This document shows positions 1 through 64,000 of a stretch of 64,000 nucleotides of DNA, piece by piece. The DNA is from Isoetes taiwanensis. Taxonomy: Eukaryota > Streptophyta > Lycopodiopsida > Isoetales > Isoetaceae. Where the stretch lies: contig JAJEKV010000005.1 of the NCBI GenBank assembly GCA_021234155.1, forward strand, positions 25,850,863-25,914,862, written 5' to 3'. The notes under the pieces are model-generated. The model was not told the DNA's origin. It saw only the letters and a list, made by a program, of their open reading frames with translations, and ran no database searches. Positions within the stretch are counted from its first letter, which is position 1; the number at the start of each line of letters is the position of its first letter. A program made the position numbers and the translations under genes.

Positions 1-1
1 C

Positions 2-470
2 GATGTTGTGCCATTTGACCCAGTGACAAGGTAAGGTTCATTGCATTTTTCCTCTGTTAGACCGGCTGTTTACAATGCCTATTAATTGATGGGACATCAA
101 TGCAGGAAGTTGATCACTTGGTCCCGTCCTGAGGAGCTCTTGAACAAAAAATTCTATATTATTTCTGGTAATCATAGTATTTTTGCTGCACAAATTCTAT
201 GCTCTATGATGAGAAATGTCGAACAACGGCTAGAATTTGCCAAAGCTTATGCAAAACGAAGAAGCCGGGTTTTAAATGGAAACCTATCCAATAAAGAGTA
301 TATTCAATTGTCCATACAGTGCAACGATATCATAGCGGATACAATGTATAAGAAGCCACTAATTGGAAAGCTCCAGCAATTAAGGAATCAGCATAAGGCT
401 TATGGATGCCCTTCGAGGAATGAATAATGCCGAGGTCAGCCAACTTATGGATGAAATTCTCGAAGGCAAG
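2..470 (+). pseudogene. Spliced gene fragment with ParB/sulfiredoxin-like motif, frameshifted
   Basis: The window opens inside an exon ending at 30 with a consensus donor (AAG|GTAAGG). A 75-bp intron ends at TGCAG (105) and the frame continues from 106 without a phase change, giving ..VPFDPVTRKLITW.. across the junction. Further on, the motif FYIISGNHSIFAAQ resembles the G(N/Q)H..AA box of ParB/sulfiredoxin-fold proteins. The frame stops at 425-427. From about 395 another frame is open through LMDALRG..NNAEVSQL to 470, where GCAAG|GTTTT looks like a further donor. I read this as one gene broken by a one-base indel near 395. I do not recognise the full protein. I have seen similar 'GQHS.AAS' motifs in uncharacterised plant proteins, some of them probably mobile. 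The 5' part lies outside the window. Confidence 0.4.
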
Positions 471-1355
471 GTTTTTTTTTTAAAGTTCAGGTTGAGATGT
501 CATGCTTGTGATTATAGTTCTTCCGCATAATCTATAGGTCTTGATATTCTATGTATTGCTTGTGAATGGATCAAAATAGTATAAGAAACTTGAAGAATGT
601 ATCATTTTTACATCTTGGTGATAAGCAGAGGGGCGCATGTGATTTTGGATAATATTAACTCTAGTATATCATCTAAATTAACATTTGTTAATATTTATTT
701 GCAATACATGCATATAACCAACGTCCGCTAACATATAATGAAGTTTGTTTCACATTTGTCTCCAACATATTTCCAATGTTTTTGCCCAAAATATATCTAA
801 TATATGCCGAACTACTACAAACCACAGTTTTGCCCTTTTCAGAAGTTTAAAGTAATAATTTTGGATTGATCTAATGCTTGGGTAATCAAATTCCATAGTG
901 AAAAACAACTCCCCTCTATGGCTATAGATCTAAGCCAGAATCAAACAATGCCTGACCAGAACATCATGTAAAACATATATTTTTATGCAACTAGTAGTAT
1001 TTTATCCAACCGCCAAGATGGATGGCTGAGATCTTGATCCCCGACCTATTAGCTTATTGGCCCTGAGAATTGACGTTTGAGATTGACGACGAGATCAACG
1101 ACAAACATGTTGATCCGAGTCCTCCAATTTCATAGATAAATGCAATTTTATTCAAAAGAGTGTCATTTCACATGCTCATTTTGTTGAGCCTTGCTTTCAA
1201 AAATTCAAGATGATCAAGTTGGAAATATATTTCTAGATGGCCTCTTTTACATTTTGCATTATTGTTTGTGTAGTAGGCAAAAGCTAAAATTCTAGGCTAC
1301 TTGCTTATTCTGCAATCCTAGTGTTTTAGTTTAATATGGAAAATGTGAGGGCCAA
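471..1355. other. AT-rich intergenic or intronic sequence, no gene seen
   Basis: No coding frame, RNA gene or repeat with recognisable ends is visible. It may be an intron or 3' flank of the fragment at 2-470. Confidence 0.5.
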
Positions 1356-1421
1356 ATGGCCATGGCCAAAATGGCAAGCGTATGCGCCAGCGCACGTAAT
1401 AGCCATTTTGGCCAGGGCCAT
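1356..1421. repeat. Inverted repeat / hairpin
   Basis: A 20-nt left arm at 1356-1375 (ATGGCCATGGCCAAAATGGC) is nearly the exact reverse complement of 1402-1421 (GCCATTTTGGCCAGGGCCAT). The 26-nt loop itself holds GCG..CGC pairings. No coding capacity is visible. It could be a small foldback element or an incidental palindrome. Confidence 0.6.
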
Positions 1422-1430
1422 ATGACCTGA

Positions 1431-1593
1431 AGACAGACAGACAGACAGAAAGGTAGATAGGCAGGCAGTATTACCAAACAAACATTTTACCTAATTAAGG
1501 ACCATTGAGCAAAGACATATCCGAGGAACAAAGAGCCACTCCTAATCATGACATATATATCTGAGGAACAAAGAGCCACTCCTAATCATGACA
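1431..1593. repeat. GACA microsatellite followed by a 40-bp tandem duplication
   Basis: A short (GACA)n run sits at about 1431-1450. Further on, GAGGAACAAAGAGCCACTCC starts at 1523 and again at 1563, giving two nearly identical 40-bp units with the following CTAATCATGACATAT. Confidence 0.8.
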
Positions 1594-3658
1594 TATCTTG
1601 ATAGTTAAGCAAAAATAGGCAGAGAAATACATATAAGAGGACCATTGACAATAAAGTGGGCAAGATGCAACTTCAGACTATTTGTAATAGCCACCATGAA
1701 CTCAGAAACTTGCAGTTCAATTGGAAAATCTTCCAAGGCAAACCAACAAAGCATGCAGAGAGCACTAGGCTTATTAGGTGCAAAGCCAGGTGTATAAACT
1801 TGATACATCAAATAGTGCTCTCCACAAGGGCTCAACTCCACGTTCCACAAGCTTATCTACAACAACTGAGGAATCAAAGGTGATCAAGAAAAATTATTCT
1901 TTTTTTCAAGAACTTTCAAGGACTCAGAAGTAGGCAGTCCTAGTCTATGGAGATGCTGCTTAGACCAAAAATCCATCCTACAAAGATCAAGATACTGGCC
2001 TGTGAAATGACATACAACTGCATGAGACACCAAATTCTGGGCACACTACATATGTGAGTTGTGATTAATAGCAATCAACGGTTCACCAACTTGAGCAAAT
2101 GCACTAGCACATTGTTTTGACTCATAAAAAACATCCTCGGAAGGTAGTTGAATGTCCATATGATCTGCCATAGATTGCAGTTTCTTCAAGTATGCAGAGA
2201 CCTCTCGTTTATATACGGCCATAATATTTATAGCAGTAGAACTCGAGCACTTCTAGAATTAGAAGATAAATCACGCTTAATCCAATCACTGAAGCATGTA
2301 TGTGGAGCGCGAGAACCAGAAATAGATGAAGGCCCAATAATAAGGGGAGGGGATTACTTGTCGGCACAGATAAGTAGCATTTACTGGAGGTATAGCGGCA
2401 GAGGTGCCAGAGGTAGGACGCAAGGGGGATTGGGAGAAGTGGACAGGGACTGAGACAAAGGACGAGGAGGAAATTGCTAAAAATCAAAAGTCGAAGAGGA
2501 TGTTGCACTGCCAAGAGCTAAAGGACTAAGTCGAGAGTTTGCTGGCAATTGTAGAAGGGGGCAGGGGGGTAGTTGAGGCATTAAGTGGAGTGAAAGACAT
2601 ACCGGATGAGACAAAGTTGGAGTTTTAGAAACAATAGAGGTTAACTCAAAAATCAAAGCACAAGAGGAGAACACACCAGGGTTTTCCATGAAGGCCGAAA
2701 TAAAAGGGCTGCAATCCAGCATAGCTGACCATGCTGAACTACCTGACGCCATACATAAAAAGAAAGGACACTGAGTTAGCTTTCCAACGCACCAAAAATC
2801 ACCTGATTTTGACACCCGATGAGGGAGATACAGCAAGAACTGTTTGGCACTATCAGAGGAGCAATCAATATCAATAACAACCAACTTCGAATGACCTAGA
2901 TCTTGATCCTCGTGCTCTCATTCTATTGGCTGAACTAAAGGACCAGTTTCTCATCTTGGCCACTTTTCCGCTTGGTTGCTCTTCCTTGTTCTCCCTTCCC
3001 AGGGCGCTTGCATGCTTGCGGATCTGGCCCAGCAGCAAACCTAGGAAGATTAAAGCGGTGTGCAGAGAGTAGCAAGAAGCAGTTGACGATCAGAATCGAG
3101 ATTCAGGTTTGAAGTGACAGATTCAGCTGCAGGTTTTGCAGAATATAATGCTTTTTGGAAGTGCAAGTCTACTTTCACACTTTGTAGCTGCCTGAATTTG
3201 ATTCTAGAAGCCTGTGCAGGCTGTCGATTGTACAACCATCTGCAAGATTCACAAAAACATGGCATCTGTAGATCGTGTTTTTGTGATTGGAGTTAAAGTC
3301 TCTTAAGGAGGAAGCCCAACTCTCTTTTGCTCGATTTAGCTTGAAGAATATCTGGCATGGAATAATTAACTGCTAAGGTTAGTCAAGTTGCTAAATTTTG
3401 GCATTTTTCACCCAAAAATGGCTAAACTAAATGAGAAAAATTGAAAAAAACAAAAAAAGGTTTAACTTAATTTTTTTTGCCATACATCCAACCTAGAATA
3501 GATCGCCAAGAGCCCGCCTTCAAAATAGCTCCACCGAGTTTCGAATCGCTTAAACTAAGAAACTAGGGAGCTTGGAAATTAGGGGAATTAGCTCAAATGC
3601 ATCCATTATAGCAAGCTTTAACCTTGACAAATTGCCAAGTAGGTTTTAGAATCAATCT
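1594..3658. other. Region without a recognisable gene
   Basis: Several open frames exist on both strands (for example minus 2477-2884, 135 codons, and plus 2148-2453). None shows a domain, a plausible composition or splice context that I recognise, and the opposite strands are equally open. The stretch 3300-3650 is AT-rich and non-coding. I call no gene here. Confidence 0.45.
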
Positions 3659-4681
3659 TGTGAATGTTTGAGAGGTTTCTAGACTGCATATAGGTCAATG
3701 CATTAATAGAGAGTTATTCAGTAAGAAGCAAAAAACATAAAGAGTTTGAAAAAACTTTAAAAAAGCAATCTACAATAGCCTGTTCTTGATTTTGTTGCAT
3801 ATCATTGCATTCCTAGGCAAGAAATTCCACCTTGAAGGTTCCTGCTATAATTTTGATCAAAGAACAGACCACTAGAAGTCATAGAAGGGTCTTCTTTTAC
3901 TAGTGATACACACTTTAGCATGTCGCGACACAGGTGCTGGTTTAGTGCTGATTGCCCTTCAAGCTACCCTTCATTGCCCTTCCCTTGCCCTTCAAGAAAT
4001 ATTGGGATGTTCTTTAGTTAGGTATTACATAATGAGCATATTGGCAATGTGATTACTGCTCACACATGTTACTTATGAAGGTGCTGATTTAGTGCTTGAA
4101 TTTTGTTTTTTTGTACACCACTAGCAAAAAAACACCCAAAAAATTCTCAGAGCTCAGAAAGGATCATCAAAAATCATCTTGCAAAAAAATTGCTTGGTGT
4201 TTTCTTACTGTGACAGTCTGTTTGCAAAAAACTTGAGTTTCAAGGTTTTTCTGCATCTATTTTTGCAAAAAAAGTGTTTGATCCTTGTGTGCAAGCATCT
4301 CCGAGTAAGAATCAAGTGTCAAAACTCCAAAAAGACTCATATCCTTCGATCAATTGCTCACTGCCAGGGATATTGACTTATTTTTGACCGGATCAGAAGT
4401 GCATATTTGAATGATCTCTGCAAATCTTTTAGATACAACTTTTGGCCTTAGATTCCTTAAGACTTTAAGCAGCTCTTTCAATTGGAATTATGATTAGATC
4501 TCATTCTGCTCACAAATGGCATCATTATTTCTGAGGCATTCTTTTTCTTGATTTAGGAAAGCAGTACTAATCTTGTGTTTAAGCTTAGTTATTGGAATTT
4601 TCTTGCACATAGTGGTTGTCTTAAGCAACCTGGAGGTTCTAAGCCATTGAGGTTGAAGATTTGCCAGGAACACCTTCAACA
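3659..4681 (+). repeat. 5' LTR of the Tat-like element
   Basis: Direct repeat partner of 10144-10926, with shared stretches such as GACTGCATATAGGTCAATGC and AGCAACCTGGAGGTTCTAAG. It ends ..CCTTCAACA immediately before TTTGGAGGTTCTACCGAG, where a primer-binding site would be expected; I cannot assign the tRNA. Confidence 0.7.
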
Positions 4682-4722
4682 GTTTGGAGGTTCTACCGAG
4701 ATTCTTCCCTGGAATTTAAACT

Positions 4723-5166
4723 CATGGCTCCCAGGAGAAACAATGAAACCTCTGAGCATGTTGAAGCACAAGAGTATCATGAGAGCTCTGCTATACTGCT
4801 AGGAGTAAGTATATAAGCAAATGCAAGTATGCCTTGCCACTTGAACATGCCAATTCCTCCTCCTACATTTGATACCTGTTAGGCTAACCCTTGATTGATA
4901 TGGTGAGTATTCTTATCTCTAGTCTCTGTATGTGCTTTGGTTGATGGTTTAGTAGTTCTTTGCTTAGTTAGCACTCCGGAGATGGGGGATTACGGGGGGT
5001 AGAGACCTCTGAGCCCATGTATTATAGTATGCTCCTAGATAGAGCCCTGTATTATTCCCATTAGATGCGGCCTGTGTACAAGATCCCACCGAGCTGTGGA
5101 ATCTATGGCATCACTGAAGCACCAGATAAGGGGCCGTAGTGATGAAGTGTGGGGTGGGGTCTCGCC
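4723..5166 (+). pseudogene. Gag start of the Tat-like element, interrupted by a foreign LTR piece
   Basis: ATG at 4723 opens a frame beginning MAPRRNNETSEHVEAQEYHE, placed 41 bp after the 5' LTR as expected for gag. It stops after about 30 codons. From 4876 to 5166 the sequence is the reverse complement of the TGTGACG-family LTR (compare 12421-12705), for example CTAACCCTTGATTGATATGG. A fragment of an unrelated LTR is therefore embedded directly behind the gag start and abuts the inverted block at 5166. Confidence 0.6.
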
Positions 5167-6370
5167 AGAGTCTCTGAGAATTGCAGCAGAGGAGGCCACA
5201 CTTAATCTTTTTGAAACACCACCATCAAACCATAAATAAGCAAAGTTCTCACTTTTAGACAAATTCACCTCAATGGAAGGTTTTGGCTCTGGCACTTGCT
5301 CAGATGTAGCAAGCTCATATTCTGCACAGAGATTTGGCACCAAAATATCTTCTTCAATGAAATTTAGAGCTTCAAATTCTCCCACCTTATTAAAAAAGAG
5401 TTACCTTTTTTCTGCCATTTGATATGGTACATTCTCCTCTTGACCATACAGGTCTTGCATCCACTGTTGACAACCACTTTCTTCCCAAGAGCAGATCATA
5501 GATGTCAAACTTCTCATCATTTCCTTCAAATGCAACAACCACAAAATTAGCAGCCACAACAATTCCTTCTACATCGATTGGCACATTGCTTACTATTACC
5601 ATAGGATTAATTTTAGTATTAGAAAGGGATTTTAACACCATGGGAGCTACTATCTTCATAATGGCCTACTGCTTTGCAAAAAGCACAAACAGGGCATTCT
5701 TTACCAAAATGCCCTATCTTACCATGCTTGGTGCAAGGTCTATACCAACAATAGTATGATGAATGAGTATTTCTTGAGCAATGAGCACATGGAGGGTATA
5801 TCCTCTTATGGGGTCTGGAACTCTTCATTTCTTGGAACTATTTTGTGACTTCAAGCAATGCTTCAGAGACTTTGGATATTTCAACCCTGACATCAGCTAC
5901 AGGACCCTCTGAATCTTCCATTTTTTATTTCTTCTTGTCTTTTTGAACAACATATATTGGCATTGGTCCAGGTCCCATGTACTCCTGCTATGGAAAGAAA
6001 GGATCATGAGGTGAGTGCATATCATCAGGAAGATGGGAGATCATGTCAGCAATTTCAGTAGCCTTTGTAAAAGCTTTATTTATGGTGTCAAATCCTTGCT
6101 TTTGAATTTTGAGCATTTTCCTGTTTATTCTTGGTCTGCTGCTCAAACCTCTGATGAATGAAGCTACAGATGCAAAGTGTGATTAAGATAAAGATTAAAT
6201 CTTTCAATATACTGATGCACACTCTCACCATGTTTAATGTGAAAGGTTTGCAGCTCAAAGATCAAATCTTGGGGATCAACCAGCTTATCAAATCTTCCCA
6301 ATAATTTCTTAGCTATTTCATCCCATGAATTAGCTCCTAAACTCATGATATATTCCAACCATCCTCTCAC
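5166..6370 (-). pseudogene. Inverted gag - zinc knuckle - protease - RNase H start of a gypsy element
   Basis: Read on the minus strand from 6370 downward: a Retrotrans_gag-like segment (SWDEIAKKLLGRFDKL, ESVHQYIERFNLYL), then CCHC-type cysteine clusters near 5619-5828 (CTKHGKIGHFGKECP). Next comes a retropepsin-like part at 5390-5659 (LLGRKWLSTVDA) and the start of an RNase H-like domain (YLWFDGGVSKRLSVASSAAI) that breaks at 5166. The block is head-to-head with plus-strand RNase H at 6371. Flipping 5166-6370 would restore the order gag, protease, RNase H, RT, so this is probably an inversion inside the Tat-like element. Frames are broken between the domains. Confidence 0.65.
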
Positions 6371-8327
6371 TATTGTTATTTTTGGTGATTCACAACTTGT
6401 TTGCAGACAGGTGTTGGGAGAATATCAAGCAAAAAATTACCATGTGCCAAGAGCGCAAAATTGTGAAGCAGATGCATTGTGTGAGGTTCTACTTGAACAT
6501 TTGGCTGAAGGAGCAATAAAAAAAAAAGAATTTAGAACGAGATGACCTGCAACAACTTTATCCAATCTTGGTAATTAATGCAAGTGAAGAAAAATAGGTA
6601 AAAGAGGTAAAAGTTCATAAAAAGGGTCAGGATAGAACATTGTATGTTGGAGACTTGTTCAAAGAGGAAGATGAATCTTTTGTTGCTAAATCCTTTGATG
6701 GATGGAAGGATGTGTTTGCTTGGGATTACAATGAGTTGTTTGGTGTTGACAAAAATGTGTGTGAATTTGAAATAAAAATTAAAGAAGGCATGAAACCTGT
6801 TATGCAAAAATTGAAGAGAATAAATACATCTCTGCTTGGCTTGATTAAAGAAGAATTGTATAAAATGAGAGATGCTGGTGTGATTTCAGAGACAGTAAAT
6901 CCAGAATGGCTATCTTGCATAGTGCCTGTTGAAAAGAAGAACAAAAAAATTAGAATTTGCATTGACTATAGAGATTTGGACAAGGCAACCATCAAAGATT
7001 GTTATCCCTTGCCCTTCTTGGAGGAAGTGTTGCATGCTGTTGCAGGTAAATAAATCTTCTTTTTTAGATGATTTTTCAGGATTTAATCAAATCAGCATCA
7101 AGGAGGAAGATCAGCCCAAAACTTTTTTTATCACATCATGGGGAACATTTGCAATGAAGAGAATTCCTTTTGGACAGATGAATGCATCAGCAACATTTCA
7201 GAGAGCAATGGATACTATTTTTAAGAATACGCCTCCCACAGCAGTTCGAGTTTTTCTCGATGATTTGTGTCTAAGCACTTCTAGCAACGATCATTTTGCT
7301 TATCTAACCAAACTATTTGCTATGTGCAGAAAAGGAGGTCGTTGAGCCTAAATCCTAAGAAATGTGTATTCTTATGCTCAAAAGGAGATTTGCTTGGACA
7401 TGAAGTGACTACCCAGGGTATCCAAGTTGCTGCAAATAAAATAGAAGCTTTGAAGAAGCTTGCTCCTCCCAAAACATTCAAACAAGTCAAAAGCTTCTTA
7501 GGTATGACCAGTTTCTTAAGAATGTATGTTCCTCACTTTTCACACACTATAAGTTCTATTTCTAATCTCACAAAGATTGGAAAATTTTCAAAAAATGAAA
7601 GCAAGTACATATTGGTTGATTGGAATGAGACATGTCAAGAATCCTTTGACAAGATTATAGATGCTATATGCCACTCTATTTCGTTAAAACCCCCAGACTT
7701 TGAGAAACCTTTCAAAGCTTACATCAGTGTAAAAAAAAAAAAGCGATTGGATTGGCATTGCTTCAAGATGACAATATCATTTCCTTTGCAAGCAAGATGT
7801 GGTCCCATACTGAACAGAGATATCCTAGACTTGAAAAAGGTGCAGCTGCATTGAAGTTCCTGATTGATAGACAAGGCCACTTACTGCAAAACAATCATAC
7901 TCAAGTTTACATGAAGCAGAACCCGATGTCTCTTCTATTTGCAAAAAAACAGCCAAAAGTTAAGCTGTGTAGATGGGCTTGCAAAATTCAAGCCTATAGC
8001 ATCAGTGTGAAAGTGATGAATTTAGTTGAGAATCCTAGCTCTTACCTACCCTACGCTTTGTTTGAGCATGAGAATCAGGAAGGATTAGATGAAATTGATT
8101 GTGCTACTAATGTGGTTGCTTTTTATGAAAAAACTTTGGATTGGCAGTTTGACATCAGGAATTATTTGGAGAACAATGAGGTGCCCAAGGATATGACCAG
8201 CAGTCAAGAAAGAAGATTCAAAGAAAAATGCAAGAAGTTCAGGTTGATAGGTGAGGTCCTGTGCAAAGTTGACAAGGAAGATGTGCTGCTGAGATGTGTA
8301 GATTCAGAGGAAGCCAATGATTATTGA
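6371..8327 (+). pseudogene. RNase H (C-terminal part) - reverse transcriptase - RNase H of the Tat-like element
   Basis: 6371-6545 encodes the second half of an RNase H of the plant-retroelement extra type (IFGDSQLVCRQVLGEY, then VPRAQNCEADAL). 6640-7345 is gypsy RT: IRICIDYRDLDKATIKD, then after a frameshift near 7050 KEEDQPKTFFITSWGTFAMK and the catalytic VFLDDL box. 7324-7720 carries the RT connection (FLCSKGDLLGHEV, FLGMTSFLRMYVPHF). After a frameshift in an A-run near 7735 the canonical RNase H follows (IISFASKMWSHTEQRYPRLE). Another frameshift at about 8315 separates it from integrase. An RNase H-like domain on each side of RT is notable; other Tat elements I know carry an additional RNase H too. 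Confidence 0.8.
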
Positions 8328-9369
8328 AGCATGCCATGAAGGCATTTGTGGAGGATATTTTGCTGCTGATACAACAACCAAGAAGATTTTAAGATCATGG
8401 TATTTTTGGCCTACCCTTTTTAAGAATTGTTATAATGCCATTAAATATTGTCACAAGTGTCAAGTTTTTGGCAAAAGAGTCTTGCAGCCATCTTCTCTTA
8501 CTGCCATAACCTCCCCAGGGCCATTTCAAATATGGGGACTTGACTTTATAGGTCCTATAGATCCTCCTTCATCAGCTCAGCATCAATTCATTCTTGTGGC
8601 TACAGATTATTTTACAAAATGGGTTGAAACAGTCCCACTTAGAGAGGACAATGCCTTTGCTACAGCAAGATTTCTCCATGAGAATGTTTGTGCTAGGTTT
8701 GGAATTCCTTTCAAAATTATCTCTGATAGGGGAACTCAATTTATAAATCAAACCATTGCATTACTGCTAGCTACTCTCAAGGTCAAGCATACCAAAATCT
8801 CAGCATACTACCCTCAAGGCAATGGTCAAGCTGAGTCAACAAACAAGGTTTTGAAGTCAATTCTAAAGAAAACCATTAGTTCTAAAAAGGATTGGCATTT
8901 GAAATTACATGATGCTTTATGGGCATATAGGACCACTATTAAAGCAACTACAAAGCATACACCCTTTAGCCTTGTTTATGGCATAGAATCCATTGTTCTT
9001 ATCGAGCTTGAACTGCCATATCTCAGATTGGCATATTAGATAAATTTAGAAATGGAAGATGCACTAAAAGAAAGATGTGTGAGATTAATGCAGCTGAAAG
9101 AGCACAGGTTTGAAGCTGAAAATACAGTTCTATTTGAAAAGGCCAAAGACGTAGCAGCATTCAAAGCTGTTCATAAGCTTCAAGGTACTCTCAAAACAAG
9201 TGAATTGGTTCTTAAGTGGAACAAAGCAAGGGAGGATGTAGCAGCAAAGTTTGAGAATCTTTGGGAAGGGCCTTTTGAAGTGGTTGGGACAGCAGGGAAA
9301 GATTCTTATTGGTTGAAGGTTGTTTTGATGGAAGAGAATAGCCAAATCCCATCAACATTCTGCATTTAA
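8317..9369 (+). pseudogene. Integrase of the Tat-like element, one in-frame stop
   Basis: The frame opens in the HHCC zinc region (ACHEGICGG..CHKCQVFGK). The DDE core follows: D in WGLDFIGPI, D in ISDRGTQFI and E in YPQGNGQAEST, then LWAYRTTIKATT and FSLVYG. A TAG at 9037-9039 interrupts the frame. The same frame continues 9052-9369 with the GPFEVV motif of the C-terminal domain. Apart from that stop the integrase looks well preserved compared with the rest of the element. Confidence 0.85.
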
Positions 9370-9479
9370 AAAGATACTGGCAACAGCATGTTGCCTTAAG
9401 CTTATTTGGTTAAAATCTAGTTAGAATTTGTAGGGAGTCTAGTTAGGTTTACTTTTGAGTTGTTCACAATTGCAGAATA

Positions 9480-9512
<33 letters not shown>

Positions 9513-10143
9513 AAAAGAAAAGACAAAAAAGAGTGTAGAGGTAGTTTGAGTATTAGTTTGAGGCCATTATGCAATTAGATAAGGAAATGATTAAATTAGT
9601 GTTGTTTATGCTTAAGTGATCTACTACTGAGACTAATGCAAAACAGGGAGATATATGCAGGTTCTAGCTTATACAAGGCCAAAATTCTGAATTTTTATTG
9701 CTAAGGTCTTTGATTTCCATGCAGAAGCATCGGAAGGATTCACTCATACATTTCATCTTCACAAATTCATTTTATATTCTTCTAGACTTCTCCATATTTG
9801 ATGCTGCTGCCATTCCTGCCACAACAACAGCTCATTGTACTAACAAGCATCTTGTCACATGCAGGATCATCCTTCATACATCTATTCTATAGTAATCTAC
9901 TCAAGAATTGCCATTGTATGATTGTGTGATATTGATTTGAATGAAAATCCGACCCTTGGTGTTATAACTAAGTTCAATTTGCACTCTACTTTTCAAACAA
10001 GGTAATATAAAAAGGTGAAGACGATATTTGAAGGTAATTTATTTATCAGAAGCATATTACAAATCAGGTTGCATCATATCTCATTCTGTTGATCGAATTC
10101 ATAATAAAAAAAAAAAACTAGATTAAAGTGCCTTTAGAATCTT
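9370..10143 (+). other. 3' untranslated region of the Tat-like element
   Basis: Non-coding stretch between integrase and the 3' LTR. It contains an A-rich tract at 9489-9530 and another at about 10105-10118; either could be a decayed polypurine tract. No ORF is convincing. Confidence 0.5.
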
Positions 10144-10926
10144 TCTGAACGTTTGAGAGGTTTTGAGACTGCATATAGGTCAATGCATTAATAAAGAGTT
10201 ATTCAGTAAGGAGAAAAAGGCATAAAGAGTTTGAAAAAACTTTAAAAAAGCAATCTGCAATAGCCTGTTCTTAATTTTGTTGCATATCATTGCATTTCCT
10301 AGGCAAGAAATTCCACCTTGAAGATTCCTGCTAATTTTGATCAAACAAGCAGTTTTCCCTTGATTGCAAACCACTAGAAGTCATAGAAAATTCTCAGAGC
10401 TCAGAAAGGATCGGCAAAAATCATCTTGTAAAAAAATCACTTGCTGTTTTCTTACTGTGACAGTCTGTTTGCATAAAACTTGAGTTTCAAGGCTTTCCTG
10501 CATCTACTTTTGCAAAAGAAGTGTTTGATCCTTGTGTACAGGCATCTTAGAGTAAGAATCAAGTGTCAAAACTAAAGAAAAACTCATATCCTTCGATCTG
10601 CAAAAAATTGCTCACTACCAGGGGTATTGACTTATTTTTATCCAGTCAGAAGTGAATATTTGAATGATCTCTACAAATCTTTTGGCATCTGACTTTTGGC
10701 CTTAGATTCCTAAGCAGCCTTTTCAATTGGAATTACGATTAGATCTCATTCTGCGCACAAATGCCATCACTATTTCTGAGGCATTCTTTTTCTTGATTTG
10801 GAAAAGCAGTACTAATCTTGTGATTAAGCTTAGTTATTGGAATTTTCTTGCATAGAGTGGTTGCCTTAAGCAACCTGGAGGTTCTAAGCCATTGAGATTG
10901 AAGGTTTGCCAGGAACACCTTCAACA
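10144..10926 (+). repeat. 3' LTR of the Tat-like element
   Basis: Direct repeat of 3659-4681 with an internal deletion. It ends ..CACCTTCAACA followed by ATCT, which also precedes the left LTR. Confidence 0.7.
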
Positions 10927-11610
10927 ATCTACAATTCAATTATCCTTTGGTTCGGCAATACAATACTTTGGTTTTTTTTGTCAACACTAAGTTCTTGTTC
11001 TTCCTTGCATAACCTTCATGATTGCCCTTCTCTATCTGTGCTCATGACTACAAGTGGGGTCTGATTGGAGGCTTTTTTCCCAATTGCATTCCTTAGTTAT
11101 GTTTCATTCACTTTCCTTTTTTCTTTTCTTGATGTTTCTTGACTTTTTTATCTCGACTTCTCCTGCCTTGCATCTTTATCTTTTCTTTTCTCGCTAGTTT
11201 TTCCTGCCATTTACCATTGCACCTAGGGTTTATGAGGTGGAGTGTTCCTCTTCTTTCGGCTATATGTTGTTTGTTTTGCTAGAAGAGTCTTCCCAAGAAT
11301 GCAATGGTTCTATAGCAACATAGAACCATTATTCTTGGAGAAGATGGACCGTTTTTGGAATGTCTATTTTTTTCTATGAGACTCTTTTTTACAGGTTATA
11401 GATTTCATTAATTCTGGGTTTTCTGGAGCATTTTTTTGTGTTTTGTCTTCATACTTTTCCACCCTCCCATGTCCCTTTGCAATGTACTTGAAATGTGTGG
11501 TCATTTCTCCTCATCTTGTTTGTTGACGTTTCCTCATTTGTAGTTTATGGGCGGATGTTCTTCCTTGCCTTAGTTGCATTTGATATCTTTCCGAATATAT
11601 ACTCAGGGAG
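10927..11610. other. Non-coding, T-rich spacer
   Basis: No gene seen. A ~45-bp stretch near 11265-11310 (GTTTGTTTTGCTAGAAGAG..) recurs at about 15652-15695, so the TGTGACG LTR pair at 11611-14603 lies between two copies of a local repeat. Confidence 0.5.
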
Positions 11611-13137
11611 TGTGACGCTCCCTGAATATATACGGCGCTCCGGACGTATACATACAGGAACTTCCCCCTCCCATGGCAATCAGCTCACCATGAGTAGGGC
11701 CCTCCGTCTAACTCGAACCATCCATAGAAAGATGCTCGGGTGAAGGACATGGAGGTGTCATTCGGCCCACGCCTTCAATGGGACTCCTAAGTCGCGGAAG
11801 CATGAATACATGTTAGCACACAACATAAATCATACATAAATAACCACCACGAAGGGTGGCACATCCATCCAAGTACTAACGGCAAAGAAGATACATCTAG
11901 TCCTAAGGAAAACACCCCAAACCCCAGGTTCTACCCCGGCTCAGACTCCTGTGAGGATGGACCGACGGCTCGGTCTCAAGAGATCAGCAGACATAGGTAT
12001 AACCTGGCGTTGGCTGGCATAGAATAGTGGCTAGGGTTGTCCACTCCATCCGCCCCTCCTGTGCACACTTTGCAGATGAGCTGAATGAAGCTATGGCGCC
12101 ATTGTAGCCTTCCGGAGAGGCAATCCCAAGGAATCACCCTTCGGGACTACTCCGGGTTACATCTACCCGGTTCGATGAGGCAGGTCAGAGAAGTGTCCCC
12201 TTCCAGAGTCGCAGTGAATCCATGGGTGAGCTAGAGAATGGGTGCCGCATCAGCGACCCCCGCATCCGTACCCGACTTACTCCCCTAACTTTATCTTCAA
12301 AGTACAGGATGATCACACCACTGTACCCAGGGAGTGTCAGACCCATACCTGGTCCTCTACGTGACCGACTATTAGGCCTAGCTCACTGAAGGAGTCCCCG
12401 TAGCCTTTCATGCTCAGGCGAGACCCCACCCCACACTTCATCACTACGGCCCCTTATCTGGTGCTTCAGTGATGCCATAGATTCCACAGCTCGGTGGGAT
12501 CTTGTACGCAGGCCGCATCTAATGGGAATAATACAGGGCTCTATCTAGGAGCATACTACAATACATGGGCTCAGAGGTCTCTACCCCCCGTAATCCCCCA
12601 TCTCCGGAGTGCTAACTAAGCAAAGAACTACTAAACCATCAACCAAAGCACATACAGAGACTAGAGATAAGAATACTCACCATATCAATCAAGGGTTAGT
12701 CTAACAGGTAAACCACAGTGAAAACAGAGAGAGAACACACCACAGAGAGCCGCTATGCTATAAATCAACAAGGTAACCTACTGAATAACCGTCAAATCGG
12801 TCTTGGGCTGCTCCATCTCGACTAACTGAAGGGCGCCTGGCGGCTGCTTCTCCTCCTCCATCTCCAATTGCTTCTAATTCGAATTGGGGACAAAAGCCCC
12901 AATTTGGGTGTCCCAAAATGGAAACCCTGCCTTGCCCAATCGATTTGGGCCAGGTGGCATATTATTAATTAACTAATTAAGGTAATTAGGTTAATTAAGA
13001 CAAAATACACTTAATTAGGTTTTATTAATTTAGCATAGCTAAATTAATCCCTTTTAGGTCAACCCCCTAGGTTAACATACCTCATGGTGGCGTATCCATA
13101 TTTATACGTATACCGTATAAATATGTGGAACGTCACA
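11611..13137 (-). repeat. LTR of the TGTGACG family, copy 1
   Basis: The 1,527-bp sequence starts TGTGACG and ends CGTCACA, a perfect 7-bp terminal inverted repeat. A purine-rich tract (minus strand AAGGTGGGGAGAA) directly follows at 13138-13150, placing the polypurine tract on the high-coordinate side and hence minus orientation. No primer-binding site follows on the low-coordinate side, where ATACTCAGGGAG flanks. Internal segments match 4876-5166, 51200-52005 and 56644-57962. No coding capacity. Confidence 0.7.
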
Positions 13138-13164
13138 TTCTCCCCACCTTAGAAGTGATGCTGC

Positions 13165-14603
13165 ATCCGTAGAAAGATGCCCGGGTGAAGGACATGGAGG
13201 TGTCATTCGGCCCACGCCTTCAATGGGACTCCTAAGTCGCGGAAGCGTGAATACATTTTAGCACACAGCATAAATCATACATAAATAACCACCACGAAGG
13301 ATGGCACATCCATCCAAGTACTAACGACAAAGAAGATGCATCTAGTCCTAAGGAAAACACCCCAAACCCCAGGTTCTACCCCGGCTCAGACTCCTGTGAG
13401 GATGGACCGACGGCTCGGTCTCAAGAGATCAGCAGACATAGGTATAACCTGGCGTTGGCTGGCATAGAATAGTGGCTAGGGTTGTCCACTCCATCCGCCC
13501 CTCCTGTGCACACTTTGCAGATGAGCTGAATGAAGCTATGGCGCCATTGTAGCCTTCCGGAGAGGCAATCCCAAGGAATCACCCTTCGGGACTACTCCGG
13601 GTTACATCTACCCGGTTCGATGAGGCAGGTCAGAGAAGTGTCCCCTTCCAGAGTCGCAGTGAATCCATGGGTGAGCTAGAGAATGGGTGCCGCATCAGCG
13701 ACCCCCGCATCCGTACCCGACTTACTCCCCTAACTTTATCTTCAAAGTACGGGGATGATCACACCACGTACCCCCGGGGAGTGTCGGACCCATACACGGC
13801 CCTCGTGGACCGACTATTAGGCCTAGCTCTTTGAAGGAGTCCCCGTAGCCTTTCATGCTCGGGCAGAGACCCCACCCCACACTTCATCACTCACGCCCCC
13901 TTATCCGGTGCTTCGGTGATGCTGCCATAGATTCCACTGACTCGGTGGAATCTTGTACCATGAGCCGCATCTAATGGGAATAATCTGGGGGCTCTATCTA
14001 GGAGCATACTACAATACATGGGCTCGGAGGTCTCTACCCCGTAATCCCCATCTTGAGTGCTAACTAAGCAAAGAACTACTAAACCATCAACCAAAGCACA
14101 TACAGAGACTAGAGATAAGAATACTCACCATATCAATCAAGGGTTAGCCTAACAGGTAAACCACAGAGAAAACAGAGAGAGAACACACCACAGAGGCTAT
14201 GCTATAAATCAACAAGGTAACCTACTGACTAACCGTCAAATTGGTCTTGGGCTGCTCCATCTCGACTAACTGAAGGGCGCCTGGCGGCTGCTTCTCCTCC
14301 TCCATCTCCAATTGCTCCTAATTCGAATTGGGGCACAAAAGCCCCAATTTGGGTGTCCCAAAATGGAAACCCTGCCTTGCCCAATCGATTTGGGCCAGGT
14401 GGCATGTTATTAATTAACTAATTAAGCTAATTAGGCTAATTGAGACAAAAATACATTTAATTAGGTTTTATTAATTTAGCATAGCTAAATTAATCCCTTT
14501 TAGGTCAACCCCCTAGGTTAACATACCCCATGGTGGCGTATCCCTACTACGTGACGTGTCAATATATTTATACGTATATCGTATAAATACGTGGAACGTC
14601 ACA
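13165..14603 (-). repeat. LTR of the TGTGACG family, copy 2, truncated
   Basis: Nearly identical over its length to 11720-13137, including a shared TTAATTAACTAATTAAG region and the GTGGAACGTCACA end. It lacks the first ~110 bp of copy 1. A 27-bp piece of internal sequence (13138-13164, with the polypurine tract) separates the copies, so the pair is not a simple perfect tandem duplication. Confidence 0.7.
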
Positions 14604-14629
14604 ACTAGGCACGTATTCTTCCCCGCTCC

Positions 14630-15290
14630 GTTTTCTTTGTTGTGTTGTTTGGACAGATGTTCTTCCCCGCACTAGTTTGCAGAGGTTATACTTGGCTAGG
14701 CGGAAGTTCTTTCTTGTCCCTTCGCTTATGCTCATTTTATATGGGTGGCTTGCTCAGTTCTTGCTTCATATTGAACTTGATATATTTTCTGATATGCTTG
14801 TTTATGGATTTGGCATGATTAATGGTTCTTTAACGTGCTTCATTTTCAAGTTTTTTGTTCTTTTAGATCTATTCAAGTCGCATTTGAATTGGGCCATGGC
14901 TTCATGACTATGGACGTAATTTTTAACATTTTTTCTTGTTGCTCCACTCTTTCAAGTTGCCACGATTTTTGTTCTTTTAGATCTATTTCAAGCCGCATTC
15001 GTATTGGAACATGGCTTCATGACTTTGGACGAATTTTCAACATTATGTCTTGCTTCTTCACTCTATCAAGGTGTCTGTCCTTTGGCTTGTGCTCTTTCTA
15101 TATTGGCGGTTTGGTTATTTCCGGCTTCATATTGAACTCGATCTGTTCTTGGATATGCTTATTTATTGAATTTGATATGACTAACAGTTCCTTAACGTGT
15201 TCCATTTTAAAGTTTTTTGTTCTTTTAGATCTAATTCAAGCTGCATTCGAAGTGGGGCCGTGGCTTCATAATTATGGATGAATTTCAACG
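14630..15290 (+). repeat. Imperfect tandem repeats
   Basis: The phrase TTTGTTCTTTTAGATCTA recurs near 14857, 14967 and 15217, each followed by a GCATT(C/T)G.A.TGGG..TGGCTTCAT-like stretch. Two further phrases (GGCTTCATATTGAACT, TTGATATGCTTATTTAT-like) repeat about 360 bp apart. The two plus-strand ORFs here are by-products of the repeats. Confidence 0.65.
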
Positions 15291-16267
15291 GCGTCTCACT
15301 CTATCAAGCTAACATGGCCATTTGGAGTTTGCAATTGTTATGTGAAGGCTGCGCACGCGCAAAGATTATTGTCAAGTGATGGATGGATGATGCACGTGTG
15401 TGGCTCCTAGTCTGTTATTTACCTCCATGATTTGCCCCGAAAACCCGAAAGGGCGAGGTTTTTATTCCAGTTGATAAATCTCTGACTTTGAGTTTCATTG
15501 TGGCTTACCTTTTTTCTTATTGAAACTCTCGGTAATTGTCTACTTCTGGGGTTTGTTTGGCTTTCTATTTTTCTAGCCAATCATTTCTACTACTATGCTA
15601 TTGTAACTTTGTTTTTTGAACGCTCAATAAGAAAGTCACTTCACGGCCATATGTTGTTGTTTGTTTTGCTAGAAGAGCCTTCCCAAGAATGATGAAACTA
15701 GCAAAATTGCAGGCTTGAGATGAAGGTTAGGGTGGGGATGTAGTGGGAAAATTCAAGAAAGCTCATAAGTTTTTCCACCCTTGGGCACTTGTATAAACTT
15801 TCAGAAATAGAAGAACGAGGTTCCCGATGTTCCCAGAACTAGTAACATTCTGACTACAGTACATTCAAAGTATCAAAAGCTCCATACAGCTTTGATCCTT
15901 CTCTTTAAACAGTAATGATTCATTATGCAGACCATCAACATTAAAACACGTGGTTGTAAAGGTAACGATGGTGAAAATGCCTGTGAACATATTAGCCCGT
16001 TAGATCCACAAGTCAGCATGTCAAAATCAGAAGAAACAACTCAAAACAAGAAAAATCTAGTGGTTTTTGTCCTTTGAGACACCCGATATAAATTTTTTCC
16101 CAATGTGCCTCAGGCTATACTTCACGAGATGCCAACAAAAAAAATAAAACTAAATATATTTAACAGAAATATATATGCAATTTCATCCTTGAACAATCTC
16201 AATTATTTTTTGTGCATTTAATTTGAAATTGTATATTAGTCAGACCTTTTTGTCCTTGATGGGACAA
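15291..16267. other. No gene seen
   Basis: Mixed-composition sequence without a convincing coding frame. It contains the second copy of the local repeat at about 15652-15695. The 3' end of the minus-strand exon at 16268-16474 borders it. Confidence 0.5.
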
Positions 16268-16474
16268 TCATATCATAAAAGCATCCATGTCCCTCTGCCT
16301 GAAAATCATTGTCGCAAGTCCAACAAACCCAAGAAACAGAAGGAAAGGTAGGAAATCAAAACCTCCAACTCCAACAGCAATGCTTGGGCCAGAAGCATAG
16401 AAAGAAAATGGTGACCAGCCCCATCCTCCAACGAAGGGACTTCCATCGCCATATCCAGGATATATGTACACATT
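16268..16474 (-). CDS. Terminal exon of an unrecognised glycine-rich membrane protein
   Basis: On the minus strand a good acceptor (CATGCTGCAG|) opens an exon reading TNVYIYPGYGDGSPFVGGWG, then ..GPSIAVGVGG, a hydrophobic segment (FLPFLLFLGFVGLATMIF) and the basic end RQRDMDAFMI before a stop at 16268. The layout of aromatic/glycine-rich stretch, one transmembrane helix and a short charged tail recalls plastid thylakoid or envelope proteins, some of them with similar GVGFGGG..-TM arrangements. I cannot name the family. No upstream exon is recognised within reach, so the gene may be truncated or have long introns. Confidence 0.45.
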   Translation of the reverse strand, partial: NVYIYPGYGDGSPFVGGWGWSPFSFYASGPSIAVGVGGFDFLPFLLFLGFVGLATMIFRQRDMDAFMI

Positions 16475-16479
16475 TGTCC

Positions 16480-17169
16480 TGCAGCATGAAATGAATTATG
16501 ACTTGAACTAGAAAAAGTGCCCAACGTTGCTGGACTTTTGATCAGGCATCTATTCATCAGGCATAAGTTAAAGAAGGTGATGTCACACGATGGGTTGCTC
16601 TCATGGATGGGGTAGAGAAGAATGGAATGGATTTCAATTTGGAAAGAGACATAGAGTTTTTTGACGTAAATGCATTTTATGAGCACATGTTGGAGCCCAC
16701 ATAGAATAGAATAGAACTGATTGAATTCTATCAGCCATTGAGACCGTCTAGAGAAGAAACCTGAACTCAGAATGTTGACATTGATATGAATGTATTTAGT
16801 GAGAATATGCATGCTAAATATGTTCAAAGTATTGTTTAGCTATTGTGCATGGAGATATCAATGACACCATGAGTTTGTACAGATGTGTTGAATCAATGAT
16901 GACAAGATTAAGCAATGATGGCGTGGTACTTGGAACAAAAGCAATGTTTTTGAATTATGACTTGCTAAGGGACAACCAATTATGCAAGAGTATTGCACTG
17001 CTTTAAATACATACATGAAGCATTGTATTTAATGTAAGACCATTGTATGTGTACATTTCATTTTTGAAACACAGTAACTTTCATTTTTTCATTTTTGTAA
17101 CTTTCATTTTTATATTTTTTTAATGGCCTTCTAATCCTTGGACTGGCTATGTCTAGATAATTTTAGAAG
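16480..17169. other. No gene seen
   Basis: AT-rich sequence, possibly intron upstream of the exon at 16268-16474. Open frames here overlap that exon in the wrong frame. Confidence 0.4.
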
Positions 17170-17779
17170 CACAAACCATTAACATCCAACATATAAAAAT
17201 TAAATCCCCTAACACATAACAACCAACACATAACAACCATTGACATTAACAACCAACACATAACTACTATTGACATTAATAAACACAACCATTGGGTCCA
17301 ACACATTTAAATTAAAATCCCCCTTAAACCCCCTTTGGTTTGGGTGCATATTCACACGGGGGGTGACTCCGGGCAACGAGGGCTGTTGGATAGGCATATT
17401 CACCCCTTATTCCTTAATCTACACCGTACGTAAAGTTCCTCGTTTGTGGGGTATGCAAGTACAAAATTTGCTATACTGTATAACAAGATTCGCAAAATAC
17501 TATAAGATTTCAAGCGGAATACTATATGGTGTTGATTTTTATGCGTGCAAAATACAATTATGAGGGCTCTCGCCTGCCCCCACGTCACCCCGTGTGAATA
17601 TGCACCCAAACCAAAGGGGGTTTAAGGGGGATTTTAATTTAAATGTGTTGGACCCAATGGTTGTGTTTATTAATGTCAATGGTAGTTATGTGTTGGTTGT
17701 TAATGTCAATGGTTGTTATGTGTTGGTTGTTATGTGTTGGGGGATTTAATTTTTATATGTTGGATGTTAATGGTTTGTG
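17170..17779. mobile_element. Foldback element with ~195-bp inverted arms
   Basis: The left arm 17170-17365 (CACAAACCATTAACATCCAA.. to ..GTGCATATTCACACGGGG) is almost perfectly complementary to 17585-17779 (CCCCGTGTGAATATGCAC.. to ..TTGGATGTTAATGGTTTGTG). A ~220-bp non-coding loop separates them. Each arm contains short internal repeats (ACACATAACAACCA). No transposase is present. The layout suggests a non-autonomous foldback DNA element or MITE. I could not define a target duplication at its edges. Confidence 0.75.
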
Positions 17780-18029
17780 TTGCAAATTTTTTTTTTTGGC
17801 CCCTTCGGGGCCTTAGGGACGCCCCCCTCCCCCCTCGGTGTGACAAAAAATTTAGAATTCAAACCAGAAAAAAACTAGAATTCATTTGAGGCTTTCATCA
17901 CCTGTAGCTTTTGAATTTCATCACAATAAAACAAATACAACATAAGTAAAAGTTACCATACAGATAGAGAGGATTGATCCCATTATTCTGAAAGTCATAA
18001 AGTTTGCAACACCCACACACAAAAATTTT

Positions 18030-18260
18030 TCAACTGGAATTTAACAGCAGCATTTGGCCTCCATGGATTCTTGTGGTGAGAAGCCAAAGTGGGAAACGTT
18101 TTTGCTTGTTAGCACAAGGATCTAGAAGCCTTGGAATTTGCTTAATAACTGCCTCAAAATCTAAAAATGCATGGTAATTTTTTGCAACCTTCATTCGGAA
18201 TGAGCCATGAAACAATATCCAATAGCGCAATCCTGTATTAATCAGCTGGTAGAATGTGAA
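18030..18260 (-). other. Unrecognised short minus-strand frame
   Basis: After a possible acceptor (ATTAATACAG) the minus strand is open for 66 codons (..[37 protein letters not shown]..). Composition looks protein-like but I recognise no family and see no partner exon. Possibly an exon or TE remnant. Confidence 0.2.
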
Positions 18261-18485
18261 AGCCTACCAAACCTGGCCGAAAAATTGTTGTTTTAGCATA
18301 GATAACTTAACCAAACATATTCATATCATACACTATCAAAAAGATCTCGGAGAGAGCTTTCCAACGCAATAAAAATCATCTCAAACAGAGCTCTGGATCA
18401 AAAGTTATGATAAGAAATGTGTTGCCGGCGGGAAACTGCACTACATGCGCCCTTCAAGCCCTTCATGTGCCCATTATGCACCACA

Positions 18486-18636
18486 CACACAAAAAGAGGG
18501 CTTTTGTTGTGAGCCATTGGTTGTTGACCATCATGCCAAGAGAGCTTTTGTTGTGAGCCATTGGTTGTTGACCATTATGCACCACACGCACAAAAAAAGG
18601 GCTTTTGTTGTGAGCCATTGGTTGTTGACCATTGAA
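18486..18636 (+). repeat. Three tandem units of a ~45-58 bp repeat
   Basis: GCTTTTGTTGTGAGCCATTG followed by GTTGTTGACCAT occurs three times (near 18501, 18545 and 18601). The units are separated by CACACA-rich or AAGAGA-type spacers; the last copy ends in an A-run. Confidence 0.85.
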
Positions 18637-18674
18637 AAAAAAAAAAAAGGCTACAATCAATTGCTAGAAATGGT

Positions 18675-18990
18675 GCACTCTAGATGTACGCACACAAAAT
18701 TCCTCGTTTGTGGGGTATGGATGTATAGAAATTGTGATACTGTATAACAAGATTTACAAAATACTATAAGATTTCAGGCAATATACTATATGGTGTTGAT
18801 TTTGTACATGCAAAACATAATTATAAGGGCTCTCGCTGCCCTATGTCACCCCCCGTGTGAATATGCACCCAAACAAAAGGGGGTGTAAGGGGGAATCTAA
18901 TTTTAATGCATGTAATGTAATGGTTTGTGTTATAGGTTAAAAATTTTGTGTTATAGGTTAAAATTTTTTTTTGCCCCTTTGGGGCAATGA
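18675..18990 (+). repeat. Partial relative of the 17170-17779 foldback element
   Basis: Sequence from ATTCCTCGTTTGTGGGGTAT through ACTATATGGTGTTGATTTT to CCCCGTGTGAATATGCACCC matches the loop and the beginning of the right arm of the foldback element. The left arm is absent and the right arm is shortened. Both copies are followed by a GC-rich tract (GCCCC..GGGGC). Confidence 0.7.
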
Positions 18991-18999
18991 AAATTGTGT

Positions 19000-19581
19000 C
19001 TGAATGTTGTGTACATCGCTATAGGTTCTTGTGCCTAAAATATTGTGGCCTTGAAGACCACTTACAGTTGCGCTGCAAAAATTTCTATAATATATATTTG
19101 TAATAAGCAAATAGGCCAAAAAAATTTATATCATTATTGAGGGTCTCCATTCTAAATATTGGAATACAAAAGGAAACTCTACAATATTGATGAAAAAAAT
19201 AATGCTAAAGAGAATGCATTTATGATGTAAACCACTTACAATAGTAGAATTCCATATGCTAGACATGTTAGAACATGTGTTTAGAAATGGAGCCATGAAG
19301 GATGTCACGTTTGTTTAAGTCACTAGTCAAATCACAATGATACTAAGTAAGCAGACACAATAAGAAAAAGAAAGAGGCCTGCAACCAAACATCTTATTCT
19401 GAAACATCTAATTCTGAAATGTAATTTTATAAGTACATGTATTGCCAATAGAACTAAATCAAATTCACATGATGTTCTCAATGAATCTGTATAACATAAC
19501 TGTGAGTTTGAAGAAAGGCTGCAAAAAATAAAAGACTTGATCATGGTTACCACTAAAAAGTTCTTCAAGTCGTTATCTTAC
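19000..19581. other. Non-coding, possibly intron of the GT47 gene
   Basis: No exon is recognised. It lies directly behind the last GT47 exon donor (ATAT|GTAAGA at 19582/19581) and would be its downstream intron if the gene continues. I did not find the expected C-terminal GT47 exons in this window. Confidence 0.4.
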
Positions 19582-20561
19582 ATATCAAATATTCCATGCC
19601 ATGCTTGTACGGTATTCCATTGTCAATATTCCCAGGAATAATAATGTCCTTCCAAGTGTCAAATGCACTAGTATTTCGTTTGTCTGTACGATCCCCTGTA
19701 GTAAAACAAGTAGATGTAAGAAAAGTAGTGGCCAATCTATATTCTTATATCAAGCAACAAAAACTACCTCTGGCGTGAGAAAAATTGATCTGTTCAGATG
19801 AGTAGCCCAATCTCTAAATAAGTGCGCACCAGCTCCACTGCAAGTCCTCATCAAGAAATGCTGCAGTTCAGACATTATTTACAATGGGCAAAGCATTTAC
19901 AATGGGCAAAGCATGGACAATGTGAACTCTTGAACCCATCAAATTTAGCCTATCTAAAATACCTCGGAAACATATGATCTCGCCCTCCAGAGCGGCAAAA
20001 ATAGGGCATTTGCTTGATAATCTGAAAAGATATATCAAACATGAGATGAGAACTCAGATACATATAGCTGCTTAGAATAAACTCTCACCTGAATATACCT
20101 TTGGTTTATCTCCTTATCTGTAAGGCCGCCTTTCATGGGACACATTTTACAAAAGCTGGATCTCATTACCTTGTTCGTCGATCTGCTTTTCCAGCCAGTA
20201 ACATAAGCTATCTCTTCAGGCCTATCCTTAAAAATATCACGCCATGAGGCCAATATGGCAGGAGTGGCCACAGTTCTAATTTCTTCTGCCCTAGCTGTGC
20301 GTCCTCCGGGTATGCAGCGGACCATAAGGTGATGCGAAGCCCTATTGAAGGTATAAAATTGATTTGAAATATGTGGCTCCGGATCCACGATACCTAAAAC
20401 TGTAGGATTACTAGGATTGGCTGGCAACAAAGCGATCGACTTTGGGATTGTATCTTCAGCTACGACAACGGCAGAGTAAAGGTCCATACCATCAGCATCT
20501 CCATCTGGGTCTGGCTCATCTTCTTCTTCCTCGGGAAGGGAAGGAGGGTCCGATGGGGCTC
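19582..20561 (-). pseudogene. Exons of a GT47 exostosin-family glycosyltransferase (partial)
   Basis: Four minus-strand exons can be chained: 20561-20089, 20021-19963, 19837-19768 and 19695-19582. Exon 2 encodes ..KQMPYFCRSGGRDHMFP and joins in phase to exon 3, SGAGAHLFRDWATHLNRSIF. Exon 4 reads DRTDKRNTSAFDTWKDIIIP. These are hallmark exostosin (GT47) sequences of Golgi type II glycosyltransferases; an ExAD-like extensin arabinosyltransferase is my best guess, not proven. Exon 1 (PEEEEDEPDPDGDADG.. and ..LTDKEINQRYIQ) joins in phase but I do not recognise its N-terminal part. The exon 3/4 junction is one base out of frame, and the C-terminal half of the domain (nucleotide-sugar region) is missing within reach. 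I call it a probable pseudogene; a mis-placed splice site or a sequencing error would change that. Confidence 0.6.
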
Positions 20562-20679
20562 CTGAAAACCTAGAGTCCCCCTTGGTTTTTTTTTTGCTTT
20601 TTCTAATATTAACTTAATAAAAGCCCTACAACCACACGATTTTCCCTCTTCTTTAAAATCAATGGCTAACAAATGGGTG

Positions 20680-20795
20680 CACTCTAGAAATACCGTTTAG
20701 TACGTCCACGTGAATACGCCCATGAAATCATATGAAAACTATGCAAAAAAGCGTATAAAATCACAAAAAAACCCCCTGTTACAATGCTACATATT
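20680..20795 (+). repeat. Dispersed repeat, inverted partner at 23466-23582
   Basis: The reverse complement of 23466-23582 matches this stretch: GCACTCTAGAAATAC, TCATATGAAAACTATGC (mutated), AAGCGTATAAAATCAC, ACCCCCTGTTA, ATGCTACATA. It flanks the GT47 exons. The element boundaries are not clear. Confidence 0.65.
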
Positions 20796-22438
20796 GTGTT
20801 CGGTAATGGGGCCTAGTCCCCAGGTTTTAGAGGGGTTGTTGCCCTTGCATGTGGCGTCCCATAACCCGTTGGGTTCTCCTGGACGTAAAAATTCATCTTA
20901 TCTTATCTTATCTTATCTTCCAACGAATAAGCCATGCTTAATAATAATATACAATTCATTATAAAGTGTAAAGGAAGGAAAGAATGTATTTTTATCGTCC
21001 ACGGAGACCAATCGGTCTACGGGACACAAATATACATTACACATTTTTGAAACGCATGCCACTTTATCACAAATTGAAATACTCACTACACACTTTATAA
21101 GTACATTATTCTGATATTCTTGAGATGGACTATAATTGTGATATAAAATGATATTCTACATGCGTAGCTTAGTTTATTATTTCAAGTTATCCAATACATC
21201 TAGAAAAGATCCATATTTCTAAGGTCAACTCTCTTTGTGCTCTATAGAAATCAAGCTAACAACTTAAAAAAACCCATAAAACCTTGATGATTAACCTAAT
21301 AACTTCTTTGTTATATGTAAACAAGGCAATTCTGATGTTCCTTGAAAGAACGGTATAATCCACATGTGAAATTTGTGAGATCTAGGGCATTTGCACATTT
21401 TGAGCCAGTTCCTGGAAAATATTGGCTTCTATTAACCTTGAGCATCATGCTGCCAATATATAACACAAAGCTACATTCTAAATTTCATTCCGTAGATTCT
21501 TAACTTTGGCAACACGCATGTGTACATTCATAGCCTATCAACAATGATAAGATCCCGCCACCGCCACCGCTACCTCATAGAAGGTACAATACTTCCTATG
21601 ATAAGTACTATGCAGATGATGCGGTGATGCTTCTGGAAAGTCTATCTTTGAAAATGATCTTGCATCTCCAAGCATTTCAACTATAAGCTCTTTCACATTC
21701 CTATAAGTAGTACAACTCATCAAACATGATCATAAAAGGTAGTTTTAGAGCAATAGCAGCACACTTTTTATCTCGTGCTTCTTGTGGAATGGGCAGCGTG
21801 AACTTTGATAGCTTTCCATTATGGCCAGTTTAAGGGAAATCACTTCATTATCACCTTCAGGGATTGCAAACGATAATATAAGCATGTAATTTTTATAAAA
21901 TACCTTGCATGCAGCTCACGTGATCCAAATCTACTGTTATTCTTTATCTACCGGTAAGGAGTGCCTTACTGTGCAGAAGGAAATCTAGCATCCCCAAATC
22001 CCCGCATTTTTTAGTGAAACAACGTTTGTTCTATGCTGACCATTTGAAATCTTAAAGTGTTACGTTAATTTTGCTCTATGGCAGAATTTTGCAAGCTTGA
22101 ACATTTTAGAGGTTTTTTTTTCTGGACGACCTCTTGTAGATGCGTATGTATATCACAGGAGTACATTAAGGCAAAAATGGAGTTTCCTGACTATCTTTGA
22201 CCATATTTCTTTCTGTACACGAGCTTGAGCCCTATAAAAAAATTTCGTCAAAATGCAAGGGAAGAAGGGGCTTCTAATCTCGAAAAGCATTCATAACTTG
22301 GAAGAAATTACGTGTCATAGTTGTTTGAGTTAGTCCATTGCCAGAGCTGAATGACGATACAAATTCCTGCAACAACTCAGAACAGTAAATCTCTTTTATG
22401 CCAGAAATTTCAAATGTAAAGGGCCGGCCATGAATACC
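20796..22438. other. No confident gene; one short protein-like stretch
   Basis: A (CTTAT)n microsatellite lies at about 20895-20921. On the minus strand near 21830-21720 a frame reads KFTLPIPQEARDKKCAAIAL and the adjacent minus frame 21723-21538 continues NVKELIVEMLGDARSFSKID. Both look like decayed exons, but I recognise no family. The remainder is AT-rich and non-coding. Confidence 0.35.
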
Positions 22439-22730
22439 TTAAGATGCCAAAGATGATCTATAGAAGAGAAAGAAGAGAAAGAAAGCTTCCAGCATGTTTG
22501 CCTGAATGATTTTGTCTAGATCAAGGAGTTTGCCATAATTGATAAGGCCTCTAAAAGATGGGGATATGATGTTTCGGGTAAGCCTGGCAGTTAGGGCTTC
22601 TGTAAAATAAGAAGCTAAACGTTGCATAGGGCTGCCAAACCAGAGAATTGAGACGCGCCAATATCACATGAGCGAGCTCAACATTCTCATTTGCCAATGC
22701 CTGAGCACATAAGAACAACATCTAAACTAA
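22439..22730 (-). pseudogene. GRAS-domain gene fragment
   Basis: The minus strand near 22730-22650 encodes LCAQALANENVELAHVILA and RLNSLVWQPYAT. A shifted frame then gives MQRLASYFTEALTARLTRN down to about 22560. This is the LHR I region of plant GRAS transcription factors (LL..CAQA(V/L)A..N...A and ..MQRLA.YFTEAL). The two parts are in different frames, and the VHIID and later domains are absent. It is a relic. Its 5' portion is duplicated at 23318-23462. Confidence 0.7.
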
Positions 22731-23465
22731 ATAAGTATATGGATCTGCATTGTTTCATGCTTGAGCAGGAGCTCTTGCTACAACTCTACAAAGAATGATA
22801 AGAGTGCTTCAACCTTGCTATGTACCAAAGTGTTTGATTTCGTTAAAGAAAAAATCCATCATAACAGCTCTCTCTTGAAATTCCTTGCCTAATTCAAAAG
22901 TACCTAGATTTCCTTAGAAAACATAGCTCCCAAATAGGTCATGCAAGCAAGTACTCTATGATTATATAAAGCAGTCTCTGAGCAGAAATTCATAGAGCAG
23001 GCTAAATATGAAGAGTCTAGATGCTGCTTGGATGAGGAATTAAGGTGCAAAAAACCATGCACAAAATCTAAATTGGCAAGTTGACAAAACATACCTTGGC
23101 AACTCGGCAAATGGAGCCTAAATATGAAAGCGTTCACCTGCAAGATGCTATTATTCGAGGTCTTCAAAATATAATATCGTCCATTCAAAGGGGACGATTC
23201 AATCCGACTTCATAAAATGAACATAAAACGGATTACGCACTTCCAATCTATAGAAGCAGAAGAAACAAAACTGAAAATTTTAATGATGAAAATAAAAGTA
23301 AACAGTAGCGGCTACACCAGAGAATTGAGACGCGTCAATATCACATGAGCAAGCTCAACATTCTCATTTGCCACTGCCTGAGCACATAACAACAACATCT
23401 AAACTAAATAAATATATGGATCTGCATTGTTTCATGCTTGAGCAGGAGCTCTTGCTACAATATGT

Positions 23466-23582
23466 AGCATAATAACAGGGGGTTTTCTTTGTGATTTTGT
23501 ACGCTTTTTGGCATGGTTTTCCTATGATTTCAGTGCTCTATTCATTGGGCCATACTAAATAGTATTTCTAGAGTGCGGCTTT
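23466..23582 (-). repeat. Dispersed repeat, inverted partner of 20680-20795
   Basis: See the partner. It lies at the start of the insert in the duplicated segment, so the insert is at least partly a mobile or dispersed repeat. Confidence 0.6.
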
Positions 23583-23705
23583 TTTGGAGCGTCGATCTTT
23601 TTTAGCTTCAACAATCTAACGGTTCTTATCTTGTCCTCCTTATTCATATGCATATGCATGAAACCAGAGAAGTTCTCTTCTCTCAAAAGTTCTTCTGCTG
23701 GTTTT

Positions 23706-23824
23706 TCGATCCGTCCTGTTGAACAATTCATTCAACAGTTGTGGTATGCAAGATTTTTGTTTCTTCGATCCGTCCTGTTGAACAATTCATTCAACAGTTG
23801 CGGTATGCAAGATTTTTGTTTCTT
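23706..23824 (+). repeat. Two tandem 59-bp units
   Basis: TTCGATCCGTCCTGTTGAAC..CAACAGTTG(T/C)GGTATGCAAG..TTTGTTTC occurs twice back to back with one mismatch seen. Each unit has an internal palindrome GTTGAACAATTCATTCAAC. Confidence 0.85.
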
Positions 23825-24455
23825 GTTTGCTAACAATGTTTTCTTGTTGTAATCTTATTTCATCTTAATGCTACATATTAGCATGAGCATGAGCTACATA
23901 TTCATAAGGAAATCCGTTCTTCATTCTATTTCACAGTTATTCAAGAGAATCCATCCTTCATTCTGTTTCACAGATATCTCATGGCAGATATTAAAACAGA
24001 CATTCAACAAAATCCGTCCTCCATTTGAAATTCCTTGCCTAATTCAAAAGTACCTCGATTTCCTTAGAAAAAATAGTTCACAAATAGGTCGTGCAGGCAA
24101 GTACTCTCTGATTATATAAAGCAGTCTCTGAGCAGAAATTCATAGAGCAGGTTAAATATGAAGAGTCTAGACGCCGCTTGGATGAGGAATTAAGGTGCAA
24201 AAAACCATGCACAAAATCTAAATTAGCAAGTCGGCAAAACATACCTTGGCAACTCGGCAAATGGAGCCTAAATATGAAAGCGCTCACCTGCAAGATGTTA
24301 TTATTCGAGGTCTTTAAAATATAATATCGTCTATTCAAAGGGCACGATTCAATCCGACTTCATAAAATGAACATAAAACGATTAAGCACTTCCACATCTG
24401 TGGAAGCAGAAGAAAGAAAACTGAAAATTCAAGGATGAAAATAAAAGTAAACAGT

Positions 24456-25155
24456 AGAGACTACTTGCATCGAAGGTGCTCCGAAGGCCAGAGACGATAC
24501 TAGAAGAAGAGGAATTTTGCACGTGGCATACACGTAGGATACACGTGGCATACACGTGTATAGGCTAGAATTGCATGAAATCATGCACCTCGGGATTAGG
24601 CAACCTGCTAAGAAATTACTTTTCTTATAACATATATATATTTTTAGCACACCAGCCCTACCGGGCCTACAGCCTTTCTTGCAATTCTAGCCTATCCACA
24701 TAACACCTCCACCTCAGCAAAAATTGATGTAGCATTATTACTTGCCATTGGATCTTCATTTTCGTGAATCTAAGGCTACCAAAATAGAAAAAGCAAGGAA
24801 ATTAGGCAACGGAGATGAGAACCGGCGCAAATTCTTTCCAATCTCAATTTGTTTGCAACAAACTTTGAGATTTAGCTTCTGTTGTATTTGAAAAACATTG
24901 TTTGCCTGAGAAAGTGGTTTTCGTTTTTATTCCTTCATCACCACCCAGCTTTTCTTTCAGAGGATAGCCTTCCGGACTACTAGTGTTATATTTTTCTTCT
25001 TAGTCGCATTGGAATGCCTCACTTCAAGTTCTTTATTCTAACCAAACTACCAAGGTACTGTTTTTTTGTCGCATATCCTTTGCTGTTTCTTTGGTAACTT
25101 TACAAACTAGCATTCATTCTGTCAGGGGCTTTCATTAACCAGTTATGCAAGGAAG
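24456..25155. other. No gene seen
   Basis: A small cluster of TACACGT(GG)CATACACGT repeats lies at 24522-24560. The rest is non-coding; 24890-25100 may be 5' flank of the PPR relic. Confidence 0.45.
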
Positions 25156-26400
25156 TTGAGTTACATGGGGCACTTGAAATTATTAAACAACGAAACATTC
25201 CTCTTTCTAGAGATGATGGTTATTATTTTCTGCAACAGTGTTGCTGTAGAAAAGATTTGCAATCTAGCAGGCGAGTGCAGCTCCTTGCTCATCAATTCAA
25301 TCTCCATACTGTTGGGGTATTTGTTGACCATCTTATCCGCTTATTTTCCATGTGGGGCTGTTGGCTTGAAGCCCAGAAAACATTCAATAACGTCTTGCAA
25401 CCTACTGTCTATACCTGGAGTTCAATCCTTTCTGCTGGGATTGAATGGGATGATATTGTGGGGAATGCGCTTGTTGATATGTACGCAAAATGCTACAGCT
25501 TGGAGGAGTAAAGTTTTTAAGAAATTGAAAACCTAAAATGTGATCTCATGGAATTCGATGATCGCAGGATATGCTGAGTATGGTGAAGGCCTTCTTGCGA
25601 TAGATAGCTTTGAGAAGATGCAAGAACAAGGAACTAAACCAAATAAAGTCACATTTTTTAGTGTGTCTAAAGCATGTGGAAATATGGGAGCTCTAGAACA
25701 GGCTAGGCTCCATGACATGGTTTTAGAACACGGTTTTTAGCAAGATGTTACTATAGTAAACAGTCTTATTGACATGTATTCAGTTTTATTGACATGTATT
25801 CAGGTTGTGGTAGTTTGGAAGAGTCCTGCATGATCTTCGATACTTTGCCAAATCAGAATACTGTATCTTGGAATGTGTTGGTAGCAGAATATGCCCAACA
25901 TGGCAAGACGCTCCTTGCTTTACAATGCCTTGAGAGGATGGAGGAAGAAAGCACCAAGCCAGGCAAAGTTACTTTTCTCTGTATCCTTGTTGCATGTAGC
26001 AGGGCAGGCCTTGTAGACAATGGACGCTGCTGAGAAAAGCTTATAGAATTATGCCAGATATGGGCCACTATCTTTGCATGATCGATCTTTTGGGACGAGG
26101 AGGTTGCCTTAAGGAAGCAGAGGATCTACTTCAAGCTACTGGGCAGCCACTCATTACAGGTTTGAAGTGTTTGCTTAATGCGTACAGGTTGAATGGAAAT
26201 GTAGAACTAGGGAAATGTTGTTTCGACAAAATGGTGCTGCTAGATCCATCCTGTGCTCCTGCTTTGTGCTTATATCAAATATTTATGCTGATACTAATAT
26301 GCAGAAAGCCACTTACACCAGTAACCCAAAATTTGAGATGATGTTGGGCCACTCAGATGATATTAATCTTATGTTGGAAAGATTTAAATGAGCAAATTGA
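25156..26400 (+). pseudogene. Pentatricopeptide-repeat (PPR) gene relic
   Basis: Several frames carry PPR motifs of the PLS type in order: VYTWSSILSAG..VGNALVDMYAKC, then VISWNSMIAGYAEYGEGLLA..TKPNKVTFFSVSKACGNMG, then NTVSWNVLVAEYAQHGKTLL..TFLCILVACSRAGLVDNG. The E-motif part follows: YLCMIDLLGRGGCLKEAEDL and NAYRLNGNVELGKCCFDKMV. Frameshifts or stops fall near 25511, 25738, 25780 and 26030. A direct duplication of TTATTGACATGTATTCAG at 25768-25805 adds one break. PPR proteins of this type act in organellar RNA editing or processing. The N-terminal repeats are missing and no DYW domain is seen. No intron is visible. Confidence 0.85.
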
Positions 26401-28236
26401 GGTTATGTCAGGGTAACTATTTTGTTATGAGAGATAAGGCAACCTAAAAATTCCACTCTCTTCTTTTTAAAAAATGATATATACAACAAGAAAATGTGGG
26501 GATCTAGAGGTTGTTGGTTACTAGAACCCCAATTATATACTCTTCTAACAATGCAAGAATTCAGAGTTGGCAAATATAGATATCTTGTCGCTTTATCACT
26601 GCAAATTGCCCACAGCAAGACCAACCCTGTTATATGCAGCAAAGAAGTGAGGTTTAACGAGACTTGTTTGTTCCTGTTGTCAAGATTGTACTCCATTCAA
26701 CATGGAAGCTTCTTTAACCAGCGAAGCAAGTTGGGAATGCATTCAATCAAATCAAAAGCTTAGGTCCAAAACTGCATAGTTTGTAAGCTCAATTTAAGAT
26801 CAAACGCTCGTTATCAAAATAAAGGTTTCTCAAAGCAAAAAAACGAACTTGGTACCTTCGCACCCGCCTGCAAGTTAGGATAAATTTTCTAACAGAAGTT
26901 TAGTTTGCACTCCTAGTTCAGTTAGCATTCGCAATCTTAATTCAGTTAGCATTGTATTAAGAACTCCACTTAACTATCCGTTAGTTTTCTACATTAAAAT
27001 ATGAGAAATTTTAAAAATGACCTTGTATTTGTGTCCAAGAACCTTAAATCAAATTTCTTTAATATCCATTCCATGTTTATACAGAGCTTGAAATTTAGGC
27101 TTGCAGGATACGCACAACAGGAAACTTTACTAACCTACGACTCAAAGCTTTCACCCCAGCTTGTAAAATTGGCTCAATAGAACTCAAAGGACATTCATAA
27201 TGCAGCTTTCTAATTTGTTGACGCTATTCTTAGGAGGATTCCGAATTAGCATTTCCCGAAGCTTGTATTCAGGATAGGACTTCTGGCAACCATAATTGCT
27301 GCAACCTATGTCACCCAACTGGAAAAGGTACATGGTTATCCATTCTACATCCAATCAAATACAATGTTTATATAGAAACACCTAGCATGCCTAAACTTGA
27401 ATTTTTTTTTTACAATTCTCAATCTACTCCTAATAAGTTATAAATTCATTAAATGGAATTAAACTAAAATTCATGGAGGCATTGTCAATATATGTTGAAT
27501 TTAATGCTTTGTCTTTTATTTCTGGCATTCTTATCTTTGCAGGATATTATGCAAGAAATTGAGTAGCTTCATCTACCATTCTTGAACAGTCTATTATTAC
27601 ATTGTACAACCCGCTACGGTAAGCCGAGCAAAAAATACTAGTTTATGAACTATCATCAAGCGCGTTGTGTTCAATCGTTATAAAAAAAGAAAGAATAAGT
27701 AGGAATTGAAAAGAAAATTAAGGGAGCACAATATTTCAGTTGCAATAGATTTAAGGAATTTTAGAGGTTTGGAAAAGCATAAAGTACTATGGTAAAATAA
27801 CAATAAGCATTAAAACTTAGCCATAAGGGGAGTCCATTCGTTAGCATCTTGATACTATAGTGATAGCATCTCGGTTCAATGATCTCAAAAAAGAACACTA
27901 CGTGAAAATGGTTCTGTTGAAAACATTTCCATTTATAAATTTAAGCTATGAAGGAACTAGCGTTTTTTCTTTTTAAATGCCGAAAGACTATATTCATGAA
28001 TGGAAATCAATATACATCATAGATAATGTAGTACGAGACTAAAAACTTAAAGAAAACAATAGGAACCCCTAGGCAACCCATGCACAATAAAAAATCATCT
28101 TTTTTGTACTACTTTGAGATGTTTGTACCACCTTATCATGATGTACATCCTCTATAATATCTACTTGCTCATCACCTAACATCAAGTCATAAACCAACAT
28201 GTACAAAGTCATACAGTGGTATCAATAAAAATGTAC
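26401..28236. other. Non-coding flank between PPR relic and Crypton-like element
   Basis: AT-rich; I see no gene, RNA or repeat with clear ends. Confidence 0.5.
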
Positions 28237-28322
28237 TTACATAGAGCCTAGATCACCAAACCATGATGGATTTGCCTAGGATGTACTTACATAGAGCCTA
28301 GATCACCATGGATTTGCCTAGG
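28237..28322 (+). repeat. Tandem duplication of ~45 bp
   Basis: ATGTACTTACATAGAGCCTA followed by GATCACCA..TGGATTTGCCTAGG occurs twice in a row, shortly before the left end of the Crypton-like element. Confidence 0.85.
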
Positions 28323-28415
28323 CGGATCTTCCACATTAGTGAAAGTCATTGTGGATATGTGTTCCATAGGTTCTAATAAGTCCATCTTCTTGGCTTCCGA
28401 ATTTACGTATACAGG

Positions 28416-28513
28416 AATGACCTTTTGGTCGACATTCCTGGCATGGAAACCAGGCGACGCGCGGCAGCGCAGAGCCTGGTTGACATGCCAGGAATGTCGA
28501 CCAAAAGGTCATT
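28416..28513. repeat. 98-nt hairpin at the left end of the Crypton-like element
   Basis: The perfect 30-bp arms are 28416-28445 and 28484-28513. Each contains GACC-TTTT-GGTC or its complement, itself a small palindrome. A second stem AACCAGGC/GCCTGGTT lies inside the loop. It begins within the left direct repeat, so it is a plausible recombinase-binding or recombination-site structure. No equivalent hairpin is seen at the right end. Confidence 0.85.
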
Positions 28514-29300
28514 ACTGTAACGTGGACGACACTGACGTGTCATCCTGCGTGGCAGGCAAAAAAATTTCTCTGTTTTCCTTCTGGCAAATTTTTTTTCCTT
28601 ACCTCCTTTTGGCTGCGAAGGCGAGCTGCTGCCGGACCTTTTTGTGGCGCACCGAAGGTGCTCGAGGTCGGTCTGCAAGCATCTTGCTTGCATTTTTTTG
28701 CTGGTGCCATCGTTTTTGTAGCATTCCGAACCTTTTTGTGGAGAATCTTGGAGCTTAGGTTCGACTGCTTGGACTTTTGCTTGCTTTTATTCTATTCTGG
28801 CCGCTAAATTTTGCTATTGACTCACTTGTTTGTAAATCTTGCAAATCAAAAGTGTTTCAGGCGTTGGAAGATCGTGCGGGTTGTATTTTTTGCCAAAGAT
28901 TGGTGAGAAGACATCTTAGGGCACATTCAGGCCTTAGAAGGTAAAAAGTTTGGTTTATTTTAGATGTTAGGTTTCTTATGTTCCTGCATGTTAATTTTTT
29001 GTTGATCTTATGGTTCTTAGGTCCGATATTCTGTGTTTACAAGTTCTTAGGTCCGATATTTTGTCTGTAGTAGTTCTTTATTCTGTTCTTTTATTCTTTA
29101 TTCTGTCCTTTTATTCTGTTCTATTTTCTTTATTCTGTTCTTTTATTCATTATATGTTTGTAATAGTTTCTTACTCGTTTTTTTCGTTACACAGGGTGAA
29201 GAAACTAGTGCTTAGACATTGTAGAGGTTGGATCATGAGATTCCCTCTAATTTTTCTTGTCAATGGAGATGCTGAGAATGCTGCCTGGAGGCTTGCAGGC

Positions 29301-31718
29301 ATGGATTCGACTCCAAGCTTTGATCTGCACATCTCTCAAGCTGCTGGCAGTTCTGAAATTGCTGTTTTAAGTGATGTAACTAACCTGCAGGATGAAGATG
29401 TTAGCTTTGAAAATGAGTTTTCTGATGATGCAATTACAAAATACCTTGAAGAAGCAGAATCTAATGGGCATCTAAGTGTAGTAGTTCCATGTGAAAGCGA
29501 GAAAGAGAATTCTGAGAAACAGCCAACAGTTCCCTTTTTGGAAATTGATAAAGATTTGCTGCAAAAAGTTCGTAGTGGCGGCATTAGCAAGTCTGAGGCA
29601 AAACTCCAGTGGGCGAGGAGGCGATTTGACTGTTGGAGGTTCATATGAAAATTCCTGTTGAAAAGAAAGTTGAGGAGCTTGATTTGAAGGAGTTTTCCAG
29701 CATATTGGAGCTATTTATGCTTCAAGTTGTGAAGCTAAATGGATCAATGTACCCCCCTGAAACGTAAGTCATTTATTTTTTTACATTCTTTTATTTAGTT
29801 ATTAGTTGCATTTTTTTTGAAGAACTGTGTCATCAATATATTAAAAGAATGGTAATGTTACAAAGCAAGTGAGGAGGAAGGAGAACTGCCCCAAAGAGAC
29901 AGCGATACCTCGACACTCCACAACAAACTCACAAAAGAACTGCAACTCTACTGCTGTACAAACCGACCATCACCATCTACAACACCCAAGAAGTCCCGCC
30001 AAATGGCAAATTTCTGCTCTACTAATCCCGGGAACACCAGAAAGCTTTGAAATAGCTTGTACCTGAGTCGAGGAATCAGAGAGGCTGCAGGCTGCTGAAT
30101 CCCCTGAAAGATCCACAACCGCCGCCGCTTCCAAAATTTAGTTGCATTTTTTAGTTACTGTTTTTAGTACATTGTTTTCTTTAGTTACATTTATTTAGTT
30201 ACATTCTTTAGCATTCTTTTATTTAGTGTATTCTTTTATTTAGTTTACATTCTTTTATTTATTTGACATTCTTTCATTACGTCTTACATTCTTTCTTGCA
30301 GGCTTCAAGACCTGTTTAGAAGATTTGGAGTCATGATTCGACGTGAGCAGGAGCGGAAAATTGTAGAAAATGGTATAGAGGAATTTCCTTTCAATATTAA
30401 GTATTTTGTTGTTTTCATGCGTGCAAGGATTGCATGTGTTGCCTCTATGAGGAGATCGAGGATGACACCAGGGGTTTGTAAGAAAAGGAAGAAAGTAGAT
30501 GAAATTTCATTTGCCAACGAACAGGCCCTTCTATCTGATGTTGACCATGGAATTCAACATTCCGTTGGTCTGCAGAAGAGGCTATTATTTTACTGTGTTT
30601 CCAGATTTGGTATTCGGGGTCAAGAGAAGTTAGAAGGTCTGAAGGTGGCAGATTTTCAGATAGGAACGGAAAATGGGAAGGAGTACGTAGAGTATAATGA
30701 GAGGCTGTCAAAGCAGTATGACGTAAGCATGGACAGGTACCAAGAAGAATCCTTTCGGATGCCGCTGCGTGTTTATGAAGAAGATGTAATTGTGACCTTC
30801 AAACAATTTTTCCGCCATTACCCTTACTCAAGTCCTGATGACGACTGGTTATTCAAACATGCAATTATTTCACCACGTAACACGGTAAATAACTGTTTTT
30901 TGTATTTCATAATAGCTTTAATTTTTAAAACTGAAACTCTTTAAATCTTGTAGGCATGCTATAATGTTAAGCATAAGGTTAGTGGCCGAAAGATGTCACA
31001 ATGGCTGAAGTACATGATGAAGCTTATAGGAGTTGATGGCTCTTTCAGTGGAAAGAGTGGACGGATGACACTAGTTTCCAGGTTGTCACGAGCTGGTGTA
31101 CCAATTAATATTGGTATGAAGGTTACTGGACATCGCAGTGTAGAGGCTTTTCAAAGGTAATTGAATGTACAATTCTTTTGGCTTATTTCTTTATTTGTGT
31201 AGTTTCCCTAATTAGTTGCATATTCTGCTATATTCAGGTATGATAAAACTGCAGATTTGCAAGTGAAGGCTGCAATGGAGATAGCTGGGAAGCCGTTCGA
31301 TGAAACTGGATCTAGAAGAATGTTTGAAGCAGTTTATAAGGATGAGCTTAATGCGTACGATAAAGGGCAGTTTGGCAAAAATGTTGAAGCTCCACATGGT
31401 AATTCTACACCAGCTTCATTAATTTCTGCTCCAGTATCAGGTTCTACATCAATTGTAGATGCTGTCAAGCAAGTTCGGGTACCTAGTATCGATGTTGCAG
31501 GGGCTTTAATATCAGATGCAGATCTGCGGAAAGAAGTTGAAGATGATACATTTTTAAATGCTCATTGGGATGATCTGGAGAAGGTGGTGGCAGCGCATCG
31601 GTTTAGTGGTGTCGTAGGGAAAACATTTCATAATTGTGTCTTCAATTTCAAGTCCCTACATTTCATAATTGTGTCTTCAATTTCAAGTGATATCTGTTTT
31701 CTGAATTTCATATGCTGA
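29301..31718 (+). CDS. Crypton/DUF3504-type tyrosine recombinase, four exons, one apparent frameshift
   Basis: Exons: 29301-29763, 30302-30884, 30954-31156 and 31238-31718. All junctions are GT-AG and in phase (..YPPE-T-LQDL.., ..RNT-ACYN.., ..AFQ-R-YDKT..). An N-terminal acidic region is followed by a SAM-like domain (KLQWARRRFDCW, then LDLKEFSSILELFMLQ and the family-typical SMYPPET). The catalytic domain has R in FGIRGQE (codon 30615), K in NERLSKQYD (30711), K and R in KSGRMT (31053, 31062) where HxxR is usual, H in TGHRSVE (31131) and the nucleophile Y in QRYDK (31239). A one-base frame change is needed at about 29630-29645 between CWRF and KIPVEKK, so this copy may be disrupted. Alternatively translation could start at ATG 29643. 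The C-terminal tail (31350-31718) is family-unlike and ends in duplicated sequence. The start at 29301 is chosen because upstream codons are low-complexity. Confidence 0.75.
29817..30137 (-). mobile_element. LINE-type 3' fragment in intron 1 of the recombinase gene
   Basis: A 321-bp insert lies between duplicated TTAGTTGCATTTTTT (29802-29816 and 30138-30152), a 15-bp target-site duplication. It begins with T-run sequence and TTGAAGAACTGTGTCATCAA.., compatible with a minus-strand poly(A)-tailed retroelement of the same style as 47301-47800. No coding domain is recognisable. Confidence 0.65.
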
Positions 31719-32055
31719 AGATGACCATATAACTCTCTAACTGAGATAATGAATATCTGATTTTGTTTCGAGCATTGAATGATAAAATTTGAATGTGTTT
31801 CAAGATTTAGTTATGCTTTGAATGTGTCTGAAGCTTTGAATGTAAGTGTGAATCAGGAATGTAAGCTTTGAATGTAAGTGTGAATCAGGAATGTAAGTAG
31901 AAAATCGGAATGTCTGCAAAAAAATCAGAATGCAAGTAAAAACAGAATGCAACTAAATTTACTTCACATTCCTGGAATTGAAAACTGCCACGTGTCAGCA
32001 CCACAATGGAAGTTAGGGCAGGATGACACGTAAGTGTTGTTTACGTATACAGGAA

Positions 32056-33129
32056 AGGCATGTAGATCGCCTTTCTTGTTAAAAGAAACCACAATTAACT
32101 ATAGACAATTAACTTTAGATTATAGGCCTAATTAAATAAATCCTTGTCAAAGCCTTCTGGTGTAGTTTGAATTTTTCGTGAAAAGGTAAAAGAAAATTTC
32201 CGGGGTAAGAGCAAAATTTTCTAAACAGGAGTGTCCGTTGCTGGTCGAATGTAAATCCGGCATCCCCTTGTTATCGAGCGAGCAAGTACACAAGTACACA
32301 GTTTGAAGCTCCAAGTTCAAGACTTAACTATTTTTCACCATTGATTGATCTATCCAGATTTAGCCTTAAAGCGTGGCTTCCATGGAGATTAAACTGTTGA
32401 GTGCTTCATTGGTGCTCCATCTCCCTTATCGGTAAAACTGTAGTGCAAGTGCAAAAACTTTGGTTCTTGCTGCGCTCCATGGACAGTTTAATCGCCTTCA
32501 AAACCATCCCGATCCCTTTGCCTGTCCCTTTAAATAGTTTGATCAAGAGAAGAAGAGATTTGGGGCGCAATGAAATGACCTCTTTCTTGTGTATATTGCA
32601 AATTGACTCAAAGCCATGTAGAGCAACTCCTTCAAGGCGATGTGGGCCATGCCGGAAGTGCTTGCTTGTCTCCAAGATGAAGCATTGGAAAATTGATGAA
32701 GCAACGGGTTGAAGGTTCGAATCCCCCATCCTCGCCCACTCTGACAAATATTATGGTTATGAAAGCACCAAACGATAAAATGGATATTAGCTTTTAAAAT
32801 GCATGCACTACAAATATGGCATGCCATCAATGGATTTTTGTTGATATAAACATCATTTGTAAGATGCCACTGCTTGATATTTCCAGTTATTTCTTTTGAG
32901 AGCCAAGGAGAAAGCAAAAGCAAATGGATGGATGAAGGGGGATCCAAAGAGTATGGGGTTCAAGAACCATGTTAGCATGTCCGTTCATGGTCAAAGATAA
33001 TGGAGAAACCAGACTTGTATCTTGTCTGTAACTCTTCTTCCCTCGGAGATAATTATCCATGGGTTGATGGTTGACTTTGGAAAAGCTTACATAAAGAATT
33101 GCCCTTAGAAGGAAATTATCGTCAGTGGG
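32056..33129. other. Intergenic; no confident gene
   Basis: Open frames at 32401-32747 exist on both strands and show no domain. A tRNA-like sequence is listed separately (32636-32737). The 3' end of the BTL3-like gene borders on the right. Confidence 0.45.
32636..32737 (+). other. Degenerate tRNA-like sequence (B-box and acceptor pairing)
   Basis: GAAGGTTCGAATCCCCC resembles a T-arm/B box. The flanks GGCGATG (32636) and CCTCGCC (ending about 32736) can pair 6 of 7 positions as an acceptor stem at a length of ~100 nt, as in long-variable-arm tRNAs. No proper D-arm or anticodon arm can be drawn, so this is at most a tRNA relic or SINE head. Confidence 0.25.
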
Positions 33130-35382
33130 CTAAGACACGTCCAGAAATAACTTTGTTGTCTCATAGACAAAATAGCTAAGAGCAGCAGACGGAAGTACCT
33201 GAAAGTGGTGGAAGTCATAAGCAAATATTTTAAAAAATAAGCACTAGCATTATTGACTGAGAAAATGCCATAAGATAGGTTTTACTTTATGTTAAGAACT
33301 GCTTACTTCGAATTTCTAGGAGCAAACAAATTTTAATTCAGCTATTTGAGATGTCTCTTCACAAAATTAAGCAGCAAGGAGAGTGTTTTACCTGGAGGAC
33401 ACTAGGCAATAGTCCAGCATAAAGTGCACCTATACCATCCTTCTGAACCATACAATAAACAGTGTGCATCAAACCAAGTCTGCTTGAAGCATCTTGCAAT
33501 TGAAGGTTCCGTCTTACGACTTCAAATGGATATGTCACTGTTTCTGCACATGCTCCTGATATTGCTCCATATAATAGAGTCCTCAATGGCCCTAGATGTA
33601 GCTGGTCATAGTCTTTAACCTCATTCTCTCCTCTTTTCTTTGGCTTGATAGAACTAAGATGAGATGATTTCAAGATGTCATATACGCCATAAAAGACTGC
33701 ACCAGCAGGTGCCATGCTGAGAACGGAAGGCAATAAACCAGCATAAAGGGAGGAAAACCCCTCTCTATGTAAAATGTGGCCCAAGCAACCTCTAACACCA
33801 CCCAGGGCTTCTCCCCCTGGAGCAACAATTCTTGTGCGTATCTGTGAACAAGTTATTATGAGCACCTTGTCCAGGTGATAAAATTTTTGCAGAACTACAA
33901 TAGGAATTGTAAATTTGCAAGCAAGCCATGCATGCACTAGCAAAGCTTAACCATGATAATATTTCCAAGATTTTGAAGTTTTACATTTATCCGATGCAAG
34001 TTGTTAACTATGTGATTAGTATGAGAAGAAATTCCAAAAAAAAAAAAAAACAACAGCTGTGAAAGGGCACTGCATTTTTTCATCTTTTAAGTGCTAAACT
34101 TGGTCATGTATATCATTTCATAATGCCTATTGCCTTTGACCATACTTCATACCGTGGATTTCTCACTGGCACATCGATTATAGCAGAAGTTTTTCTGCCA
34201 AATACCCTCTTAGAGGAAGTGAAAGAGAAGAATCAATAGTTTGTGTACTTGATGGTCCTAAAATATAGCATATAATTTATTTGCAAGTCTATATGCAGAA
34301 GCAGCAGAATTATGCTAAGGTATGCTATAACTGAATCATGAAAATGGATAATGACTTACAGTATCAAGTGGGAAACATATAATAGTTGCTGTGATGCCTG
34401 CAGTAGCCCCTGCTGCAAGCTTCTCAAAATTGGTGACTTCGTTTCTTTTGCTTAGAACTAGAATCTGCTTTCGAAATAGATCATACGCAACAAAGTTGAT
34501 TGACTTGAATGGAGCTGTCCGAAGAATATTCAACAAATTGCCTTTCCAAAATCCCTTTATACCTTCTGTCACCAATATTGTCTTTGCTATCCCTAGTGCA
34601 CCTTGCTTTGAACCTTTGATTATGTACTCTAGTTTCAACCTCTCCAAGGGAGCCACCGCGGTCCTGTTGCATAATTTCTACTTAAAGACTTACTTCTGTT
34701 TGTAATTTAGTTCCTTGAATAATTAAAAGAGAAGACAGAAGGGTGGAGTAGAAAACCTGGAAACCATGGCTGCCAAGACACCAGCAAGCAAGTGCTTTGC
34801 TGTTTTCCAAGCATCTATATGTTGCAATTTAACCCCTGATTTCTTTTGCACCGCACGACCATCCCTTTTGAAAGAAATCAGAGCCTCTCCTTTATTTCCT
34901 TTAAACGCTATGGCTAAAGTTCTCCAACTGGACAATGTTATGCCATAGCCTTCTCTTCCATTCCCTATCTTTCCATCAAAAGTTGCTGCATTTCTGCCTG
35001 TATCTAGGCTTTCACTAGATTCAAAGATGTTGGTGACTTCTGACCGTGAAGAGTTATCAACATTACTCTTTAAACCATGTTCTCCTTGAGCGGTGGTGGA
35101 TCCAAAAAGTGAAACTGATGCGAAACAGGTCAATGAAGGCCCCATTTCTGAAAATTTGGTTGATGGCAGAAAAGATAAAAACGAAGTTACTGGTATTGGA
35201 GATGGAAAGAGAGACTGCCATGGTAACGCGTTATGAAGAACTATTGAGGTTGGAAATAGTAATGACCAACAAGAGTAAGAATCAAGCGGCGCATTTGGAC
35301 AATGGCTTGAAGTGGAAAATGAGTTCGTTAGGGATTGTGCTGATGGTTTTCCACTGATTTCCTCAATCAAGAAACGTGCCAT
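33130..35382 (-). CDS. BTL3: Mitochondrial carrier, BTL3-type adenine nucleotide transporter
   Basis: Complete minus-strand gene with four exons: 35382-34757, 34663-34360, 33841-33392 and 33198-33130 (introns 93, 518 and 193 bp, all GT-AG, all in phase). The CDS of 1,449 bp encodes 482 residues. About 205 N-terminal residues form an extension rich in S/P that I do not recognise, probably targeting or linker sequence. The three Solcar repeats follow, with signature motifs APLERLK, PLDTIR (formed across the exon 2/3 junction) and PFEVVR. Other family features are FWKGNLLNILRTAPFKSINF, APGGEALGGV and the end LPSAALSYFVYETTK. The domain order and wording match plant Brittle1-like BTL3 (Arabidopsis At5g64970 type), predicted to move adenine nucleotides across the inner mitochondrial membrane. 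ATG at 35380-35382 is the first in the frame. No disabling change seen; this is the only intact cellular gene of the window. Confidence 0.9.
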
Positions 35383-36859
35383 TTGGGCTCAAAGAAAACA
35401 ACTATGATCCTATAAAAGTCTCACCTAATGTAACATCGCGCCAGGAATTGCTGAGTTCCATCTATTCAAGAACTGTATATTACAGCGTCAATCAACAACC
35501 CAATGGCAATGAAATTGGGGCATTACCTTCACCACATTATCAATTGCTTCTATACCCACGGCATAGAAGAGCAATGTGAAGTTCCTCATGAATTGCACAG
35601 AGATCAATGTTCCATTCAGTAAATTGAAAGGATGTTTGATCCAAAAGCAGGAGCGCGAGAGCAAGAGGAATCGATAAATAAAGAATAGAATTTAATGAGT
35701 ATCCACGCGGCAGAATTTAGACCCTATTGTTGATGATTTTAGAATTGGAATTTGTATGCTGGGGTCTGGCCACATTGCGACTAAGTGGAAATCAAAGGGG
35801 CATGCAATGCAATTATACCTTTATTATGCTCTTTCTTCAACACATTAGTCCTCAAATAAATATATTTCGGTGCTCTCGGGCCGACTTGAGTGACATTCAA
35901 TTAAATATAGAATAAATATATCTCAGAGTTCAAGGCCGCCTAGAGTTACAAATATATATTTAGTTCAAGGCCCCTCAGAGTTAATGCAAGGTGATTGGGG
36001 GCATGACCCAATAAGCAATGTTGGTGTGGTGTGTGCATCATATGTCTAATCTGTTACATATCCTCCTCCTCCTCTTTATGAGGCTTGTCATTGTGAAAGA
36101 ATTCGCCTAGATTTTTTGGATGCTCCCTTTGATTTAGTCAATGTACCACGAGAACCTTTGGGACTTGAACATAATAGAGTGTCCACTGCGAAAGGGATTC
36201 AAATTCCTATTCTTTTCCATTTTGACAGTTATAGTAGCTAATTCATAATCCACACTGGGGCCGAAAAATAGATCACCAGCTTTAGGGGCAGTGAAAGCCT
36301 TGCTGGCTTCAGCAGCTAAGCCTCAAGAAAAGTCAGAGCCGCAACTGTAACTATAGATGCTATTTTTTTATCCTTTGCTTGGGTTTTGTGAAAATGGAAG
36401 GAAATGCAAATTTATATACAACTGTAGACCTTTTTGAGAACCACACAACTGAAATCCTCTGCCCTGCCTTCTACACCCAAGCTTAAATATGAGAGCACAA
36501 GAGCGCCACAGAACCCCCATAACCTGGTATTGAGCTCCGTCATAGCCAAAGTATTTCAAAGGAGCCGAGAGCCTCTATTAGCTACGCGAGATACATCGTC
36601 GAAAGATGGATCTGCCATAGCATATTTGCAATCTGAGAAGTTCAGCCAACACGCGTCATTGTTGCTTTTTTTTCCCTTAAAATATTGCCTTTTTTTCCCC
36701 TCAAAATGTTACATGTACATGTTAGCTCCAAAATCATCCTCAGCACAGAAAAAATCGACTCAAAAAAAATATTGGAATCAAACAAAATTGAAGTTGTATT
36801 ATATATGTTGTGAAAAGATTCACTCCTACATAAATATATGTAAGTTTAAAGTACACATT
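35383..36859. other. Upstream region of BTL3-like gene; no further gene seen
   Basis: It should contain the promoter and 5' UTR of the minus-strand carrier gene, but no specific TATA or start site can be fixed. The ORF at 36434-36865 has no recognisable domain. A(TATAA)-rich segment 35830-35970 has short repeats (CTCAGAGTT..AAGGC). Confidence 0.4.
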
Positions 36860-37985
36860 TTTTGACCGAAAATATTTGTAATAGTCCTGGCGTCTCGAGA
36901 ACATATAACTTATCCTTGTAATAAAGGAGATCATCTTCCTTTTTATAATGGTGGAAAGCCTCCCTTTCCTTATCTGTTCTCCTTGGATAGACTTTGCCAT
37001 ATCTCCTGAAATTTAGGATCTGCTAGAAAGATCTGCTGTGGATGCCTGGAAAGCACGTTAGCAACTACGTTATGCTTGCACGGCTTATAGACTACTTCAA
37101 AATCATACTCTTCCAGAAACTCCATCCATCGTCACTGTCTCAGATTGAGGCGGGGTTGCGTAAAATATATTGGAGCCTTTGGTGATCTGTATCCAACTGG
37201 AATCATCTGCCAAGTAAATAATGCCTCCAAATGCGCAAGGCACGCATGATGGCAAGTAATTATTGGTCATGCGTGAGGTAACGCTGTTCTACATCATTCA
37301 TCTTCTTGGAATCATAGGCAATCACCCTACCTTCCTGCATTAGTACTCCACCGGTAGCAAAGCCACTTATCCTTCTGAGGATCTGGCAAGGTGAGAACTG
37401 GAGCGGTTGTCAATGCATCCTTCAATGATTGAAATTCGGCCTGCACCTTGTCCTTCCAATGTGCCATCCAATCCCTAACCTTCTCATGTCTTGTAAGGTC
37501 TGCAAGAGGTGCGGCAAACTTAGCAAAGTCTTTAACAAACTTGCGGTAATATCCCACCAAGCCTAGAAAGCTGCGGTCCTCTGACGCATTTGTTGGGGTC
37601 GGCCAATCTTTTACCGCTTCAATCTTGGCCGAATATGTAGCTATTCCCTCCCGTAGAAATAATATGTCCCAAGTAATCAACCTTGGTGGCTGCAAACCTA
37701 CACTTGGAGAACTTGGCATAAACTTGATGATGTCTCAACTTCTGCAAGGCCAACCGAAGATGATGCTCATGATCCTCTAAGGTTTTGCTGTATATGAGGA
37801 TATCATCGAAGAAAATGATGATAAAGTCATCAAGATACTCGTGAAAAACATCGTTCATCAATCTCATGAATATGGCAGGAGTGTTAGTTAGGCCAAATGG
37901 CATAACAGTGAACTCATAATGCCCATAGCGTGTCCAGAATGCGGACTTATGGATGTCATCCTCCGTAATTCTTATTTGTGATATC
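36860..37985 (-). pseudogene. RT (C-terminal part), RNase H and integrase start of the minus-strand gypsy element
   Basis: Read from 37985 downward: [32 protein letters not shown], the RT box [19 protein letters not shown] and VDYLGHIIS. After a frameshift near 37640 come [33 protein letters not shown] and PVLTLPDPQK. Lower down, broken frames encode the RNase H (IAYDSKKMNDVEQRY, TDHQRLQY) and a pre-integrase stretch DDLLYYKDKLYV ending near 36860. Confidence 0.85.
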
Positions 37986-38757
37986 TGATATGGAGCAAGC
38001 ACGGGGGAGTGGTCCACGGCGAATGGGTTATTGGAATATGGTAAAAATTATGGCAAATATTATGTACATGTTATTCCTAAGGTCACCTAATAATATAAAG
38101 CGGCTGAGCTATAACATCAAAATCAAGGGAAACGTCTAACACAACTATAATAACCATTGATATATATGGAAGGGGTCGAGGCACTATCATTGGGATGATT
38201 ATCAGTTGAGGGAGCAGCCATAGATAATATCCCATATGATAAATCATGTAATCTAATTAAAGGCAATGAGCTATTTTGACAACCTGCTAAAAAAGGCTAA
38301 AGTCATGGAGAGATCTATAAATAGAACCTAAAATTCAGTTAGAGATATCTCCATGGCCAGAGCTCCGATTGAGGCGAACTTTACCTCCTTGGGAGTTTAG
38401 TTTCTGAATTAAGTGGCATATCTTGTAGTTCATCCGTATGAGGGAGTAATGGCCGAAAATATGACAAGGAGTCAGAAATTACAGCTACAACGACATTACA
38501 GATTTGCAGCTGCTTTTTGATCTGTGGCTACTTGGAGTAGTGAGATTAGCCTGGAGGGCCAATAATCCAGATGCCAAGATTTTTGTACTTGCCATAGCAC
38601 TCGTGTTTTGCCGTAACCCAGTGGATCCGGTTTGGTGGTTAATGGTGCTACCATATTAATTGTGCATGAATAAAGTTTCTTTAGTCCAGTGTTCTATTAT
38701 TGTGGGTTCCATGATTCTGTGTTGTTAGAACAACCCAAATATACATGAATCGTATCA
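37986..38757 (+). repeat. 5' LTR of the non-autonomous element
   Basis: 772 bp. A TATA box TATAAATAG is at 38316-38324 and AATAAAG near 38678 may serve in RNA 3'-end formation. Partner of 46971-48859 once the LINE and MITE there are removed. Confidence 0.85.
38316..38324 (+). promoter_or_regulatory. TATA box of the 5' LTR
   Basis: TATAAATAG in the middle of the LTR. The same box is at 47828-47836 in the 3' LTR and at 50047-50055 in the related element 49877-51102, which supports it as the U3/R promoter. Confidence 0.55.
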
Positions 38758-38759
38758 AG

Positions 38760-38771
38760 TGGTATCAGAGC
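38760..38771 (+). promoter_or_regulatory. Primer-binding site (initiator tRNA-Met type)
   Basis: TGGTATCAGAGC two bases after the 5' LTR end. Confidence 0.85.
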
Positions 38772-38911
38772 GGAGGTTTGCAAATTCTTTTGGGAACCAT
38801 GGGCAATGGGATCATCAGTGGAATTTGGGACTCTCTAAGCTATGAGAGGAATTAAAGAAGTAAAAAACGATGGAGCTAGGAATCTCCCAGAGGGCCGTAA
38901 AGATCACTATT

Positions 38912-39094
38912 TGTAAGAAACCATGATCGTGGTAGAAATACAAAATATACTGTATTTATACTTTTGTATGTCTTTTGAGACATGACTTTTCATTTTGGGA
39001 CTTATGTCCCCTATTGTACCATTTTTGAGTTACGTAATATAAGAAAGAGTATTAGATAGTAAAAGTGGCATTCTCTCTCTTGGAGTTCCTTTCA
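38912..39094 (+). repeat. 5' LTR of the chromovirus
   Basis: 183 bp, partner of 45542-45725, TG..CA ends, followed two bases later by the tRNA-Met-type primer-binding site. Unusually short for a gypsy LTR. Confidence 0.92.
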
Positions 39095-39096
39095 AT

Positions 39097-39108
39097 TGGT
39101 ATCAGAGC
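39097..39108 (+). promoter_or_regulatory. Primer-binding site of the chromovirus
   Basis: TGGTATCAGAGC, complementary to the 3' end of initiator tRNA-Met. Confidence 0.85.
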
Positions 39109-39140
39109 TTAAAAGATCTAAAGGACAATCAGAAGATTTG

Positions 39141-39143
<3 letters not shown>

Positions 39144-39175
<32 letters not shown>

Positions 39176-39383
39176 TATTTTAACGTCACGCCACTAGGCA
39201 GCATCCAACTGGACATGTGACCACACACCACACTACATTGCTCGGTTGGGCCCTGCCCCCAACCACCTTACATTGCGTCTGTTAGGATTTGACCCCTAAC
39301 AGTACCGAGTGCGATTCTGGGCGGTCTCGAACTCGAGACCACATTGCTAAGGAACTAGTGTGTTACCACTAGACCAAACGCCC
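39144..39383 (-). mobile_element. tRNA-Gly-like SINE in the chromovirus leader
   Basis: On the minus strand from 39383: GGGCGTTTGGTCTAGTGGTA (A-box region identical in style to tRNA-Gly) and, 40 nt on, GGTCTCGAGTTCGAGACC (T-arm/B box, 39322-39339). About 170 bp of tRNA-unrelated body follows, and the far end is a (TATC)n run, written on the plus strand as GATA repeats at 39144-39175. This is the standard layout of a tRNA-derived SINE with a microsatellite tail. No target duplication is evident, possibly because of flanking short repeats. Confidence 0.65.
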
Positions 39384-39500
39384 AGAGCAAACTCAAAACC
39401 AGGTGAGTCTTTCCTGCTAAACTCAAAACCAGAGCAAACTCAAAACCAGAGCAAACGCCCAGAGCAAACTCAAAACCAGAGCAAACTCAAAACCAGGTGA
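39384..39500 (+). repeat. Short tandem repeats next to the SINE
   Basis: AGAGCAAACTCAAAACC occurs several times, partly with GGTGAGTCTTTC, at 39384-39505. Confidence 0.8.
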
Positions 39501-39659
39501 GTCTTTCGTTTCTAGAATTAAATTATGCTATGGACAAATGAAAAGGAAACGTAAGAAATTTCGAATAGAATTGTAATAAGAATAATAGGAACAGCATTCC
39601 GCAAGATCTGCCTTAAAAAATCCATGGCATTTCCGGCCAAAATCCATGTGCTTTAAGCA

Positions 39660-39890
39660 AGCTGGCTAAAAATCTGAACAAGAACCCTTAAAGAAATCTC
39701 GCAAGAATATCTGTGTAAGACCCCTCAGGTAGCAAAATCTGTGTAAGAACCCTGTCGACTGCAAATACTTGCAAGAAGGCTTCGTACCTGCAAATCTGTA
39801 CAAGAAGCCTGCCGAAAATCCGTGCAAGAACCCTGCCGACTGCAAATACCTGCAAGAACGCTTCATATCTGCAAATCTGCGGCAGGGACA
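39660..39890 (+). repeat. Degenerate ~90-bp repeats in the chromovirus leader
   Basis: AAGAACCCTG(T/C)CGACTGCAA, ATACTTGCAAGAAGGCTTC and TACCTGCAAATCTGT recur two to three times. The repeats produce long open frames on both strands that have no other sign of being genes. Confidence 0.7.
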
Positions 39891-40249
39891 TTGCAAATAC
39901 TTTCGGACCCTAAACCTTGCAGCGAGGGAACAAGAAATCGGCCTTCGGATCTGGGCTCAAATCGGACCTTCTGCAAAGAAAACCGGCAAGACTTGGCCGG
40001 ATTCGAAGAACACACCAAACACCTGCAACTTGCCGTTCCGGGCAGCACCCGCTACAGGAAGAGTAGATGAAACCCTCCAGGATAAGATCAAAATCAGAAA
40101 TTAAAATAAGACAACTTTCTTGAGATTCTTCTAACCTTCAAAAATTTATTTTGAATTTATTAAAGCTTCCAAAATTCTTTTGAAACTTTTAAGATTAAGA
40201 AGCTTGTGCTACGTTAAAATAACCTAGTGCATTTTGAAGGCTATTTAAG

Positions 40250-41635
40250 ATGCCTAAGGAAGACAAGCCACGGGTGGTGCCAACGCGCTCCCCGTATCCT
40301 TTAAGAAAAGACGGCCCTCTAAAAGAACCTAGTACCACTCCAACGGTGGGGGCATCTCCCCCTAGAGACCCACCCAAAGAAAGCGATACCAAGCCAGAGG
40401 CAAGCACTTCAGCTCCTCCTGATACGGAAACGCTTCAGGATGTTAAACGTGAAGACGATAAACATGAGAAACCTGAGGACTCTAAGCATGGGGACCGCTT
40501 GGACGTGGACTTGGAGGGAGAGGACTTCGATATCGGGGACCCTCTCCAAGAGGAAATGTATGACCTGCGTGCGCAACTTCATACTATGGCTGCCCAACTC
40601 GCCGAGTTACGAAGTGAAGGAGGCCGTAGGCGCAGGCGTGATGAGGACTCAGACGAAGATGAAGAGAAGGGAGATAGACAAAAAGGCAAAGAGGAACCCA
40701 ACGACTTCTCTCCAGAGGTTAAACAATTATACCACCTTTTAAAAAGAGATAAGAAATCTTATATTCCTCCTTTGCCTAAACCATATAATGGGGCTACAAA
40801 TAAAACGATCCTCTCCGATTGGATTTTTAAAATGGAACAATATTTTCAATCTGCCGAAACCCCAAACTCGAAGAAGGTCCTTTGTGCCTCAAACTCCTTA
40901 GAAAAGGATGCCTTGTCATGGTGGCGACGCCATACCATGGCTGTCCAACTAGGCCAGGCACATAAGATTGAAACATGGCCAAAGTTTATTAAGAAATTAC
41001 GAAACTATTTCATACCTTCTAATGCCGATCTCAAATTGAGGGATAAGTTACATGAATTACGCCAAACAGGAAGCATTGCTTCCTATGTGCAAGATTTTAC
41101 ATCCTGTGTTTTGGAGATTGAGGATCTAACGGAGAAGACGAAGCTGCATCAATTTCTTTGGGGACTAAAGAAGTATGTAAGAAGAGAAGTTGAGAAATCA
41201 TCTCCTGAAGATCTTCAAGATGCGATTGAACTCGCTGAGGCAGTAGCAGATTTCATACCTGATCATGATCAAAAAGGTATTGATCGAAATGCTTCAATTC
41301 GAATTTCCTCTAATAATAATAATCCTCACCAAAGTTCTTTTAAGAATGATAATAAACCTGTCTTCAAGAAACTTAATGATCGACAAAAGACAGAGTACAG
41401 ACAAAAAGTCTTATGTTATATATGTGGAAAAGGTGGGCATATGTTTTATCAATGCGCCCATAAGAAATCTAAGAGCAATACTAAGAATGAAGGGGATAAC
41501 CCTAAGAACAACGATAAGAAAAGTAAGAATACAGGATCCAACAATGTGGTATTTGTGGGGGTCGCCCAAGTAAAAGACACCCCATTTTTACCAAACGACA
41601 CTTTTAACATCAAGGGGTCCTTAAGAGGTCAGTAG
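40250..41635 (+). CDS. Gag polyprotein of the chromovirus
   Basis: 461 codons, intact. The proline/charged N-terminus (to ~residue 100) is followed by an acidic/basic stretch and a Retrotrans_gag domain at about residues 160-340 (ILSDWIFKMEQYF, KDALSWWRRHTMA, LRNYFIPSNADLKLRDKLHE, DLTEKTKLHQFLWGLKKYV). A single CCHC knuckle CYICGKGGHMFYQC lies near residue 390. The frame ends at TAG 41633-41635 and continues open behind it into the protease (FIILVDSGCSHNFIS), so gag and protease are in the same frame separated by one stop. Confidence 0.9.
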   Translation: MPKEDKPRVVPTRSPYPLRKDGPLKEPSTTPTVGASPPRDPPKESDTKPEASTSAPPDTETLQDVKREDDKHEKPEDSKHGDRLDVDLEGEDFDIGDPLQEEMYDLRAQLHTMAAQLAELRSEGGRRRRRDEDSDEDEEKGDRQKGKEEPNDFSPEVKQLYHLLKRDKKSYIPPLPKPYNGATNKTILSDWIFKMEQYFQSAETPNSKKVLCASNSLEKDALSWWRRHTMAVQLGQAHKIETWPKFIKKLRNYFIPSNADLKLRDKLHELRQTGSIASYVQDFTSCVLEIEDLTEKTKLHQFLWGLKKYVRREVEKSSPEDLQDAIELAEAVADFIPDHDQKGIDRNASIRISSNNNNPHQSSFKNDNKPVFKKLNDRQKTEYRQKVLCYICGKGGHMFYQCAHKKSKSNTKNEGDNPKNNDKKSKNTGSNNVVFVGVAQVKDTPFLPNDTFNIKGSLRGQ

Positions 41636-41940
41636 TTTATTATTCTAGTAGACTCAGGGTGCTCTCATAATTTTATTTCACGCACCATGGCCACTAAGTT
41701 AAGACTCCCACGACCAGCCACTTGATGTCCAAGTCGCCGACGGGAGTTCTCAAATCTCCTCTGATAAAGTAGAGGACATCACCTACCGAATTCAGACTTT
41801 TCATGCACGAGATTCTTTTGCTGTCATGGAATTGACTCATATATTGATATGATTATCGGTCAAGAGTGGTTGTGGAAGTATGATCCGTTCATCAGCTTTC
41901 GAAGACATATTATGAAACTTCAGGTGGACGGAAAAAGATA
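41636..41940 (+). pseudogene. Aspartic protease of the chromovirus, frameshifted
   Basis: The catalytic box LVDSGCSHNF directly follows the gag stop. The frame breaks at about 41720. A second frame continues PLDVQVADGSSQISSDKVED, and after a further break MIIGQEWLWKYDP (the conserved IIG..WL motif). Confidence 0.8.
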
Positions 41941-43482
41941 TGAATTGCAAGGAGAGCGCGATTTACCATCGACTCCATTACTCTCAGCCACCTCAATTGT
42001 TTACCTTACTTGTACATGATAAAGCATATGAAAATGAGGAAACTAAGAAGGGTGTTGACTTTTCCGTCTTTCCACCTACATTTCCTCTTCATGAATTTAA
42101 GACCTTTCTGATGCAGGACTCCAGTCCGGAGCTACCTCCACGAAGGAGTGTGGACCATGCGATTGACATTGCTCCGGGGTCCGCTCCTCCATCTCGAGCT
42201 CCATATCGAGTCTCACATCAAGAATCTTTGGAGATCGAGCGTCAGCTTGCCGATCTTCTTGAGCGAGGTTATATCCGCCCAAGTCGTAGTCCTTACGGTG
42301 CACCTATGTTATTGGTAAAGAAAAAAGACAAGAGCATGCGGCTTTGTGTGGATTATCGTGCGCTCAACAAGATAAGCATCAAGAATCGATACCTGCTGCC
42401 ACGTATTGATGATTTTAGATCGTCTTCAAGGTAGCAAATATTTTTCTAAGATTGATTTGAAAAGCGGATATCATCAGATAAGGATTAAAGAAGGTCATGA
42501 ACATAAGACGGCCTTTAGAACACACTTTGGTCACTATGAATATATGGTTATGCCTTTTGGTCTAACTAATGCTCCTGCCACATTTATGGCAGCCATAAAT
42601 GATCTATTTCGTGACCATCTTCAGAAGGGTGTTATTGTGTATCTCGATGACATTCTTGTGTATTCTAAGAACCTAGAAGAGGTAAAAGTTGTTTTGACTC
42701 TATTGCAAAAACATAAATATTTTATTAATCCTAAGAAAAGTTTCTTCTTTAGAGATCATATTGAATACTTGGGACATTTTATCTCTGCCCAGGGAATTTC
42801 AATTGATTCACAGAAGGTTATGGCAATACGCACATGGCCTGTACCAAAGAACCAACATGATGTAAGATCCTTTCTTGGACTTGCAAGTTTTTATCATAAG
42901 TTTGTTAAGAATTTCTCTCTAGAAGCAACACCTTTGACTAATTTGTTGCGTAAGAATGTTCCATTTCGATGGACTCAACAAGCTGAACGAAGCTTTATGA
43001 ACCTTAAGAATGCATTAACAATGGCTCCTATTTTGACCATTGCAGATCCTCACAAGCCTTATGATGTTATGACAGATGCAAATGATTATGGAATCGGAGC
43101 TGTATTAATGCAAGAAGGAAAAGTTATTGCTTATGAAAGTCATAAGTTTTCTAGTGCAGAAGCTAATTATTCTGTTTATGATAAAGAATTTCTAGCTATG
43201 ATTTATGCTCTCCAGAAATGGAAGCATTACTTAATGAATGCTCACTTCTGTGTTAAAACTGACCATCAAGCTTTACGCTATTATTCCACACAACTTGTTA
43301 TGAATAAACGACAAGCAAGATGGCTCGCATTCATAGCCAACTTCCAGCCCTTTGAGATCATTTACATTCCTGGAAGTAAGAATGTAGTGGCAGATGCTCT
43401 AAGTCGAAGAGCTCATGCTAATGAAATTGGGGTTGCAATAGAAGTTGTAATTGAACCTGTACTTTTATTCCACATTGGTTAA
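41940..43482 (+). pseudogene. Reverse transcriptase and RNase H of the chromovirus, one frameshift
   Basis: The first frame (to 42434) holds the RT start: [40 protein letters not shown] and [15 protein letters not shown]. After a one-base shift at about 42410, the frame 42406-43482 runs through KYFSKIDLKSGYHQIRIKEG, the YLDDILVYS catalytic box, LGHFISAQGI and FLGLASFYHKFVKNFS. The RNase H follows (TDANDYGIGAVLM, YDKEFLAMIYAL, KTDHQALRYY, ADALSRR). The stop at 43480-43482 is beyond the normal RNase H end, in foreign sequence. Confidence 0.9.
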
Positions 43483-44115
43483 TTGTATAAAGTTGTTAGT
43501 CTATTGTTATTATACGGGTATGTTATATTGTTGATTTTACTTGTTGAGTGTCATGTTTTGGCATTGTTGAGTGTCATGTTTTGGTTGCTTCAAAATGTAT
43601 CTTTTGAAGATTAGTCTGTTACTACACAAATGGCACAATGCGTATCTATCTCCAACTGGTTTGGTGAAAATCTGTAACAGCACTCCTTGATTATCCTTAT
43701 CCACCAGAATTCCACATTCCTCATAGAGTTTCAACTGCAATGCATATAAGATATCATCAACCCGATGTGGCAGTTCCTTATAATAGGTTGGATAGACATA
43801 AGCATAAGCATAAAGACTCCAACATCAGACCTCATACGCATCTCCTTTAAAGTGAAAAATATATCTTCACAAATTAAGGCAAGATGCTGCAATCCAGGGC
43901 CTTCGTTGTGCTCAATGTATGTTAAAATTTGTGATTTGTATAGATGTCAAAAAAAACGTTGGGCGTCTTTTGGAGACCATGCAGGATGAGAAGAAACAAA
44001 TTCAATTTTTGTCACAAGTGCAGAGGAACCATAAGGGGCAATAATGGCAAAAAGTAGATCATTTGACGTGATAGCATAGCTACAGCTGCAGTAGAGATAA
44101 TTTTATGTGATAATA
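43483..44115 (-). pseudogene. HPPD: Antisense HPPD (4-hydroxyphenylpyruvate dioxygenase) gene fragment inside the chromovirus
   Basis: Between RNase H and integrase lies ~600 bp without retroelement homology. On its minus strand three pieces of HPPD appear in the right order: NDLLFAIIAPYG (near 44060; compare the family's SGDLRF.FTAPY), then QILTYIEHNEGPGLQHLALI with CEDIFFTLKEMRMRS (43930-43850), then CGILVDKDNQGVLLQIFTKP with VGDR (43715-43640). HPPD is the Fe(II) dioxygenase of tyrosine breakdown and tocopherol/plastoquinone synthesis. Frameshifts and a large internal deletion make this a relic. The phrase TTGTTGAGTGTCATGTTTTGG is duplicated at its low end (43541-43580). It was probably acquired by the element or inserted into it; boundaries are approximate. 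Confidence 0.8.
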
Positions 44116-45070
44116 TGGTCTGATTTAAACCAGCTAGGAAAGAACGGAGTCAAGCCGAAATTTCTCTCTATAAAGATTATTCTCTTCAAGGAAATCTTCT
44201 TTATTTTAAGAATCGTTTATGTGTACCTAATTGTAAACCATCTCGTTCTCTTATAATTAGGGAAGCCCATGAGAAACCATATGTTGCACATCCCAGTTTC
44301 TCTAAGACTTATGAACACGTGGCTTCTGTGTATTATTGGCCACGCATGAAAACTGATATTGAACGTTTTGTCCAAGGATGTTTGGTGTGTCAATGCATGA
44401 AGCTTGATACTGGGCTCTTACATCCATTAGATATCCCAAAGGAGAGATGGGAATCAATATCTATGGATTTCATCACAGGACTCCCAATAACCTTACGAAA
44501 GAATGATGCAATCTTGGTCATTGTTGACCGATTGACTAAGTTGGCACATTTTTTGCCATGTAAGAAAGTCATTACAGGCATCCAGGTAGCTCAACTATTT
44601 ATTAAAGATGTTTTTAAGCTACATGGTCTCCCTAAGTCGATTGTGTCCGATCGAGATTCTAAATTTACTGGTCATTTTTGGACAAGTTTATTTGAGTCTC
44701 TTGGAACAGAACTTAAGTTTAGTTCATCTTATCATCCCGAAACGGATGGTCAAACAGAAAGGACTCATCGAACTCTGGAAGCTATGTTACGAAGCTATAC
44801 TGCAAATAAACCTACATTGTGGGAAGATTATCTTCCACTAATAGAGTTTGCCTATAATAGCTCATTGCATGCTTCTACAGGTGTTACTCCTTTTCATGCA
44901 GCATATGGCTTTACTCCTCGGACACCTGCTAATTGGTTGGCGAATTCTCGAGTAGAGATAGCTAATCAAGTTGTTGAGGAGATGGGTGGTATTATTACTG
45001 CCGTAAGAGATAAGTCATGCACAATTCCAACAAAAGAAGTTTCCCGATCGCCATCGAAGACATTTAGAAT
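44116..45070 (+). pseudogene. Integrase of the chromovirus, frameshifted at the 3' end
   Basis: Zinc-binding part: AHPSFSKTYEHVASVYYWPR and CLVCQCMK. DDE core: D in MDFITGLP, D in VSDRDSKFTGHFW and E in HPETDGQTERTHR, then EFAYNSSLHASTGVTPF. The upstream end (44130-44318) is open in the same frame (LYKDYSLQGNLLYFKNRLCV). The frame shifts at about 45065 into the chromodomain-containing part. Confidence 0.88.
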
Positions 45071-45486
45071 TTTCGGTGGGGGAGAAGGTGTTGGTGTACA
45101 TTGCACCACACCGTTATGCTTCCGTGAACAAGAAGTATCCAAAGTTACGAGCAAGGTACTTTGGACCCTATGAAATATTGCGCAAGTTCAATGATGTAAG
45201 TTATGAACTTAAGCTTCCCGTCACGTGGAAGAAAATCCATCCAGTATTTCACGTGTCACTCTTGAAACCTTTCATTGAAAGTGAAACAACTCAGTTGGAA
45301 CCTGAGGATGCACCGCCACCTCAGTTTGTTGAAGGCAATAAGGTTCTAGTGGAACCTCTTAAGATCTTGAATACAAGAGAGAGAGTTCTGACCCGTCGAA
45401 CAACGGTATTGGAATACTTGGTCCAATGGAAGGGTTTGCAACATGGGAATCATCTTCCTTTGTCGCTGACTATCCTGAGATTCTGA
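45071..45486 (+). pseudogene. Integrase C-terminus with chromodomain
   Basis: GEKVLVYIAPHRY, YFGPYEILRKFNDVSYELKL and IHPVFHVSLLKPF are the GPY/F module. It is followed by VEPLKILNTRERVLTRRTT and EYLVQWKGLQHGNHL, a chromodomain (EYLVKWKG box). Chromodomains in this position define chromoviruses and can steer integration to marked chromatin. The last residues are frame-shifted (TWE part missing). Confidence 0.85.
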
Positions 45487-45541
45487 AAGAATACTTGGGA
45501 CTTCGACAATGAGGACATTGTCTTCTTTAAGTCGAAGGGAA

Positions 45542-45725
45542 TGTAAGAAACCATGATCATGGTAGAAATACAAAATATACTGTATTTATACTTTTGTACG
45601 TCTTTTGAGACATGACTTTTCATTTTGGGACTTATGTCCCCTATTGTACCATTTTTTAGTTACGTAATATAAGAAAGAGTATTAGATAGTAACAGTGGCA
45701 TTCTCTCTCTTGGGGGTTCCTTTCA
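45542..45725 (+). repeat. 3' LTR of the chromovirus
   Basis: 184 bp, about 97% identical to 38912-39094, followed by the target duplication CTATT. Confidence 0.92.
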
Positions 45726-45730
45726 CTATT

Positions 45731-46970
45731 CTTGTATGTGCTGCAAGAATTAGTTAGCATGACATCAGAATGAAGAGGAGATTATCATTTTGGGGTTCAC
45801 AAGAATATATTTGGATTATCTTAATGGAGTAAAAGCCTTTATGCATGAAGGAAAATCATATGATTTCAATATTAAAGCGGTTAGTAGAACTGAGGTGGAC
45901 TTGGTGACTATTGTTGCAAGTGAGGCTGGAGCATCAGTAGCAGAGAAAACTCAGTGCTCTTGTGGAGAATGCTTGAAGTATATAGACCGACTTGTTGTGA
46001 ATGAGTTCGGATTATTGGGAAAACTTCTATGATCCTTTGGGGATTATGGAATAATAAGGGTGCCTGCTAGGTTGTCGTGGAAAAGCTTGTCTTGGAGACA
46101 AGTAACACCTGCTACACAACATTGAGCACTGCTTTGTCATAATAAGCCGAACTACCCCCCATAACCTCTTGCCATATCTAGAAGTCTGCTTTGATCACCT
46201 GAGCCTATGTAACTTCCAACCTTTAAGCTCGAGTATGAGAACCGCAAAAGCATCTTGCTTAAAACCGCGGAGTCAGATCGTGGTGATCTGAGAGGCCGAT
46301 TGGCTGTGGGGGGGTCATTTATATGAATATTTGACTTTGAAAGTCATTCATATTAACACTTTACCTTATTTGCAGGTTTACTTTGTATTAAGCATTGGGA
46401 AGAAGTCTACGAATAAGCTATCAAATATATGGATGTGAAATTTGGACGTGGAATCTCAAATTGCTTCATATAGTACGGGCTTATAAGTAAAGTTTGTAAG
46501 TTGACTTTCTTTATGCAGAATAAAGAGTACAATTTTATTTCTTGTGTGTACCCATGGTAGATTGGTAATTATGATTGCAACGTAATAGGTTTGAACATGG
46601 TGCAATTATGTGAATGCCTCTTGGTAGATTAGTAATTGTGTTGCAGCGCAATAGGCTTGAACAAGGGTGCATGATGTATATTTTTGAAGAGTGGTAATTG
46701 TGGTTGCAACACAATAGGCCTGACAAAAATTGCATCTGTAACGCGGAGATACAATTGTTTTGCAGAGATTAAAAGAAAAAAAAAACGCAGAGGTGCCAAA
46801 GAAATATGGTACTGTGGAAGTACAATAACATATATAATTGTTTCTTGAGTTCGCAAGTTTGAGAAACTTCCAAGTCCACGTTGATCGTGGAATAACCACC
46901 TTGAAAAGAAATGGACCAAATTGGAGCGTACTTGGACGTTCGTGGACGATCTTTTTGAGAAGGGATGGAT
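45731..46970 (+). other. Interior of the non-autonomous LTR element behind the chromovirus
   Basis: An 80-codon frame at 45790-46032 (YLDYLNGVKAFMHEGKSYDF..) may be what remains of a gag-like or structural protein; no family recognised. 46550-46720 contains three imperfect ~70-bp repeats around TGGTAATTGTG(A/T)TTGCAAC and AATAGG(T/C)(T/C)TGAACA. The stretch ends in the purine tract before the 3' LTR. Confidence 0.5.
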
Positions 46971-47300
46971 TGATGTGGAGCAAGCACGGGGGAGTGGTCC
47001 ACGGCGAATGAGTTATTGGAATATGGCAAAATGTATGGCAAACATTATGTAAATGTTATTCCTAAGGTCACCTAATAATATAAAGGGGCTGAGTTATAAC
47101 ATCAAAATCAAGGGAAACGTCTAACACAGCTATAAGAACCATTGATACATTGGAAGGGGTCGAGGCACTATCATTGGGATGATTATTAGTGGAGCAGCCC
47201 ATATATAATATCCCATATGATAAGTCATGTAATCTAATTAAAGGCAAGGAACTATTTTGATATAAAAGGCAACGGCCTGCTAAAAAAAGGCTAAAGTCTT

Positions 47301-47800
47301 TTTTTTTTTGAAGGACGTCAAGCTTTATTCACCAACTAGAAACCAGAGCAACATAAATGCAAAGACAGGATTATAACCCCAGTGGACAAACCGATCCAAC
47401 TGAGCACAACCACCTGCCTATGCAAAAGAATGAATCTGAAGGTAAGTATGCCAGATCAGTACTTTCTTCTCTTGATCAAGAGAAGAACAATTGTAAGCCA
47501 TAACAATTTTATCTTGCGCCCACTGAAGAACAACCTCATCTGCAGTATCTATGCCCTTAAAGATAAACAACCTCCTTCTCTTCCAGATTGACCATAAAAG
47601 CCAGCCGCATGCGAGATGAAAAGCTCGTTTCCGTTGTTTGGGCCAAGCATCAGGATAGATAGCAAGCAAAATTTGCTGGCTAGATCGAGACGTGCCAAAA
47701 AGGGTCAACAACCAAGACCATGCCTGCCGAAGCCTCTCACACAAGAAAAAACAATGCTCAATACTCTCAACCCTTTGCTGGGATAAAGGGCAGAGCTCTG
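47301..47800 (-). mobile_element. LINE 3' end (5'-truncated) in the 3' LTR
   Basis: A 500-bp insert starts with a T-run (the minus-strand poly(A) tail) and is flanked by an 18-bp target duplication AAAAAAGGCTAAAGTCTT (47283-47300 and 47801-47818). The minus-strand frame 47744-47418 encodes ..RLRQAWSWLLTLFGTS.., FHLACGWLLWSIWKRRRLFI and FKGID, the zf-RVT/C-terminal part typical of plant LINEs. Truncation at the 5' end is the usual outcome of target-primed reverse transcription. Confidence 0.9.
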
Positions 47801-47924
47801 AAAAAAGGCTAAAGTCTTGGAGAGATCTATAAATAGAACCTAAAATTCAGTTAGATATATCTTCGCGAGCAGAGCTCCGATTGAGGTGACCTTTAACCCC
47901 TTGGAACCGGCTCGAAGTCTAGTT

Positions 47925-48495
47925 CAGTGTTGTCACGTACTTAGTGTACAGTACTTGTATAGTACGTCTTCCAAGGTACTGTACCTTTTATGTACTTTAG
48001 AGTTTTTCAGTACGTTATGTATGTTTGCCATGTGTTGTTCTGTTTTATGTATAGTACGTACAGTACATTACATACGGGAAAAATATAAAGTTCTTTATGT
48101 AAATTTTGCAAATTTGCACTTGAGGTTAGACTTTTTTTGAGGATTTTCTATAAGATCTGAACTATAAGGAGTTGGTTACGAGATCTGGCTGGTCAAAAAG
48201 TCCATGTAAATGGATTGAAATTAGTACTAAAGCAAAGAAATATAAGCAGAAAAATTTTATCTGCTCTTTGTCGAACACTACAAGAGCTAGAAACATACAA
48301 TTAGAGTTTTTTTAGCCTTGAAATTGACATTAGACATTAGGGAGGCACAAAATTGTCTTGAGGATATGATTTAAACTCGTAATTTTTTTTATTTTTTTTT
48401 TTTGACCCTACACTTTAGAGGTACAAGACGTACTGTACACTACCTATGGTACTATAAGTACAAAATCGTAGTGTACGGGTACTTAAACAACACTG
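47925..48495. mobile_element. hAT-type MITE in the 3' LTR
   Basis: A 571-bp insert absent from the partner LTR has termini CAGTGTTGTCACGTAC.. and ..GTACTTAAACAACACTG (inverted repeat CAGTGTTGT). It is flanked by a perfect 8-bp target duplication GTCTAGTT (47917-47924, 48496-48503). The 8-bp duplication and CAGTGTTG-type ends are hAT hallmarks. The interior is rich in GTAC/AGTAC motifs and has no transposase. Confidence 0.9.
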
Positions 48496-48859
48496 GTCTA
48501 GTTTTTGAATTGTGGTGGCACATCTTGTAGTTCATCCGTATGAGGGAGTAATGGCCGAAAATATGACAAGGGTTTAGAAATTATAGCTACAATGACATTA
48601 CAGATTTGCAGCTGCTTTCTGATCTGTGGCTACTTGGAATAGTGAGATTAGCCTGGAGGGCCAATAAGGCCAGATGCCAAAGCTTTGTATTTGCCATAGC
48701 ACTCATGTTTTTTCGTAACCCAGTGGATCCGGTTGGGTGGTTAATGGTGTTGTCATATCAATTGTGCATGAATAAAGTTTCTTTAGTCCAGTGTTCTATT
48801 ATTGTGGGTTCTATGATTCTGTGTTGTTAGAACAACCCAAATATACATAAATCGTATCA

Positions 48860-49871
48860 ATATCTTGAGCGAAGATCAATCTTTGTAAAATACTTAGCTC
48901 CTTGCAATTGATCCATCAAATCATCGGCACGCGGTAAAGCATACCGATTCTTAATCGTGTGCTTGTGCAGTTGCCTGTAATCAATGCACATCCTTAAAGT
49001 ACCATCCATCTTCTTTACAAACAATATAGGGGCACAAAAGGATGATACACTCAGTCGGATGAACCCCAATTTAAGAAGTTCTTGCAACTGCTTCTTAAGC
49101 TCCGTTAATTCAGGGGTACTCATTCTGTATGGATTTTACTGGTAGGTTTAGTGCATGGTTCTAAGGTAATTTTACATTCCACGCCTCGAAAAGGTGGCAA
49201 CCTATGAGTCTCATCTGGAAAGAGGTCGTGGTATTCCCAAAGAACAGCTGCTATGGCTGAGGGTAAGATATCAATAACTTCCTCCTGTTTAGACTTGACG
49301 TCTACTGAGGCAAGCCTAACAATACAAGCAACCTGATACTTCTTGATGGCTTTATCCAACTGACGCAATGAAGTATACTGCATAATTTGAATAACTGGGT
49401 TACCTGCGATGGTTACTCGTGCTCCATTAGTTGCGTTAAAGTTGATTTCTCACTTTTCACAATCAATATTTATCGTTGCAGCAACCAAGAATTCGATACC
49501 CACAATAAGATCATAGTGACCAATATTCATGACCTCGGCCGCTAGAGGAACGGGTGCTCCTGGCAATTGAATGTTCAAATTGATGAGTCGACTTTGTGTA
49601 TGGCGTACAGCCCCACTAGCCAACGTGATTGGACATGGCTTTGACTTCAAAAGAGTCAGTTGTAAAGCTTCAAGCGAGGCAAAATTGTGCGTACTACCCG
49701 TGTCCATAAGAATGATAAGGGATTTATGGTCTCGCTATGCCTCTTGCTGCACTGCATGGCCAGCTGCCATACGCTCTTCGATCTCGGCGAGGCGGTGAGC
49801 AGTGATCCTTCTCAGCAGCTCAGCATGATACATGTCCGGCCTAGCCTGCATATCCAGCTGAATGGCTATCA
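48860..49871 (-). pseudogene. Gag end, protease and RT start of the minus-strand gypsy element
   Basis: From 49871 downward: AELLRRITAHRLAEIEERMA (gag end), protease box LMDTGSTHNFASLEALQL with MNIGHYDLIVGIEFL (49707-49450), and the protease-RT linker LPSAIAAVLWEYHDLFPDET. The RT start follows: [40 protein letters not shown] and [14 protein letters not shown], where the nested insertion interrupts. The CCHC knuckle seems deleted between gag and protease. Stops at 49709-49740 and 49448 and a frameshift near 49120 break the frame. Confidence 0.85.
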
Positions 49872-50503
49872 GGTAATGATATGGTGCTCGGGGGAGTGGC
49901 CTTGCATGGAACAATATTTATTGATATGATCAAGTAAGAAAACCATCCAATATGTCTAAACCTTCATATTATCAAAGAAAGAGCTAAAAATAAACCTTGA
50001 CCTTTATTTAAAAGAAAAAAGGCAAAAAAAAAGAGGTGTTGTTACCTATAAATAGAAGGACAGCTTTGAGACATGATATCTCCGCGACTACAACTCAAAA
50101 TCGGCGATCCTTACCTTTTTGGAAAGCCCTTGAAGTCTAGTTCCAGATTGGCTTGGTTGTCCATAGATTCCTTACGATTTGAGAGTTATGCCCAGAAAGG
50201 TGCATAGGGGTCTAAGCTAACTGCACAACTAAATCTGCTTCTTCCTATGTTGATGAACTGCCTAGCCTTATCTTCTAGTATTTTCTCTAGTTTCTTGCTT
50301 GATCATATCATTAGAAGGAGTTCCTGTGACACCAGTAGTTAGTGGCTAGAAAGAGCTTGTTCTTGTAGAGTCTTGTGGAATAGCTTGACTTGGTGATATC
50401 TCTTTCTAGTTGGTCCAGTTGGGTAGTAAATCGAATAGCCTATGGTGTTTTACTTTCTAATAAGGTTATGAATTTGCAGGAAGAACGGAGCATTCATAAC
50501 AAT

Positions 50504-50515
50504 TGGTATCAGAGC
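50504..50515 (+). promoter_or_regulatory. Primer-binding site of the second non-autonomous element
   Basis: TGGTATCAGAGC two bases behind the LTR end; tRNA-Met type. Confidence 0.8.
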
Positions 50516-50869
50516 TCAGTTCCGGTCTTTACCAGCGGAGCTATGGACTAATCTCAACGCAAGAAGGAGGATAAAACTTGACCAACATCAGAACTTGGTC
50601 AGGCTGGAAGCATTGAAAATTTGAGTGGCTTAGCAGCACACAAGATATCTTAAGGCAACGCAAGAAGCGAGAACTTCTGAAACCGAAAAGAATAAGGTTG
50701 ACAAGAAAGCAGCACAAAGAGATGGAGAGGAGCAAATATAAATAGGTTACCTTTTGTCTGGTATGAAATTGATGTTTATGGATTGTGATTAGAATCTTTA
50801 GATATTTCTTATTGCATCCTTATGGGTGAGGATTGTCATAAATGGTTGTCACTATTTATGAGATCATGA

Positions 50870-51060
50870 TCCAAACCAGGTGAATGGAAAGAGTTGTTGC
50901 TCTTGTCCATGTGATTGGAATGAGCCGATGCCATGTCCAAGAGGTTGGAATGAGCCGAGGCCATGTCCAAGACGTCATGTCCAAGAGGTTGGAACGAGTT
51001 GATGCCATATCCAAGTGAATGGAATGAGTTGGTGCTCATGTCCAGGTGAATAGAATGTTT
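50870..51060 (+). repeat. Minisatellite of ~35-bp units inside the second element
   Basis: Variants of CATGTCCAAGAGGTTGGAAT followed by GAGCCGA(T/G)GC repeat five to six times. Confidence 0.8.
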
Positions 51061-51102
51061 GCTATTCCTGATGTTTGCAAGAAGAACAGAGCATTCGTAA
51101 CA

Positions 51103-51190
51103 GGTAATCCACCGTGAGGTATGCCAGGATTTCACCCCAAACAAAACTTTGGATGGCCTCATCATATTGGTAGGGGAAAATGTCAAAGCG
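51103..51190 (-). pseudogene. Gag piece of the minus-strand gypsy element
   Basis: The minus strand reads NGNRFDIFPYQYDEAIQSFV and WGEILAYLT, which joins, with the 49877-51102 insertion removed, to the gag end at 49871. Its upstream continuation is cut off at about 51190. Confidence 0.5.
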
Positions 51191-51199
51191 GTTTCCATT

Positions 51200-52005
51200 T
51201 ATAATGGCTCGCCCATCTCCCAGGTAGACTCTTCTCTACCCCAGACCTTCGGGTCTCCCCTCTCCATCTCCCGGGTGTCGTCCCCTCGGGCAAGTTCTCT
51301 AATCCACTAGCCTGATGGACTCATCCTCTGAAACCTCCACACACGAGGGAGGGTGGAATATCCATATAGGCACGTCCAGGACGTCTATATAGGCACGTCT
51401 CCTGCAATCCATGGAGTGTCAGACCCATACCCGGCCCACACTCAGTGACCGGCTATAAGCCTAACACATTGTAGGAGTCCTGTAGCCAAGCTAGGCAAGA
51501 CCCCACCCCCGATTCACCATCATACCTGTTATTTGGTGCTGAATCACATCATAGCATCCACAGCCAGGTGGACTCTTGTGCACATGTCGCAATTACTGGG
51601 TTTTAAGGGTTCTAGCTGGAGATATCTCTACTTCTAGGAAGCTTTTAGGTCACTACCCTCCCTTAACCCCAGACATACAGGAGAAGCAGAAAGAGAGAAC
51701 ACAATCATAACGAAAGTATCCATCATCACCATAGCAATACATAAAAGAGAAATTACCCATTCCATCTAATCAGAGAAGGGTTAGCTGAAGCACAAACTAT
51801 CTAGGGACTAATCGATCTCTTGGCTGGAGCCATTGTCAAGAAAGGCTTCCATTCTTTAAGTCTGATCACAGCAACCAGTGGCTCCTCCTTCCTCCACTCC
51901 CCCCAAATTGATTTGGGGCAGAATTGGGGATAGGGCCCCAATTTGCCCTCTAAACTTGGCAAGTCCCCCTTGGCCAATCGATTTGGGTCAGGTGGCACTG
52001 ACCTA
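51200..52005 (-). repeat. Diverged partial LTR of the TGTGACG family
   Basis: Similar to 12330-12960: GAGTGTCAGACCCATACC, CAAGACCCCACCCC, GGGTTAG, CCCAATTTG and GGCCAATCGATTTGGG(C/T)CAGG appear in the same order. Neither terminal heptamer is present. The copia LTR follows directly. Confidence 0.65.
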
Positions 52006-52597
52006 TGTTGTTGTAAGTCATGTCATGATTTCTTCTGAGTGAAACATATACAGGTTGAGAAGACTAGGTTAAGAAGACAATTTCAAGTTCATTGGTTTAA
52101 TATCGAGTTCTTTGGTTTAACTAATAAAGGTTCAATGGTTGAACCTTATTTGCTTTTGATGGCATTAAACCTTTTATGGTTTTAATGCGAACCTGCATGG
52201 AGATAAACATATAGCATTTTGTCTATATTAAGCTGGTCTCGATTATTCGAGCCAGCACATCTGTATTCCGATCGGTCCTGCAAGACCGACGGTTCTCTGA
52301 GTTCTTATCCGGCCATTGCAGATTGATCTAGCATTCTCTAGTGCCGGATCCGACCTAATACAAGAAGCAAGTTCTAGTTTGAAATAATGGTTGTCGTGTT
52401 AATATGATAAATGAAATGGTCGAAATCCATTGCTACAGTAACTAGTATGATTGTTACAATGGTTCTATATATCAAAATGTTTAATGGTCTTTAACATGTT
52501 TTAAGAGCTTGACATGATCTTAGAAATATAATAGAGATGAATTGTATTGACATTGAGATTATAATGATGAACTGATAAGTGATTATTTCTGACTTCA
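52006..52597 (+). repeat. 5' LTR of the copia element
   Basis: Assigned from its TG..CA ends and the adjacent primer-binding site; without the second LTR the left edge (52006 or 52009) is uncertain. Confidence 0.6.
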
Positions 52598-52599
52598 TT

Positions 52600-52611
52600 T
52601 GGTATCAGAGC
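52600..52611 (+). promoter_or_regulatory. Primer-binding site of the copia element
   Basis: TGGTATCAGAGC (tRNA-Met type), 12 bp before the gag start at 52623. Confidence 0.85.
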
Positions 52612-52622
52612 AAAATCCTATC

Positions 52623-54291
52623 ATGGCTAGCAGATTGAGAGCAACATTACTAAGTGGCATTGAGGTGTATAAAGGAGGTTTAGGATTCCAAGTTTGGAAG
52701 GAGAAGATTGAAGAAGTATTGAGAGTAGAAGGTTTATGGGAGATAATAGAGGAGGAAGAATCTGGTACTGTGATCAGTCCAGCAAATAGCAAGGGAAAAA
52801 CTTATGCTAGTGCAGCTGCTTCAGGCACTGCTGGAAGTCCAGCAAAGGATGGAGGAGGAGGCTCCAGCTCCACTGAGGTAACTAGTGCTTCACCAGATGT
52901 CTCTCAAAGAGCAAAAATTCTGAAAGCAAAGGCTGTTATAAAGAGCAAACTGAGCTCTAGTATCCTTTTAAGGATGAGGGGATAGAGAAATGTGGTCCTA
53001 TTTGCTAAGGACTTATCAAGTGAAAACTTCATCTCAATTGGATGTTTTAGACAAGGAATTGAGAGAGCTGAAGTATAAAGAAGGAGAGGACATTAAAGAC
53101 TTCTTTGAGAAGTTTGATAATGTAATTGCTGACCTTACTGCTGCAGGTGTACCCATAACCAATGAGTATCAAGTTCTCTCATTGGCAAGAGCTTTTTTAA
53201 AATACAAAAACCTGTCTACTTTGGTTAGGAATGTAGCCAAAAGCAGGGAGGATGCTGAAAATATGATAAAGACTGAATTAGAGCAGCATAACTTGACTGT
53301 TGAAAATGAAGAAGAGCAAACAGAAATTTTGTTTACCTCTGGAGAAAAGGCCCGAGGAGGACAAGGTAAACTCGGTCCTTGCTTTGCATGCAATGCACAA
53401 GGCCATCTCAAGGCCAATTGTCCTAAATTAAATAAAGACAATAGATGTTATAATTGTGAAGGATTTGGCCATGTGGCATCTAACTGTTCCAGCCCAAGAG
53501 ATTTTTCAAAGAAGCAAGAAGGAAATGTGGCTAAAGCTGGCAGGGGCAGAGGCTACAACACTAGAGGAAGAGCAACCCGAGGAAGAGGATGGGGCAGGTC
53601 CACTGAGCTGAATATTGCCACTGAAAAGGTTTCTGAACCAGAAAAAGAGCTCGATAAAAATGCTGAGGTATGTCACTCTAAATTATTAACAGTTGTTTCA
53701 GACTATAAGCTAAAGAATGTTGACAATCTGTATTATGTGTTAGATAGTGGAGCTGAGAGAAGCATGATCAAATCACCTTCCATGCTCAAGGAAAAGGTCC
53801 AAAAGAATTCAAGCTTTGTGCAGATGGGTGATGGAAATTTGCAGAAGGTGGATCAAGCTGGATTCTTAGAAATATTTGATCTCAAAGGAAATCCAGTCAT
53901 TCTAGAGAATGTACTGTGTGTGCCTAATCTAGTTATAAATTTAAATTCTGTAACTCAGCTGGTGGATTTGGGATATCATGTTCACTTTGAAACTCATGAA
54001 TGCAAAGTACTTTTGAATAATGAAGTCAAATTTCTAGCAAAAAGAGTTGGCAGACTTTTTGCATTTCATAATGACGTTCATGACACAATTAATGCTGTTA
54101 TGACATCAACAATCAAGCTATGGCATGAAAGGTTAGGGCATACCCATCTAAACAACTTAAATTTCATGGTTAAGGAAGGGCAAATTATAGCAGAAGATAA
54201 AGAAGAGGAAAAATTAAGTGTGCTGGCTGCTTTAAGGGCAAATCGAGCAGGCTTCCATTCCCAAAAAAAGGTAAAAGGGCCAAGAACTTGA
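52623..54291 (+). pseudogene. Copia gag, protease and integrase N-terminus, one frameshift
   Basis: Gag starts MASRLRATLLSGIEVYKGGL and shifts frame at about 52980. It continues to LKYKEGEDIKDFFEKFDNVI (UBN2-type gag), two CCHC knuckles (CFACNAQGHLKANC, CYNCEGFGHVASNC) and an RG-rich stretch. The protease box YYVLDSGAERSMI and the copia pre-integrase motif LWHERLGHTHLNNL follow. The frame ends at 54289-54291 before the integrase core; the CxxC half of the zinc motif is lost. Confidence 0.88.
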
Positions 54292-54852
54292 TTGAATTAG
54301 TGCATAGTGATCTTTGTGGTCCTTTGAATGTAAGAAGTATACATGGCAAAAGGTATTTTATTACATTTACTGACGATTTTTCCAGGAGGACCAAATGCTA
54401 CACATTAAGAACCAAAGATCAAGCTTTTGAAGCTTTCAAATTGTACCAAGCTGAAGTTGAAGGCAAACAGGTATGAAATTAAAATGTTTGAGAACTGACC
54501 GAGGAGGAGAATTTGTATCTAGCAGATTTAATAATTATTGCTTTCAAAATGGAATTAGAAGGCAAGTTACATGTTCACACCACAACAGAATGGAGTTTCA
54601 GAAAGGAAAAATAGATCTATTCTTAATGCAGTAATAGCCATGATCAAACATGCAGGGTTGCCCAATTTTTTATGGGAAGAAGTAGTCAAGGCTGCTGTGG
54701 AAATACAAAATAAGCTTCCATCTAGGAGCATTAATGGAAAAACTCCAGATGAATTGTGGTACGGGATAAAACCTTCTTATGATAAATTCAAGGCTTATGG
54801 CTGTCTTGCTTATGTATTAGTTCCAGAAGAGGAGAGACGACCGAGCTCTTGA
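54288..54852 (+). pseudogene. Copia integrase core, frameshifted
   Basis: D in LVHSDLCGPLN, then ITFTDDFSRRTKCYTL. A shifted frame has [14 protein letters not shown] (second D), and the frame from 54571 has [16 protein letters not shown] (E) with FLWEEVVKAAVEIQNKLPSR. A further shift follows at about 54845. Confidence 0.85.
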
Positions 54853-55876
54853 ATGCTACTTAATTGGTTATGATGAGCAGTCAAAAGGCTACCAGCTTTA
54901 TGACCCTTTAAGGAAAAGAATTATTGTCAGTAGAGATGTATACTTTGTTGAAAACAAGTTGTATAAAGAGAGAAAGATAGACAGTCCAAGTAGACAAATA
55001 AATGAAGATACTCATAAGGAAAAGCAAATTGTTTTTGCTGACATGGACAATGGTGACTCAAGCAGTGAACAAAGGTTGATTGGAAATGAGCAGGGTACTG
55101 CTGAAAACTCAGAAACAGAAGGTGTTATGGAATCAGATATACCAGAGACCATCACTTCAGATATACCAGAGATCATCACTGAAAAAGATCAAAGAAGAAC
55201 AAGAAAAACAGAAATTGAAAAGTTAATGGAAGATGCCATGGTTGATATTAATAACTTTGGACACACAAGGGAAGGAAGAAGCAAGAGATTAAATATGTCA
55301 GAGGACTCAGAAGCCATCATAATGGCGATTATTGAACCAAATCTTCCTCAAAATTATGATGATGCTATCAAGGATGTGCATGCCTCACAATGGAAACATG
55401 CTATGGAAGAAGAACTTAATGCTTTTAAAAGGCCTGATACATATGAGCTAGTGAGGAAACCAGAAGGGAAGAATGTTGTTGCCAGCAAATGGATCTTTAA
55501 AAACAAACTTGGACCTGATGGAAAGTCAATAATATACAAGGCAAGACTCATGGCAAAAGGATACTCTCAGAAAAAGGGATTAGATTACAATGAAACATTT
55601 TCTCCTATAGTCAAACTTGCAAGCACCAGAATTCTTTTGGCATATGCAAGTGCAAATGATCTAGAAATCCATCATATGGATGTTAGCACAGCATTTTTGA
55701 ATGCTAAACTTGAAGAAGATATATTTATGCAACAAACAGAAGGCTTTGAACAGGGTACAGGAATGGTTTGGAAGTTAAAACGAGCTGTTTATGGGCTCAA
55801 GCAAAGTCCTAGAGAGTGGTATAAATGTATGGATAAGCTTTTGAGAACAAGTGAATTAGGAATCCTTTTAAGATGA
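54853..55876 (+). pseudogene. Copia RT (N-terminal two thirds)
   Basis: ECYLIGYDEQSKGYQLYDPL leads into a spacer rich in E/S/T. RT follows from about 55380: WKHAMEEELNAF, NVVASKWIFKNKLGPDGKSI, ARLMAKGYSQKKGLDYNETF, IHHMDVSTAFLNAKLEEDIF and KRAVYGLKQSPREWY. The YVDD catalytic box is missing because the sequence changes at about 55860 (..LLRTSELGILLR stop). The missing continuation is visible in the degraded copies near 61900, 62930 and 63970. Confidence 0.88.
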
Positions 55877-55977
55877 GATTCAAATAGATTGGAAAACTAG
55901 ATTAATCTAGCTAATAGCTTAGAATTCGAATCACTAAGTTGCTTCTCTAAAATTCATAGCTTTTTAAGCTGTTTTAC

Positions 55978-56465
55978 AAGCAATGTCTCACACGTTGCGC
56001 CCAGGCTGAAAATGAGATTTCCATTATCTGTCCTGGCGCGACGTGTGAGACCATCCTAGTGAGACATTGCGCCGTGTGAGACATTGCGCCTAGGCTGAAA
56101 ATGAGATTTCCATTATCGTCACGGCGGCATTAAGTGTGAGACATTGCGCCCAGGCTGAAAATGAGATTTCCATTATCTGTCCTAGCGCGAAGTGTGAGAC
56201 CATCCTATTTGGCTCACTAAGACATTGCGCCTAGGCTGAAAATGAGATTTCCATTATCTGTCCTGGCGCGACGTGTGAGACCATCCTAGTGAGACATTGC
56301 GACGTGTGAGACATTGCACCCAGGCTGAAAATGAGATTTCCATTATCTGTCCTGGCGCGAAGTGTGAGACCATCCTATTTGGCTCACTAAGACATTGCAG
56401 GCTGAAAATGAGATTTCCATTATCTGTCCTGGCGCGACGTGTGAGACCATCCTATTTGGCTCACT
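55978..56465 (+). repeat. Minisatellite with six units around GTGTGAGAC..GCGCC
   Basis: GGCTGAAAATGAGATTTCCA recurs near 56002, 56092, 56153, 56235, 56326 and 56400. It is each time embedded in GACATTGCGCC(C/T)AGG, TTATCTGTCCTGGCGCGA and GTGTGAGACCATCC. Spacing varies between about 60 and 92 bp because sub-blocks are present or absent. GTCTCACAC and GTGTGAGAC occur in both orientations, so units can fold. Confidence 0.85.
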
Positions 56466-56630
56466 AATTTTTGTCTTTTTATGTTCTCATTCATTTTAAC
56501 TGTTACTAGCTTAGCATATACTACAAAAATGAGAAAAAATTTTCCCATTTTTTTCGAGGTTTGAGAATCCTATCAAGTTAGTACTACTGGGAGCATGGTC
56601 ACTGCTTTGCTCTCGGTCTCCAAGAACATT
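56466..56630. other. Leader-like sequence behind a minus-strand primer-binding site
   Basis: AT-rich, without an ORF. On the minus strand this would be the start of the interior of an element whose LTR is 56644-57962. Confidence 0.4.
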
Positions 56631-56642
56631 GCTCTGATACCA
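56631..56642 (-). promoter_or_regulatory. Primer-binding site, minus strand
   Basis: GCTCTGATACCA is the reverse complement of TGGTATCAGAGC and sits one base outside the LTR end at 56644. Confidence 0.8.
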
Positions 56643-56643
56643 C

Positions 56644-57962
56644 TGTGACGTCCCCTACTCATATACGGTGCACTCACCGTATACAAACAGGAGTTCATCC
56701 CCCATACCAGCTCCATGCTAATATAGGGCCCTCCACGTATCACTGCAACCTTGAAGAGTTCCAGTGGGAAGAATGAAGGGGTCCTTTACCCTGTCTCCCT
56801 CAGGGCCTACCTAGCTGCGGAAGCGTAATATACATGTCAGTAGTACATACATCAACATCATAAGACCATCACGAAGGATGGTTCACCACATATCTGCATA
56901 GACAAAGATCAGCACATCACATAGGGAATCCTACCCAAGGCTCAGACTCAAAGGGATGACTGATGGCTTGGGTCTCCAGAGGTCATTGCAGACAGAATTC
57001 ATGGCAAATGGATTTGGCTGGCATAAGAACATGGCTTAGGGTTGTCCACTCCATCCGCCCCTCTGTGCACACTTTGCAGAGTAGGTTGAAAAAGTGTTGG
57101 GACCTGACTGTAGCCCGCCGGATGCATAGCCAAAGGGGCTATTCCTGGGTTGCATCTCCCCAGTTCCGATGGGGCAGGTAGGGATCACCCACAACCAGGT
57201 GTGGTTCTTGTACACAGGCCGAAACTACAGTGTGCCAGAGAGGCTAATCTAGGAGCATCTACTACCAAGCTTGAGGTCTCTACCCCCCTTCCCAATACAA
57301 GGAGTTCACAGAGATACATCATCCATATACATCACAGAAGAACTAAAGAACTAGATCTAATCTATATCATAGAGTTAGGTTCTTTAGTTAGTGTATGGTA
57401 TCTAGAGATCCAGATGGCTGCTATGGGCAATTTAATAGGCTAAACCTACTGATACAATGACTGGAAGATGGTTTAGGCTACTAAATTGCCTAAATACCTG
57501 ATCTTTGAGTTGCTCCTGACCTGAGTTCGACCATCCTGCTGAACTGCTCGAATCAAGGGAAACTAATGGTGCAATTCGCTTAGACAGCTTCTGGGAGGCG
57601 GTTTTGGCTCCTGGGGCAGCCAAAACAGAGCTCTAAAACCCTAGGAACGAAAAATGGGCAAGTTAGGGTTTCCCTACCTAAATAGACAAGGGGTTAGGGC
57701 TAGGGTTTCCAATTATCCCTTTAGGCATGTGGGATAATTGGGAATGGGCCCACTTGCCTTTAATGGCTAGGTGGCAAAATGTGCCCACATGGAAAGGTGT
57801 GCACCTTAATAAATGTGCACATTGGTAAATGTGCACATTAATGACAATGCACATACCTGGGCTACTAGCCTGGCTACACGTCGGCGTACACGTCAGTCGG
57901 GGTGGCGTGTACGCGTGACGAGGCAGTACAGTATACGTCCTGGGACCGTCTGGAACGTCACA
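56644..57962 (-). repeat. LTR of the TGTGACG family with primer site and polypurine tract on its two sides
   Basis: 1,319 bp, starts TGTGACG and ends CGTCACA. It shares CCCGGTTC-like, CTCCATCCGCCCCTC and GTGCACACTTTGCAGA segments with 11611-14603. In minus orientation AAGGTGGGGAGAA (57963-57975) precedes it and TGGTATCAGAGC (56642-56631) follows it. The ORFs at 56963-57443 are fortuitous. Confidence 0.8.
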
Positions 57963-60900
57963 TTCTCCCCACCTTGAAATGATGCTGTCCGCAACATCGT
58001 GGGTCTCCCCACCTTGGAATCTTCCTAACCTGCAATCAACCTGATGCATACGATATACTACTATAATACTTACACATTTATTAAGATTACCTTAAGGTAA
58101 TATTTTTAAATTATTATTACGCCATTACATTATTAAATAACTTGTCAATTCGTAACTTCTATTAAAACAAGGTACTTATTAGTCTCCGTTATCACAACAT
58201 TTAGTTTATCATAATTTAACACTTTCATATACAATTATTATTTAAGGTACTCTTCATCCCTTGCAACACATTCCAACAAAATTTGTGTTGCAAGTCTTCG
58301 CACCTTAAAATCCTGCATTAAGTTTACAATATCTATAATTACATACTTACTATCTTAATTATTAGAATTACTCTAAGGTAATGTTTAAGACATTACTGTA
58401 CTATTTCATTATCCAATTAACTTATCACTTCATAACTTAATCCACGCAAGGTAATTATTAACCTTACTTAATACAACATTTAAGTTTATCAAAGTTTATC
58501 AATTTCATACAAAATTTACACTTCTAAGGTACTCTTCATCCCTTGCAATACATTATAACAAAATTTGTGTTGCAAGTCTTCGTAGCTCGACCTCCTTGCC
58601 CTCCGGAGTGCCCTATTGGCCTCCAGGCCGACACTACGTTAGTACCATTTTAATTATTAATAAAATTTTGGTTATATGGTGACCACCCCACCTATCTACA
58701 TGAATACATGGCTAATCTCCCGGCGTAGGAAGAGGATGCTTCTTCCATCGTGGCCGTGGAGACAGCGCCCTATAATGCCTATATGCCGCTCATGCCTACA
58801 CCTTTAGTTGCCCAACGTGGAGGATAGGTCCTTCCCGTATATGGGGCGTGAAGGACAGATTCCTCCTATCAATTCATATATGGGGCTAGAGGTGCTTTTA
58901 CTATCAATGCATTCCTGAATGACCTCTTATCTCTCGAGGTCGTCTACTTCCGTGGGACGGAAGTAGACTTTTTAGTCTACCTTCCACTCATCCAAGCGGA
59001 ACCGCGGTCATGCCTACATTGACATTACACCACGTCCTAGAGATCACCGTAGTGGTCCCATCATCGGTAAATACGCATGCAACCCATACCTAGCATAGGC
59101 TGCATGCGTAGATTAATCTTAACTACACATGAAATTAATCTAGACATAAATCGACATGCCTGAGCCAATTACCGGAGAGATGACCTTTGCCGAAAGTATA
59201 TATTTGATATTTGACCTTGTCGATGCGGAGCTTGTCGCTATGTTCTTCTGGCCGCCTCTTCTTTGCTAGGGGATGTCTTCGTACTTCCTCCACTAAGCTG
59301 CATGCATTATAATTTAGCATCCGTTAACATCTTAAGTAAACATTAAGTCTTGGACCCCGCATGATCTGTTAAGTACTTCCCTTGATGCATGCAATTATAT
59401 TAATTACCTTATGGTAATATTTTTTTTTTTTTTATATTAACATTATAGTAGTATTGGATATATTGCTTCCAATAGTACAATATATATTTACTCTAAGCTT
59501 TTCAATATTTAACGACTTTTAGATCTGATTTAGACCGATTATTTAAACAATAATCTGATTTAGACCTATTGTTACATAAACAAGATTTGAATTATCATAC
59601 ACAAGAATTAGATGTCATATAGCTTATTCTCTTCCTTGGGTCCCGTATTACCCTTTGAAAGTATATCCCTAAGATGCATTCAACAATTTCTCAATTCTAT
59701 TTTATATTTATATTTATAAGGACCCGAGGTCATATTGCTATCCTTGGAAGCTAGAATTGCATCCATTGGTGGGCGATTAATACTGGAGATGACTTTCACA
59801 TTATGAGTTGTTATTTAACTTATTTCTATGATACATTACGACCATTGCCAACAATGAATATCTAGGCTATTAGGATCTATATTTAACTTATCAATTAAGA
59901 CACATTAAAGCTTATAGAAAATGGACGGTTCACCTTACCTAAGGCTAGAACGTCATCCACCCATTTTCTCCCTTCGGCGAGTAATTTTGGAGATGACTAA
60001 ATTAATTTACTAATTGCTCTAACATATTATAACCATCTAAGATGGATGAAGGCCTCCTGTTATCATTCGGCCGCCATTATAGTTATGAACTCTATTCTAT
60101 GGTTAGGTCGATTCTAAACCAAAGGTTTTGTTCAATCCTCAAAAGATTGAGCCCTCCCACTTTTTTTAGATGTAAAACAAAATTTTAAAAATGGTTTTAG
60201 ATGTACCTTACATGTTTATTATTCTTTTATATTCTAGAAATTCCCTTTCAATGCTATTTAAACACATATTCATATCTATCCTCGATGCCCCTTAACAAGA
60301 GGTGGGACTTGTTTACTTAGGTTGGATTATTCTTTGAGGACTAGATTTAGCTAACATATATAACCATCTAAGATGGATGCATTATTATGTTATCATTTTT
60401 TCAATATAGTTATGGGTTAAATACTTAGTTAGAACGATTCTAAACCAATAAGGTTTTGTCATGACGACAATTCCTTTTGTCTCAAAAGACTATTTGATTA
60501 CTATAATTCTTATTTTAATGCCTTGTACCTTACATGTATTATTCATTTTATATTCTACTAGGCCCCATTTCTTAGCTATTTAAGCTTGCTTGGAATATTT
60601 TACTAAATTGAATCGATGCCATCATAACAAGTTGGCTCGAGAAAAAGGGACTTGTTAGATTACTTTTTCTTTTGGTTGGATTATGGTTTGAGGTACTAGA
60701 TTTATACATGGTCAACAACTATCCTAGTAATGATTCCTTCTTAAAGGTGATCAATCTCTTGAACAAGTGGTTTCAATATGTTGGATGTCCGTTAACAATA
60801 TTTGTTTAATTTTAGTCCATCCTATGCTTTTGCATCCTTCCCAATTATTGACGATGATAGCATAATCTTGGGGCAATCCTTTACAATTTGCGAGAATATC

Positions 60901-61339
60901 TTGGAAATGCCTTTTAATCCCAATATGGAATACCATCCCTAATTAAGGTATAAAGGCCCCATGGCTATCTTAACGGTTGATTGCTAGAAGCTCATCCATT
61001 TGTGCCTCTCTTGAAGTAGCAAGGTAACTACTTCTTCAAAGAAGTGCTCGCCGATACTTGATCTATTCCTCCATTTGACGGCCGCTCTCTTTGATGTAGA
61101 GGTTGGAGGTTTTGATGGCGTAGTTGATCACTTTGAATCTTCCATGCTAAATTTTTCAAATGTCCGAAGGTGGCTCGCCGCTTGAAAAGATCTTTCATCT
61201 TGAACTCCTTTGTTTTGGCAGCTAAGGGCGACTTTGGGGATATTGTTTCTTGGACTCCATCGACGCGTTCTCATACGCCGAAGTCCTCTTTGAACTTTTC
61301 ATGTTGCCCCAAGAGTATTGAGGGTGTTGATCTTCACCC
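57963..61339 (-). other. Probable interior or decayed flank of the TGTGACG element; no protein domain
   Basis: No retroviral domain or cellular gene is recognisable in 3.4 kb. Two ~295-bp tandem repeats are present (AAGGTACTCTTCATCCCTTG at about 58244 and 58539, AAAATTTGTGTTGCAAGTCT at 58275 and 58564). Two ~330-bp repeats share TAACCATCTAAGATGGATG (60031, 60362) and CGATTCTAAACCAA. A 27-bp palindrome lies at 58942-58968. If it is an element interior, it is non-autonomous or heavily decayed. Confidence 0.4.
58086..58590 (+). repeat. Two tandem ~295-bp repeats
   Basis: Shared phrases in order: (T)TAAGGTAAT.TTTAA, CATTAC, CTTATCA/GTCAATTC.TAACTT, CAAGGTA, ACAACATTTA, AGGTACTCTTCATCCCTTGC and CAAAATTTGTGTTGCAAGTC. 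Confidence 0.75.
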
Positions 61340-64000
61340 CTCCAAATTGGCCGACATCTCTTTTTTTGACTCAAACATCATGGGAAGGAATAACTAAGGG
61401 AACTATATATGCAAAGCATATAACACATAATAAATTACTACTAAGAGCTATTAGGTATTAAACAAAAATTTCTTCACCCTCTTAAATTAATAAGGCTCTC
61501 CTTTGATATGACTGCATGCAAAAAGGGATTAGATTACATTTGAAACCATTTTCTCCATTTATAGTCAAACTTGCAAGCTTGTATAATACTTTTGGCATAT
61601 GCAAGTTAAATGATCCATGAAATCCATCATATGGATGTTAGCACACTTCAACTTGATGTCCATGATTTTGAATGCTAAACTTGAAGAAGATATATTTATG
61701 CAACAAACGTAAGGCTATTTTGAACAGCAAGGTACTTGAATGGTTTGGAATGGTTAAATCTATAAAATGATTATGGGCTCAAGCAAAGTCCTAGAGAGTG
61801 GTATATTCCTTATGGATAATGTTTGAGAACAAGTGAATTCAAGAAATTTGAGAGTGATGGAAATATATATTTGTTTAAGGACAAACAAAACTTTTGCATC
61901 ATTGCATTATATGTAGATGATTGCATAATCTCCATCCAATGACATTACTTGTCTAAATGATCTCCAAGCATTTTGAGGTTGGGGTTTGACATTTCTAGCC
62001 TAATTTGAGGTCATAAATGGATTCTAGGCTATCTAATGTTGTCCTATTGCAACAAATTCAGGGGATTTGGGAGCTTGCTAGAGCTCAAGTTATGGAGGTT
62101 CAAAGTTTGGAGGTTCTCTACATTGCGCCAGGACCAATAATGAACTTTTCATTTTCCTCCTTGTTTCCGGTGAGACATTGGCTCTTAAATGGGTTAAACT
62201 TGTCCAATTGGGTGGGTGATATAAGGGTAGAATACTGCTAGATTCCTGAACGAAGAAACTTACCCCCCTATATGGTGAACTCTCTTTTTGTAAAGCATCA
62301 TGGCATGGTTTTATCCTAATGTTGTGCTTCAATAATGAACTTTTATTTTTGGGCATTTGATGTGTTGAGACATCCTCTATGATTGGCCTAGGATCCTCTT
62401 GTTTTTGAATCAAACAAAAGCTAAAACTTGAACTCAACTTAATTGAAGTAACTTCATACACTTATAATTTACTGTAAAATCTTCATGTAATTAGGTGTCA
62501 ATTTGATCACCATATTACCACAAGGTGGGAAATTAATAAGGCTCTCCTTTGATAGTTGGCTAAAAAGGGATTAGATTACAATGAATTGTTGAAGGCATAT
62601 CTCCTTGCATAAGTTCGTAATTCTTTTGGCATATGCATCTAAAATGATGTGTCAAATCCATCATATGGATGTTCACAGGTGGATTTATAAACTTGAAGAA
62701 GATATATTTATGGCAACATGTTGTCTTCTACTTAAGGCTTTGAATTGTTGAGGTACAGGGAATGGTTTGGAAGTTAAACATCTCCATTGATTTATGGGCT
62801 CAAGCAAAGTCTTAGAGAGTGGTATAAATGTATGGATAAGCTTTGAGAACAAGTGAATTCCTCATTTGAGAGTGATGGATCTATATATTTGTTTAAGGAC
62901 AAACAAAACTTTTGCATCATTGCATTATATGTAGATGATTGCATAATGGTGGCCAATGACATTACTTGTCCTAAATGACTTGCAAGCATTTTGACCTTGG
63001 GGTTTGACATTTCTAGCCTAATTTGGAGGTCATAAATGGATTCTAGGCTATCTAACGGTCCTATTGCAACAAATTTGAAACATGATTTGGAGCTCAGAGC
63101 TCCACTATGGAGGTTCAAAGTTTGGAGGTTCACAACATTGCGCATTGTTGACCAATAATGAACTTTTCATTTTAATTCTTCCACTTTTCAAAACGATGTG
63201 AGACATTGGCTCCTAAATGGGTTAAACTTGTCCAATTTGGGTGATATAAGGGTCTAATTCTGCTAGATCTTGGTTCGCTATGGTTGAGAATTGATTATTT
63301 GGAGATTTGGTCGATTTTTGAGCTTCATGGCACTTTTGGGGCATGGTCTCCACAAGATGGTTCGCCGATGTGATCCCTTGCAAAATAATGAACTTTTCAT
63401 TTGTATGTCCGCCCGGTGCGTGCTTGTGTGAGACATCCTCTCTAATTGGCCTAGGATGTCTGTTTTTGACTCAAACAAAAGCTAAAACTTACTAACTCAA
63501 CTTAATTAAGTAACTTCATACACTTATAATTTACTCTAAAACACTTTGTATTAAACAAAATTTTATCATTCCTTAAATTAATAAGGCTCTCCTTTGATAT
63601 GACTCTCTTCCTTTAAAAGGGATTAGATTACAATGAAACATTTTCTCCTATAGTCAAACTTGCAAGCACCATAATTTCTTTTGGCATATGCAAGTGCAAA
63701 TGATCCTTAAATCCATCATATGGATGTTAGCTCCATGATTTTTGAATGCTAAACTTGAAGAAGATATATTTATGCAACAAACGTGGAGGCTTTGAGAATT
63801 TGGGAATGGTTTGGAAGTTAAAACGAAGCTGTTTATGGGCTCAAGCAAAGTCCTAGAGAGTGGTATAAATGTATGGATAAGCTTTTGAGAACAAGTGAAT
63901 TCAAGAAATTTGAAGAGTGATGGAAATATATATTTGTTTAAGGACAAACAAAACTTTTGCATCATTGCATTATATGTAGATGATTGCATAATGGTGGCCA
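61340..64000 (+). repeat. Tandem array of a ~1,045-bp unit derived from copia RT
   Basis: TAAGGCTCTCCTTTGATA starts units at 61491, 62537 and 63582; a partial unit precedes (61340-61490) and the last runs off the window. Each unit contains the copia RT segment seen at 55567-55855 (GGGATTAGATTAC, ATCCATCATATGGATGTTAG, CTTGAAGAAGATATATTTAT, GGGCTCAAGCAAAGTC). It then has the part missing there (GACAAACAAAACTTTTGCAT, then TATGTAGATGATTGCATAAT encoding YVDD), followed by a non-coding part with AATAATGAACTTTTCATTT and GTGAGACAT. The units differ by many short replacements and indels of 5-20 bp and none is open. Confidence 0.85.

Follow-up and report, generated by a model that had tools for sequence, protein, structure and literature searches.

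A probable Crypton-like tyrosine-recombinase transposon family in the genome of the lycophyte Isoetes taiwanensis

Introduction

A locus within a 64,000-nucleotide stretch of the Isoetes taiwanensis assembly (contig JAJEKV010000005.1; the whole stretch is called the window hereafter) raises the question of whether transposons of the Crypton kind reside in land plants. Cryptons fall into the groups F, S, A and I and, in the accessible part of the survey by Kojima and Jurka (2011, PMC3212892), the hosts in Table 1 are fungi, animals and stramenopiles only. The original prediction for this locus held that no land-plant lineage had been well described, and the accessible portion of the open-licence PMC literature agrees, since no description of a land-plant Crypton family was found there. 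The available text of PMC7385966 states that none is described for Arabidopsis, and the word is absent from that of PMC9033089, which deals with land plants. In the part of PMC11630846 available, which concerns plant genomes, Crypton is listed as a DNA transposon subclass that is relatively rare in eukaryotes. Among repeat tables from such sources, one for Dracaena gives 24 for Crypton (1,719 bp) and one for Beckmannia gives 0.

The element is interpreted here, with a probability of about 0.85, as a full-length but decayed member of a family of Crypton-like DNA transposons in the host plant. A dispersed plant family that includes non-autonomous derivatives would widen the range of the Crypton class to plants. 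It would also inform the question of whether Cryptons predate the ancestor of fungi, animals and oomycetes or were transferred.

The element and its boundaries

The element contains one gene, for a tyrosine recombinase (YR), as had been predicted, and its features are collected in Table 1. Open reading frames of at least 130 aa are confined to the YR exons and one frame spanning the left-end palindrome. Rfam and tRNA scans over the window found none.

Table 1. Features of the element, its ends and its recombinase gene, in window positions
Feature	Position	Strand	Remarks
Whole element	28405..32045	+	3,641 bp, including the ACG core at either end; based on comparison with 15 other two-ended copies
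Left core TTACG	28403..28407	+	short direct repeat
Right core TTACG	32041..32045	+	short direct repeat
Left-end palindrome	28410..28519	.	arms 28410-28462 and 28467-28519, 89% complementary, 4-nt loop
Outer dyad	28412..28440	.	10-bp arms, 9-bp spacer; 0 mismatches to dyad pattern
Inner dyad	28489..28517	.	inverted copy of outer dyad; 1 mismatch to dyad pattern
Left terminal inverted repeat, ACGTGGACGACACTGACGTGTCATCCTGC	28520..28548	+	29 nt, 86% complementary to 32018-32046
Right terminal inverted repeat	32018..32046	-	partner of 28520-28548
Exon 1	29301..29763	+	from ATG of MDSTPSF; frame change between 29629 and 29645
Intron 1	29764..30301	+	GT..AG
LINE 3' fragment in intron 1	29817..30137	-	antisense; flanked by TTAGTTGCATTTTTT at 29802-29816 and 30138-30152
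Exon 2	30302..30884	+	catalytic Arg I (FGIRG) and YNERLSK box
Intron 2	30885-30953		GT..AG
Exon 3	30954..31156	+	K-x-x-R (KSGR) and GHRS box
Intron 3	31157-31237		GT..AG
Exon 4	31238..31718	+	starts at catalytic Tyr (RYD); TFHNC motif at end
Terminus-like sequence outside element	32046..32078	+	TATACAGG.. and one dyad, 32050-32078; belongs to another family member

The locus had been thought to be bounded by identical 16-bp direct repeats. The identity itself stands, in that TTTACGTATACAGGAA occurs at 28402-28417 and 32040-32055, both matches are exact and they are the only two in the window at up to three mismatches, a loose setting at which at least two matches were also obtained in 12 of 100 shuffles. 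Their role as the bounds of a mobile unit does not stand. The repeat common to the copies is ACG, mostly TTACG, and this core of 3-5 bp rules out the longer repeat as the boundary. The match extends to 16 bp since the right side of the element adjoins a further terminus of the family type: positions 32042-32079 share 100% identity across 38 bp with the beginning of another copy (L023), and the terminus-like sequence is read as the probable insertion site of the window element.

The recombinase gene

The prediction of a spliced four-exon gene was borne out as to its three GT-AG introns. It fell short in exon 1, where a frame change had been overlooked: the frame ending in RRFDCWR stops at a TGA (29646-29648), and the frame containing HMKIPVEKK is open only from after the TGA at 29626-29628. 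Hence either the window copy is broken or the assembly is in error at this point. An additional intron there is ruled out, given that the two frames overlap by just 17 bases (29629-29645) and that similarity to a second copy, L016, continues across them. An earlier in-frame ATG of exon 1 lies at 29235. Intron 1 owes its growth to the insertion of the antisense LINE fragment, which is flanked by a 15-bp repeat and shows protein similarity (30% over 53 aa, E 1.4e-4) to another LINE of the window at 47433-47591.

The conceptual protein carries the expected family boxes YPPETL, FGIRG, YNER, GHRS and RYD. Among YR profiles it matches Pfam Phage_integrase at E 1.1e-4, under the curated cut-off, and PHROGs integrases at E 6.6e-6 and 7.7e-6. 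Its assignment to DUF3504 fared less evenly. Phage_integrase is the sole Pfam family reported for the protein at E 10, so that even at this setting there is no match to DUF3504 (PF12012); kinship is shown through its relatives, for the searches recovered YRs of the DUF3504/Crypton type (BLASTP E 6e-11 to the relative P0001). Among the five YR copies of the genome that were compared (the window copy, L016, L013, L020 and L012), the only match to Pfam DUF3504 is that of L013, at E 0.018 and, with 15.5 of 29.7 bits, below the cut-off; none was reported for the pieces of L016, L020 and L012. A profile (A3) matched QRICH1 best in the PDB (E 3.4e-17), a result that mainly reflects DUF3504 proteins, as these make up 11 of its 12 rows. 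A protein search with residues 110-470 gave nothing at E<=0.01 among 2,794 candidates, and with the single window protein a phmmer search of the PDB gave nothing at E<=1 and a search of viral contigs found no match; with a profile, the viral contigs yielded one short catalytic-box match (L049).

The active site departs from that of known relatives in one residue. Both catalytic Arg are retained in all five YR copies, as is the catalytic Tyr (RYD), which in L013 too stands at the start of the last exon. At the H-x-x-R position, however, Lys replaces His in five of five, with one extra residue within the box in L012, whereas His is present in all 11 outside relatives. The R-H-R-Y tetrad of Cryptons is therefore incomplete. 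Type IB topoisomerases likewise have Lys in place of this His, and a K-x-x-R enzyme would be a natural test of how closely the recombinase active site approaches that of topoisomerase IB. The predicted fold, a model of middling confidence, would place the catalytic domain with those of Cre, XerA and the type IB topoisomerases; it superposes on Cre and XerA at 12-14% identity, which indicates no close sequence relation. An earlier, single-sequence fold had a pLDDT of 35 and was set aside.

In a tree of YR sequences the five host proteins form one side of a branch with 100/100 support, the other side being 11 unnamed DUF3504 proteins, without named Cryptons; long branches meet in this tree, as where P0010 joins the plant rows.

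The element could also be the remnant of a YR retrotransposon, of the DIRS or Ngaro type, that had lost its reverse transcriptase. DIRS elements likewise rely on a YR, and a presence in the plant lineage is suggested by the ALOG proteins of plants, which derive from a DIRS-type YR according to the available part of PMC3537659. The relatives found here are nevertheless DUF3504 proteins, and DIRS elements encode a reverse transcriptase, none of which was seen among the window-element frames of at least 130 aa. Moreover, L016 and L013 (the latter with a weaker right end) match the window element in layout and size. A retrotransposon origin is regarded as highly improbable. Complete elements of the novel class of PMC3537659 are, in the portion of that paper available, unknown from streptophytes, and DIRS is left out for land plants in the accessible text of PMC9033089.

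A dispersed family

That dispersed copies with common ends would mark a transposon had been proposed with the original prediction, and such copies were found. Sixty terminus places, taken from the same genome (1.66 Gb), are spread over 38 contigs, and 49 pass a palindrome/dyad test, for which no shuffle control of its own was run. The 11 that fail are L019, L020, L024, L032, L034, L039, L043, L048, L054, L063 and L064, several of which resemble damaged members. Three pairs (L011/L031, L012/L059 and L026/L027) have common left flanks and are non-independent. Counts of a 13-mer with at most one mismatch (853 and 805 places, at least 100 places being exact) fall under those of a backward control (2,532 and 2,385) and are therefore uninformative on copy number.

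Both ends were located in 15 of 20 long loci, which together with the window makes 16 two-ended copies; L019, L020, L024, L026 and L027, where no right end was accepted, are omitted. Three of the 16 (window, L016 and L013) are 3.4-3.6 kb in length and contain homologous YR genes in the same orientation, about 0.9-1.0 kb from the left end, and these genes belong to two YR subclades. The other 13 are 272-1,241 bp long, and tblastn found no YR between their ends. Left ACG was fixed by the choice of places and is thus constant by selection; it is preceded by TT in 13 of the 16 copies and in 41 of the 49 termini that pass the test. Right ends, admitted only as TTTACG, TTTACT or TTTAGG, read TTTACG in 14 copies and differ by one base in two. 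Terminal inverted repeats are found in other copies too, strong in some and weak in L013, L012 and L022 (scores of 21, 25 and 26, with next best of 18, 20 and 23), so that the right ends of these three copies depend on weak inverted-repeat matches. Ten of 61 termini stand directly behind the right end of another copy and in register, against 0 in the control. Empty sites for the 16 joined flanks were sought among the fetched loci and none was found; as only those loci could be checked, core length and precise excision remain inferred.

Terminal inverted repeats are also compatible with cut-and-paste transposons. The ends might accordingly belong to an ordinary DDE transposon or MITE with a constant short target duplication, the YR being a captured passenger in some copies. 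A constant repeat of 3-5 bp at the ends is known from piggyBac and mariner. The 29-bp inverted repeats of the window element and the many short copies devoid of the gene would fit such an origin, but the window element has no DDE gene among its frames of at least 130 aa, all three long copies, from two subclades, hold the YR between their ends, and pN is low against a saturated pS. A passenger role for the recombinase is thus considered unlikely, and the YR is taken to be the enzyme of a Crypton-like family.

The same low pN, together with the loss of the His of H-x-x-R, could be taken to suggest that the gene is a host gene domesticated from a Crypton, as with KIAA1958, ZMYM or QRICH1 of animals. 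Over 224 codons of the window and L016 copies pS is 0.85, which means that synonymous sites are saturated, and pN is 0.15; dN/dS is about 0.06 in two of three segments and was not computable in the third. Against domestication, the window copy is frame-broken, it lies between transposon ends common to dispersed copies, and several divergent YR copies exist within the genome. Frame changes or stops interrupt the coding parts of the window, L016, L013 and L020 copies, and no intact YR gene was found among the five copies read, L012 not having been read exon by exon. The domesticated DUF3504 genes (QRICH1, ZMYM2/3/4, KIAA1958 and KCTD1), to which the best PDB match of the A3 profile belongs, are conserved host genes that have lost most catalytic residues according to the available part of PMC3212892, whereas the gene described here keeps Arg I, Arg II and Tyr and resides in a repeated element. 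Domestication, which the original prediction had offered as an alternative, is unsupported for the window copy because of its broken frame and its location between repeated ends, and is regarded as very improbable.

The fungi, oomycetes and animals from which Cryptons are known (PMC3212892, part available) could in principle have contributed a contaminating piece to the assembly, which would have undone a plant origin. The window begins 25.85 Mb (base 25,850,863) into its contig, the fetched copies lie on many contigs and the LINE in intron 1 has a relative in the same window, leaving contamination unsupported and scarcely credible. Assignment to a plant is based on a PPR gene, a mitochondrial carrier, Copia- and Gypsy-type elements (the Gypsy label was given by eye) and the size of the genome.

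The palindromic left end

The arms of the left-end palindrome vary between copies and match within them. For 27 of 61 termini, comparison between copies gives 54% identity of the arms, as against 95% complementarity within a copy; these termini were chosen for matched arms (17 of 21), the same measure as the quoted mean. In an alignment of 14 copies, chosen for long palindromes and counted over the outer 37 of 53 pairs, 90.2% of cells are paired versus 69.5% after shuffling. Both sides have changed in 98 cells, 12 cells have changed on a single side while retaining the pair, and about 50 cells are unpaired. The excess of two-sided over one-sided cells makes pairing at the DNA level the better reading, and would document how a DNA palindrome at transposon ends changes in concert on both sides. 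An explanation of the palindrome by an RNA hairpin is disfavoured by the same counts, the one-sided changes being of the G-T type. One insertion site was found both with a long and with a short palindrome, from which it follows that the palindrome collapses or expands in place.

Proposed mechanism and relation to known elements

In the proposed mechanism the recombinase would use its tyrosine to cut at the cores and excise the element in circular form, with a single core at the junction. The circle could then insert at another TTACG, which may be one of the terminal cores of a resident copy. Gene-less copies would depend for their movement on enzyme from other copies. The left-end dyads are putative recombinase binding or regulatory sites, and the arms probably stay matched through copying of one from the other, for instance via a hairpin during replication or repair.

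The host family resembles Cryptons, as described in the accessible part of PMC3212892, in being a one-gene DNA transposon with a YR of DUF3504 kin. Short terminal direct repeats of Cryptons measure 4-6 bp in fungi and stramenopiles, with none found in animals, and the host family has repeats within this range (TTACG in most). Gene-less derivatives are commoner than autonomous copies in Cryptons, and among the two-ended copies of the host family 13 short ones without the gene stand against 3 long ones. The host YR and several DUF3504 proteins have, by eye, a C-terminal motif like F-x-N/S-C in common. Yet inverted and long direct repeats are both absent from Crypton termini in that account, and the host family has terminal inverted repeats and a left palindrome, Lys where the Crypton YR has His, and a plant host, with its YRs apart from the DUF3504 rows of the tree. 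The Crypton label is thus apt for the type of enzyme and for the likely mechanism; it does not extend to the His of the tetrad or to the absence of terminal inverted repeats.

It is possible, if somewhat short of an even chance, that the family is a separate, long-lived lineage of plant YR transposons beyond the four Crypton groups, with a topoisomerase-like K-x-x-R, a TTACG target, reuse of resident cores giving head-to-tail arrays and a palindrome at the left end whose two arms are rewritten in step. If so, each subfamily would have a palindrome of its own, maintained through copying templated by a hairpin, and the recombinase of that subfamily might recognise it. TTACG followed by TATACAGGAA offers a practical tag for finding such elements in other plants.

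Starships, giant fungal elements with a captain YR, share with the host family short direct repeats, of 2-12 bp, and 18 of 20 possess terminal inverted repeats (PMC12153272, available part). They differ in spanning about 20-700 kb with cargo, whereas the host family measures 0.27-3.6 kb with one gene or none. Starships have a DUF3435 captain and a large cargo body; the window element has 3.6 kb, one gene and Phage_integrase as its only Pfam match, and is set apart on these features. The Hephaestus family of Starships targets TTAC(N7)A, beside which the core of the host family is mostly TTACG.

Distribution of the family

The window begins at base 25,850,863 of contig C1056 in the 1.658-Gb host assembly, in which the terminal sequence ACGTATACAGGAA has at least 100 exact places. 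Sixty of the 100 places listed were sampled in list order, passing over those near an already chosen one, with 20 taken as 6.4-8.0 kb and 40 as 600-base loci; they are spread over 38 contigs. Palindrome arms, or a 10-9-10 dyad, mark 49 of the 60 as family termini and 11 as not termini, in a test that itself had no shuffle control, although a narrower arm measure did. These are the several dispersed copies with the same ends by which the original prediction would recognise a transposon.

Of the 20 long loci, 15 showed both ends; counting the window, this makes 16 copies, 272 to 3,641 bp in length. Three are long, namely the window element (3,641 bp) and those at loci L013 (3,499 bp) and L016 (3,446 bp), and in each of them the recombinase lies inside the ends and runs the same way. 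The inverted-repeat score for L013's right end is weak, at 21 against 18 for the next best. At loci L012 and L020 recombinase sequence adjoins the sampled element and is not inside its ends.

The recombinase gene

The conceptual protein contains the recombinase boxes named beforehand, and the predicted four-exon structure looks spliced, with three introns that are all GT..AG, but a frame shift in exon 1, between 29629 and 29645, had been overlooked. The window copy is consequently broken, unless the assembly is in error at this point. Within intron 1 lies an antisense LINE 3' fragment that has lengthened it; the fragment is flanked by a 15-bp repeat and is related to a second LINE of the window (30% over 53 aa, E 1.4e-4). 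The LINE 3' end lying outside the gene gives a weak zf-RVT match (E 0.0046). Upstream of exon 1, an ORF at 28759-28944 (+) stops at a possible splice donor and contains CIFCQRLVRRHLRAHSG, a stretch that by eye is zinc-finger-like; this ORF could be a further 5' exon.

Features of the window
Feature	Position	Strand	Basis or remark
Recombinase exon 1	29301-29763		start = ATG of MDSTPSF
Recombinase exon 2	30302-30884		
Recombinase exon 3	30954-31156		
Recombinase exon 4	31238-31718		
LINE 3' end, within recombinase intron	29817-30137	-	related to next
LINE 3' end	47418-47846	-	related to previous
RT + RNase H	42376-43482		Pfam
Integrase	8302-9039		Pfam
Copia-type gag	52978-54291		Pfam
Retrotransposon pieces	42376-43482, 44124-45173, 6598-9039, 52593-55876		Gypsy label, remainder by eye
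PPR gene pieces, differing frames	25098-26341	+	Pfam PPR in 25773-26033 and 26000-26341

Ends and core

The left end reads (TT)ACG followed by TATACAGGAA, the palindrome and then AACGTG. At the right end the inner left part recurs in inverted orientation, and the last bases are TTTACG. The predicted 16-bp direct repeats are indeed identical and bracket the spliced-looking gene at 28402-32055, but the repeat common to both junctions across copies is ACG, mostly TTACG, since TT is missing before the left ACG in some copies (present in 13 of the 16 with both ends and in 41 of the 49 family termini). The constancy of the left ACG follows from how copies were chosen.

In the window, as at L022 and L035, the sequence beyond the element's right end resembles a further terminus. 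Ten of 61 termini stand directly behind the right end of another copy and in register, against 0 for control flanks 45 bp further out. Such junctions would be expected if a site-specific recombinase used one core again and again, a step we infer, since no empty site was found for family copies at the loci sampled.

The left-end palindrome

In an alignment of 14 copies (37 pairs, 512 cells), 90.2% of cells are paired, compared with 69.5% when shuffled and 31-43% when slid by 1-3 columns. Changes on both sides affect 23 of the pairs; by cells there are 98 two-sided changes, 12 one-sided changes that leave the pair intact, and some 50 cells unpaired. The partner arm is complementary at 17 or more of 21 positions in 27 of 61 termini (shuffled arms: 99th percentile 14, largest 16). 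Their 24 distinct arms have a mean identity of 54% to one another and a complementarity within a copy of 94.7%, a mean of the very measure by which the 27 were selected. An RNA hairpin was considered as the cause of the palindrome, but G-T type changes are scarce, which favours DNA-level pairing or copying as the candidate mechanism of this concerted change.

Loci L011 (contig C71) and L031 (C940) have identical left flanks over the 100 bp compared and nearly the same right flank, and hold the same insertion with a 118-bp palindrome in one version and a 42-bp form in the other. Hence the palindrome appears to alter its length in place, as if collapsed or grown. Two further pairs of loci, L026 with L027 (C930) and L012 with L059, each share left flank and terminus, which suggests segmental duplication or the retention of both haplotypes in the assembly.

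Active site and selection

All five recombinase copies compared retain Arg I, Arg II and Tyr. Each has Lys at the His place of the H-x-x-R box, which reads KSGR or KSSR, or KRGRR in L012, where the box is one residue longer; His is present there in all 11 outside relatives. At the later His box the window and L016 read GH, L013 and L020 read GQ, and L012 reads RH. Type IB topoisomerases also have Lys in place of this His, and by this analogy it is plausible that a K-x-x-R recombinase is active.

Between the window and L016, over 224 codons, pS reaches saturation at 0.85 (0.99 in the middle segment), with pN at 0.15. Two segments allow dN/dS to be computed, and there it is about 0.06 with dS near saturation. 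As pN is low while synonymous sites are saturated, the recombinase looks to have been long maintained by selection. The copies of the window, L016, L013 and L020 are now damaged.

Relation to known elements

Kojima and Jurka (PMC3212892), in the passages available, report Cryptons from fungi, animals, oomycetes and a diatom, and state that they lack terminal inverted repeats. The word Crypton is absent from the accessible portion of a land-plant TE review (PMC9033089), and an Arabidopsis review (PMC7385966) states that none has been described. Among the matches listed in open-licence literature, plant Cryptons occur only as repeat-table entries and no described family was found; a subscription paper or Repbase entry could exist.

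The window element most likely functions like a Crypton, and to this extent the predicted identity holds. However, unlike Cryptons as strictly defined, with their R-H-R-Y catalytic tetrad, the Isoetes recombinase has Lys for His, and the element has the inverted repeats that Cryptons lack. It is therefore filed as Crypton-like and is not assigned to group F, S, A or I. Starships, as excerpts of PMC12153272 describe them, resemble the Isoetes family in their inverted repeats and TTAC-type target.

The genes and mobile elements of the window point to a land plant as host. Elsewhere in the window, the PPR pieces are by eye like plant PLS-class PPR, with no Pfam PPR match in 25098-25511. A short stretch resembling the DUF3504 catalytic boxes was also seen at 3001-3189 of viral contig L049 (IMGVR_UViG_3300037310_000321), a 33% match across residues 224-284 with E 8e-6 within the candidate set.
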